A DNA stretch of 36,836 bases from Actinomycetota bacterium (lineage in GTDB: Bacteria; Actinomycetota; Aquicultoria; Aquicultorales; JAMCWL01), in the NCBI GenBank assembly GCA_023481285.1, contig JAMCWL010000067.1:1-36836 (forward strand), written 5' to 3'. This document shows, piece after piece, positions 1 to 36,836 of the stretch. Made by a program: the position numbers and the translations under genes. The first letter of the stretch is position 1. Every line of letters begins with the position of its first letter. The notes under the pieces were generated by a model, which made no database searches, was not told the origin of the DNA, and saw nothing but the letters and a program-made list of their open reading frames with translations.

Positions 1-219
1 TCTTAGCCCCTACCTCGCATATCTGCCGGAACAACACCTACAGGTCATAGTCAGTCAGTTGTTTTGGAATTGCCTGATCTCACACTACCCGATCCCTGGC
101 CGCCCGACTATTAATCCGATATTGGTGGCAAGATGAGCTGAGGTAGACCGGATGCCGAAATAGTTTTAGAATCGTTTGTGAGGATTTCCCTTGCCATCGA
201 AATCCAGTGAGGTGAGTAA

Positions 220-1020
220 TTGACTCGCTCCGACGGAATTCGCCCGGCCTGGCACCGGGATGCAAAGTGGATCTTTCGAATTCTCTTTACGATATCGCTC
301 TTCTTCACACTCCTCGCCTACGAGGCTTTTAATTTTACCTCCTTTGAGTTCGTCCTCTCCATCGGCAAGCCCGTGATAAAGAATTCCCTCAATTTGACGG
401 GAATGATCGCCCAGAATAGAGAGAGTCTAAACGCGTTCGCGGCGTCAAATCCGGATGCGTTCGTCGAAGTTCCCCGTGAGCTTGACGTCAAGATAAAGGG
501 TCGCGACGTTATAAAGATGTCGGACGACGAGATCGCCGACAAAGTGCTGGACGTAGTGCTCAAGGACGTCTATTCCGAGGGAAGCGGAGCCAAGGTAAGT
601 AAACTGTTAGAGAGTAAGAAAGCGTCCAATTCCGACCCCGTACCGTTGGTCGGCCTGGTGTCGGGGATATTTAATAAGAAAACCCACGAAAGCCTTCAGG
701 CCGCCTGGCGAACCCTCGCCTTCTTTAGCTTCCTTCTTCTCCTTCCTTACCTCTATTTTAGCGAGGGCTTTGCCAAGTTGACCAGCCCGGGTATGAGCAT
801 AGCCCTGGCGTCGTTTCCTTTCGCGGTAATAGCGTTCGCCGGCCGCAGCTTCGGTTTGGACGGTATGGCCAAGCAGACGGGCGTTCTATTCGTGGTCGGG
901 GTCTCTCTGTTCATCTTAGGTTCGATCTGCCTGGTGGTGAACTACGTTAGGCTGAACAGACTGGGACCGGTAAAAACCGGGATTCCATGGGCGCACACGA
1001 ACCATGATGGTCGGCGCTAA
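220..1020 (+). CDS. Hypothetical membrane protein
   Basis: I do not recognise this 266-residue protein. It starts at TTG, preceded by a GGTGAG ribosome-binding site at 211-216. There is one hydrophobic segment near residues 19-36, then a soluble stretch of about 120 mostly polar residues, then three closely spaced hydrophobic segments (about 165-181, 191-208 and 221-241). The soluble part is probably extracytoplasmic or a membrane-facing loop. The order TM, soluble domain, three TMs resembles sensor-like or chaperone-like envelope proteins, but no motif supports a function. It is followed by the PfpI-family gene on the same strand with about 100 bases between them. Confidence 0.65.
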   Translation: MTRSDGIRPAWHRDAKWIFRILFTISLFFTLLAYEAFNFTSFEFVLSIGKPVIKNSLNLTGMIAQNRESLNAFAASNPDAFVEVPRELDVKIKGRDVIKMSDDEIADKVLDVVLKDVYSEGSGAKVSKLLESKKASNSDPVPLVGLVSGIFNKKTHESLQAAWRTLAFFSFLLLLPYLYFSEGFAKLTSPGMSIALASFPFAVIAFAGRSFGLDGMAKQTGVLFVVGVSLFILGSICLVVNYVRLNRLGPVKTGIPWAHTNHDGRR

Positions 1021-1122
1021 AACTCGGCTCAATGCTATACTATCAACCCTAGGATGATCTGGAAGAAAGGCGCCTGCGAAGAAACCCGCCCAGGCGAAAA
1101 AGTAATAAAGGAGGAATCGGCT

Positions 1123-1638
1123 GTGCAGAGCAAAAAAGTACTCATGATCATCGCCCCCAAGAATTTCAGGGACGAAGAGTATCTACGGCCAAGAAAGATT
1201 CTCGAAAATGCCGGAGCTTCAGTAACGGTGGCCTCGGCTACCACGGCCGAGGTCACGGGGATGCTCGGCCTTAAAGTGAAGCCGGACCTCAGACTGACCG
1301 ACGTCAAGGTTGACGACTACGACGCGGTCGTCTTTATCGGCGGAGGCGGAGCGTCCGCATACTATGACGACCAGACCGCTCTTTCCATTGCAAAGAAAGC
1401 CGCCGGATCGAAGATTGTAGGCGCCATCTGTATCGCTCCGCAGATTCTCGCGAACGCCGGTGTTCTTCAAGGTAAAAAAGCCACCGTCTTTGCCTCTCAA
1501 ATCGAATCGTTGAAAGCCAAGGGTGCGAACTTTACCGGCGCGGGCGTCGAGCGTGACGGCAACATAATTACGGCCGACGGGCCCGGTTCCGCTGGCGAAT
1601 TCGGGGACGCCATCCTCAACGCGATCACCGAGCAATAA
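1123..1638 (+). CDS. DJ-1/PfpI family protein
   Basis: The protein belongs to the DJ-1/PfpI superfamily (class I glutamine-amidotransferase-like fold): an N-terminal beta strand (VLMIIAPKNFRDEEY), the GGGGA loop after VVFIG, and the nucleophile elbow GAICIAP, whose Cys is the expected catalytic residue. Family members act as deglycases, peptidases or stress chaperones; the exact activity cannot be read here. The frame opens at 1054, but I place the start at GTG 1123 because AAGGAGG lies at 1108-1114 with ideal spacing and homology begins there (171 residues, normal for the family). The gene stands alone, followed by a dispersed repeat and a tRNA. Confidence 0.85.
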   Translation: MQSKKVLMIIAPKNFRDEEYLRPRKILENAGASVTVASATTAEVTGMLGLKVKPDLRLTDVKVDDYDAVVFIGGGGASAYYDDQTALSIAKKAAGSKIVGAICIAPQILANAGVLQGKKATVFASQIESLKAKGANFTGAGVERDGNIITADGPGSAGEFGDAILNAITEQ

Positions 1639-1643
1639 TGTAG

Positions 1644-1677
1644 GTCATTACGAGGAGCGGAGCGACGAAGCAATCTC
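1644..1677 (+). repeat. Dispersed palindromic-type repeat
   Basis: The stretch contains CGAGGAGCGGAGCGACGAAG followed by CAATCTC. This closely resembles a widespread intergenic repeat of many bacterial genomes (ATTGCGAGGAGCGAAGCGAC followed by GAAGCAATCTC). It lies directly after the PfpI-family stop codon. Only one copy is in the window, so its repetitive nature is taken from general knowledge. Confidence 0.55.
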
Positions 1678-1738
1678 ATACACCCCTGCGATAGCGCCGC
1701 GGATAGCAAGCTCAGCAACTGAGCACTACCCGGATCAT

Positions 1739-1767
1739 TTGATTGAAACCCGTTGATTTGCGATAAT
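1739..1767 (+). promoter_or_regulatory. Putative promoter of the tRNA gene
   Basis: TTGATT (1739-1744) and GATAAT (1762-1767) are separated by 17 bases, a standard housekeeping-sigma layout. The tRNA begins 51 bases downstream, so a short 5' leader would have to be removed. Confidence 0.4.
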
Positions 1768-1818
1768 AGCTAAGTCATTTTCCAAGGTACAAAGAGACCA
1801 AGGCAGCATGAGACTAGA

Positions 1819-1892
1819 GGGCCCATAGCTCAGTCGGTCAGAGCAGCGGACTCATAATCCGCGTGTCGTAGGTTCGAGTCCTACTGGGCCCA
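1819..1892 (+). tRNA. tRNA with CAU anticodon (elongator Met or Ile2)
   Basis: A complete 74-nt cloverleaf. The acceptor stem GGGCCCA pairs with TGGGCCC and the discriminator is A1892. The D arm contains TAGCTCAG and GAGC, the anticodon stem GCGGA/TCCGC encloses the loop CTCATAA, and the T loop is TTCGAGT. CCA is not encoded. The anticodon stem lacks the three G-C pairs of an initiator and the end is paired, so it is not tRNA-fMet. CAU could be elongator Met or a lysidine-modified Ile2, which cannot be decided from this sequence alone. Confidence 0.93.
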
Positions 1893-1902
1893 CGCAGGTC
1901 AG

Positions 1903-1937
1903 AGAGGGCGTTTGGAATTTCCAAGCCCTCTTTTTTT
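1903..1937 (+). terminator. Rho-independent terminator of the tRNA
   Basis: AGAGGGC (1903-1909) pairs with GCCCTCT (1925-1931), with an inner TTTGGA/TCCAA extension, followed directly by a run of T. It lies 10 bases after the tRNA end. Confidence 0.85.
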
Positions 1938-2315
1938 CGTCTATGCACTCATTTTGCACTTGTAATTTTCACGGTTGCACCCATTTCGCGCTCAAGAACG
2001 CACCCCGTTTCATCTCTCAGCTAGCTTTGTCTCTCTCGCCTGCCCTCGCCCCATGGGAAGAGCACTTGTTAAAAAGCCTCTCACGCTTCGCTTCATAAAC
2101 AATTGCAGGAATTTTGTTTTTGGGAGCGAATGAAGTCAGAAAAATAAACCAGGTTCGAAGATTGGCTAGCTGGGTCCATAGAGGCAACGGAAGTCGTTAT
2201 TAAATAAACAATCCAAATATCTTTACGAGCTGCCCGTTAGGTTAGCCTTAAGTGGGAAAATACTCGACAGTTGATCCGAGTCCACCTTCCAACTTACGGA
2301 CCTAAGGGGCCGTTC
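1938..2315. other. Intergenic stretch without recognisable gene
   Basis: About 380 bases between the tRNA terminator and the DUF4234 gene. No ORF with a ribosome-binding site, RNA gene or long repeat was found. A C- and T-rich part (about 1950-2060) has two GCAC-containing segments (near TTTTGCACTT and TTGCACCCA), which recall sequence beside tRNA attachment sites, but no integrase or att duplication is visible. Confidence 0.4.
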
Positions 2316-2804
2316 ATGAGTATGCGATTTAGACGTCGGATGCGAGAACAACAAGAAGAAGCGGCCTATGTCTCAACGGCATTGCTCGGCAAGAAGCGAA
2401 GCCCTGTAGGTGTTGTCTTCCTGTCGTTTATCACGCTCGGATTCTATTTCATTTACTGGCACTACAAAGTAAATAAAGAGGTTGCGGCCTATGATATACG
2501 CATTGAAGTAAATCCGGGGGTCTCCGCGGTTGCCGTCTCTTTCGGCTGGCTTTTTCTCTTCGTTCCCTCGTTCGTTTCCGTCTATAATACGGCGCAGCGT
2601 GCCCAGCTCATGTTCGAGTACAACGAACCTTCAATTGGCGTTTCGGGAGGTTACGCGGCATTCCTTCACGCGTTGATCGGGCTCGGCTTTCCAATGCTCT
2701 CGCTTTTTTACCCTGCTTACCTGCAAGGCAAGCTCAACCGTTTCTGGCGCCTTGAGGCCGCGAAGTTGGGAGAGATCATCGAGGAAGAGCGACGCGCAGC
2801 ATGA
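2316..2804 (+). CDS. DUF4234-type membrane protein
   Basis: A small integral membrane protein with the DUF4234-like core: a hydrophobic segment PVGVVFLSFITLGFYFIYW, then a charged HYKVNKEV stretch, then further hydrophobic segments (SAVAVSFGWLFLFVPSFVSVY split by a turn, and GYAAFLHALIGLGFPMLSLFY). The N-terminus is very basic (MRFRRRMREQQEE) and probably cytoplasmic; the C-terminus is an acidic/basic helix. Function of the family is unknown. The frame opens at TTG 2271, but AAGGGG at 2304-2309 favours ATG 2316 (162 residues). It converges on the permease gene. Confidence 0.6.
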   Translation: MSMRFRRRMREQQEEAAYVSTALLGKKRSPVGVVFLSFITLGFYFIYWHYKVNKEVAAYDIRIEVNPGVSAVAVSFGWLFLFVPSFVSVYNTAQRAQLMFEYNEPSIGVSGGYAAFLHALIGLGFPMLSLFYPAYLQGKLNRFWRLEAAKLGEIIEEERRAA

Positions 2805-2956
2805 TCGGAGCACATTCTCTTTCTAGGCATTGTCTTCAATGAGATGCCAAACCAAGTTCAGATCATGAGAATTGGGATGGTTTCTCGCGGACCAACGTTG
2901 GTTCAATCGAGAGAAACTACCCAATATTTAACAAAATGGCCTGGTAAATAAAGTAC

Positions 2957-2973
2957 GCGGTACCTGGTACCGC
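2957..2973. repeat. Perfect palindrome beside permease stop codon
   Basis: GCGGTACC (2957-2964), one base, GGTACCGC (2966-2973). It directly abuts the stop codon of the minus-strand permease and lies between two convergent genes. It could act as a transcript-end hairpin, but no T run follows on either strand. A related GGTACC doublet occurs at 10403-10416. Confidence 0.5.
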
Positions 2974-4866
2974 TTAGCCCAGATGATAGGGGACGCTGAC
3001 GACAACCACCTTGCGCCAGAAGAAGAGGCGGGCCTTCAGCAGGATCGAGGTCTGGTTGTGGAGAAAGTGCTGCCACCACCTGCGGCAGACGAATTCCGGG
3101 ATGACGACGGTGATGATGTCGTTGTCGTCCTCCTTGTCGATCTCGCGGAGACGGGCGACGACCGGGCCGATGATGTCGCGGTACGGCGAGGGCAGGACCT
3201 CCAGATCGAAGCCGAAGCCGTACTTCACCCACTCGTGCTCTATCAACTTCGCCGCCTGACGATCGGTCGCGACGTGGAGCGCGCGAATCGGGTCGCCGTT
3301 CGCCAGCGACTTGGCGTACTCTATCGCCTGGACGGTCCCGATGTGGACCTTCGAAACCAGGACGACAACGTTGTGCCTGAGCGCCAGAGGCAACTTGAAC
3401 TCAAGCGTCTCGATGTCGAAGTTCAGGTTATCCACGGAAAGCTCGCGCGATGTCGAGACGTAATGGCCATTAATCTTCTTAAAGACGCAGATCAAAACCG
3501 GAACAATGGCGATGACTATCCAGGCGCCGCTCAGGAACTTCGTTAACGCAATAACGATCAAGACAAAAAAAGTCGTCGTGGCGCCCACCGCGTTGATGAC
3601 GGCTTTTCTTCGCCAGCCCGCAGTGCGGTCCTTATGCCAGTGGCGGACCATGCCAAGCTGAGAAAGCGTAAAGCTCGTGAAAACGCCTACGGCGTAAAGA
3701 GGTATGAGCCTGTGAGTTTCGCCGCCAAAGAATATGATTAAAAGAGAAGCGAAAGCGGAGAGAAGAATTATGCCGTTCGAGAAGGCCAGCCTATCGCCGC
3801 GGTTTTTAAGCTGCGTCGGCATGTAGCGGTCCCCGGCCATGATCGAGGCAACGCGCGGGAAGTCGGCGAAACTGGTGTTAGCGGCGACGACCAAAATCGA
3901 TGCCGTCGTAGCCTGCACGACATAATAGAATATTCCACTTCCGAATACTACTCTAGCAAGCTGCGAAATCACCGTCTCCGAACTGTTCGGTTTAATCCCC
4001 AGGAGATTGCTTAGTACAGTAATCCCCACAAAAAGTGAGCCAAGGATGGCCGCCATCCAGACGAGTGTCGTCCTTGCGTTTTTCGCTTCGGGCTTTCTAA
4101 ACGACTGGACGCCGTTGCTGATGGCTTCGACGCCGGTGAGGGCGGCGCAGCCAGAGGCGAACGCTCTTAGGATCAGAAAGAGCGTTATGCCTTGAACCGC
4201 GATGGTCTCCATGGGTGAGGTGCTGACGATAACCCTCAGGCCCATAAAATAGCGAACCAGCCCAACGACGATGAGCGCCGAGAGGCTTATCACGAACGAA
4301 TATGTTGGAATGGCGAAGATTTTGCCCGAGTCGCGCACGCCTCGCAAGTTGGCAATGGCAACCAGTGCGATGAGAGAGACGCCAAGGATTACTTTGTGCT
4401 CTTGCAGCGCGGGTATCGCGGAGGTGATGGCGGCGACGCCTGCGGCGATGCTAACCGCGACGGTCAGCGTGTAATCGATAAGAAGCGATGCCCCGGCTAT
4501 CAGCCCGGCGTTTTCCCCCAGGTTATCCTTGGCCACGATGTATGCGCCACCGCCATTGGGATAGGCGAGAATGACCTGTCTATATGAGATGGAAATAATC
4601 GTTAGGAGAAGTACGATTGCCCCCGCTATTGGGAGAGATAGACTAAGAGCTCCGGCTCCCGCCAATACCAGAATTAGCAGTATCTCCTCGGTCGCGTAAG
4701 CAACAGAAGAGAGAGCATCCGATGAGAAAACAGCCAGCCCGAGCGTTTTTATTAGACGCTCTTCAGCCATTCTCTTGGTATCTATGGGCCTCCCGAGGAT
4801 AAGTCTTTTAAGGCCCTTTATGCTAAGCGACGAATCTATCCGCTCACTTGTTCCGACCGTTGCCAT
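2974..4866 (-). CDS. APC-superfamily permease, KimA-like
   Basis: A 630-residue transporter with about twelve hydrophobic segments and a soluble C-terminal domain of about 150 residues. The segment FSSDALSSVAYATEEI and the following NGGGAYIVAKDNLG match the APC superfamily, especially the high-affinity K+/H+ symporter group typified by Bacillus KimA (YdaO), which has the same length and a C-terminal cytoplasmic domain. Potassium uptake is thus likely but inferred; an amino acid substrate is the alternative. The start ATG has only a distant GGAG. A 7-bp-arm inverted repeat lies about 80 bases upstream. I saw no c-di-AMP riboswitch. It follows the epimerase gene on the same strand. Confidence 0.8.
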   Translation of the reverse strand: MATVGTSERIDSSLSIKGLKRLILGRPIDTKRMAEERLIKTLGLAVFSSDALSSVAYATEEILLILVLAGAGALSLSLPIAGAIVLLLTIISISYRQVILAYPNGGGAYIVAKDNLGENAGLIAGASLLIDYTLTVAVSIAAGVAAITSAIPALQEHKVILGVSLIALVAIANLRGVRDSGKIFAIPTYSFVISLSALIVVGLVRYFMGLRVIVSTSPMETIAVQGITLFLILRAFASGCAALTGVEAISNGVQSFRKPEAKNARTTLVWMAAILGSLFVGITVLSNLLGIKPNSSETVISQLARVVFGSGIFYYVVQATTASILVVAANTSFADFPRVASIMAGDRYMPTQLKNRGDRLAFSNGIILLSAFASLLIIFFGGETHRLIPLYAVGVFTSFTLSQLGMVRHWHKDRTAGWRRKAVINAVGATTTFFVLIVIALTKFLSGAWIVIAIVPVLICVFKKINGHYVSTSRELSVDNLNFDIETLEFKLPLALRHNVVVLVSKVHIGTVQAIEYAKSLANGDPIRALHVATDRQAAKLIEHEWVKYGFGFDLEVLPSPYRDIIGPVVARLREIDKEDDNDIITVVIPEFVCRRWWQHFLHNQTSILLKARLFFWRKVVVVSVPYHLG

Positions 4867-4940
4867 GTTAACCGCAAAAGCTCCGTCTCGTGTTTAGGCA
4901 GACGCACGTCTCTTTCTGCGCTTCCTATGTCCCTCATAGC

Positions 4941-4957
4941 ATGGTAAATATTACCAT
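4941..4957. promoter_or_regulatory. Inverted repeat, possible operator of the permease
   Basis: ATGGTAA, three bases, TTACCAT: perfect 7-bp arms, 75-91 bases upstream of the permease start. A weak promoter TTTATG-N16-TATGAG on the minus strand would place this palindrome in its spacer, as expected for a repressor site. No cognate regulator is in the window. Confidence 0.35.
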
Positions 4958-5009
4958 AAAGCGACGCTTTTGGTTACTTAAGTCACATAGGAAACCATCT
5001 CCCCCAAGG

Positions 5010-5969
5010 TTAGACGGCGGCGCCCACGCCGAGCTCTTGAAGGATGGCGTCTATTCCAGAGCGATAGTTGGGGTATTTGAGCTCGACCCCGAGCTCCCGG
5101 CGCATCTTCTCGTTGGAGAGCCTCAACGAAGAGAGAATCATCTTCACGAAGTCGGCGTTGAAGACGACCGCCTTCCCGGTTAACCGCCCGAAGAACCCGA
5201 CGATGCGGGCCAGCCTTCTGGCCGTCGCTTCGGAGATGTGCTTGGCCTCCGGCGCGCCCAACCGGTAGGCCAGGTAGTTATAGAAATCTTTGAGCTGTAC
5301 CGGCTCGTTATCCACGATGTTATAGATCTCGCCGGAGCGGCCCCGCTCGGCGGCGGCCAGGAGCGCCGCGGAAGCGTCTTCGACATGGATGGCTGACATC
5401 CAGTTGTGACCCCTGCCGACTAGCCTTACCTGCGTGCGTCCGGCGTTCTCCAGCATGAGCATCTGGCTTCTGGGCCCGTAGACGCCTCCCAGCCGGCAGA
5501 TGACGCCGGAGAACCCAACCTTCGCTTCATTCATAACTATACGCTCAGCCTCTAGTTTAGATCGACCGTATGCCATTACCGGATGGCAGTCGGACTCCTC
5601 GGTGACCGGTTCGTCGCCGTGTTCGCCGTAGACGGTGCCGCTCGAGGCGAGAACGAAGGTCTTCAACCCCGCCGCCGCCGCGGCGTCGACGAGCGTTCTC
5701 GTCCCCTCAACGTTGGTGCGATAGATGTTTCGCTCGTTACCAACCATCGTCCCGGCCAGGTGAAAAATGACGTCCATGCCATCGAGCAACCCGCTGATCG
5801 TCTCGGGATGGCGGATATCTCCGAGGACGGCTTCGACGCCGAGATCGGTGAGGTTGTGAAGGCGTGCCGGGTTTCGAGCGAGACCGCGCACCTCATGTCC
5901 TCCATCAAGCAGCCCCTTGATAAGGTCAAGCCCTATATAGCCGCCGGCGCCGGTCACAAAAGCTTTCAT
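5010..5969 (-). CDS. NAD-dependent epimerase/dehydratase (extended SDR)
   Basis: A 319-residue extended short-chain dehydrogenase. The N-terminal GAGGYIG is the dinucleotide-binding glycine motif, DVIFHLAGT the strand-4 motif, the catalytic pair is YGRSK (Tyr-x3-Lys), and a Ser/Thr-containing VLASSGTVYG precedes it. Such enzymes act on nucleotide sugars, or as 3-beta-HSD-like sterol/terpenoid and flavonoid reductases. The substrate cannot be told. It lies downstream of the B12-dependent radical SAM gene on the same strand with about 80 bases between, so the two may share a pathway. No strong ribosome-binding site is visible; a 15-bp tandem duplication sits just upstream. Confidence 0.88.
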   Translation of the reverse strand: MKAFVTGAGGYIGLDLIKGLLDGGHEVRGLARNPARLHNLTDLGVEAVLGDIRHPETISGLLDGMDVIFHLAGTMVGNERNIYRTNVEGTRTLVDAAAAAGLKTFVLASSGTVYGEHGDEPVTEESDCHPVMAYGRSKLEAERIVMNEAKVGFSGVICRLGGVYGPRSQMLMLENAGRTQVRLVGRGHNWMSAIHVEDASAALLAAAERGRSGEIYNIVDNEPVQLKDFYNYLAYRLGAPEAKHISEATARRLARIVGFFGRLTGKAVVFNADFVKMILSSLRLSNEKMRRELGVELKYPNYRSGIDAILQELGVGAAV

Positions 5970-5974
5970 TATAC

Positions 5975-6004
5975 GTCCCGTATACCCAAGTCCCGTATAC
6001 CCAA
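5975..6004. repeat. Exact 15-bp tandem duplication
   Basis: GTCCCGTATACCCAA occurs twice head to tail (5975-5989, 5990-6004), directly in front of the epimerase start. On the minus strand each copy reads TTGGGTATACGGGAC, so the leader carries two GGGTAT boxes. Confidence 0.9.
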
Positions 6005-6049
6005 AGAAGGCGACCTCTCCGCCTCTTCGATTTAACCCATGCCGCCAGC

Positions 6050-7408
6050 TTAAGGAGTTGGTTCCCGCTCCAAAGTGCTGACGAACCCCGGCTGCGCTGC
6101 CACCTCGTCAGCCTGAGCCGTTTCGGTGGTTAACTCGAAAAGACGGCGGTAGACGACGTTGATCTCCCAGAAAACCGTGATCTTGTAAGGAGAGTGCAGG
6201 TAAAGAGCGCCCCGCAAAATACGGCGGATCATCTTCCACCAGGAGTAGGTCTCACGGCAAGCCGCCCTGTATTTGGCCTCCAACTCGGCGGCGCTCATCT
6301 TGGCCGGCTTGAAGACGGCATGACCTATATCGTACTCGTCCCATCGACTGTGGATTATCCTGCCAGCCTCTTCAAGCGACCTCCTCAGGACCGTTCCAGG
6401 ATAAGGGGTTAGGATCGTAAATTGCGGCACCTCTATATTGACTCTCCTCACGAAATCCACCGTCCGCTCGAAGATCATCTCGTCGTCCTCGTCGAAGCCG
6501 AAGACGAAGCAGCCGATGATTCCAATTCCATGGCGATGGAGGCGCTTGACATCCCTTGCGTACTGGGAAACCTTGTTCACTTTCTTGCCGAGAGACTCGA
6601 TAGCCTCGCTTCCGAGCGACTCGAAACCGATGAGCATCCCGATGCAACCGCTTCTGGCCGCTAACCTCAAAAGCTCCAGGTCGTGAGCAAGATTAAGCGA
6701 CCCCTGACTTATCCAGCTAATCTTTAGGGGAATAAGCGCCCTGAAAAGCTCTTTGGCGTATTTGGGATTTCCAACGATGTTGTTATCGGTAAAGAAGACG
6801 AACTCCGCTTTGATCTTTTTGATCTCCTCGACTACCTCTTCGACCGGGCGGTAGCGCATCCGGTTTCCGAACATCGGAGTAGTCGAGCAGAAGTTGCAGT
6901 TAAAGGGACAGCCCCTAGACGTTTCGACCTTCGGAATGTCGATGTACTTGTTGATATCCACCAGATCGTGCCTCGGAACGGGCGAACCCACGAGATCAGG
7001 CTTTTCCTCATTTTGGTAGATCCCCTCGGAACGGCCCGCCGTGAGGTCCTTCAAGACCTCCTCTATTACGCCCTCGGCCTCCCCTACCACGACGGCGTCC
7101 GCGTGCTCGAGCGCTTCCTCGGGTAGAAGACTTGGGTGAACGCCCCCGAGGATCACCCTCTTCCCCCTCTTCCTAAATTCGTCGGCAATTCTGTAAGCGC
7201 GCGGAGCCATGACGGTCATTATTGTAATTCCTGCGACGTCCGGCCACTCGTAATCGATGGGATCCACGTTTTCGTCGACGATGCGGACCTCGTGCTCGGG
7301 TGGGACGAGCGCTGCCAGGAGAGGTAAGGTCAACTGGCTCATGTAGACTCTTCCGAAAAGGCGAACGCTACCCGCTCTATCGTATGGTTGAATAAAGAGG
7401 ATTTTCAT
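6050..7408 (-). CDS. B12-binding domain radical SAM protein
   Basis: A 452-residue protein with an N-terminal cobalamin-binding Rossmann-like domain (about residues 1-140; VILGGVHPSLLPEEAL, DAVVVGEAE) followed by a radical SAM core with RGCPFNCNFC, the CxxxCxxC cluster motif. The C-terminal third resembles the DUF4070 extension of this class. These enzymes catalyse methylations or C-C bond rearrangements, often on lipids, hopanoids, phosphonates or antibiotics. The B12 base-off His motif (DxHxxG) is absent, which is common in the family. ATG at 7408 follows a weak leader. It neighbours the epimerase, so a shared small-molecule or lipid pathway is possible. Confidence 0.88.
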   Translation of the reverse strand: MKILFIQPYDRAGSVRLFGRVYMSQLTLPLLAALVPPEHEVRIVDENVDPIDYEWPDVAGITIMTVMAPRAYRIADEFRKRGKRVILGGVHPSLLPEEALEHADAVVVGEAEGVIEEVLKDLTAGRSEGIYQNEEKPDLVGSPVPRHDLVDINKYIDIPKVETSRGCPFNCNFCSTTPMFGNRMRYRPVEEVVEEIKKIKAEFVFFTDNNIVGNPKYAKELFRALIPLKISWISQGSLNLAHDLELLRLAARSGCIGMLIGFESLGSEAIESLGKKVNKVSQYARDVKRLHRHGIGIIGCFVFGFDEDDEMIFERTVDFVRRVNIEVPQFTILTPYPGTVLRRSLEEAGRIIHSRWDEYDIGHAVFKPAKMSAAELEAKYRAACRETYSWWKMIRRILRGALYLHSPYKITVFWEINVVYRRLFELTTETAQADEVAAQPGFVSTLEREPTP

Positions 7409-7534
7409 TGAGCCAATTTTTCCCGAGATTTCAGGTAATAAACGGTGCCGATAAAACCGGGTGCTAAACCCTTAAAGTTGATCGACGTTCGCTGCGTAGC
7501 TCGTTTACGCCCCGAGCAGAGTGAGCCGTGGCCA

Positions 7535-7560
7535 CTAAAAGATATCGCTAAAAGATATCG
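7535..7560. repeat. Exact 13-bp tandem duplication at a stop codon
   Basis: CTAAAAGATATCG is repeated without gap (7535-7547 and 7548-7560). The second copy holds the stop codon and last codons of the RsbW-like gene; the first copy repeats them downstream, so the gene end looks recently duplicated. Confidence 0.9.
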
Positions 7561-7982
7561 GCCCATTCCTCCAGACCAGCGGCCTCCCGCTTTTTAATCA
7601 GGCGCAAAGTCGTGCCTTCGTCCGTCTCTCTGATATCCACCTCATCCATCAGCGCCGACATTAAGAAAAGGCCGCGTCCTCGATACCCGGCACCCGGCTG
7701 AAAGGTCGGCAATCTGGCTCTGAAACGTCCCTCGTCCGTGACGTCGATAACGAGCTTGTTCCCATCGTCCTTCAACCTGATGTGGACCCTGTTCGCGCTT
7801 CCCCTGGGCGAGCCGTGCTCAATGGCGTTCGCCACCGCTTCCGAAACGGCTACCTTGATATGGTAAATCTGCGTTTCATCGAAGCCATGGTCGCTTGCAA
7901 AGCTCTCGACGGCGGTGCGCACTCTGGACAACTGACTGCCATCGCTCGGAATCTCTATCGTAATCTCCGGAACTTGTGTCAA
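7548..7982 (-). CDS. RsbW-like anti-sigma factor / serine kinase
   Basis: A 144-residue GHKL-fold ATPase of the RsbW/SpoIIAB type. The N box reads VSEAVANAIEHG (Glu and Asn for Mg-ATP), then DVTDEGRF as the G1-like box and GAGYRGRGLFLMSALMDEV as the G2/ATP-lid region. Such proteins bind a sigma factor and phosphorylate a STAS antagonist on Ser/Thr. The start is TTG 7982, overlapping the STAS gene stop by four bases (TTGA), so the two are translationally coupled. No sigma factor gene follows: the next gene on this strand is a radical SAM protein, so the target sigma is encoded elsewhere or the pair regulates another partner. Confidence 0.9.
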   Translation of the reverse strand: MTQVPEITIEIPSDGSQLSRVRTAVESFASDHGFDETQIYHIKVAVSEAVANAIEHGSPRGSANRVHIRLKDDGNKLVIDVTDEGRFRARLPTFQPGAGYRGRGLFLMSALMDEVDIRETDEGTTLRLIKKREAAGLEEWADIF

Positions 7983-8329
7983 TCCTTACGCTCCCTTATC
8001 GCCGATAGAGCGTCGTCGAGGGAGGAAAAGATGGCGAAGTTCTGCGTAAGCTGGGTGATACCGGCGATTTCAAGGATTTTTAGTACATTGCGATTCTCCG
8101 AGACGAGTGCAACACTGCCGCCGACCGGGTTTACTTTCTGTATGGCGAGGATGATGAGGGCTACGCCCGCGGAATCAAGATAGCTCACTTCCTGAAAATT
8201 GAGGATGAGATACTTCTCTCCTCCAGCGGTCAATTCCATTATCCGCTCTTCAATCGGTTTCGCCGTGAAGTGGTCGATCTCTCCCGCGACCGATATAACT
8301 GGGATTTCCTCGAAAATCTCCGTTCTCAT
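7979..8329 (-). CDS. STAS-domain anti-sigma factor antagonist (RsbV-like)
   Basis: A 116-residue single STAS domain. The segment YLILNFQEVSYLDSAGVALII matches the family signature, with DSAG holding the serine normally phosphorylated by the partner kinase. In partner switching, the unphosphorylated form captures the anti-sigma factor and frees sigma. The frame opens at 8425, but AAGGAG seven bases before ATG 8329 fixes the start, and homology begins there. It is the first gene of the pair with the RsbW-like kinase, and a sigma-B-type promoter lies about 75 bases upstream. Confidence 0.92.
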   Translation of the reverse strand: MRTEIFEEIPVISVAGEIDHFTAKPIEERIMELTAGGEKYLILNFQEVSYLDSAGVALIILAIQKVNPVGGSVALVSENRNVLKILEIAGITQLTQNFAIFSSLDDALSAIRERKD

Positions 8330-8404
8330 TTTATCTCCTTGACGACGCCTGTTCCTAAAACCCGCGCGGGCTGTCTCTGTGTGACCTGGCGCTTTGGCAC
8401 ACAT

Positions 8405-8428
8405 ATACCCAAAAACCCGTCTCAAACC
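8405..8428 (-). promoter_or_regulatory. Sigma-B-type promoter of the rsbVW-like pair
   Basis: On the minus strand GGTT (8428-8425), 14 bases, GGGTAT (8410-8405). This fits the actinobacterial sigma-B form GNNT-N14-16-GGGTAY and is close to Bacillus GTTT...GGGTAT. It would give a leader of about 70 bases. Autoregulation of rsbV operons by sigma-B is the classical arrangement. Confidence 0.5.
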
Positions 8429-8583
8429 TGCATTCGTTCATGGTGTTAGCTTATGCTTAGCAAACACCTGGGTCAATCATTCTCTCCACCCGAGAGCGGC
8501 TTTTCTCTTTGAAAGTTTACCGGAGTTCCTCAAGTCGAGTTTTGGGTATTCTATTCTTTGCTGATAGGAGGTGAACATAGAGG

Positions 8584-8868
8584 ATGTCCCGTCGATTACT
8601 GGGTTATGCACTTCTGGCTGATGGATTGCTCGTCATGCTTTTTGATGGTGGTTACGTCCGCATCTGGGGCGTAAGGCCACTGCCGACGCAGCTTATCAGA
8701 GCGACGAGGCGAGCCTCCGAGGTGAACCCATTCCTCAGCCGCCTGCTTGGGATAGCGGAGATTGGCACAGGGCTGGTTCTGATCGCAATGACGAGCGCCT
8801 GGAGAAGGCGGGCTGAATTGGCTAGAATCAAGATGGAGGTAAGAGAAGCCAGGAGAAAAGCCGCCTAG
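8584..8868 (+). CDS. Small membrane protein of unknown function
   Basis: A 94-residue protein I cannot assign. It has a hydrophobic N-terminal helix (LLGYALLADGLLVMLF), a central polar stretch with RATRRASEVNPFLSR, a second hydrophobic segment (LLGIAEIGTGLVLIAM) and a long basic/acidic helical tail ending REARRKAA. ATG 8584 follows a strong AGGAGGTG (8567-8574), though spaced about 9 bases. The gene is transcribed away from the rsbVW-like pair, and a GGGTAT box at 8544-8549 suggests it may belong to the same stress regulon, although no good -35 partner exists. Confidence 0.7.
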   Translation: MSRRLLGYALLADGLLVMLFDGGYVRIWGVRPLPTQLIRATRRASEVNPFLSRLLGIAEIGTGLVLIAMTSAWRRRAELARIKMEVREARRKAA

Positions 8869-8961
8869 AATGTACGAGCGGTTCATGAACTAGAGCATCT
8901 CCATAAATGAAAGCACTACTCTTAGGGCTCGGCCAGTTCAGCTACTGTCAGGATAGCGGTC

Positions 8962-9591
8962 ATGCCGCGAGACAAAAAGAATCTTGTCGAAGAAATCGAG
9001 CGCGAAATCGCCGAATCCGAAGCTTGTAGGCTAGGCGCAGGCAAGATTCCCGTGTTTGCATACGGCAACCCCGATACGGGCGTCATGATCGTTGGCGAGG
9101 GGCCGGGAAGGGAGGAAGAGAGCCTGCAGCGGCCGTTTGTCGGGAGGGCCGGCCAATTACTCCGCAGAGCTCTATCGGACCTCGGTTTGGATCTCGATCG
9201 AGACTTCTTCGTCACAAATATCGTGCGCTATCGCTCGCTAAGAGTCACCAAAGACGGCAGAAGGTTGAACGCACCGCCTTCCGCCACTCAGGTCGAAGGC
9301 TGCCGCCCCTTCCTGGAAAGAGAGATCGACGTCATAAAGCCACGCTTGATAATTACTCTCGGCGTCAACGCGGCCAAATGGTTCCTCGGCAAAGGATTCA
9401 ACCTGACGGAAGGTCGCGGTTGGGTGTACGAATGGCGTGGGATAAAACTTCTCCCCACCTATCATCCGGCATCCGCTTTGCGGCCGTTCGGCGTCGCCGG
9501 CGCCGAACGAAAGCGAAGGTTCGAAAAGGACCTCGCAAAAGCGGCGTACATGATCAGGGAATCCCCGAAAGATTACCGGATCGCCACCTAG
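8962..9591 (+). CDS. Uracil-DNA glycosylase family 4/5-like, altered cluster site
   Basis: A 209-residue uracil-DNA glycosylase superfamily protein. Motif 1 is GEGPGREEE, followed by RPFVGRAGQLL, then TNIVRYR, a IITLGVNAA strand and motif 3 YHPAS. Family 4 enzymes excise uracil from DNA and hold a [4Fe-4S] cluster by four Cys. Here only Cys22 and Cys114 remain: the first position is Ser19 and the third (normally in NxxKCRPP) is Tyr90. The cluster is thus probably absent or bound differently, and activity may differ. The stop codon TAG overlaps the convergent bioY stop within CTAG at 9588-9591. Confidence 0.85.
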   Translation: MPRDKKNLVEEIEREIAESEACRLGAGKIPVFAYGNPDTGVMIVGEGPGREEESLQRPFVGRAGQLLRRALSDLGLDLDRDFFVTNIVRYRSLRVTKDGRRLNAPPSATQVEGCRPFLEREIDVIKPRLIITLGVNAAKWFLGKGFNLTEGRGWVYEWRGIKLLPTYHPASALRPFGVAGAERKRRFEKDLAKAAYMIRESPKDYRIAT

Positions 9592-10181
9592 GAGGAGGGT
9601 TCATCAAGCCTTTTGCTGGCTTGAGGCGCTCCGTCTATCATTCCGGGGATAATGCCTACTGCTCCTAAGCGATAAGCAATTATGATAGCTACCACGGCTT
9701 TCACCAGATCAAAGAGGACAAATGGGAAGACGCCCACGGTAAGGGCCTTCCCGAGGCCGAACCCCGTGACAAAGGACAACTGGGCGACCCCTAGAGCATA
9801 GATTAGGCCAAGACCGACGAAAGGCGAGAGGACTTTGACAAAAGAGGCCGAGCGGTCCGATTGAAAGAGACGTCCGATCGCATAGGCGGCGGCTATAAAA
9901 CCGATCAGGTAACCGCCGGTTGGCCCAACCAACGCTCCAAAACCGGAACTCCCGCCGGCAAATACCGGCAACCCGATTACACCAAGCAGAACATAGACGA
10001 CCTGGCTCAAGGCTCCCAGATTCGCCCCGAGCGCCATCCCGGAAAGGAGGACGAAGAATACCTGTAGGGTAAAGGGGACGGGCTTGAGCGGTATGCTTAT
10101 CCATGCCCCGGCGGCCGTCAAGGCGGCCATCAGAGCGACCTTTACCATATCTTCGGTTCTGAGTCTTGCTTTCGCTTGCAT
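9588..10181 (-). CDS. bioY: Biotin transporter BioY (ECF S component)
   Basis: A 197-residue integral membrane protein with about six hydrophobic segments. The segments ISIPLKPVPFTLQVFFVLLSG, GLPVFAGGSSGFGALVGPTGGYLIGF and LFDLVKAVVAI are typical of BioY, the biotin-binding S component of energy-coupling factor transporters. The ATPase and EcfT subunits are not nearby, so a shared ECF module or solitary action is likely. The frame opens at 10217, but AAGGAG with good spacing favours ATG 10181. A promoter and a BirA-type operator lie 70-130 bases upstream, which points to biotin repression. Confidence 0.93.
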   Translation of the reverse strand: MQAKARLRTEDMVKVALMAALTAAGAWISIPLKPVPFTLQVFFVLLSGMALGANLGALSQVVYVLLGVIGLPVFAGGSSGFGALVGPTGGYLIGFIAAAYAIGRLFQSDRSASFVKVLSPFVGLGLIYALGVAQLSFVTGFGLGKALTVGVFPFVLFDLVKAVVAIIIAYRLGAVGIIPGMIDGAPQASKRLDEPSS

Positions 10182-10252
10182 TCCAGATGTCTCCTTTATA
10201 GCCGGTCGGCATGACATTCGAATCGGTACTCAGCTTTACTCGGCTTTCTTGA

Positions 10253-10284
10253 TTGTAAACCAACGCGTAGTCCTTAGTTGACAA
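10253..10284. promoter_or_regulatory. BirA-type biotin operator upstream of bioY
   Basis: TTGTAAACC (10253-10261), 14 bases, AGTTGACAA (10276-10284). The left half equals the E. coli bio operator half-site and the right half differs at a few positions; the 14-base linker fits the BirA consensus of many bacteria. It directly abuts the -10 box of the bioY promoter, as expected for repression. Confidence 0.7.
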
Positions 10285-10311
10285 TTATATGCTTTTAAGC
10301 CCTCTTGTCAA
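10284..10311 (-). promoter_or_regulatory. Promoter of bioY
   Basis: On the minus strand TTGACA (10311-10306), 16 bases, TATAAT (10289-10284): both boxes match the housekeeping consensus exactly. The start point would fall inside the BirA-type operator. Confidence 0.75.
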
Positions 10312-10735
10312 ATGCGGGGAGTATGGATGGGTAGTGAGTGCTTCTAGCTATCAGCTAAAACCTCTTGTGCGATGCTTAGAGAAGATAAGGATGCGCCCTA
10401 CTGGTACCCTGGTACCTTAGTTTCTTGGTTTCTTGGTTTCTTAGCAACCCCATCCAACGCGAATAGCGCCTCATGCATCCAAGCCTTATAGCGGCGGACG
10501 GCGGACTGCCGACGGCGGACGTTTATCCGCGGATAGCGCCTCCAATAAGGGCAAAGAGGTTCCAAGAAACTAAGAAACCAAGAGGCTAAGAAACCAGAAG
10601 AGCGTGTGCGACGAGGCAAGAATATTCGATAACCGCCAGGTGAGCTCAGAGCTCAGAACTCAAGGCTGGAAGCACCTGTGCTGATGATCAAGCAGGATTT
10701 AAGGGGGTAAAGCACGGGTCACCAAACGTCCGTGC
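10312..10735. other. Gene-free stretch with tandem and inverted repeats
   Basis: No credible gene. A repeat block covers 10416-10605: TTTCTTGG-type tandem units at 10421-10444 are mirrored by AAGAAACTAAGAAACCAAGA-like units at 10564-10595. One exact pair of arms is TCTTGGTTTCTTAG (10431-10444) with CTAAGAAACCAAGA (10570-10583). Between the arms, CGGCGGAC recurs several times (about 10493-10520). A long hairpin of about 170 bases is possible. The block lies downstream of selB and upstream of bioY. Confidence 0.6.
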
Positions 10736-12637
10736 TCATGCCTGGTCGGCCAGGACCCTGACATCCTTAACGCGCCTGGTAAATCCATCCTCGTCGAGTT
10801 GTTCCAGAATGGTCTGGAGTGGGTTGCGCCCGATGCCTAAGAGATCTCGCGCCTGTGAAAGAGAGATTGCCCCTTCGGTTAAGAGATGTGACAGCAGGAT
10901 GTTTCTAACCTCTTCAAAGGCGCTCCTGCTCATGAAGCTCATATCGTTGAAAAGGACGATCTCGCCCTCGGACCCCATGAACCTGAGCACGCCTTCCACC
11001 TCGGACGCGCCTCGTGGGCAGAGATCTTTAAGGGAAACCAGCCGAACCGGCGCCAGCGTCCCGGAGTAGAGCTCCCTGGCGGCTGCCATAACTTCGGATT
11101 GCCGGGCGGTAAGCTTTACCGTGCGTCCGCGGGCCACCACCTCGTCCCTTTCAAAATCCACCTTGCCCGCGTTCGCCAACCTATCAAGCGCCGCTGCAAA
11201 GAGAGGAGACTCTACGTCAAAAGCAAGCTTGCCCCTCAGTTCGATGATCCTCATGCGCCGTCGCAACGATAACCTCTCACACTCCTCAAGCAGTGTTTTC
11301 TCGATGATCGCCGCCAGCTCGGCAAAGCATTCAACGTGGACCAGGCGATCCTCGATGAGCATGGCTCGACAGGCTTCAACAAGATCGGAGGCGACCTCTT
11401 CAATCCGCTCGGACGTCAGGCCGCAGAGGGGAACCAGATCGAGGGGACACGCCGTTCTGTAGCCGAAAGATCTCAGCGCATCCTCAACAAAACTCGCATC
11501 ATCTCCATCGACCAGAGCCTTGAGCCTGGAGAGGAGTAGGGAATCGAACCGGCGATACTTCTTCGCCGCTACTTGAAGGATCACCCCTCCCCCGACCGTC
11601 CGGGCTGGGCTCAACGACCTGACGATAAAACGATCTCCGGGAAAGACCACCAGCGCCTCCTCGCATCTGAGCTGAATGAAAGCGCTCTCACCGGGCTCCA
11701 ATGATTCTCCATCCATCAGCACCATCCGGCAGACCAGTTCTTTGGTCCCCGCGTAAACTTTGATTCTCTCTCGCTGTTTTATGGACCGCTCCGCTGAAGA
11801 GAGCAGGCTTAAAAGGGCATTGACCATATGGGAGGAGGATACGCTCCCTGGACGGGCGATGACGACGCCCCGGGAGAGACTGTCCGGCTTGAGGCCGGCG
11901 AGATTGACGCCCGCTCGCTGCCCGGCGAAGACGACCTCCCGCTCGTCCCTGTGAGACTGTATCGATCTGGCTCTCGCCTCGACGCCCGCCGGGTATACGG
12001 CCACCTCTTCCCCGACGCCAAGGGTCCCCCCGGCGACGGTGCCCGTCACCACGCTCCCCCTGCCGGAAGCCTGGTAAACCTTGTCGACCGGAAGCCGGAA
12101 GACCGTGCCCGGCCTCCTCTCCGGTAGCTCGCTCGCCAATCTCCGGAGGTGTTCTACGATGCTCTCTGCGCCCTCACCGGTCCTGGCGGAGAAACCGACG
12201 ATCTCCGCTCTCTCCAGGAAGCTTCCCTCAACCAGCTCGGATATCTCAGCTTCCGCCATCTCGCGCGTCTCCGCGTCGACCAGGTCGATTTTTGAGAGAA
12301 CGACGAGCCCCTTTTCCACCCCGAGAAGGCGAAGGACGTCAAAGTGCTCCCGAGTCTGGGGCATCACACCGTCATCGGCAGCGATGACGAGGAGCGCCAG
12401 GTCGATGCCGGTGACGCCGCAGATCATATTGCGGACAAAGCGCTCGTGCCCCGGAACGTCGACGAAGTCGAGTACCGTGCCGTCCTCCAGGGCGAGGTGG
12501 GCAAAGCCGAGATCGATCGATATCCCGCGCTTCTTCTCCTCGATCATCCGATCGGTATCGACGCCCGTTAAGGTCATGATTAGAGAGGTCTTACCGTGAT
12601 CGACGTGACCGGCCGTTCCCACCACAATCGTTCGCAT
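10736..12637 (-). CDS. selB: Selenocysteine-specific elongation factor SelB
   Basis: A 633-residue GTPase that delivers Sec-tRNA to the ribosome at SECIS-marked codons. The G domain has GHVDHGKT (10-17), the SelB-typical switch RGISIDLGFA (37-46), DVPGH (60-64) and SKID. Domains II and III follow (SGRGSVVTGTVAGG near 192-205), then about 270 residues of winged-helix repeats that end in SLSQARDLLGIGRNPLQTIL, the SECIS-binding end. Length is normal and no domain is lost. AGGGG stands before ATG 12637. The gene lies about 130 bases downstream of the selC-like tRNA on the same strand; selA and selD are not in the window. Confidence 0.95.
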   Translation of the reverse strand: MRTIVVGTAGHVDHGKTSLIMTLTGVDTDRMIEEKKRGISIDLGFAHLALEDGTVLDFVDVPGHERFVRNMICGVTGIDLALLVIAADDGVMPQTREHFDVLRLLGVEKGLVVLSKIDLVDAETREMAEAEISELVEGSFLERAEIVGFSARTGEGAESIVEHLRRLASELPERRPGTVFRLPVDKVYQASGRGSVVTGTVAGGTLGVGEEVAVYPAGVEARARSIQSHRDEREVVFAGQRAGVNLAGLKPDSLSRGVVIARPGSVSSSHMVNALLSLLSSAERSIKQRERIKVYAGTKELVCRMVLMDGESLEPGESAFIQLRCEEALVVFPGDRFIVRSLSPARTVGGGVILQVAAKKYRRFDSLLLSRLKALVDGDDASFVEDALRSFGYRTACPLDLVPLCGLTSERIEEVASDLVEACRAMLIEDRLVHVECFAELAAIIEKTLLEECERLSLRRRMRIIELRGKLAFDVESPLFAAALDRLANAGKVDFERDEVVARGRTVKLTARQSEVMAAARELYSGTLAPVRLVSLKDLCPRGASEVEGVLRFMGSEGEIVLFNDMSFMSRSAFEEVRNILLSHLLTEGAISLSQARDLLGIGRNPLQTILEQLDEDGFTRRVKDVRVLADQA

Positions 12638-12663
12638 TTAGCCCCTATCGAACCGAAATCGCC

Positions 12664-12767
12664 CTTCTAGTCTCTTAGCCTGCTGGCTTCTTGGTCTCTT
12701 AGAACTTCTAGACCTTCTAGAGCTTCGTCTAAGGGACTAAGAACCCAAGAGACTAAGAGACTAGAAG
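12664..12767. repeat. Long inverted repeat between the tRNA and selB
   Basis: CTTCTAGTCTCTTAG (12664-12678) and CTAAGAGACTAGAAG (12753-12767) are perfect 15-bp arms. Inner imperfect arms (TTCTTGGTCTCTTAG near 12688; CTAAGAACCCAAGAGA near 12737) and a central TCTAGA-rich stretch allow a hairpin over about 100 bases. The outer arm ends at the base next to the tRNA discriminator, so the structure begins where the mature tRNA ends. It may serve as a terminator or processing signal between the tRNA and selB. Confidence 0.85.
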
Positions 12768-12856
12768 AGGGGGCAAGGGGAATCGAACCTCCTCCGACCT
12801 TACTAGGGCCGGCCAACGGGTTTGCAGCCCGCGAAGCGCCCAGCGCCTTTGCCCCC
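12768..12856 (-). tRNA. Selenocysteine-type tRNA with Cys anticodon GCA
   Basis: An 89-nt tRNA with a long variable arm. The 8-bp acceptor stem is GGGGGCAA (12856-12849) with TTGCCCCC (12776-12769). Between it and the anticodon stem lie only 16 nt: a stem AGGCGC/GCGCTT with a three-base loop, and no U8. The anticodon stem GCGGG/CCCGT encloses CTGCAAA, so the anticodon is GCA (12825-12823). The variable arm has a 6-bp stem CCGGCC/GGTCGG with a 7-base loop. The T loop is TTCGATT on a stem GG-A-GG/CCCC, i.e. four pairs with one bulged A. The discriminator is U (12768) and CCA is not encoded. The shape and place beside selB are those of selC; anticodon and U73 are those of tRNA-Cys. Confidence 0.9.
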
Positions 12857-12888
12857 AGAATAGCTTATAGTTATTATTCGCTATTCTT

Positions 12889-12917
12889 ATTATATAAGGT
12901 GGGGACCGCACTGTAAA
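12889..12917 (-). promoter_or_regulatory. Promoter of the selC-like tRNA
   Basis: On the minus strand TTTACA (12917-12912), 17 bases, TATAAT (12894-12889). The predicted start is about 25 bases before the tRNA 5' end. This indicates that the unusual tRNA is expressed, possibly together with selB. Confidence 0.7.
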
Positions 12918-13012
12918 TCAAACTTTCGGTGGGTTTATCAGGCAGCAAAGCTAGCGCAGAGCTTGTAGGAGGCATTAGCCCCATAATTAACGGTTTTACG
13001 GTCGGCGGTCGA

Positions 13013-13825
13013 TTATTCCTGGCATTTCGGGCACCAATAGTAGTGAGTAGCGCCCCGTTTTACCGCGACGACTTCCCCGCCGCAGTCGGGGCAGAGGGCG
13101 CCTTTCCTGCGCCATTCGAGCATGTGGCGAGGCCTGCCGGCCTCCATCTCGGCGATCCCCTCTTCAAGCACCTCAGGGATGGTACGGTAAAGCTTTTCAA
13201 TCTCTTTTTGGCTGAGCGAACCGGCCGACCGATCGGGGCGTATCCCCGCCCGGCGCATTACCTCATCGGAGTAGATGTTTCCGATCCCCGCTATCTTCTC
13301 CTGGTCGGTCAGGAGATCCTTAACGCTCTTCGCCGACGCGGAGACTATCTCTTTGAACCGGTCGAGCGTGAAATCCGGCCCAAGCGGCTCGACGCCCATC
13401 CGGGCCAGCACGCCCAGGCGCTCGAACTCCCCCTCCGCGACCAGGAAGACGCGGCCCAAGTTTCTCGGGTCGGTAAAGAGCAGAAATGAACCGTCGGAAA
13501 AGGTGAACCTAAGCTTCGCGTCCTTGCTCGCTTTGTCGGGAACCTCATCTTCCGAGCGGAAGTAATCGAGCCAACCTGAGAGCATGAAGTGGAAGACGAC
13601 GCTCTTTCCGCTAGTCAGAGGGGCGATGAGGAATTTTCCCTTGCGGATAAAATCTTTGAACGCCGTACCGGTGATGGCACTTCTGAACTCTTCCTCGGAA
13701 ATATCTTGAAGAGTTCTTATGAGCTTACCCGGCGTGCGAATAGCCTCAACCGAGAGTATCTCTTTGCCCACCACACTCTTTATGAGTGTACGCCGAGCGA
13801 TCTCAACGTCGGGAAGCTCTGGCAT
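13013..13825 (-). CDS. mutM: Fpg/MutM-type DNA glycosylase
   Basis: A 270-residue formamidopyrimidine-DNA glycosylase family protein that removes oxidised bases (8-oxoG, Fapy) and nicks the site. The N-terminus MPELPDVE gives catalytic Pro2 and Glu3; the conserved Lys of RKGKFL follows near residue 60; GIGNIYSDEVMRRAGI is the helix-two-turn-helix; CPDCGG...YYWCPKCQ near the end is the zinc finger. The PDVE variant (instead of PEVE) occurs in Nei-like subgroups, so 8-oxoG specificity is not certain. AGGGGG precedes ATG 13825. It starts two bases after the DUF429 gene stop, so the two form an operon. Confidence 0.93.
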   Translation of the reverse strand: MPELPDVEIARRTLIKSVVGKEILSVEAIRTPGKLIRTLQDISEEEFRSAITGTAFKDFIRKGKFLIAPLTSGKSVVFHFMLSGWLDYFRSEDEVPDKASKDAKLRFTFSDGSFLLFTDPRNLGRVFLVAEGEFERLGVLARMGVEPLGPDFTLDRFKEIVSASAKSVKDLLTDQEKIAGIGNIYSDEVMRRAGIRPDRSAGSLSQKEIEKLYRTIPEVLEEGIAEMEAGRPRHMLEWRRKGALCPDCGGEVVAVKRGATHYYWCPKCQE

Positions 13826-13827
13826 TT

Positions 13828-14592
13828 CTACCCCCTGTTGACTATGTTGGGCGGAACCAGGACGTAGCCGTTATCTATATCCCCAACTATTTCGCCGCCC
13901 ATGGAACCGAAGGCGTGCGCCCAGTAGACCATGTAAGCGGAGAGAATCGCGTCGAAGAGATCCCCGACGGCTTTGAGCGTTCCGCCCTTGTATCCGTGGA
14001 TGTCATCGTTGCTTACCGGGTGGGAGAGCTCCGTGTGGTCGAAGTGAAGGGGCAGCTCCAATCTACTTTCAAGCAAATCCCTGACTTCTATCAATCCTCG
14101 CTTTAAATCGTCGGCTCCAAGTCCCGGCCTGGGCTTGTATCTGGGCGCGGCCGACTTTCCGGTCTTGCGGTCGTAGCAGTGGTAGTGGAGGACCGACCGC
14201 GGATAGACTTCGTAGATGAACCGGCCGCCCGTCAACCCATTGGGATGCTCGTCGGTGAATTTAAAGCCTTTGCTAATCAAGCGCTCGACCAGGACCTCGC
14301 CCTTGACGCTTCCATCGCTCCCGGCCAGACGGGCGCGGTTGGCCGGATATAGTGTGATCCCCCTCCTGAGAAGCGCCCTCTCACACGGCCGGCAGCTCGT
14401 CTCATTCTTGACGACCAGGGGCGCGTCTATGCCGACCAGGCACTCGTCACCCGCACGCTCGATGATGAAGTCGACGATCCCGTCCAGGGACGATCTCAGG
14501 TCGTTGGCGAGCAGGCGGCCGACCTCATCCAGGACCGCAAGACCGCTGGTTCCCTTTTCGCCCCAGGCAAGATCCACTCCAATGTACCGCAT
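13828..14592 (-). CDS. DUF429 family protein, RNase H-like fold
   Basis: A 254-residue member of the DUF429 family, predicted RNase H-like nucleases. It begins MRYIGVDLAWGEKG, with the Asp of the first strand; VGIDAPLVV carries a second acidic residue; then CRPCERALLRRG, RFIYEVYPRSVL and a C-terminal GDLFDAILSAYMVYW with a third Asp. Activity is unproven for the family. The frame opens at 14673, but AGGAGA before ATG 14592 and homology fix the start. It is followed by mutM after two bases, which hints at a nucleic-acid maintenance role. Confidence 0.85.
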   Translation of the reverse strand: MRYIGVDLAWGEKGTSGLAVLDEVGRLLANDLRSSLDGIVDFIIERAGDECLVGIDAPLVVKNETSCRPCERALLRRGITLYPANRARLAGSDGSVKGEVLVERLISKGFKFTDEHPNGLTGGRFIYEVYPRSVLHYHCYDRKTGKSAAPRYKPRPGLGADDLKRGLIEVRDLLESRLELPLHFDHTELSHPVSNDDIHGYKGGTLKAVGDLFDAILSAYMVYWAHAFGSMGGEIVGDIDNGYVLVPPNIVNRG

Positions 14593-14833
14593 GGTCTCTC
14601 CTAAAGCGCGCGCCAGTACCGGCATGAAGGACTTACAAGTACCCAGTCTGTAACATAGGTTGGTGGTTGTCAAATCCGTCCCTTAGACGCAGAGATGCAT
14701 GCCTAACAGGCGTTTGATATGCTTATCTGCGGACGAAGAATCCTCTTTTTAGCGCAAAAATATTGCTCTACCTATTGAGTTGGAAAACGCTCGATTGTTT
14801 AATTGGGTAGTAGCGGTTTTTCTTGGAGAGACT

Positions 14834-15343
14834 TTGGAAGAGCTTAAACAGATAGACGTGCGTGTCATCAGAAGTCGCAAGCGAGTCAAGAGCGTCGCGG
14901 CCTGTCTAAACGGGAACGTCCTGGAAGTGAGGGCGCCACTCGCACTGCCTCAGGAGGAGCTCGACGGGATAGTCGAGAAATTCAAACGCCGTCTTATCAG
15001 GCGGCGTCGGACCGAGCACCTGAACTCCGACGGCGCTCTCGCCAGCCGCATTGATGAGCTTAACAAGCGGTACTTTGACGGCAAGCTCCAGGTATCTTCC
15101 GTGAAGTACGTCTTCAACCAGGTGAAATCCATCGGAAGCTGCACGCCGAAGACTAGGAGCATCCGTATCTCCCAAAGGGCGGCGGAGCTTCCGCAGTGGG
15201 TCGTCGACTATGTCCTCATCCACGAGCTCGCCCACCTCATCGAGGCGAACCACTCAAAGAGATTTCGGGCGCTTGTCAATAAATACCCCCTCGCCGAGCG
15301 CGCCCGCGGCTACCTAATGGCGTTGGAGATAGAAGAGGATTAA
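14834..15343 (+). CDS. YgjP-like (DUF45) metallopeptidase domain protein
   Basis: A 169-residue predicted zinc metallopeptidase. VDYVLIHELAHLIEANHSKRF carries the HExxH motif (HELAH) and the third ligand His in NHS, as in the YgjP/DUF45 family. The N-terminal part is a small beta-rich domain (DVRVIRSRKRVKSVAACLNGN) followed by a basic helix. Substrates of the family are unknown. The frame opens at TTG 14780, but GGAG at 14825-14828 stands five bases before TTG 14834, which I prefer; the upstream 18 codons show no family resemblance. Confidence 0.85.
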   Translation: MEELKQIDVRVIRSRKRVKSVAACLNGNVLEVRAPLALPQEELDGIVEKFKRRLIRRRRTEHLNSDGALASRIDELNKRYFDGKLQVSSVKYVFNQVKSIGSCTPKTRSIRISQRAAELPQWVVDYVLIHELAHLIEANHSKRFRALVNKYPLAERARGYLMALEIEED

Positions 15344-15353
15344 AAAGCAGACT

Positions 15354-15394
15354 CCAGATGCTGGACGCTGGATAAGGCACCTAGAGCCTAGAGT
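15354..15394. repeat. Short heptad repeats
   Basis: GATGCTG GACGCTG (15358-15371) and CTAGAGC CTAGAGT (15381-15394) are two adjacent 7-bp-period runs just downstream of the metallopeptidase stop. They are short and degenerate but belong to the pattern seen at 12.7, 25.2 and 26.3 kb. Confidence 0.5.
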
Positions 15395-15399
15395 CTGAT

Positions 15400-15600
15400 T
15401 TACCCGGCTTTCCCGGCGAGCTTTGCGAAGCTGTTCCAAAACTCGCCGACGGTGATGTACTTCTCGCCGGGCATTGCAAGGATGGCTTCGATGACCGCAC
15501 GCGGCGCTCTCTTTCTCGCAGCGTAACCTGCGCACTCCTCTTTCGTTGCGGGAAACTTGAGGCCCTTGATGAACTGGGCGACGACGGCGCTCGAAATCAT
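15400..15600 (-). CDS. DUF2795 domain protein
   Basis: A 66-residue protein with the DUF2795 pattern: AQFIKGLKFPATKEECAGYAARKRAPRAVIEAI (shown in parts: FIKGLKFPATKEE then YAARKRAP), an all-helical domain found in small bacterial proteins and of unknown function. GAGGAGG lies seven bases before ATG 15600, so this start is preferred to the frame opening at 15630. It is transcribed alone, divergent from the sugar-dehydrogenase gene. Confidence 0.8.
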   Translation of the reverse strand: MISSAVVAQFIKGLKFPATKEECAGYAARKRAPRAVIEAILAMPGEKYITVGEFWNSFAKLAGKAG

Positions 15601-15690
15601 TTCAACCTCCTCGCCAGTCCCTACCACCATCCCATCCTTACGAAACGGCCAGAATTTATTAAAAGCGGGCAGTGGGTATTAATTTGACCG

Positions 15691-16803
15691 ATGGGAAAGC
15701 TGATAAGAGCGGTTATTTCGCTCATCGTCCTAATTTCGATGGCGACTCTACCCCTGTCGGGTTGCCGCTCGCCGGAAAGGGGCGACGTAGCCACGCCTCA
15801 AACCACAGGGCTCGCCTCTTCAGGTAAACTGCCGGCGAAGATCTCCGGGTTGGAGTCCCCGGTCGCCATGGCCTTCTCCCCCGACGGCCGAATATTCATA
15901 ACCGAAAGGTCGGGTCGCATCCGGATATTCAAGGACGGCAAGCTGGAACCGCAGCCCTTCACAACGGTTGACGTCCCCAAGCTCAGCGGCTATAACGAAA
16001 CAGGCCTTCTCGGGATAACGCTCGACCCAAACTTTTCCAAGAGCCCCTTCGTCTACTTCTACCGCAGCTTTGAGGAGAACGGGCGGCTTTTCAATCGAGT
16101 CATGCGCGCCCGTGATGAGAGAGGAAAAGGGGTCAGGTTGGAGACCATTCTCGATAAAATTCCCGGCGGTCGCATTCACAACGGCGGCGTCATCGGGTTC
16201 GGGCCGGACGGCAACCTTTACATCACGACCGGCGAGACTGGAAAGGGCGAACTTGCCCAGGACAAGAGCTCGCTCGCCGGCAAGATTCTGCGGATAAAAC
16301 CGGACGGCTCGATACCGAAGGACAACCCGTTCCGGGGCTCGCCCGTCTACTCACTGGGCCACCGAAACGTCTTCGGCCTGGCGTTCAATCCAAGAAACAA
16401 CCGGCTCTACACAACGGAAAACGGGCCTGAGAGCGATGATGAGATAAATGTCATAAAGGCCGGGGGCAACTATGGCTGGCCTATCGTTCTCGGCTTCTCG
16501 AACGATCCCCGCTTCATCAACCCGATCAAGGCCTACACGCCCCAAGTCGCACCGACCCAGGCCCTCTTCTACACCGGAAACCTCTTCCCAGACTCAAAGG
16601 GTGATTTCTTCTTCGGCAGTTTCCTTGAGGGCACGATTCACCGGCTGAAACTCGGGGGCACCAACCAGGACAAAGTTCTAAAGGACGACATCGTCTATAC
16701 CGACCCGGCAAGACAAGGTATCGTCGGCATAGCCCAGGCCCCGGACGGATCGATTTACGCCATCACCAAGGATGGAATAGCCAGGATAGATAGGCTAATA
16801 TAG
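15691..16803 (+). CDS. Lipoprotein, glucose/sorbosone dehydrogenase family
   Basis: A 370-residue secreted six-bladed beta-propeller of the soluble aldose/sorbosone dehydrogenase-like family (PQQ-dependent in characterised members). The first 25 residues form a lipoprotein signal peptide with lipobox LSGC, so it should be anchored outside the membrane. Blade motifs: FITERSGRIRIF, GLLGITLDPNF, RIHNGGVIGFGPDGNLYITTGE, GHRNVFGLAFNP and ENGPESDDEINVI. The His of HNGG and the YGWP segment match the active-site region. Substrate and cofactor cannot be told from sequence. The ribosome-binding site is weak. Confidence 0.9.
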   Translation: MGKLIRAVISLIVLISMATLPLSGCRSPERGDVATPQTTGLASSGKLPAKISGLESPVAMAFSPDGRIFITERSGRIRIFKDGKLEPQPFTTVDVPKLSGYNETGLLGITLDPNFSKSPFVYFYRSFEENGRLFNRVMRARDERGKGVRLETILDKIPGGRIHNGGVIGFGPDGNLYITTGETGKGELAQDKSSLAGKILRIKPDGSIPKDNPFRGSPVYSLGHRNVFGLAFNPRNNRLYTTENGPESDDEINVIKAGGNYGWPIVLGFSNDPRFINPIKAYTPQVAPTQALFYTGNLFPDSKGDFFFGSFLEGTIHRLKLGGTNQDKVLKDDIVYTDPARQGIVGIAQAPDGSIYAITKDGIARIDRLI

Positions 16804-16887
16804 AGACGCCCCCTCCCGCATACCCCCGTATATCAAGAGACCGGGCGTTAAAGTCTTCAACCCCTGGCGTTAATTTTTCATTAAGTT

Positions 16888-16916
16888 TTGAAAAATTCCT
16901 TTCAGGATTACATATT
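16888..16916 (+). promoter_or_regulatory. Promoter of the PAS-GGDEF gene
   Basis: TTGAAA (16888-16893), 17 bases, CATATT (16911-16916). The predicted start lies about 45 bases upstream of the GTG start codon. Confidence 0.5.
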
Positions 16917-16967
16917 TTGTGTCGATTATCCGTAAGAAAGATCTCTTCATCTTGGGAGGAGGCCGAG

Positions 16968-18383
16968 GTGAGAGTAGAACGAAAGTCTAAAAATAGGTCG
17001 ACGGGTGATCATGCGGAGTTCCGTCAGCTTAAGCTGGAGACGCTCGAGTCCAGGCAAAAATCAGCGGAAGAGGAGTTAAGGTTCAGATCGGTATTGCTCG
17101 ATAGCGCCACGGATTCGGTTTTCGTCCGCGATTTCGAGGGCAAGCTCATCTATGTTAACGAAGCCGCCTATAAGACAAGGGGTTATACGAAAGAAGAGCT
17201 TCTTGCCCTACCGCTCCAAAAGCTGCGTTCACCCAAGCACGCCGAGGATGTCGATTCCCTCGTCAAAACCCTCATGAAAACGAAGGGCGCCGCGGTCTAT
17301 GAGACCGAGCACCTCAGAAAAGACGGTACGCTTATGCCGGTTGAGGTCAACGCTCGTATTATCAAATCAGGGGGAAGGAAAGTAATCGTGAGTATCGTGC
17401 GGGACATAACGGAGCGAGAGAGGGCTGAAAAGGCCCTCAGGCAATCCGAAGAGAAGTACCGCACCCTCTACTTAACCATGGCGCAAGGAGTTCTCTACCG
17501 TGATGCCGACGGGACGATAACTTCCGCTAACCCGGCGGCCGAAAGAATATTCGGTATGACGCTCGACGAGATGAAGAGCAAACCGCTCGACGACCCAATA
17601 TGGAGCGCCATCGATGAAGAGGGCTCCGACATGCGGGGAGATATGTACCCTTCAATGGTCGCCCTGAGGACGGGAAAGGTCGTCAGGAATACGGTCATGA
17701 GGATTTTCAACCAAAAAGAAAAGGGATACCGGTGGATAAGCGTTAACGCCATACCCCAGTTCAGGCCGGGAAAGAAAAGGCCTTACCAGGTCTTTACCAC
17801 CTTTGACGATATCACCGAGCGCAAAAGAGCCGAAGAACAGCTCGCATACCTTGCCACCCACGACTGCCTGACCGATCTAGCCAACCGGCGCTCGGTGGAA
17901 GAGGCCCTCAAGCGAGCCGTGGCGCGTGCGCGCCGGCGATCGGCAAGCGCGCTTTTATTCCTCGACGTCGATAACTTTAAACTGGTTAACGATACCCTTG
18001 GCCATGCCGCCGGGGACAAAGTCCTCATCGCTTTGACTCATCGCGTCAGAAAGAACCTGCGCACCGAGGATATGCTGGCCAGGCTGGGCGGGGACGAGTT
18101 CGCGGTGCTTATGGAAGGTATCGGTATCGAGACCGCCTGGACCATCGCTGAAAGGATGCGCCGTGCGGTCGAGAGCTTTCCGTTCGCCCTTGGAGAACAT
18201 AGCTTCAATCTGAGTCTTAGCATTGGACTGGTCCTCGTTAGCGGCAACCAAGATCCCTCGTTATTGCTGTCCAAGGCGGATAACGCCATGTATACGGCCA
18301 AGGAGCATGGCGGCAACCAGATCGTGCTTTATGAGCCAAATGGCGTCCTGGTTGAGCTCGCGCCCGAGCCTGACCCCTTATAA
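16968..18383 (+). CDS. PAS-PAS-GGDEF diguanylate cyclase
   Basis: A 471-residue cytoplasmic signalling protein. A short coiled-coil-like N-terminus leads into two PAS/PAC modules (about 35-155, ending VSIVRDITERERAE, and 165-295, ending TFDDITERKRAEEQ), then a GGDEF domain (about 300-465). RLGGDEFAVL is the intact active site, and RTED five residues before it is an allosteric I site, so it should make c-di-GMP with product inhibition. No EAL domain. GGGAGGAGG (16954-16962) sets GTG 16968 as start rather than the upstream TTG. The following membrane protein gene may be co-transcribed. Confidence 0.93.
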   Translation: MRVERKSKNRSTGDHAEFRQLKLETLESRQKSAEEELRFRSVLLDSATDSVFVRDFEGKLIYVNEAAYKTRGYTKEELLALPLQKLRSPKHAEDVDSLVKTLMKTKGAAVYETEHLRKDGTLMPVEVNARIIKSGGRKVIVSIVRDITERERAEKALRQSEEKYRTLYLTMAQGVLYRDADGTITSANPAAERIFGMTLDEMKSKPLDDPIWSAIDEEGSDMRGDMYPSMVALRTGKVVRNTVMRIFNQKEKGYRWISVNAIPQFRPGKKRPYQVFTTFDDITERKRAEEQLAYLATHDCLTDLANRRSVEEALKRAVARARRRSASALLFLDVDNFKLVNDTLGHAAGDKVLIALTHRVRKNLRTEDMLARLGGDEFAVLMEGIGIETAWTIAERMRRAVESFPFALGEHSFNLSLSIGLVLVSGNQDPSLLLSKADNAMYTAKEHGGNQIVLYEPNGVLVELAPEPDPL

Positions 18384-18525
18384 CTTGCTTTAATGAGCTT
18401 CGTCCTCCTGGGTGATCGGCGGCGTGATCGGCGTCTTACCTACAATGCCCTACTCATTTGAAATTAGCGTCGGACAATCCTACAATGAAGTCCGGGTTAT
18501 CCATCCGTTAGTAGGAGGTCGTCCC

Positions 18526-19389
18526 ATGGATTTGACTGCGTTCTGGTCCCACTGGATCTGGCCCCTGGTCACGGCAATCGTCGGTTTCTTCTTCGCCTAC
18601 CTGGTCTTGCGCCAGTATTTCGAGAGGAGAAAGCCCCACCAGATCGCCTGGCTCATAGGCCTTCTCTTCTACTCGGTGGCCGCCGTTATGGAAGCTTACT
18701 CCGAGTACGTCTGGTCGTGGAATCCTTATGTCTATCGCGTTTATATAGTGCTGGCCGCCTCCCTCGTCGGTTTTCTGGGGCTCGGCACGCTCTATCTTTT
18801 GAGCAAGAGGCGCATCTGGGGGCATCTCTACGCAGCTTTCAATGTCCTGGCGATGGCCGTCTTCATCTATGGCACGATGACGACCGAGCTTGCGACGGAG
18901 TTCTTAAAACCCGGAATTACCGTGGGGGGTAAAGCGCTCGGTGCGTCCTTCTCTTTCCCGCGCGTCATGTCGTTCTTCTTCAATATACCGGGTACGCTCT
19001 TACTTCTCGGCGGCGCCATCTACTCGGTAATTCTTTTTTCGAGGAAGAAAGAGTACGCCTATCGGATGTGGGCGAACGTCATCATCGCCGCCGGAACGAT
19101 GGTTATCGCCACGGTCGGCTCCATGGCCAGAACCGGAAGGGCGGTCGGTCTCTACCCCGCCGAGATGGTAGGATCGGCCCTTCTGCTCTGGGGTTTCTTG
19201 AAGGCAAGCACCCTTGATAGAGGGGCTGCAACGATCCGCCAAAGTCGCGTTAGAAAGGCGGCAGCTTCCGACTCAACTAGACTCCCGACCGATCCCAAGA
19301 GTGTTGAGTCAATCGATGAAAAGGCCGATACAGGTAGTAAGGCTTTAGAGACTTTAGGTGAAGAGCGGGCCCCGGAGAAAATCACCTAA
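18526..19389 (+). CDS. Multi-spanning membrane protein of unknown function
   Basis: A 287-residue protein with about seven hydrophobic helices (near 10-27, 38-58, 68-88, 95-115, 143-165, 175-195 and 200-222) and a hydrophilic 65-residue C-terminal tail rich in Ser, Asp, Glu and Lys. Aromatic and tyrosine-rich loops (EAYSEYVWSWNPYVYRVY) lie between helices 2 and 3. I do not recognise the family; the layout resembles seven-helix sensor input domains. TAGGAGG at 18511-18517 sets ATG 18526, not the frame opening at 18412. It follows the diguanylate cyclase gene, so a signalling link is possible. Confidence 0.8.
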   Translation: MDLTAFWSHWIWPLVTAIVGFFFAYLVLRQYFERRKPHQIAWLIGLLFYSVAAVMEAYSEYVWSWNPYVYRVYIVLAASLVGFLGLGTLYLLSKRRIWGHLYAAFNVLAMAVFIYGTMTTELATEFLKPGITVGGKALGASFSFPRVMSFFFNIPGTLLLLGGAIYSVILFSRKKEYAYRMWANVIIAAGTMVIATVGSMARTGRAVGLYPAEMVGSALLLWGFLKASTLDRGAATIRQSRVRKAAASDSTRLPTDPKSVESIDEKADTGSKALETLGEERAPEKIT

Positions 19390-19415
19390 AGCAGGCCTGA
19401 TATTTGAAGGTCAAG

Positions 19416-19444
19416 CCCGCAGCCTAAAAACAACTGGCTGCGGG
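19416..19444. terminator. Hairpin after the membrane protein gene
   Basis: CCCGCAGCC (19416-19424) pairs perfectly with GGCTGCGGG (19436-19444) across an 11-base loop. It lies 27 bases after the stop codon. No T run follows, so it is either an imperfect terminator or a stabilising 3' hairpin. Confidence 0.5.
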
Positions 19445-19624
19445 AAGATACTTGTTGCAGAACAGTTACGCACTACTAAATACCCTTGCACCAGGTCATT
19501 CACAAACAATTCACAATTTCACCAGTGACCCGGGAGACGAAGGGTGAGATAATTAAAGTGCAAGACCCAGGGGTGGAAGAGTTGGTCTACCATAAGTGCG
19601 GACGGTGCTAAGATGGGAGAATCG

Positions 19625-19975
19625 ATGGATAGGTTCCTCTTCCTTAAAGAGTGGGAGCGTCTTTCGAAGATCACCCTGAGCGAGCAGGGACGCGTCAACT
19701 TCTTGCAAGAGTGCAGAGAGTTTATGCACTATGGCGAATCGATCCTCATGAATGCCCTCAAAATCGCCAAGAAGAACAATAAGTTCGATCTCAATTACCT
19801 GAAGATGGTTGCCGCCAAGCTATATGAGCGCGAGTGCCATCCGACCCCGACTGACCCACCCATCGATAGTGGAAGCTCTTACTCGCTTAGTTTCTCCGGT
19901 CTGTCGTCGAGCCTTCTCAACCTAGGTGGGGGCGACTATTATGAGCACCGGGAGAGGCGGAGGCGGAGATTTTAA
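19625..19975 (+). CDS. Small helical protein, paralogue of the gene at 21604
   Basis: A 116-residue protein. Residues 1-66 align without gaps to the protein at 21604-21909, with about 24 identities; shared positions include MD, FLK, WER, FL, EC, ALK, A and F-L-Y. The C-terminus is a Ser-rich then Arg-rich tail (ERRRRRF). The shared region, ending ALKIAKKNNKFDLNYLKMV, recalls the DnaD/DnaB_2-type helical end (ALK..A...G..N..YIE.I), a weak resemblance only. GGGAGA at 19615-19620 favours ATG 19625 over ATG 19613, and this also aligns with the start of the paralogue. It converges with the phosphoesterase gene, overlapping it by four bases. Confidence 0.75.
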   Translation: MDRFLFLKEWERLSKITLSEQGRVNFLQECREFMHYGESILMNALKIAKKNNKFDLNYLKMVAAKLYERECHPTPTDPPIDSGSSYSLSFSGLSSSLLNLGGGDYYEHRERRRRRF

Positions 19976-20475
19976 CGCGAGTTAAGCACTTCTACGATTT
20001 TCACGGCCAGTTTCTCGTTGGCGGTTATAATGGCAAGCGTATTACTTAGGGCAAACCGCTTATCAAGAAGGCTACCCGGGTTGACCATGAGGACACCGTC
20101 GACCACGCCGACAAAGGGGTAGTGGGAGTGCCCGAAGAGTATACAATCGACTTTCTGATCGGAAAATATCGTTCTGATCCGTCTTTCCAGCCCCTCGGGA
20201 GCGCCCCGCCCATGCGCCAGACCGATCTTGAAGCGTCCGAATTCCATGATGAGCGTCTGCTTAAGTGTCCAGCGCAGATCCGGAGAGTCCATATTTCCCG
20301 CAACGGCGTACGTCGGCTTGAGCGATTCCAGATGTTCCAGCGCCTCGGAAATGAGCATATCCCCGGCGTGCAGAATCACGTCCACGTCAGCTAGGTAGGG
20401 TCTTATCGCGCGGTCAAGCCCTGCTATTTCCTCAACCATCTTGACGTGCGTATCTGAAATGGCAAGTGCTTTCAT
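19972..20475 (-). CDS. YfcE/MJ0936-type metallophosphoesterase
   Basis: A 167-residue calcineurin-like phosphoesterase. All metal-binding motifs are present in order: ISDTH near the N-terminus, HAGD, GNMD (GNxD/H), GLAHG and GHSHYP, with VNPGS as the family's closing motif. Single-domain members hydrolyse phosphodiesters in vitro; the physiological substrate is usually unknown. ATG 20475 is the natural start. It stands alone, with a palindromic element in front of it. Confidence 0.93.
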   Translation of the reverse strand: MKALAISDTHVKMVEEIAGLDRAIRPYLADVDVILHAGDMLISEALEHLESLKPTYAVAGNMDSPDLRWTLKQTLIMEFGRFKIGLAHGRGAPEGLERRIRTIFSDQKVDCILFGHSHYPFVGVVDGVLMVNPGSLLDKRFALSNTLAIITANEKLAVKIVEVLNSR

Positions 20476-20525
20476 GTTTCAAGAATACCCGTGGTAGAGA
20501 GGGTCATCAAGCACGGAGTTCTTAT

Positions 20526-20623
20526 CTAGTACGGCACCAACTTGTTTCCTAATGAGAAAATCCTCTATAGCAAGTGGTTGTCCTAGGCTGAAGCCTAGGC
20601 GTATCAAGTTGGTGCTGTACTAG
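20526..20623. mobile_element. Putative 98-bp palindromic element (MITE-like)
   Basis: The outer arms are CTAGTACGGCACCAACTTG (20526-20544) and CAAGTTGGTGCTGTACTAG (20605-20623), which pair at 18 of 19 positions. Inside is a second palindrome, CCTAGGCT-GA-AGCCTAGG (20582-20599). It lies in the intergenic space between the phosphoesterase and SDR genes and has no coding capacity. Size and architecture fit a non-autonomous element or a large transcript hairpin; no target duplication was identified and there is only one copy in the window. Confidence 0.55.
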
Positions 20624-20646
20624 CGTCTAGAGTCCGGAGTCTGCTT

Positions 20647-21408
20647 TCATGCTAGATGTCCTCCGTCGATTGGTATGATGGCGCCGGTCACCCAGCTTGA
20701 CTCATCCGAAGCGAGGTAGAGGGCGAGGAGAGCGGTATCGATGGGCTCCCCTATCCGGCCCAGCGGATAGGCGGTGCCCAGCTCTTGTCTGGTCGCAAAT
20801 CTGAAATAATAGTCGATCATCGGCGTATTGACGAGCGCCGGACAGATGGCGTTCGCCCTGATCCCCTGGCGGCCATAAGTCACAGCGATGTTCCTGGTAA
20901 GAGCGATAACGCCTCCCTTGCTGGCCGAATAAGCCGGCGCAACGCTTCCGCCCTTAAGGCCAAGCCCGGATGCCGTATTGATGATCGAACCGCCGTCGCC
21001 CGCCAGGAGATGAGGAATCCCGTACTTGCAACAATAGAAGACGCCCTTAAGATTAACGTCGAGGATCCGGTCGACCACATCGAGCGGGGCGTTGACCACC
21101 TCGTCGTCCAGGTCGGGCAGGAAAACGCCGGCGTTGTTGTAGAGGATGTCTATCTGCCCGAACCGCTCCGCTGCGCCATCCATCAAGCGCCGTACATCTT
21201 CCGGATTGGAGACGTCCCCGGTTAAGCAGAACGATTCGCCGCCCTCCTTTGTCACCAGTCGAGAGGTCTCCCCGGCCAGCGACCCGTCTATATCGAAGAC
21301 GGCGACCTTAGCCCCTTCTCGACTGAAAAGAAGTGCGGCCTCTCTCCCCTGTCCCCTGCCGGAACCGGTGATGACGGCGACCTTGCCTTCCAGCCTCACA
21401 CCGTTCAC
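20647..21408 (-). CDS. Classical SDR-family oxidoreductase
   Basis: A 253-residue short-chain dehydrogenase. TGSGRGQGR is the cofactor glycine motif (TGxxxGxG), AVFDID suggests NAD preference through Asp, NNAGVF is the structural NNAG, and Ser in NTASGLGL with YSASKGG gives the catalytic triad. PIDGGHLA closes the fold. Members of this group include 3-oxoacyl-ACP-like and glucose or sterol dehydrogenases, so the substrate is undefined. The start is GTG 21408 without a strong ribosome-binding site; a GTG three codons later is possible. Confidence 0.9.
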   Translation of the reverse strand: MNGVRLEGKVAVITGSGRGQGREAALLFSREGAKVAVFDIDGSLAGETSRLVTKEGGESFCLTGDVSNPEDVRRLMDGAAERFGQIDILYNNAGVFLPDLDDEVVNAPLDVVDRILDVNLKGVFYCCKYGIPHLLAGDGGSIINTASGLGLKGGSVAPAYSASKGGVIALTRNIAVTYGRQGIRANAICPALVNTPMIDYYFRFATRQELGTAYPLGRIGEPIDTALLALYLASDESSWVTGAIIPIDGGHLA

Positions 21409-21603
21409 GTCGAACTTTTACCCGTATCGTGCCTCCAGGTTAAAGCCGACAAACTTAAAATACCTCTTGCTTTCTATGCTGTTCGGTCGCATACTGTTCA
21501 AGCAACGTTCAACCGCAAGTTAAACCTCAGTTAATAGGGTGCCGATGAGGTGTAAGCGCGACTTGAGACTTAGCAGTTTTTGCAGAAAGTAATTGGAGAA
21601 AAA

Positions 21604-21909
21604 ATGGACCCGCTCAAGTTCCTTAAAACGTGGGAACGACACTCGGGGCTTTACCTGGTCGGAGAGGACAGGCAGAGCTTCCTTGAGGAGTGCGGTCAAA
21701 TCCTTTACCTGGAGCCAAAACACCTGGAGACAGCTCTGAAGACAGCGAGGCAAACCGGAACCTTCAACCTTAAGTACATAGAAGCCATCGCCCTGAATGT
21801 TCGCGGGGTGGACGGCGATCACGGCGGTCCAAAGGGCAATCGCGATAACGTGATCGACCTCTTTGAGGCTCGCCAGCGGCTCAGCAAAAAGACCTTTAAC
21901 CCCTCTTAA
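21604..21909 (+). CDS. Small helical protein, paralogue of the gene at 19625
   Basis: A 101-residue protein whose first 66 residues align without gaps with the protein at 19625-19975. Key shared positions are FLK, WER, FLEEC, ALKTA and F-L-YIE. FNLKYIEAIALNV resembles the end of DnaD/DnaB_2 domains, where such a segment contacts DNA, but the match is too short for an assignment. The tail is polar and basic. GGAG at 21595-21598 sets ATG 21604 (the frame opens at 21580). Like its paralogue it runs into a convergent gene, overlapping the HAD gene by 14 bases. Confidence 0.75.
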   Translation: MDPLKFLKTWERHSGLYLVGEDRQSFLEECGQILYLEPKHLETALKTARQTGTFNLKYIEAIALNVRGVDGDHGGPKGNRDNVIDLFEARQRLSKKTFNPS

Positions 21910-22552
21910 AGGATGCGAGCAGCTTCCAAGGAATATCCGTAGTTCTTCTATAAACCCGGACCGCTCCCTCTTTTTCCAACGAGCTTCTCTGGTAGCCGCC
22001 GGTCAGGACGCCTATTCCAAAAGCGCCGATCGACCTGGCCGCCGCCATATCGTGCGGGCTGTCGCCGACGTAGACCGCCTCCGACGCCGAGACGCCAAGC
22101 TCGCCGAGAATCTTGCGAAGAATTTCGGGATGCGGTTTGGAATGGACGATCTCGTCTCCCGAAATGTCGCCGTCTATCAACCCTCCCAGGTCGAAACGCT
22201 CGATATAGTAGTCCAGTTCGGTCCTGGAAGCCGACGTCGCCAGGGCGACCTTCAACCCGCTTTCGCGAAGCTTGCGGAAAAGCTCCACGACACCTGGAAA
22301 AAGCTTGACCTCGACTATTCTCCCCCGATACAAACGCCGCTTTTCGTCCACGATTTGAACGACCATGCGGTCGTCGGCTTCTGGGGCAAAGTGCCTGACA
22401 AAGAAGTCGGCCCGGCGGCCGAACTGCTTCTGTAGATCTGTTAAAGGTATTCTATGGCTAAAACGCCTGAACGCCTCCACCCAAGCATCCAGGTGAAGGC
22501 CCATCGAATCGATTATCGTCCCGTCAACGTCGAATATGACCGCTTTCGCCAA
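21896..22552 (-). CDS. HAD-superfamily phosphatase (beta-phosphoglucomutase-like)
   Basis: A 218-residue subfamily IA HAD hydrolase. VIFDVDGTIIDS is motif I with the nucleophile Asp and the acid/base Asp; ALATSAS is motif II; KPHPEI is motif III (Lys); VYVGDSPHDMAAA is motif IV. The cap domain lies between motifs I and II. Closest in style to phosphoglycolate phosphatase, beta-phosphoglucomutase and pyrophosphatase PpaX groups. The frame opens at ATG 22591, but GGAGG four bases before TTG 22552 and the family N-terminus (LAKAVIFD) favour the shorter form. Confidence 0.9.
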   Translation of the reverse strand: MAKAVIFDVDGTIIDSMGLHLDAWVEAFRRFSHRIPLTDLQKQFGRRADFFVRHFAPEADDRMVVQIVDEKRRLYRGRIVEVKLFPGVVELFRKLRESGLKVALATSASRTELDYYIERFDLGGLIDGDISGDEIVHSKPHPEILRKILGELGVSASEAVYVGDSPHDMAAARSIGAFGIGVLTGGYQRSSLEKEGAVRVYRRTTDIPWKLLASFKRG

Positions 22553-22602
22553 CCAACCTCCACTCTTAACCAGTCTCCTTGTAAGCGGCATTGCGACCAG
22601 AC

Positions 22603-22622
22603 CACTGGCAGCTTTGCCAGTG
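22603..22622. repeat. Perfect hairpin downstream of GNAT gene
   Basis: CACTGGCA-GCTT-TGCCAGTG: an 8-bp stem with a 4-base loop, 11 bases after the GNAT stop. No T run follows on the minus strand, so it may be a 3' stabiliser rather than a terminator. Confidence 0.6.
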
Positions 22623-22632
22623 AGCTACGCGT

Positions 22633-23058
22633 CTACTCCCTAGTTTCTCTCGTAAGAACCATCGAATCGTCATCCTTAACAAAACCGAAGCGGTGGTAGA
22701 AGTCAGGCTTGGCGGTCACCAGCCAGAACTTCTCAACCCTGGCGAGCCTGGGATGATTCAGCACGGCCTCCACCAATTCTCTTCCCAGCCCCTTTCCCTG
22801 ATACTCGGGTCGAACGACAATATCCCAGACAGTCGCTCGGTAGACCATATCAGAGAGAACCCTTGCAAAGCCAATGAGCTTCCGCCCGTTCCAGAGACTT
22901 AGAACGACGGTCGAATTGGCTAGCATCTCGGCGATTTCTGAAGGTCTTCTATCGTTTGTCCAGCGCAATTCCTGATAAAGCTCAACCAGTTGCTCAATAT
23001 CTTCCTTAGAGAAATCGTTTGAATCCTTAAGCTTGATATCCACAGTTAAACCTTTCAT
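22633..23058 (-). CDS. GNAT-family N-acetyltransferase
   Basis: A 141-residue GNAT protein. VWDIVVRPEYQGKGLGRELVEAVL is motif A (shown in parts: VRPEYQGKGLG is the acetyl-CoA pyrophosphate loop, Q/RxxGxG), and FWLVTAKPDFYHRFGF is the typical motif B end. Substrate is unknown; similar small members acetylate amines or antibiotics. ATG 23058 stands behind a weak GGGTGA. TTGACA occurs about 70 bases upstream on the minus strand, without a matching -10. Confidence 0.9.
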   Translation of the reverse strand: MKGLTVDIKLKDSNDFSKEDIEQLVELYQELRWTNDRRPSEIAEMLANSTVVLSLWNGRKLIGFARVLSDMVYRATVWDIVVRPEYQGKGLGRELVEAVLNHPRLARVEKFWLVTAKPDFYHRFGFVKDDDSMVLTRETRE

Positions 23059-23266
23059 TCACCCTGCTCACGGCCCCGTCTGTGGAAAGGTTGAATTTAT
23101 TATTTGCCGTTATCCAAGCAAACTTTGTCAACCTAAAGTTGAGATTAATGGATAGTTGCCGTTTTTGTCCATTTCCTAAGGTAAAAGCGCCGCTTAAACA
23201 GCTAAAGCGCCGTTCGGAGCTCCGATGTGCTCTCTAGTTGTAGGGCCGCCGGAGGTTGCCTTTCCT

Positions 23267-24280
23267 CTAATCTCCGGCGCCATCGCCGATCTCAACGGGT
23301 CCCCTTTCAATCTCGGCCGAAGTATCGGGAGCATCGAGCGTCTGAAGGTAGCTCAGGGAGCCGCGAACTTTGCCCAACGATTGGCGCAACTCAGCGTAGG
23401 CGTTGGCGATCATAGTCGAACCCCTGGCTATGCGGTTCTCAACGACCAACTCGATCTCTTTGAGATGGTGATCGATATCGATGATGTGCGCCTGCAAGTT
23501 CCCCATGTCGATGGAGCGCGAGTATTGGAGATGAAGGCTGTAGAAAGTGAGTATATAGGGGATGGCCATCGAGTATGACATGAGGATAACCCGACACTTA
23601 TAGGCATCGAGAAAAGCACGCTTGCAGACCGAAAAGACCGAATCGGGCAGGGCGGCAACCGCCCAGGGAACGGTCTTCACCGGGTCGATGTATCCCGCGA
23701 CCTCCCTGACCCTCCTGCCGACCTCCTTCTCGATGCTCGCGATTATCGAAAGCCTCCTCGCCTCGTCCTTCTCCTCGTCAAGGGCGAGCAGAAGCGGGGT
23801 TGAAGGCCACTTAGAATCTATAGGCAGGACCTTGCCGTCAAAAAGCTTGAGCGCAAATTCGACGACGCGTCCGCCCACCTGAAAGTCGGTTTCGACCATT
23901 CCAGGCGGGAAGAGTTTAAGAGTCTCCCGTAGAATATTCTCCCCGGCCCGTCCTTTGGCATAGCTACCGGCGATCACGCTCTCAAGGCGCTTGACCATCT
24001 CGCGGTTTTCCTCTTCGAGACGCTTGCGGGCATCGAGATCGACCTGGATGGCGGCGAGCGTCCTGCTCGCCCTCACCAGTTCCTCCCTGATGAGGTCCTG
24101 CCCCTTGTCGCCCAGCTCAGATTTGCCCTTAAGCTCCTGGAGCACTTGATCTTGGCGATCCAAGCGGGATACCAAATCCGCCTCCACGGCTCTTGAACGC
24201 GCTTTAGAGGCGAAAATGACGACAACAAAGGTGAGAAGAATCGCGATGGCTAATGCCAAAAGCAGTGTAATAATCTCCAT
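23267..24280 (-). CDS. rmuC: RmuC-domain DNA recombination protein
   Basis: A 337-residue RmuC family protein, implicated in limiting inversions at short inverted repeats and predicted to contain a nuclease-like fold. An N-terminal transmembrane helix (about 3-24) is followed by a coiled coil (about 30-95), then the RmuC domain: KGRAGENILRETL, GKVLPIDSKWP and a C-terminal helical part (SMAIPYILTFYSLHLQYSRS). It is somewhat shorter than the E. coli protein, as in many Gram-positives. The RmuC link is notable because the surrounding spacers are full of inverted repeats, although this may be coincidence. Confidence 0.88.
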   Translation of the reverse strand: MEIITLLLALAIAILLTFVVVIFASKARSRAVEADLVSRLDRQDQVLQELKGKSELGDKGQDLIREELVRASRTLAAIQVDLDARKRLEEENREMVKRLESVIAGSYAKGRAGENILRETLKLFPPGMVETDFQVGGRVVEFALKLFDGKVLPIDSKWPSTPLLLALDEEKDEARRLSIIASIEKEVGRRVREVAGYIDPVKTVPWAVAALPDSVFSVCKRAFLDAYKCRVILMSYSMAIPYILTFYSLHLQYSRSIDMGNLQAHIIDIDHHLKEIELVVENRIARGSTMIANAYAELRQSLGKVRGSLSYLQTLDAPDTSAEIERGPVEIGDGAGD

Positions 24281-24513
24281 GCGAATGCTCCGTAATCGAA
24301 CGTATGATCTAATGATAATTTACCGTCAGAATCCAGCTTAAGCAAGTTCCGGCTTAAATGACCATAGACATCGGCTGACGGCTGTTCAAACAACCACCGA
24401 CCAACGGCCGTCGACCGTCCTTTAATAACCACGACTACCGAAAAAGACTGCATCGTGCTGGAGGTCGATCGACAGTGCAAGCTTTTATACAGCATGGAGC
24501 GTTTTTGCCGACG

Positions 24514-24548
24514 GCCGATGGCTGATGGCTGATGGCTGATAGCTGATA
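24514..24548. repeat. Heptad repeat, five copies
   Basis: GCCGATG, GCTGATG, GCTGATG, GCTGATA, GCTGATA in a row. A short reverse-oriented relative (AGCCATCAGCCATCGG) occurs at 29848-29863. Confidence 0.85.
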
Positions 24549-24561
24549 GCTCCTCGCTAAT

Positions 24562-24591
24562 TTGACAAAAGCATGGCAACCACTCTACTCT
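24562..24591 (+). promoter_or_regulatory. Promoter giving a leaderless mRNA
   Basis: TTGACA (24562-24567), 18 bases, TACTCT (24586-24591). The -10 box ends six bases before ATG 24598, so transcription should begin at or next to the start codon. Confidence 0.55.
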
Positions 24592-24597
24592 TGCGCC

Positions 24598-25083
24598 ATG
24601 GCAGATTACCGCATCTCCGTTGAGAAAGAGCATCTTTCGTTCAGCGCAGCCCACTTTCTGATCTTCGGTCAGAAGTGCGAGCGGCTGCACGGTCATAACT
24701 ACGCAGTCTCCGTCGAGCTCGAAGGAGAGCTGAATGAGACGGGTTACGTTTTTGATTTTATAGAGCTCAAGCGATTGGCCGCCTGGGTTTGTGGGTCGCT
24801 CGACCACCGGACGCTCCTTCCAACCAAGAACGTAAACCTGGATATTGAAACAAAAGACGATGAGGTGACGGTAAAGTTCGGCGTTAAGAGATTCATCTTC
24901 CCCGGCGAGGATGTTCATTTTCTTCCCGTTGAGAACATCACCGCCGAACTCCTGGCCACGCACATCTGTGAGCAAATCAGCGGTCATCTTAGAAGCGCCG
25001 GGATAGACAACTTGATCGCTGTCACCGTTCGGGTCGACGAATCCCCCGGCCAAAGTGCTTTCTATCGTGAGGAGTTCGGTTGA
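24598..25083 (+). CDS. 6-pyruvoyl-tetrahydropterin synthase / QueD family
   Basis: A 161-residue member of the PTPS/QueD family. Zinc ligands are His19 (FSAAHF), His31 and His33 (LHGHN); Cys27 in KCERLHGHNY is the nucleophile; Glu in DESPGQSAFY closes the active site. QueD makes 6-carboxytetrahydropterin for queuosine/deazapurines; PTPS-like members act in pterin or folate synthesis. The other queuosine genes are not here. It is longer than a minimal QueD by an insertion near residues 78-105. No ribosome-binding site stands before ATG 24598, but a promoter ends six bases upstream, so the message is probably leaderless. Confidence 0.9.
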   Translation: MADYRISVEKEHLSFSAAHFLIFGQKCERLHGHNYAVSVELEGELNETGYVFDFIELKRLAAWVCGSLDHRTLLPTKNVNLDIETKDDEVTVKFGVKRFIFPGEDVHFLPVENITAELLATHICEQISGHLRSAGIDNLIAVTVRVDESPGQSAFYREEFG

Positions 25084-25166
25084 TAATCCCACAGATCTCC
25101 GGCAGATGAGACTTTGCGGTCTACGGCTCAAGCATCTCAAGGGCCGCTAGCGATGGTCGCCTGCAT

Positions 25167-25229
25167 TCTAGTCTCTAGTCTCTAGTCTCTAGTCTCTCGT
25201 CTCTAGTCTCTCGTCTCTAGTCTCTAGTT
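25167..25229. repeat. Nine tandem heptads TCTAGTC
   Basis: Nine 7-bp units: six are TCTAGTC, two are TCTCGTC and the last is TCTAGTT. The array contains the stop codon and the last three sense codons of the neighbouring minus-strand flavoprotein gene, so it has grown into the gene end. Confidence 0.95.
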
Positions 25230-26290
25230 CGAGCTATTTTAACCTGCGGGATCACCCTCTGTGCCGCCAAGCGCAGTAGTTTAGACCGGTAGACCTTAAA
25301 GAGCAGTAGTTGCTTGAAAACCTTACGGTAGATCGGCTTCAGCGACGAGGAGTAAGCGGGAAGCGGATTACTTGGATCCGCGTTTATCGCCCCAGCGCAG
25401 AGCTCGCCGCTCTTAAGCGCATAGGTTATCCCTTCGAGAATCGATGGGTCGATGAGCCCGGCTGCTTCTCCCGCGAGTAGAATTCTACCCCTCCCCGGGC
25501 AGATTTCAGACATGGAGTGCAACATCGTTATCAGCCACCCTTTTGGAGGCGTCGAACTGAGTTCCGACAAACGTAGCTTCCCGAGCGCTACTTCCTTAAA
25601 CAACATGTACCGCTGGGGGTAACCGGTTTCGCCGGGAGGAAATGCTGCACCGACCTGAATCCTGTCCGCTTTCGGCACCACCCAGTGGTAGTAGGGAATA
25701 TCCCTGCCGATAAAGCCTATGAACTCCGTTAAGTCGATCTCTTCCGCGGTTTCGACGGTTTCCGAGAGACAGGTGGCGGTCTTCGGGCGGATGCTGCAAA
25801 CCGCCCTGCCCACCGCGCCCGAAGCGCCGTCGGCACCGACCAGAAACCCACAGGTCAACTTCGTTTCCGTTCCGTTCCTTCTAATTCCAACCTCTACCAC
25901 TCCATCGGCTTCGCGGAGATTGACCAGGTGTGCCTTTCCCAAAATCTCAACTTTAGGGTTATCCCTTGCGAGTTCCAAAAGCCACCGGTCTAGTTCTCTG
26001 CGATCAGCGTTGTAGTAGCGGAAGGGAGCAACGAGCTCCCTTCCGGATGAAAGGTCGATACCACGGGGGGTAAGACTTCTCGGGTGCGACAGGACCTCTT
26101 CCGGCAACCCATACTTTTTTAAGAGGGTAAAAGCCTCCGGTTTGAGCATACCGGCACAGCCCTTGTCTCGGGGAAGTACCGCCCGGTCGATCATTAAAAC
26201 CTTAAACTTGCAGTGCAGGTTTATAGCGGTCATGCAACCAGCCGGCCCGGCGCCGACTATTATGACATCATAATCTTTCGCCAAGTTCAT
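25217..26290 (-). CDS. Geranylgeranyl reductase family flavoprotein
   Basis: A 357-residue FAD-dependent oxidoreductase. The N-terminal DVIIVGAGPAGCMTA is the ADP-binding GxGxxG motif; DRRELDRWLLELA and LVGADGASGAVGR (GD-type motif) follow; ILLAGEAAGLIDPSILEGITYALKSG (in parts) is the second FAD motif with the family-typical EGI. The family reduces isoprenoid double bonds, e.g. in menaquinone or lipid side chains. CAGMLKPEA matches the GGR-like PxxC/CGG region loosely. The last codons (T-R-D-stop) are provided by the heptad repeat. It is the last gene of a possible AcuC-flavoprotein pair, separated by another repeat. Confidence 0.85.
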   Translation of the reverse strand: MNLAKDYDVIIVGAGPAGCMTAINLHCKFKVLMIDRAVLPRDKGCAGMLKPEAFTLLKKYGLPEEVLSHPRSLTPRGIDLSSGRELVAPFRYYNADRRELDRWLLELARDNPKVEILGKAHLVNLREADGVVEVGIRRNGTETKLTCGFLVGADGASGAVGRAVCSIRPKTATCLSETVETAEEIDLTEFIGFIGRDIPYYHWVVPKADRIQVGAAFPPGETGYPQRYMLFKEVALGKLRLSELSSTPPKGWLITMLHSMSEICPGRGRILLAGEAAGLIDPSILEGITYALKSGELCAGAINADPSNPLPAYSSSLKPIYRKVFKQLLLFKVYRSKLLRLAAQRVIPQVKIARTRD

Positions 26291-26308
26291 GTGGAGATTC
26301 TACCTTAT

Positions 26309-26370
26309 TCTAGCTTCTAGCCTCTAGCTTCTAGCTTTTGGCCAGTAGCTAGAGGCTGGTGGCTAGAAGC
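26309..26370. repeat. TCTAGC(T/C) heptads with inverted copy
   Basis: Four heptads (TCTAGCT, TCTAGCC, TCTAGCT, TCTAGCT; 26309-26336) are followed by inverted copies: CCTCTAGC (26321-26328) pairs with GCTAGAGG (26348-26355) and GCTTCTAGCC (26313-26322) with GGCTAGAAGC (26361-26370). The result is a nested hairpin between the deacetylase and flavoprotein genes. Confidence 0.8.
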
Positions 26371-26402
26371 ACCGGCTCCCGCTCACCGTCAATGCAAAGC
26401 GA

Positions 26403-27584
26403 TTAGTCATTCGGCCCTGATGGCGATAACCCATAATAAGGAAATACTTTCTCTATTATCCCCGTGACCGTCTGGTCTAACGCCGACTTGACTTCCGTCT
26501 TTAAATCCGGTGGGATGCTTAGCGGAAAATCGTGCATATCGGTCGGGCAGAGCCCGCCCCCTTTCGACCGGCACACTTTTAGCCAGGATTCCGGCAGCCG
26601 CTCTGAAATATCGGTTCCCGTGAGCTCCGAAAAGAGCAAGGTCCAGATGCGAGGGACCGCGTCGTAAAGGTCATAGCCACCCCCACCCAGAGCAATCAGG
26701 CGTCCACCGCAAATCTCGTGGGCGAGCGCGTGAATATCCCGATAGACCTCCCGGTACAAACGCGTGGTAAGCGAAAGATGGGTCAACGGATCGTTATAGT
26801 GGCCGTCGCAACCGTTCTGGGAGACGATAATATCTGGCGAGAAGGCCCGCAAAATGGGTGGCACGACCTCGCGGAAGGCGGCAATGTAAGCGTCGTCAAA
26901 ACAGCCAGGAGGGAGTGGAATATTTACCGAGTAACCGCGCCCCTTACCCTCGCCCAGCTCACTCACGAAGCCGGTCCCCGGAAAGAGGAAACGGCCGGTC
27001 TCGTGAATGGAGATGGTTAGCACCTCCGGCGAATCGTAAAACGCCCACTGCACGCCATCTCCATGGTGGGCGTCGACGTCGATATAAGCGACCCTCAGGC
27101 CGCTTCGCCCAAGGTAAGCGCAGGCGACCGCCGCATCGTTGTAGATGCAAAACCCCGACGCCTTGTCCCTTAAAGCGTGGTGGAGTCCCCCGGCCGGGTT
27201 AAAGGCGTGGTCGACCTCCTTGTTCTTTACCATCTCAGCCGCAACCAGCGAGCCGCCGACTATCCAGGAGGAGGCCTCGTGCATATTTGGAAAGATCGGA
27301 TTATCTCCTGGACCAAGCCCAAAGTTTAGCAGGATATCGGCGGGCGACGCTCCTATCTCGGCCGACTTAACGGCGTCAACGTAGCGAGCGTCGTGGATCA
27401 ATTGAATTTCTTCATCCGCGGCGCGTCGTGGTTCGACCTTTCGCACGCCGGGGCTTTCCAAAAGACGATAGCTTTCAATTAGGTTAACCGCCAGCTCAAC
27501 CCGGACGGGATTTAATGGGTGTGTCTCGGAGAATCTATACCCTCGGTAGCCGTCTCCAAAGACGACCGCCACGCGCTCCCCCAA
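26403..27584 (-). CDS. acuC: AcuC-type histone deacetylase family protein
   Basis: A 393-residue arginase/deacetylase-fold enzyme. FNPAGGLHHALRDKASGFCIYNDAAVA is the family hallmark (shown in parts: GGLHHA has the charge-relay His pair), YIDVDAHHGDGVQ gives zinc ligands Asp and His, and QNGCDGHYNDPL gives the second Asp. GGGGYD carries the catalytic Tyr. AcuC deacetylates acetyl-CoA synthetase in Bacillus, so acetate metabolism is a likely role, though acetylpolyamine or protein substrates are possible. TTG 27584 has GGAGG upstream. It lies 15 bases after the bactofilin-like gene, probably in the ECF-sigma operon. Confidence 0.92.
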   Translation of the reverse strand: MGERVAVVFGDGYRGYRFSETHPLNPVRVELAVNLIESYRLLESPGVRKVEPRRAADEEIQLIHDARYVDAVKSAEIGASPADILLNFGLGPGDNPIFPNMHEASSWIVGGSLVAAEMVKNKEVDHAFNPAGGLHHALRDKASGFCIYNDAAVACAYLGRSGLRVAYIDVDAHHGDGVQWAFYDSPEVLTISIHETGRFLFPGTGFVSELGEGKGRGYSVNIPLPPGCFDDAYIAAFREVVPPILRAFSPDIIVSQNGCDGHYNDPLTHLSLTTRLYREVYRDIHALAHEICGGRLIALGGGGYDLYDAVPRIWTLLFSELTGTDISERLPESWLKVCRSKGGGLCPTDMHDFPLSIPPDLKTEVKSALDQTVTGIIEKVFPYYGLSPSGPND

Positions 27585-27599
27585 TTACCTCCGCCTTCT

Positions 27600-28628
27600 T
27601 TAAGCATCTGCCGTTTGATCCTGGTTGGCTCCCGCCTCAGGTTGTACCTTCGAACGTCGCCAGGGCCTCCCGGTCCCAAACTTGGTGGTCAGAACGGCGC
27701 CCAGGCCAACAAGAACCGCCGCTACCTTTATTATATCTCCAAGGACGGGCACAAACCCCACGAGACCCAGGACCAGAATGCCAACCACCACCGAGAGGAT
27801 CGGTACGTCGGCGGTTCCGTTGATGAGCTCGATGATCTTCTGGCCGATCAGCCTGCCCGCCCCTATGTAGGAGTATAGGAATATGATCGGCAAGGCCAGA
27901 ATGAAAAATGGGATGATCGGGATGCCGATGAGCGTTATCAAGAGTGCCAGTAAAACGAACGGAATCGCCAGCACGGCCAGGACGCCGACCCCCAGCGATT
28001 TCCACGGCTCGGCGGCGACGGTCGACGCAAGCCTCGTGGTCTCGTTCGGCAGCAAAGCGACGGAGAGAGCTCCTAGCGCCATCAGCCCAATCAGAACAAC
28101 CGTTCCCTGGAAGAACCAGAACCAGCTCGAAAACCAGTCCGGGATGCGAAACCCCGGCACAAACTTTGGACCGAAAACCTCGCTGCCGTCAACACGCGCC
28201 CCTTCCTCCCTTTTAACTTTTCCACCGAAGTTAACCAGGTCCTTTTTAATATGCGCCGTCGGTTTAAGCTCGACGTTGCCGCCGAAGACGACGACGTCCC
28301 TACCGACCGTACCGGCGATTGTGGCATTGCCGCCGAAAACGACCACCGCCTCACCGACGGTTCCGTCGACTGTGGCGTCGCCGCCAAAAACGACAAGAGA
28401 GCCGACGACCTTGTCCCTGGGGATGGTGGCGCTCTCGCCGAATCTGACGACGTCTTTGCCATCGCTTTCAAAATCAGCCGCACTGGAAGAATCAATAGCG
28501 CCCGCCATCGCCACCGGCAGAGACTTATTTACCGAAATACGGATGTCCGCCATAGCCGGCGCCGTCCAGGTGACCAGAAGTAAGGTAAACAAGAGAACTA
28601 GCGTGAGACCTGCGATAAACCTTTTCAT
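27600..28628 (-). CDS. Secreted bactofilin-like beta-helix plus membrane domain
   Basis: A 342-residue protein. A signal peptide (residues 1-27, cleavage after AMA) leads to a right-handed beta-helix of short repeats, each about VVxFGGxATVxGTVG (SLVVFGGDATVDGTVG, AVVVFGGNATIAGTVG, DVVVFGGNVELKPTA), as in polymer-forming bactofilin-type domains. Four or so hydrophobic segments fill the C-terminal half. The helix should lie outside the membrane, unlike cytoplasmic bactofilins. GGAGG six bases before ATG 28628 fixes the start, not the opening at 28739. The gene follows the anti-sigma gene, so it probably belongs to the envelope-stress operon. Confidence 0.85.
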   Translation of the reverse strand: MKRFIAGLTLVLLFTLLLVTWTAPAMADIRISVNKSLPVAMAGAIDSSSAADFESDGKDVVRFGESATIPRDKVVGSLVVFGGDATVDGTVGEAVVVFGGNATIAGTVGRDVVVFGGNVELKPTAHIKKDLVNFGGKVKREEGARVDGSEVFGPKFVPGFRIPDWFSSWFWFFQGTVVLIGLMALGALSVALLPNETTRLASTVAAEPWKSLGVGVLAVLAIPFVLLALLITLIGIPIIPFFILALPIIFLYSYIGAGRLIGQKIIELINGTADVPILSVVVGILVLGLVGFVPVLGDIIKVAAVLVGLGAVLTTKFGTGRPWRRSKVQPEAGANQDQTADA

Positions 28629-28645
28629 CTCATACCTCCGCACAC

Positions 28646-29233
28646 TTATATGAAAACCGAAAACCCTCGGAAACCCCGCTTCCTTAAAACGATTGAGAGC
28701 GCGCCAAGCAGGAAAGCCAGATTCACAGTCGCCTGCCAACCAGCATTTTGCCCCGAGCTTACGGCCCCGGCGATCGTCCGCAGGACGGCCATGAGGTTAG
28801 CTGTAGATGTGAAGAGATTATTTGCGAAATACCAGTTGGAAGCCGTTGCTCGCCAGATAGCTGAGGCGAGTGTAGCCACAGGTGCAAGTATAGCTTCCGC
28901 CAGCGGATGACTCAGCAAAACGAAGGCGAGAACGTTGACTACAGCTATAATCGCCGCCACTCCGGCGGCGGCCCATCGACGGTCGGTAGCTCTGCCTGCC
29001 GCCGCATGGGGTTTCTCCAGACCAACCGCCGCCATGATCATCTCGGCGAATCCGGCCGGGGCGACTACTCTCGGCGTCGTCTCGAGCGCCTCGATAACTT
29101 TGGTAAGCGCTTCGTATTCAGACCGGCAGCCAAGACAATCCGCCAAATGCTTCGATACCGCGCCGACTTCGTCTGCGCAGGGCAACCCGTCGACGTAATC
29201 GTCTAAAAGATCACGGCACGCCTTACAATGCAT
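28646..29233 (-). CDS. Anti-sigma factor with zinc finger (zf-HC2)
   Basis: A 195-residue membrane-bound anti-sigma factor. The N-terminal HxxxCxxC is in SKHLADCLGC, with an upstream Cys pair (CKAC), typical of zinc-associated anti-sigma (ZAS) domains that bind ECF sigma factors. Hydrophobic segments near 90-112 and 165-183 form the membrane part; the region between is probably outside the cell and senses stress. Its ATG lies inside the end of the sigma gene (11-base overlap), so the two are translationally coupled. Confidence 0.92.
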   Translation of the reverse strand: MHCKACRDLLDDYVDGLPCADEVGAVSKHLADCLGCRSEYEALTKVIEALETTPRVVAPAGFAEMIMAAVGLEKPHAAAGRATDRRWAAAGVAAIIAVVNVLAFVLLSHPLAEAILAPVATLASAIWRATASNWYFANNLFTSTANLMAVLRTIAGAVSSGQNAGWQATVNLAFLLGALSIVLRKRGFRGFSVFI

Positions 29234-29804
29234 CGCCCATCACTGCCCGCATCTCCCTCTTTAAAAGCTCTCGCCCCCGATGGAGCCAGGTCTTGATCGT
29301 CCCCTCAGCCACCCCGAGCGCCTCCGACAGCTCGAGGTAGGACAACCCTTCAATGTGCCTCAGCACAATGGCCGTCCGGTAATTGATGGGAAGCTTCCCC
29401 AGAGCCGCTTCCAGGTTTTCGCCCAGCTCCCGACCGATGGTCTCCCGCTCCGGATCACCCAGCGAACTGGCGGGCTCTATAGAAGGTGGGATCTCATCGA
29501 TTGAAAGAGCATCCGGATCTCTTGCCCGCCACCGGTCGATCGCCAGGTTATTGGCTATCGCAAAAAGCCAAGTCGAGAACTTCTTCGTCCGGTCAAAGCG
29601 AGAAAGATTCCTGTACGCCCGGATGAAGGTCTCTTGAGCCAAGTCTTCGGTCTCCTCCCGCCTTCCTGACAACCGATAGCAAAAGTTGTAGAGCGAATCC
29701 TCGTACTTCAGGACGAGCTCTCCGAAAGCGTGAACGTCGCCTTCGAGAACTCGCCCTACAAGGTGAGCGTCGGTCGATTCCGTAACGTCCCCTTTCGCCT
29801 TCAA
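29223..29804 (-). CDS. ECF sigma factor (SigW/RpoE type)
   Basis: A 193-residue group IV sigma factor. Region 2 runs about 20-90 (EDLAQETFIRAYRNLSRF and FSTWLFAIANNLAIDRWR); region 4 runs about 125-185 (LPINYRTAIVLRHIEGLSYLELSEALGVAEGTIKTWLHRGRE, given in parts: YLELSEALGV is the helix-turn-helix). A linker without extra domain joins them. The start is TTG 29804: an in-frame stop lies just upstream and no ribosome-binding site is seen. It forms an operon with its anti-sigma, the bactofilin-like protein and probably AcuC. An ECF-type promoter in front predicts autoregulation. Confidence 0.94.
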   Translation of the reverse strand: MKAKGDVTESTDAHLVGRVLEGDVHAFGELVLKYEDSLYNFCYRLSGRREETEDLAQETFIRAYRNLSRFDRTKKFSTWLFAIANNLAIDRWRARDPDALSIDEIPPSIEPASSLGDPERETIGRELGENLEAALGKLPINYRTAIVLRHIEGLSYLELSEALGVAEGTIKTWLHRGRELLKREMRAVMGDAL

Positions 29805-29811
29805 ACATTAC

Positions 29812-29837
29812 TACGTAAGGATAAACGAAAAGTTTCA
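29812..29837 (-). promoter_or_regulatory. Autoregulatory ECF promoter TGAAAC-N16-CGTA
   Basis: On the minus strand TGAAAC (29837-29832), exactly 16 bases, CGTA (29815-29812). This equals the Bacillus SigW consensus. The start point would fall within a few bases of the TTG start codon, so the sigma mRNA may be almost leaderless. Confidence 0.75.
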
Positions 29838-29969
29838 AAGATATTAGCCATCAGCCATCGGCGGTCTACGGTGGTGGTCGGAGGTTGATTTATGGCGATG
29901 GCTTTTAAAACCGCTACTCAAGGTAGGCTACTGCATGTACAATTAGCATAACATCACTGGAGGTGCCTT

Positions 29970-30728
29970 ATGAATGGCGTAACGACTTTTTCATCCATAC
30001 CTATACAGATAGTCCAGGAGTACCAGCGAGGGGTCGTCTTCCGGCTTGGCCGGGTGATCGGCACCAAGGCGCCGGGGCTGCGCTTTTTGATCCCAATAGT
30101 CGACCGCATAGTAAAAGTCTCATTGCGCATCGTCACGATGCCTATCCCGTCTCAGAAAATCATCACCCGGGACAACGTCTCCATCGACGTGGCGGCGGTC
30201 GCCTACTATCACGTCGTCGACCCGATGAAATCGGTCGTCGCCATCGAGAGCGTTGAAGCGGCCATCAACCAGATCGCCCAGACGACGGTGAGAAACATCA
30301 CCGGACAGTCGCTCCTCGACGAGATTCTGGCCGAGACCGACAAGCTCAACGAGAGCATCAAGAAAGTGCTCGACGTCCAGACTGAGAAATGGGGCGTCGA
30401 GATCAGCCTGGTCGAGCTCAAAGACATCCAGCTTCCCGAGAGCATGCAAAGGGCGATGGCCCGCGAGGCGGAGGCCGAGCGGGAGAAGCGCGCCAAAATC
30501 ATCGCCGCCGAGGGCGAGGCGCTCTCCGCCGGCAAGCTTGCCGAGGCGGCGGATGTCATCGGGCAGCACCCGATCGCGCTCCAACTGAGAAACCTTCAGG
30601 TATTGGTGGAAATAGCCGCTGAGAAGAACTCGACGATCATCTTCCCGAACCAATTCCTCTCAACGATCAGAGACATCAAGGAGTTTCTCGCCTCGGAAGG
30701 CACATCTATCCCGCCCGGCTTGGGCTAG
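29970..30728 (+). CDS. Slipin (SPFH/band 7, stomatin-like)
   Basis: A 252-residue SPFH-domain protein: [15 protein letters not shown] is the slipin hallmark, followed by [15 protein letters not shown] and a C-terminal coiled coil ([19 protein letters not shown]). Slipins form oligomeric membrane microdomains. Family members normally begin with a hydrophobic helix; here only about 14 mostly polar residues precede the SPFH core, so attachment may be peripheral. TGGAGGTG at 29959-29966 sets ATG 29970. It is divergent from the ECF-sigma operon; in Bacillus the comparable sigma controls SPFH proteins, so co-regulation is plausible. Confidence 0.92.
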
Positions 30729-30858
30729 CAATCTTAATCGTACCGGGATGGGGCACGCCCTACATCTGGGCGATGGATCTCGCGACGCGGAAGGAGACGT
30801 CAGGATCGAGCCGTCAACGGATGGCGAGGGAAGATGAGGCATATCGAAGATCGGAATT

Positions 30859-30883
30859 AAGGCGGCCCAGCACCGGCCGCCTT
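30859..30883. terminator. Hairpin between slipin and cold-shock genes
   Basis: AAGGCGGCC (30859-30867), 7-base loop, GGCCGCCTT (30875-30883), extended by TTAA on both sides. It lies between convergent genes and could end both transcripts, although U runs are short. Confidence 0.6.
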
Positions 30884-30904
30884 TAATCGCTAAACTATCT
30901 TTTG

Positions 30905-31108
30905 CTAGCCGACAACGCGAACGTTAGTCGCGCGTCCGCCCTTCGGGTCATTCTCGATCTCGAACTCGACGGTATCGCCTTCGTTAAGTGACTTGTAGCC
31001 GTCACCCGCAATGCCACTGAAGTGGACGAAAACATCCGGGCCGTCCTCACGGGTTATAAACCCAAAGCCCTTCTGGTTGTTAAACCACTTGATGGTTCCT
31101 TTGTTCAT
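30905..31108 (-). CDS. Cold-shock domain protein
   Basis: A 67-residue CSD protein of normal length. KGFGFI is RNP1, VFVHF is RNP2, and [12 protein letters not shown] opens the OB fold. It binds single-stranded RNA/DNA as an RNA chaperone. The frame opens at 31249, but GGGAGGTGA shortly before ATG 31108 and the family N-terminus ([10 protein letters not shown]) fix the start. It is monocistronic, with its own promoter about 55 bases upstream. Confidence 0.96.
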
Positions 31109-31159
31109 GCGATTCACCTCCCACGTCCAACAGGACAGTGCTACCCTCGGACGCTGGGC

Positions 31160-31187
31160 CGTATATCGTGTGCTTGGAAAGCGACAA
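31160..31187 (-). promoter_or_regulatory. Putative promoter of the cold-shock gene
   Basis: On the minus strand TTGTCG (31187-31182), 16 bases, TATACG (31165-31160). It would give a leader of about 45 bases, shorter than the long structured leaders of E. coli cspA. Confidence 0.45.
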
Positions 31188-31317
31188 GAATAGCAATTGC
31201 ACTGGGGAAGACCACGAGGTGCTGAGCGGACTGTCCAGAACAAATCCAAACGTCAAAGTCCTATTGATTATGAGGGAACGTCGTCAAAATGTAAAGCTTT
31301 CGCGTAACAAACAATTA

Positions 31318-31641
31318 TTAACTCGCTTCGCCGCTCAGCTTTAGACCAACCACCCCTATTATGATCAGCCCGAGCGATACTATTTTTAGTGCGGTCGCCG
31401 GCTCCTTGAACCACAAAATGCCGACTGTTGCGATGAGCGCCGTACCGAGGCCGGCCCATATGGCGTAAGCCATGCCGACGTCGATGTTCTTGATGGCGAG
31501 CGTCAGCAAGACAAAGCTAAGACCATAGAAAATGAACATCAATACGGAAGGTAACACCTTGGTGAAGCCTTGAGACAGTTTCATATTGGTGGTACCCGTC
31601 ACTTCCAGAACGATTGCTAGAATCAGATAAACCCAGCTCAT
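31318..31641 (-). CDS. SMR-family multidrug exporter
   Basis: A 107-residue four-helix drug/proton antiporter. The essential Glu is Glu13 in VLEVTGTTNMKLSQGFT, and AYAIWAGLGTALI is the helix-3 signature. The GTTxMK form marks the quaternary-ammonium (Qac/EmrE) subtype, not the guanidinium (Gdx) subtype. Such proteins work as dimers in the inner membrane. It is the last gene of a minus-strand operon and overlaps the CruF-like gene by four bases. A TetR operator controls the operon's likely promoter, as common for drug exporters. Confidence 0.94.
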   Translation of the reverse strand: MSWVYLILAIVLEVTGTTNMKLSQGFTKVLPSVLMFIFYGLSFVLLTLAIKNIDVGMAYAIWAGLGTALIATVGILWFKEPATALKIVSLGLIIIGVVGLKLSGEAS

Positions 31642-32489
31642 CGAATAACTCCTTTCAGGTGAAATCCCTCAACTAGGAAAACGCCAGCCAGGGCTGCCAC
31701 GATGGTCACGGCAAGCAAAGGAATATTGGCGCCCATTCCCTTTGCCAACATCACCGCTGTAAAGAACAGATGAAACGCGAGCGGCATGAGTCGCACCGGA
31801 TGGACAATGGGGAACTTGAGGTCCACAATATTCCGCCAACCCACCAACGCAGATCCAATCGCTAGGACCATGAGCGCGAGGAACCATATCCAATCGCGCT
31901 CCGAGCCGACCACAAGGCCAGCCCATAACTTTTGGGGGAGGCCAAGTATTATGAAGGCTAGAAAAGCGCTTACAAGAGGAGCAGCCCAGCGCAGCTTGGA
32001 ACGCAAGCGCCACGTCAGCCAGGAGAAAATCCCGACCATTAACATCCATCCAATGAAGTTGGAGTACGGAACTCCGAACCATTGTTCGTTCAGATCGATC
32101 GACCATGTCCAGAACCTTAGCCGGATGGCGATGGCGTCCATGGACAGGTCAACGGCAATCGCATAGAGTGCGGCAACCGCCACACGCTGCCAAAGGTGAA
32201 GCTTCAGTCCCTCGGCAAACCTCATCGCAGTATATATAATAACGCCCCACATGATGCCCACGGCGACCGGAACTCCAGCAAGGGAGAGCGTGAAGTTGCC
32301 ATAGTAGTAATCGTCGCCACGGCCGATTGGAAAGAGAACGCTCTGTATTTCAATGAGGAACCCAAAGATAGTAGCCCCAACCAAATCAGAAAGCCTTCGT
32401 GTCGAGAACGCGTCCTTAAACGTGATGGCGAACAACGTAACCGCGAGAATTTCAAATAAAATTGCGCCGGTATGGTCAAATGCAGGCAC
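31638..32489 (-). CDS. CruF/DUF422 carotenoid-biosynthesis-like protein
   Basis: A 283-residue integral membrane protein with about eight hydrophobic helices. The segment DLSMDAIAIRLRFWTWS, then WFGVPYSNFIGWML, is the hallmark of the DUF422 family (CruF carotenoid 1',2'-hydratases and bisanhydrobacterioruberin hydratases). No other carotenoid gene is in the window, and the neighbours are a drug exporter and a GNAT enzyme, so a different lipid or isoprenoid substrate is possible. The start is GTG 32489, directly after the stop codon of the 27-codon ORF, so translation is probably coupled. Confidence 0.85.
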   Translation of the reverse strand: MPAFDHTGAILFEILAVTLFAITFKDAFSTRRLSDLVGATIFGFLIEIQSVLFPIGRGDDYYYGNFTLSLAGVPVAVGIMWGVIIYTAMRFAEGLKLHLWQRVAVAALYAIAVDLSMDAIAIRLRFWTWSIDLNEQWFGVPYSNFIGWMLMVGIFSWLTWRLRSKLRWAAPLVSAFLAFIILGLPQKLWAGLVVGSERDWIWFLALMVLAIGSALVGWRNIVDLKFPIVHPVRLMPLAFHLFFTAVMLAKGMGANIPLLAVTIVAALAGVFLVEGFHLKGVIR

Positions 32490-32573
32490 TTATACCTCTT
32501 TAACTATCGCCAGAACCGCATCGAGCATCAGAAAAACGGCTAAGCCAATTAGAATCCATCCCGTAGTCTTCAT
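32490..32573 (-). CDS. 27-residue single-helix membrane peptide (candidate)
   Basis: A short ORF below the usual length limit: MKTTGWILIGLAVFLMLDAV then LAIVKEV. Residues 5-24 form one hydrophobic helix; the end is charged. Its TAA directly touches the GTG start of the CruF-like gene. The frame is open further upstream with no stop until inside the GNAT gene; TTG at about 32597 would add eight residues (LEEKVFIA). No strong ribosome-binding site is visible. The position in a tight operon and the clear membrane-helix composition are the arguments for it. Confidence 0.45.
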   Translation of the reverse strand: MKTTGWILIGLAVFLMLDAVLAIVKEV

Positions 32574-32635
32574 AGCGATGAATACCTTCTCTTCCAAGAG
32601 ATGTAGTCGGCGTTTCGCGAAAGCATCTGCGTGCT

Positions 32636-33244
32636 TCAGATGATTCTCTTGACCATGGTCGTCATCCCGGAAACCCCCATCGTACGACGCAAGAACGGCA
32701 GCCTTACGGTGCGGGTGGGCACGAAGCCCATACGCTCGTAGAGACGATATGCGCCGGTGTTCGTGTCCGCCACGTCGAGCGAGACGGCGCTAAAACTTTT
32801 CGCCTGCGCAAATTCAAACACTGCCTGCAGCAAAAGCGTGCCGATACCATTCCCCCGCATGGATGGATCCACGGCGATAACGCTCAAAGACAACTGCCCC
32901 GGGCGGTTATGACGGTTAGCGAAGAGCATCAAGAGCAGCGCCAACACTGCCTTTGGGGCGCGCAGCCCGCGAAATGCATGTGTAACGTGAGACCACCTGG
33001 GGTTGAAGAATCGGTGGCCGTCATAGTGCAGGCCAGCCAATCCGGCGACCTCTCCCCGGCACGTTGCTATGACTGCAAGGCCAGGCTCGAGGACCGTTTC
33101 GAGAACCGTGATGCTCTGTTCCCGTGAGCCAACAAGCGGGTCGAGCTTCTGCCGGAACCCCTCGTAACAGATCTCCGCCGCCCGACGGCGGTGCTGCGCG
33201 GGCAATCCGCGCTCTATATTGATGCCTTTCATCTTCATTTCCAT
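32636..33244 (-). CDS. GNAT-family N-acetyltransferase
   Basis: A 202-residue acetyltransferase. LSLSVIAVDPSMRGNGIGTLLL (motif A, with RGNGIG as the acetyl-CoA loop) and VADTNTGAYRLYERMGF (motif B) are clear. The N-terminal half has a family-typical EGFRxK start and a hydrophobic stretch (APKAVLALLLMLFA) which might sit near the membrane. Substrate is unknown; with the exporter it could modify an amine or antibiotic. It overlaps the arginase-fold gene by ten bases, indicating an operon. Confidence 0.92.
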   Translation of the reverse strand: MEMKMKGINIERGLPAQHRRRAAEICYEGFRQKLDPLVGSREQSITVLETVLEPGLAVIATCRGEVAGLAGLHYDGHRFFNPRWSHVTHAFRGLRAPKAVLALLLMLFANRHNRPGQLSLSVIAVDPSMRGNGIGTLLLQAVFEFAQAKSFSAVSLDVADTNTGAYRLYERMGFVPTRTVRLPFLRRTMGVSGMTTMVKRII

Positions 33245-34221
33245 TGCTCCATCAACCGTTCAAGAATCTTCAGGTTGACGTCTTCGTTAAGGCGGATATT
33301 CTCTTGGGAATAAAATGAGCCCAAGTGGATTTTTCTATCTTTCAGCCGCGCAAAGAACCTCTTGAGAGGATAGCCCCTGGCGGCAGAATAGGAACCATCC
33401 CCACAAACGTCCGCCCCGATGATGCGCTTTCGTCTCCCTATCAAGGAGATCGCCGCAAGAAGTTCGTTCAAGATCAGACTCCCCTGCATGCCTAAGTAAT
33501 TTGTGAAACTGTCCGACTCTCTTAAAACGTCCTTGTCAATCGTAAGATAGACCGCATCGGTCGGGATCGCGGGCAAGATTCTTTCCAACGTCGCCTCGAT
33601 CCCGCCGTGATCCTGGATGTTTTTCCAGTTTGCCTCCGTCGTCAGCAGGCGGGGCTTGAATTCCACGCAGGGCAATGTCGCGCGTACCCTCCCAAACAAG
33701 ACAGATCGGTGCATTGAGTTAGGGTAGACCTCCACTTTTCCGTCGCAGAGCAGGCTAATCTTGTGTGTTACTGGCCCAATAGGCATTGGGATGTCTTTCC
33801 TCAGGCTAAGATCTCCATCTATCCCCAATTGGATCACTTTGCGGACGTGGGATAATTCTAGAGAATTAACCACCCAGCTTCCGGCGTGGATATATCTCTG
33901 ACGACTCCTCCCGAAATCGGTGTGGTTGTCGAAGTGGATGATGGTCACTGGCTCGTCCATCAGGCTGATCCCCAGGTAGGCCAAGTGGTGGTAGTCGCCT
34001 GAACCATAGAAAATCACTTTCCCTTTTACTGTTCCAACCGAAGATGCGAGCAATTGCCTAAGCCGTTCCAACTCCTCAATCCGGCACCAGTAGCGCAGCG
34101 CCTCGGATCTATCCCGAAGCGGGATCACCGTCGGGCGATACTTTTCCAGCAGCCTTTTTTGTCGAACGATTGCCTCGTCCACATCAAGAACGATCACTTC
34201 GAGCGCATTTTGGTCTTCCAT
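33235..34221 (-). CDS. Arginase-fold (ureohydrolase-like) protein
   Basis: A 328-residue protein with ureohydrolase-like metal motifs: GSGDYHH (in place of GGDHS), IIHFDNHTDF (in place of DAHxD) and VYLTIDKDVL (in place of SxDxDxxDP). All His/Asp ligands of a two-metal site seem present, but the surrounding residues differ from arginase, agmatinase and guanidinase, so the substrate is not predictable. The N-terminal 75 residues are an added helical region. First gene of the operon to the SMR exporter; a TetR operator lies 20 bases before its start. Confidence 0.82.
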   Translation of the reverse strand: MEDQNALEVIVLDVDEAIVRQKRLLEKYRPTVIPLRDRSEALRYWCRIEELERLRQLLASSVGTVKGKVIFYGSGDYHHLAYLGISLMDEPVTIIHFDNHTDFGRSRQRYIHAGSWVVNSLELSHVRKVIQLGIDGDLSLRKDIPMPIGPVTHKISLLCDGKVEVYPNSMHRSVLFGRVRATLPCVEFKPRLLTTEANWKNIQDHGGIEATLERILPAIPTDAVYLTIDKDVLRESDSFTNYLGMQGSLILNELLAAISLIGRRKRIIGADVCGDGSYSAARGYPLKRFFARLKDRKIHLGSFYSQENIRLNEDVNLKILERLMEQWK

Positions 34222-34240
34222 TCCTTATTCCCCACAGCCT

Positions 34241-34258
34241 ATACCGACCAGTCGGTAT
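34241..34258. promoter_or_regulatory. TetR-type operator, arginase-to-SMR operon
   Basis: ATACCGACCAGTCGGTAT: 8-bp arms ATACCGAC and GTCGGTAT with two bases between. It lies 20 bases upstream of the arginase-fold gene and is nearly identical to the operators in front of tatA and tetR. Confidence 0.88.
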
Positions 34259-34339
34259 GTGATACTTTAAAAAAAGCGGCCAACATAGCCACTCGCACAC
34301 GAAAGAATGACGATCACACTCATCGCACAGTGAGATCGC

Positions 34340-34540
34340 CTAGGTTTTTTGCTCTTCTTTTTTCTCATCTTCGGGCGATACCGACTTCTTCACCTGCTCC
34401 TGTATCTCTTGCGATGAATGCCTGAACTCGTTGATCGCCTTGCCGATGGATTTCCCCATCTCCGGTAGCCTCTTCGGGCCGAAGATTATAAGCAGTATAA
34501 CGACGATGATAATAAGCTCCGTCGGCCCCAACCCGAACAT
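34340..34540 (-). CDS. tatA: TatA/TatE twin-arginine translocase subunit
   Basis: A 66-residue protein with the TatA layout: a short N-terminus (MFGLGPTE), one transmembrane helix (LIIIVVILLIIFG), the FGPKRLPE hinge, an amphipathic helix (GKSIGKAINEFRHS) and a charged tail. TatA forms the translocation pore of the Tat pathway. tatB/tatC are not nearby. GGAGG precedes ATG 34540. A TetR operator in its leader is unusual for tatA and places it with the exporter operon in one regulon. Confidence 0.95.
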   Translation of the reverse strand: MFGLGPTELIIIVVILLIIFGPKRLPEMGKSIGKAINEFRHSSQEIQEQVKKSVSPEDEKKEEQKT

Positions 34541-34581
34541 CTCAATACCTCCATCCGCTCTGTAAGCGATTCTCCAATACT

Positions 34582-34599
34582 ATACCGACCAGTCAGTAT
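34582..34599. promoter_or_regulatory. TetR-type operator upstream of tatA
   Basis: ATACCGACCAGTCAGTAT, differing by one base from the site at 34241. It lies 42 bases before the tatA start. Confidence 0.85.
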
Positions 34600-34644
34600 G
34601 TTATTGCACAAACACGAACCCTACTAAGCGGCTATTCGTAGGGA

Positions 34645-35271
34645 TTAAATGGTTCTTGGCGTCTGTTTTACGACACCCTCTATAAACGCCCGGGCGACGT
34701 CGGTCGCAATTTTTTGCAGGGGAACCGCCTCGGGATCGAGAATCCACTGGAACATCAGACCATCGAGCAACGCCACAAGCATCGGTGCAGCAACCTTGGC
34801 CCGGCCCGGCTCCAGCTCACCTCGCCTGACTCCCTTCCTAAGAAGCGCTTCAACCATTTCCCGGAGCCGGCGATACTCGTCGGACGCCATGGCTTCCACA
34901 TCCTGATCCAGCCCCGGACCGCCGGGCAACGTGAAGATCTTAACCAGGTTGCAGAATTCCGGATGATCGGTGTAGTAGGTCAGATTGGCGACGATGAAAG
35001 CCTCGAGGCGGGTAACGACCGATTGCCCTTCCTGAGCAACGACGCCCTCCAAATACTTGGTAAGCCGGGATGCCTCCTCCTGAACGACGGCCAGGAACAA
35101 AGCGCGTTTGTTCTCGAAATACCAGTAAACCGCGCCTTTACTCACTCCCGCTTCGGCCGCAATCTCGTCCAAGGTGGCGCGGTGGTAGCCCTTGAGAGAA
35201 AAATCATGCAGCGCGGCTTCCAAGATGCGCTGGCGGACATCGGTTTGTTCGCGTTGCGTGCGGACGGCCAT
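34645..35271 (-). CDS. TetR-family transcriptional repressor
   Basis: A 208-residue regulator. Residues 10-57 form the TetR HTH: RILEAALHDFSLKGYHRATLDEIAAEAGVSKGAVYWYFENKRALF, with GVSKGAVYWYFENK as recognition helix region. The C-terminal ligand domain (about 75-200) is of the TetR_C_6 / AcrR-like kind. It is transcribed from a strong promoter that overlaps its own operator, so it is probably autorepressed. Three near-identical operators define its local targets: itself, tatA and the arginase-to-SMR operon. The ligand is unknown, presumably a substrate of the SMR exporter. Confidence 0.95.
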   Translation of the reverse strand: MAVRTQREQTDVRQRILEAALHDFSLKGYHRATLDEIAAEAGVSKGAVYWYFENKRALFLAVVQEEASRLTKYLEGVVAQEGQSVVTRLEAFIVANLTYYTDHPEFCNLVKIFTLPGGPGLDQDVEAMASDEYRRLREMVEALLRKGVRRGELEPGRAKVAAPMLVALLDGLMFQWILDPEAVPLQKIATDVARAFIEGVVKQTPRTI

Positions 35272-35290
35272 TTGGCATTCCTCAAATCAC

Positions 35291-35308
35291 ATACTGACTA
35301 GTCGGTAT
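35291..35308. promoter_or_regulatory. TetR-type operator upstream of tetR
   Basis: ATACTGACTAGTCGGTAT, 19-37 bases before the tetR start. It overlaps the predicted transcription start. Confidence 0.88.
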
Positions 35309-35310
35309 GT

Positions 35311-35339
35311 ATATTACGGAAAAGTCTCTGAAGTGTCAA
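35311..35339 (-). promoter_or_regulatory. Promoter of tetR
   Basis: On the minus strand TTGACA (35339-35334), 17 bases, TAATAT (35316-35311): near-perfect consensus. The insertion sequence begins seven bases beyond the -35 box. Confidence 0.8.
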
Positions 35340-35346
35340 GTTTGCG

Positions 35347-36717
35347 CGTTGCCTCACGAAAAAAGTACTCGAAATTGTTTCATTGCCTCAAATAAAAAAG
35401 TACTCGAAATGATCACGGCCTTTTTGGCTATCTCTTTAAAAAAGAGGTAGCGAAAGGAGACCGGAAATGCCGCTAAGCATGATGGAAAGAAAGGCGGTGA
35501 CAAGAGAACTGAAAGTACGGTATAGGCGGAGCTCCAAGAAGGAGAAGAAGGAGATCCTCGACGAATTCTGCTCGCTGACTGGCTACAACCGTTCGTATGC
35601 GGCCAGGGCGCTGCGCATACACGCGGCCAAGAAGAAAAAGACGCGAAAGGAGAAGGAGAGAAAGTATGGGGACGAGGTGCTCGGGCCCTTGAAAAAGATC
35701 TGGGCGACCATGGACTTCATCTGCGGCAAGAGACTCAAGCCCTTTATGGAGGAGATCGTCGAGCGGCTAGAAGAATTTGGCGAGATAGCGCTCGATGATG
35801 GGATTAGGAGAAAGCTCCTTTCCATCTCCCCTGCAACCATCGATCGCCTCCTTACTAAAGAGAGAAAGAAATTTGAGCTCAAAGGGAGATCGAGAACCAA
35901 ACCAGGAAGCCTTCTTAAAAGCCAGATACCGGTTAAGACGTTCGCCGACTGGAACGAGAGGCGGCCTGGCTTCGTCGAGATCGATCTAGTCGGCCACGAG
36001 GGTGGGAGCGCGGGAGGAGAATTCGCTCAGACGCTCGATGTAACCGACGTCTTCTCCGGCTGGACGGAGACGAGAGCGGTGAAGAACAAGGCCCGGGCAT
36101 GGGTCTTTGAGGCCCTAAAGGATATCGAGAGGACGCTACCCTTTCCTCTCCTTGGGATCGACTCGGATAATGGGGGAGAGTTCATCAACGCGCATCTTCT
36201 TGGCTTCTGTGAGGATAAGGGCATTACCTTCACCCGCTCGCTCCCTACCGCAAGAACGACTCATGTTACGTTGAGGAGAAGAACTACTCGGTGGTGAGAA
36301 GAAACGTCGGTTATCTTCGCTACGATACCGAGGAGGAGGTCGGCCTCTTAAACGAGCTATATGGTCACCTTCGCCTCTATACGAACTTCTTCCTTCCCGT
36401 GATGAAGCTTGTCGTAAAAATAAGGAACGGAAGCAAGGTTACGAAGAAGTATGACGAGGCCAAGACTCCCTGCCAGCGGCTCTTGTTATCGGCCGATCTC
36501 TCCACAGAGACCAAGGAGATGCTTCAAGCGCAATATAAAGCGCTCAACCCGGCAGAGCTCAAAAGATCGATCCTTAAGCTTCAGGAAAGGCTTCTAAACC
36601 TCTGCCGTCTAAAGGAAGAAATCAGGCGGAAGGAGGTGTTAACGGCAGAAGATTTCGAGTACATTTCTGATGAGGCAACGAATCCTCAGTTGGAGTACAT
36701 TTCTACGTGAGGCAACG
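35347..36717 (+). mobile_element. Insertion sequence with doubled terminal repeats
   Basis: A complete element of about 1.37 kb. The ends are CGTTGCCTCACG (35347-35358) and CGTGAGGCAACG (36706-36717), perfect 12-bp inverted repeats. Each end has a second internal copy of a longer motif TTGCCTCA...GTACTCGAAA: left at 35349-35374 and 35383-35409, right at 36653-36678 and 36692-36715. These are probably transposase-binding sites. It encodes one DDE integrase-type transposase that is frameshifted. No target duplication is obvious. The class resembles ISNCY/IS481-like rve elements. Confidence 0.88.
35467..36710 (+). pseudogene. Frameshifted DDE (rve) transposase
   Basis: An N-terminal helix-turn-helix part (DEFCSLTGYNRSYAARALR) and an integrase catalytic core: EIDLVGHEGG holds the first Asp, LGIDSDNGGEFIN the second Asp, and the third acidic residue lies in the next frame in KNDSCYVEEKNY. 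Around 36240-36245 the frame shifts by one base: the first frame ends at 36297 in a nonsense tail, while the family-like sequence PYRKNDSCYVEEKN continues in the second frame and runs to TGA 36708-36710, inside the right inverted repeat. AAGGAG precedes ATG 35467. The element is probably inactive unless the shift is programmed or a sequencing error. Confidence 0.9.
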
Positions 36718-36817
36718 GGGACGCTGGTACAAAGTAGGCGATTAAAGTCGAACTCCTGTGGATCACAAACCGCGAACGGGTAAACAGAAGAGTCAAAATC
36801 GAAGGGGGTGGTTCATC

Positions 36818-36836
36818 GTGCCGACAATACGACTTG
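36818..36836 (+). CDS. Partial CDS at window edge, possibly rpsL
   Basis: GTG 36818 follows AAGGGGGTGG (36803-36812) and encodes MPTIRL before the window ends. Ribosomal protein S12 typically starts MPTIxQL, so this may be rpsL, but six codons are too few to be sure. Confidence 0.35.

Follow-up and report, generated by a model that had tools for sequence, protein, structure and literature searches.

A cysteine tRNA in a selenocysteine-tRNA body, encoded beside a divergent SelB paralogue in an Actinomycetota genome

The window (the whole stretch of DNA analysed, 36,836 nucleotides) is contig C60 of the Actinomycetota genome G000, an assembly of 2.17 Mb in 115 contigs that is 92% complete. Its minus strand carries a tRNA gene of the kind known as selC* and, 131 bases downstream, an intact gene for a SelB paralogue, selB*. 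The features of the locus are:

12889 to 12917, minus strand: sigma-70-like promoter, TTTACA-17-TATAAT (consensus bases at 11 of 12 positions; chance alone would give 0.4 such sites in the region)
12768 to 12856, minus strand: selC*, a tRNA-Sec-shaped tRNA-Cys(GCA) (ARAGORN, Rfam, covariation; model R1, 108.9 bits)
12835 to 12847, minus strand: D arm, 5-bp stem and 3-base loop (structure, covariation; 6 bp and 4 bases in canonical tRNA-Sec)
12823 to 12825, minus strand: anticodon GCA, with G34 at 12825 (identical across GCA homologues)
12794 to 12812, minus strand: variable arm, 6 bp and 7-base loop (structure, covariation)
12777 to 12792, minus strand: T arm, four pairs (GGAGG/CCCC) with a bulged A at 12790
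12768, minus strand: discriminator U73, the Cys identity base (as in the normal tRNA-Cys of the genome, but not in its Ser and Sec tRNAs)
12664 to 12767, no strand assigned: imperfect palindrome between selC* and selB* (inverted repeat I2; fold of the gap)
10736 to 12637, minus strand: selB*, a 633-aa SelB paralogue with EF-Tu-like domains and four winged helices (Pfam; tree; AlphaFold, pLDDT 88; E. coli SelB 5lzb, TM 0.80)
10751 to 10927, minus strand: fourth winged helix of SelB* (WHD4, residues 571-629), which in SelB binds SECIS, with Asn605 in place of the canonical Lys (Pfam, alignment, AlphaFold)

The tRNA gene begins with G1 at 12856 and its last acceptor base lies at 12769, followed by U73; CCA is not encoded. 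The 8-bp acceptor stem is followed by A rather than U, and the anticodon stem has 5 bp. ARAGORN names the minus-strand gene (12856-12768) tRNA-Cys(GCA), and Rfam assigns it to tRNA-Sec (55.1 bits; cut-off 47). An earlier note on this DNA had recommended both kinds of fit, and its description of a GCA anticodon and U73 in a Sec-shaped tRNA is borne out by the two programs and by the structure. In an alignment of nine homologous genes, standard pairs make up 98.7% of paired cells, every helix is supported, and both sides of the pair have changed at 12 of 28 pairs. The covariation score is 0.379, against 0.153 in shuffles, with none of 500 shuffles equal or higher. The cloverleaf that the note had drawn (8-bp acceptor, compact D arm without U8, 6-bp variable arm with a 7-base loop, bulged T stem of four pairs) is thus supported by covariation over nine genes, and the good promoter that it had seen upstream is likewise present. 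An assembly or sequencing error at 12825, against which the same note had warned, is excluded, since G34 is constant in all GCA homologues.

Several features distinguish this tRNA from tRNA-Sec. The G73 that SerRS recognises in both tRNA-Ser and tRNA-Sec (PMC7609411) is absent, its place at 12768 being taken by U73. The D stem of 6 bp and D loop of 4 bases expected for SelA are replaced by 5 bp and 3 bases, and the anticodon is GCA instead of the usual, although not absolute, UCA. The tRNA has the features that mark selC* tRNA-Cys: a long variable arm, an 8-bp acceptor stem, U73, GCA, and a 4-bp T stem with a bulged A (51a). It is therefore a selC* tRNA-Cys, with Cys identity (U73, GCA) in a Sec-like body; we take tRNA-ReC to be another name for the same kind of molecule. 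Assignment as an allo-tRNA (8/4 or 9/3 form, Ser identity) was considered and ruled out, as the discriminator is U73 and not G73.

The remainder of the genome contains ordinary machinery for both amino acids. A canonical tRNA-Sec with UCA and G73 (C20:18345-18436, 74.9 bits) closes a full Sec operon on one stretch of contig C20, in the order selD-yedF-selA-selB-selC(UCA). An ordinary tRNA-Cys with U73 lies on contig C61, and one full-length CysRS is encoded on contig C10. A dedicated cysS* beside the window's selC* was sought and rejected, there being none near the locus and only a single CysRS in the genome. The search of the genome that the earlier note had proposed thus located all of its targets (a second selC with UCA, selA, selD and the normal tRNA-Cys). 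Given a separate canonical tRNA-Sec and Sec operon, the window tRNA is not the organism's tRNA-Sec, and selC* is not its route to Sec. As that note had foreseen for a genome with a canonical UCA selC and a complete Sec pathway, the gene is a side gene where normal Sec insertion is concerned. Of the two functions it had offered, a Cys tRNA that mimics selC agrees with the U73 and GCA shared with the organism's own tRNA-Cys, with the 5-bp rather than 6-bp D stem, and with the existence of a family of such genes.

The protein encoded beside selC* is the second SelB of G000, the housekeeping SelB being the copy on C20. The earlier note had placed the tRNA beside selB; the adjacency is real, but the neighbour is a divergent paralogue that had gone unrecognised. 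SelB* shares the domains and fold of canonical SelB, with EF-Tu-like domains and winged helices, and the closest structure to its AlphaFold model (mean pLDDT 88) is E. coli SelB on the ribosome (5lzb). It differs in descent and at specific positions. In a tree of 69 proteins (24 SelB*, 43 canonical SelB and two Nitrospirae SelB*), the 24 SelB*, six from Actinomycetota and 18 from Desulfobacterota, form one clade (SH-aLRT 100) apart from the 43 canonical SelB. The two Nitrospirae proteins represent a separate duplication of independent origin. Within the tree, the SelB* of G029 adjoins a Desulfobacterota sequence, which suggests that transfer between phyla may have occurred.

Members of the SelB* clade are recognisable by G at position 243 (24 of 24; A in 42 of 43 canonical SelB), N at 273 (24 of 24; D in 41 of 43) and mostly M at 258 (20 of 24; D in 38 of 43). 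In WHD4, Lys605 is present in 43 of 43 canonical SelB and in none of the SelB* that have that region; the window protein has Asn605. This lysine follows a conserved arginine of the helix, as an alignment with the M. thermoacetica chain 1wsu indicates, and we take that arginine to be a main SECIS contact. With the WHD4 lysine lost, SelB* may not use ordinary SECIS elements, and the changed fourth winged helix suggests that its signal would differ from them. The charged residues of the Sec pocket, D185 and R241 (D180 and R236 in E. coli), are kept in 24 of 24 SelB*; at the neighbouring R181 position, the window protein has Lys. With D185 and R241 retained, the sequence gives no obvious sign that the preference has shifted from Sec to Cys.

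Genes for selC* are present in 29 of the 397 Actinomycetota genomes searched: 27 at 72 bits or more, together with G024 (60.8 bits) and G031. The covariance model built in this analysis gave the 27 genomes and G024; G031 came from the Rfam model. WhiB, which points to Actinomycetota, is encoded in 15 of 60 genomes of the phylum, although the window's own class contributes none of the 15. Matches of family f23, at about 61-65 bits, were left out because the two examined were canonical UCA tRNA-Sec, the rest being judged by family and score. Among 297 genomes of Desulfobacterota, the phylum of Thermosulfurimonas, 30 carry selC* at 71 bits or more, with anticodon GCA or UCA. The same kind of tRNA occurs in Nitrospirae, a Clostridia MAG and Thermosulfurimonas, each with canonical tRNA-Sec elsewhere in the genome. 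In six Actinomycetota genomes (G000, G013, G016, G027, G029 and G037) an intact selB* directly follows selC*, and in two (G014 and G025) the adjacent selB* is decayed; in the remaining 21 of the 29 there is no selB beside it. Where SelB was counted genome-wide in those without an adjacent selB*, only canonical SelB was found, and none in G006. The partner tRNAs of the 18 Desulfobacterota SelB* have GCA or UCA anticodons, and the switch between the two maps to essentially one branch within the SelB* clade, a weakly supported placement.

In the 97% complete genome G006 (locus L138, G006:C18), an intact selC* was observed, and searches of that genome for SelB, SelD and canonical tRNA-Sec found none.

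The form of the T stem varies with the presence of SelB*. All eight Actinomycetota selC* with an intact or decayed selB* have a bulged T stem of four pairs, whereas the 21 without selB* have room for five pairs, with a mismatch in G024 and G204 by inspection. Counted by family, the bulge occurs in six of six with selB* and none of six without (p = 0.002; the families are not fully independent). In Desulfobacterota, every selC* with an adjacent SelB* has the bulged four-pair stem; among the others, five pairs are present in six and the bulge in three (L212, L213 and L215). The Nitrospirae partner tRNA has an unbulged five-pair T stem. A strict link between bulge and adjacent SelB* consequently holds in Actinomycetota and is broken by these three loci and by Nitrospirae. 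From these patterns, a 12-bp branch with a bulge would appear to fit SelB*, and a 13-bp branch canonical SelB.

For the 131 nt that separate selC* from selB*, the computed fold has an energy of -62.2 kcal/mol (z -5.9). As a separate observation, imperfect palindromes with related CTAAGAGACTAGAAG-type units lie on either side of selB*, at 12664-12767 and 10394-10604.

Neighbouring genes were compared across loci. Double-cubane-cluster reductases with their activase, Hdr/Mvh genes or selenium genes (selD, yedE, yedF, a Se/S carrier) lie near 16 of 25 selC*-selB* loci and near none of 10 other tRNA loci, a comparison that is descriptive, the reference genes having been picked from these loci and one of the 25, L236, having no adjacent SelB. 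In the window itself, none of the double-cubane, Hdr/Mvh or selenium genes lies near selC*. In G013, which belongs to the window's class, a reductase-activase pair lies directly upstream of selC*. A search for the recoded target among the genes neighbouring seven UCA selC*-selB* loci found none, selD being the only one with an in-frame TGA.

Pairs of selC* and selB* are already known from other bacteria, where they probably place Cys at Sec-marked codons. According to a review (PMC7609411), Mukai et al. (2017) found selB* beside selC* only in Syntrophobacterales and Desulfobacterales. The window pair agrees with theirs, as described there, in the Sec-like body, U73, the GCA/UCA anticodon, bulge 51a, an adjacent second selB and a canonical Sec system elsewhere. 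It differs in that the review places selC* in Firmicutes, Thermodesulfobacteria, Nitrospirae and Proteobacteria, whereas the window is from Actinomycetota, and in having no cysS* nearby and a single CysRS in the genome. A second review (PMC11415595) describes the tRNA-ReC of Desulfotomaculum nigrificans (Vargas-Rodriguez et al. 2018), likewise a Sec-like GCA tRNA-Cys in a genome with a Sec system. That tRNA reads Sec UGA codons as Cys, with SelB rather than EF-Tu as its delivery factor. Recoding in D. nigrificans was shown with SelB, whereas in the window the tRNA is accompanied by a dedicated SelB* whose fourth winged helix is altered. The same review describes the Aeromonas salmonicida tRNA-Sec (Mukai et al. 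2016), which has the same Sec shape and GCA anticodon; it carries Sec and reads Cys codons, unlike the window tRNA with its U73 and a coexisting canonical UCA tRNA-Sec. Relative to the two reviews, the new elements are the occurrence in Actinomycetota, the single SelB* clade that spans two phyla and has lost the lysine, and the correspondence between T-stem form and SelB*; we claim no priority for the phylum.

On balance, we think it probable that CysRS loads selC* and that SelB* delivers the Cys to signal-marked codons, with UGA a likelier target than UGC/UGU. We infer the charging, delivery, codon, signal and benefit from the gene itself, its structure, identity bases and context, and the SelB* clade. 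The single CysRS would load selC* with Cys, and the long variable arm and long acceptor branch would keep the charged tRNA off EF-Tu. SelB* would then bind Cys-selC* and place its Cys at a codon that an RNA hairpin further downstream singles out. This codon would most likely be UGA, read by GCA through a third-position mismatch, with UGC/UGU as the second choice. As a UCA tRNA is unable to read UGC/UGU, and as GCA and UCA have switched within the SelB* clade, a shared UGA target is the simpler story. The benefit may be that certain proteins with Sec UGA codons are finished with Cys when Sec is short. The presence of selC* without SelB* in 21 Actinomycetota genomes, including G006, means that SelB* is not indispensable for every selC*.

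More tentatively, and with the balance of our judgement against it in its full form, SelB* and selC* could constitute a second, orthogonal recoding channel, with its own tRNA geometry (the 12-bp bulged branch), its own factor and a non-SECIS signal, that places Cys at chosen codons and has moved from phylum to phylum as a unit of two genes.

A special case of the favoured mechanism, to which we give a modest chance, is that selC* serves as a start-up aid for selenium use: SelD is itself UGA-encoded, which leaves a cell that lacks Sec-tRNA unable to produce it, and selC* would put Cys at the selD UGA and so break the circle. The SelD active site is encoded by an in-frame TGA in G000 and in seven other genomes examined, selD lies near selC* at four Actinomycetota and three Desulfobacterota loci, and SelD of the UGA type occurs in 15 of 15 genomes with selC* and 15 of 24 without (60 phylum members; Fisher p = 0.007, not corrected for kinship). 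Nevertheless, the selD of G000 sits in the ordinary Sec operon, away from selC*, many genomes with UGA-type selD have no selC*, and the idea was formed after the data had been seen.

The chance is rather small that SelB* delivers Cys only at the cognate codons UGC/UGU with a hairpin, for example to exclude Sec, leaving the protein sequence unchanged and affecting fidelity or rate. GCA is cognate to these codons, and Cys-rich redox enzymes (double-cubane reductases, Hdr/Mvh, formate dehydrogenase, NiFe-hydrogenase) are found in 16 of 25 SelB* neighbourhoods; yet ordinary tRNA-Cys would compete, and the UCA tRNAs that accompany the same SelB* clade could not read UGC/UGU. We regard it as improbable that selC* serves general translation through EF-Tu as a minor Cys isoacceptor, with the Sec-like body and selB* as relics. 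Its persistence with a decayed selB* (G014, G025), with none at all (21 genomes) and where no Sec machinery was found (G006) is what such a history would leave. Compensatory changes, however, maintain the Sec-like fold, the T stem follows SelB*, the selB* of the window is intact 131 bases from the tRNA, and the studied homologue does not use EF-Tu (PMC11415595). The other function offered in the earlier note, a true tRNA-Sec with a Cys anticodon that SerRS and SelA would turn into Sec-tRNA, for SelB* to insert Sec at UGU/UGC, is very improbable: despite an Rfam tRNA-Sec score above cut-off, the retained Sec-pocket residues and such recoding in A. salmonicida (PMC11415595), U73 stands where SerRS needs G73, the D arm is short, and a canonical UCA tRNA-Sec with its own selA, selB and selD is present in G000; the other genomes checked agree.

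The favoured mechanism aside, the locus extends the range over which the selC*/selB* pair is known. SelB* represents an old, separate branch of the elongation factor with a changed RNA-binding end, and the shape of its partner tRNA varies in step with it. Should SelB* respond to an mRNA signal of its own, two programmed recoding channels would operate side by side in bacteria. Further, selC* bears on how cells with a selenoprotein SelD restart selenium use, for which it offers a concrete test case.

Several related loci were observed outside the window. Two Cloacimonadota MAGs (L239, at G061:C16:255001-275000; L091 and L094) carry a Sec-shaped tRNA with a GCA anticodon and G73. The only further tRNA-Sec matches in G061 are weak, scoring at most 44 bits, and the four of them examined are Ser or Leu tRNAs. 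The single SelB (L239 17216-19168) and a SelA-like gene share the contig of the GCA/G73 tRNA, which is a candidate for insertion of Sec at Cys codons. In the Clostridia genome G064 (L063-L064 region, L110), two matches to tRNA-Sec(UCA), at C6:15735-15829 and C6:7088-7180, are separated by about 8.6 kb on a single contig; the latter, whose acceptor stem is broken, is perhaps a partial copy. In families f3, f5 and f10 (L068, L076, L077, L143), selC* lies near a UGA-type selD and a conserved gene row comprising a TIM-barrel protein (Pfam AP_endonuc_2), a 271-aa protein without a Pfam or NCBIfam match, and a phosphoglycerate mutase. Finally, in Desulfobacterota G625 (L225 5194-6504), selC*(UCA), selB*, a second CysRS and a UGA-type selD stand in one row.
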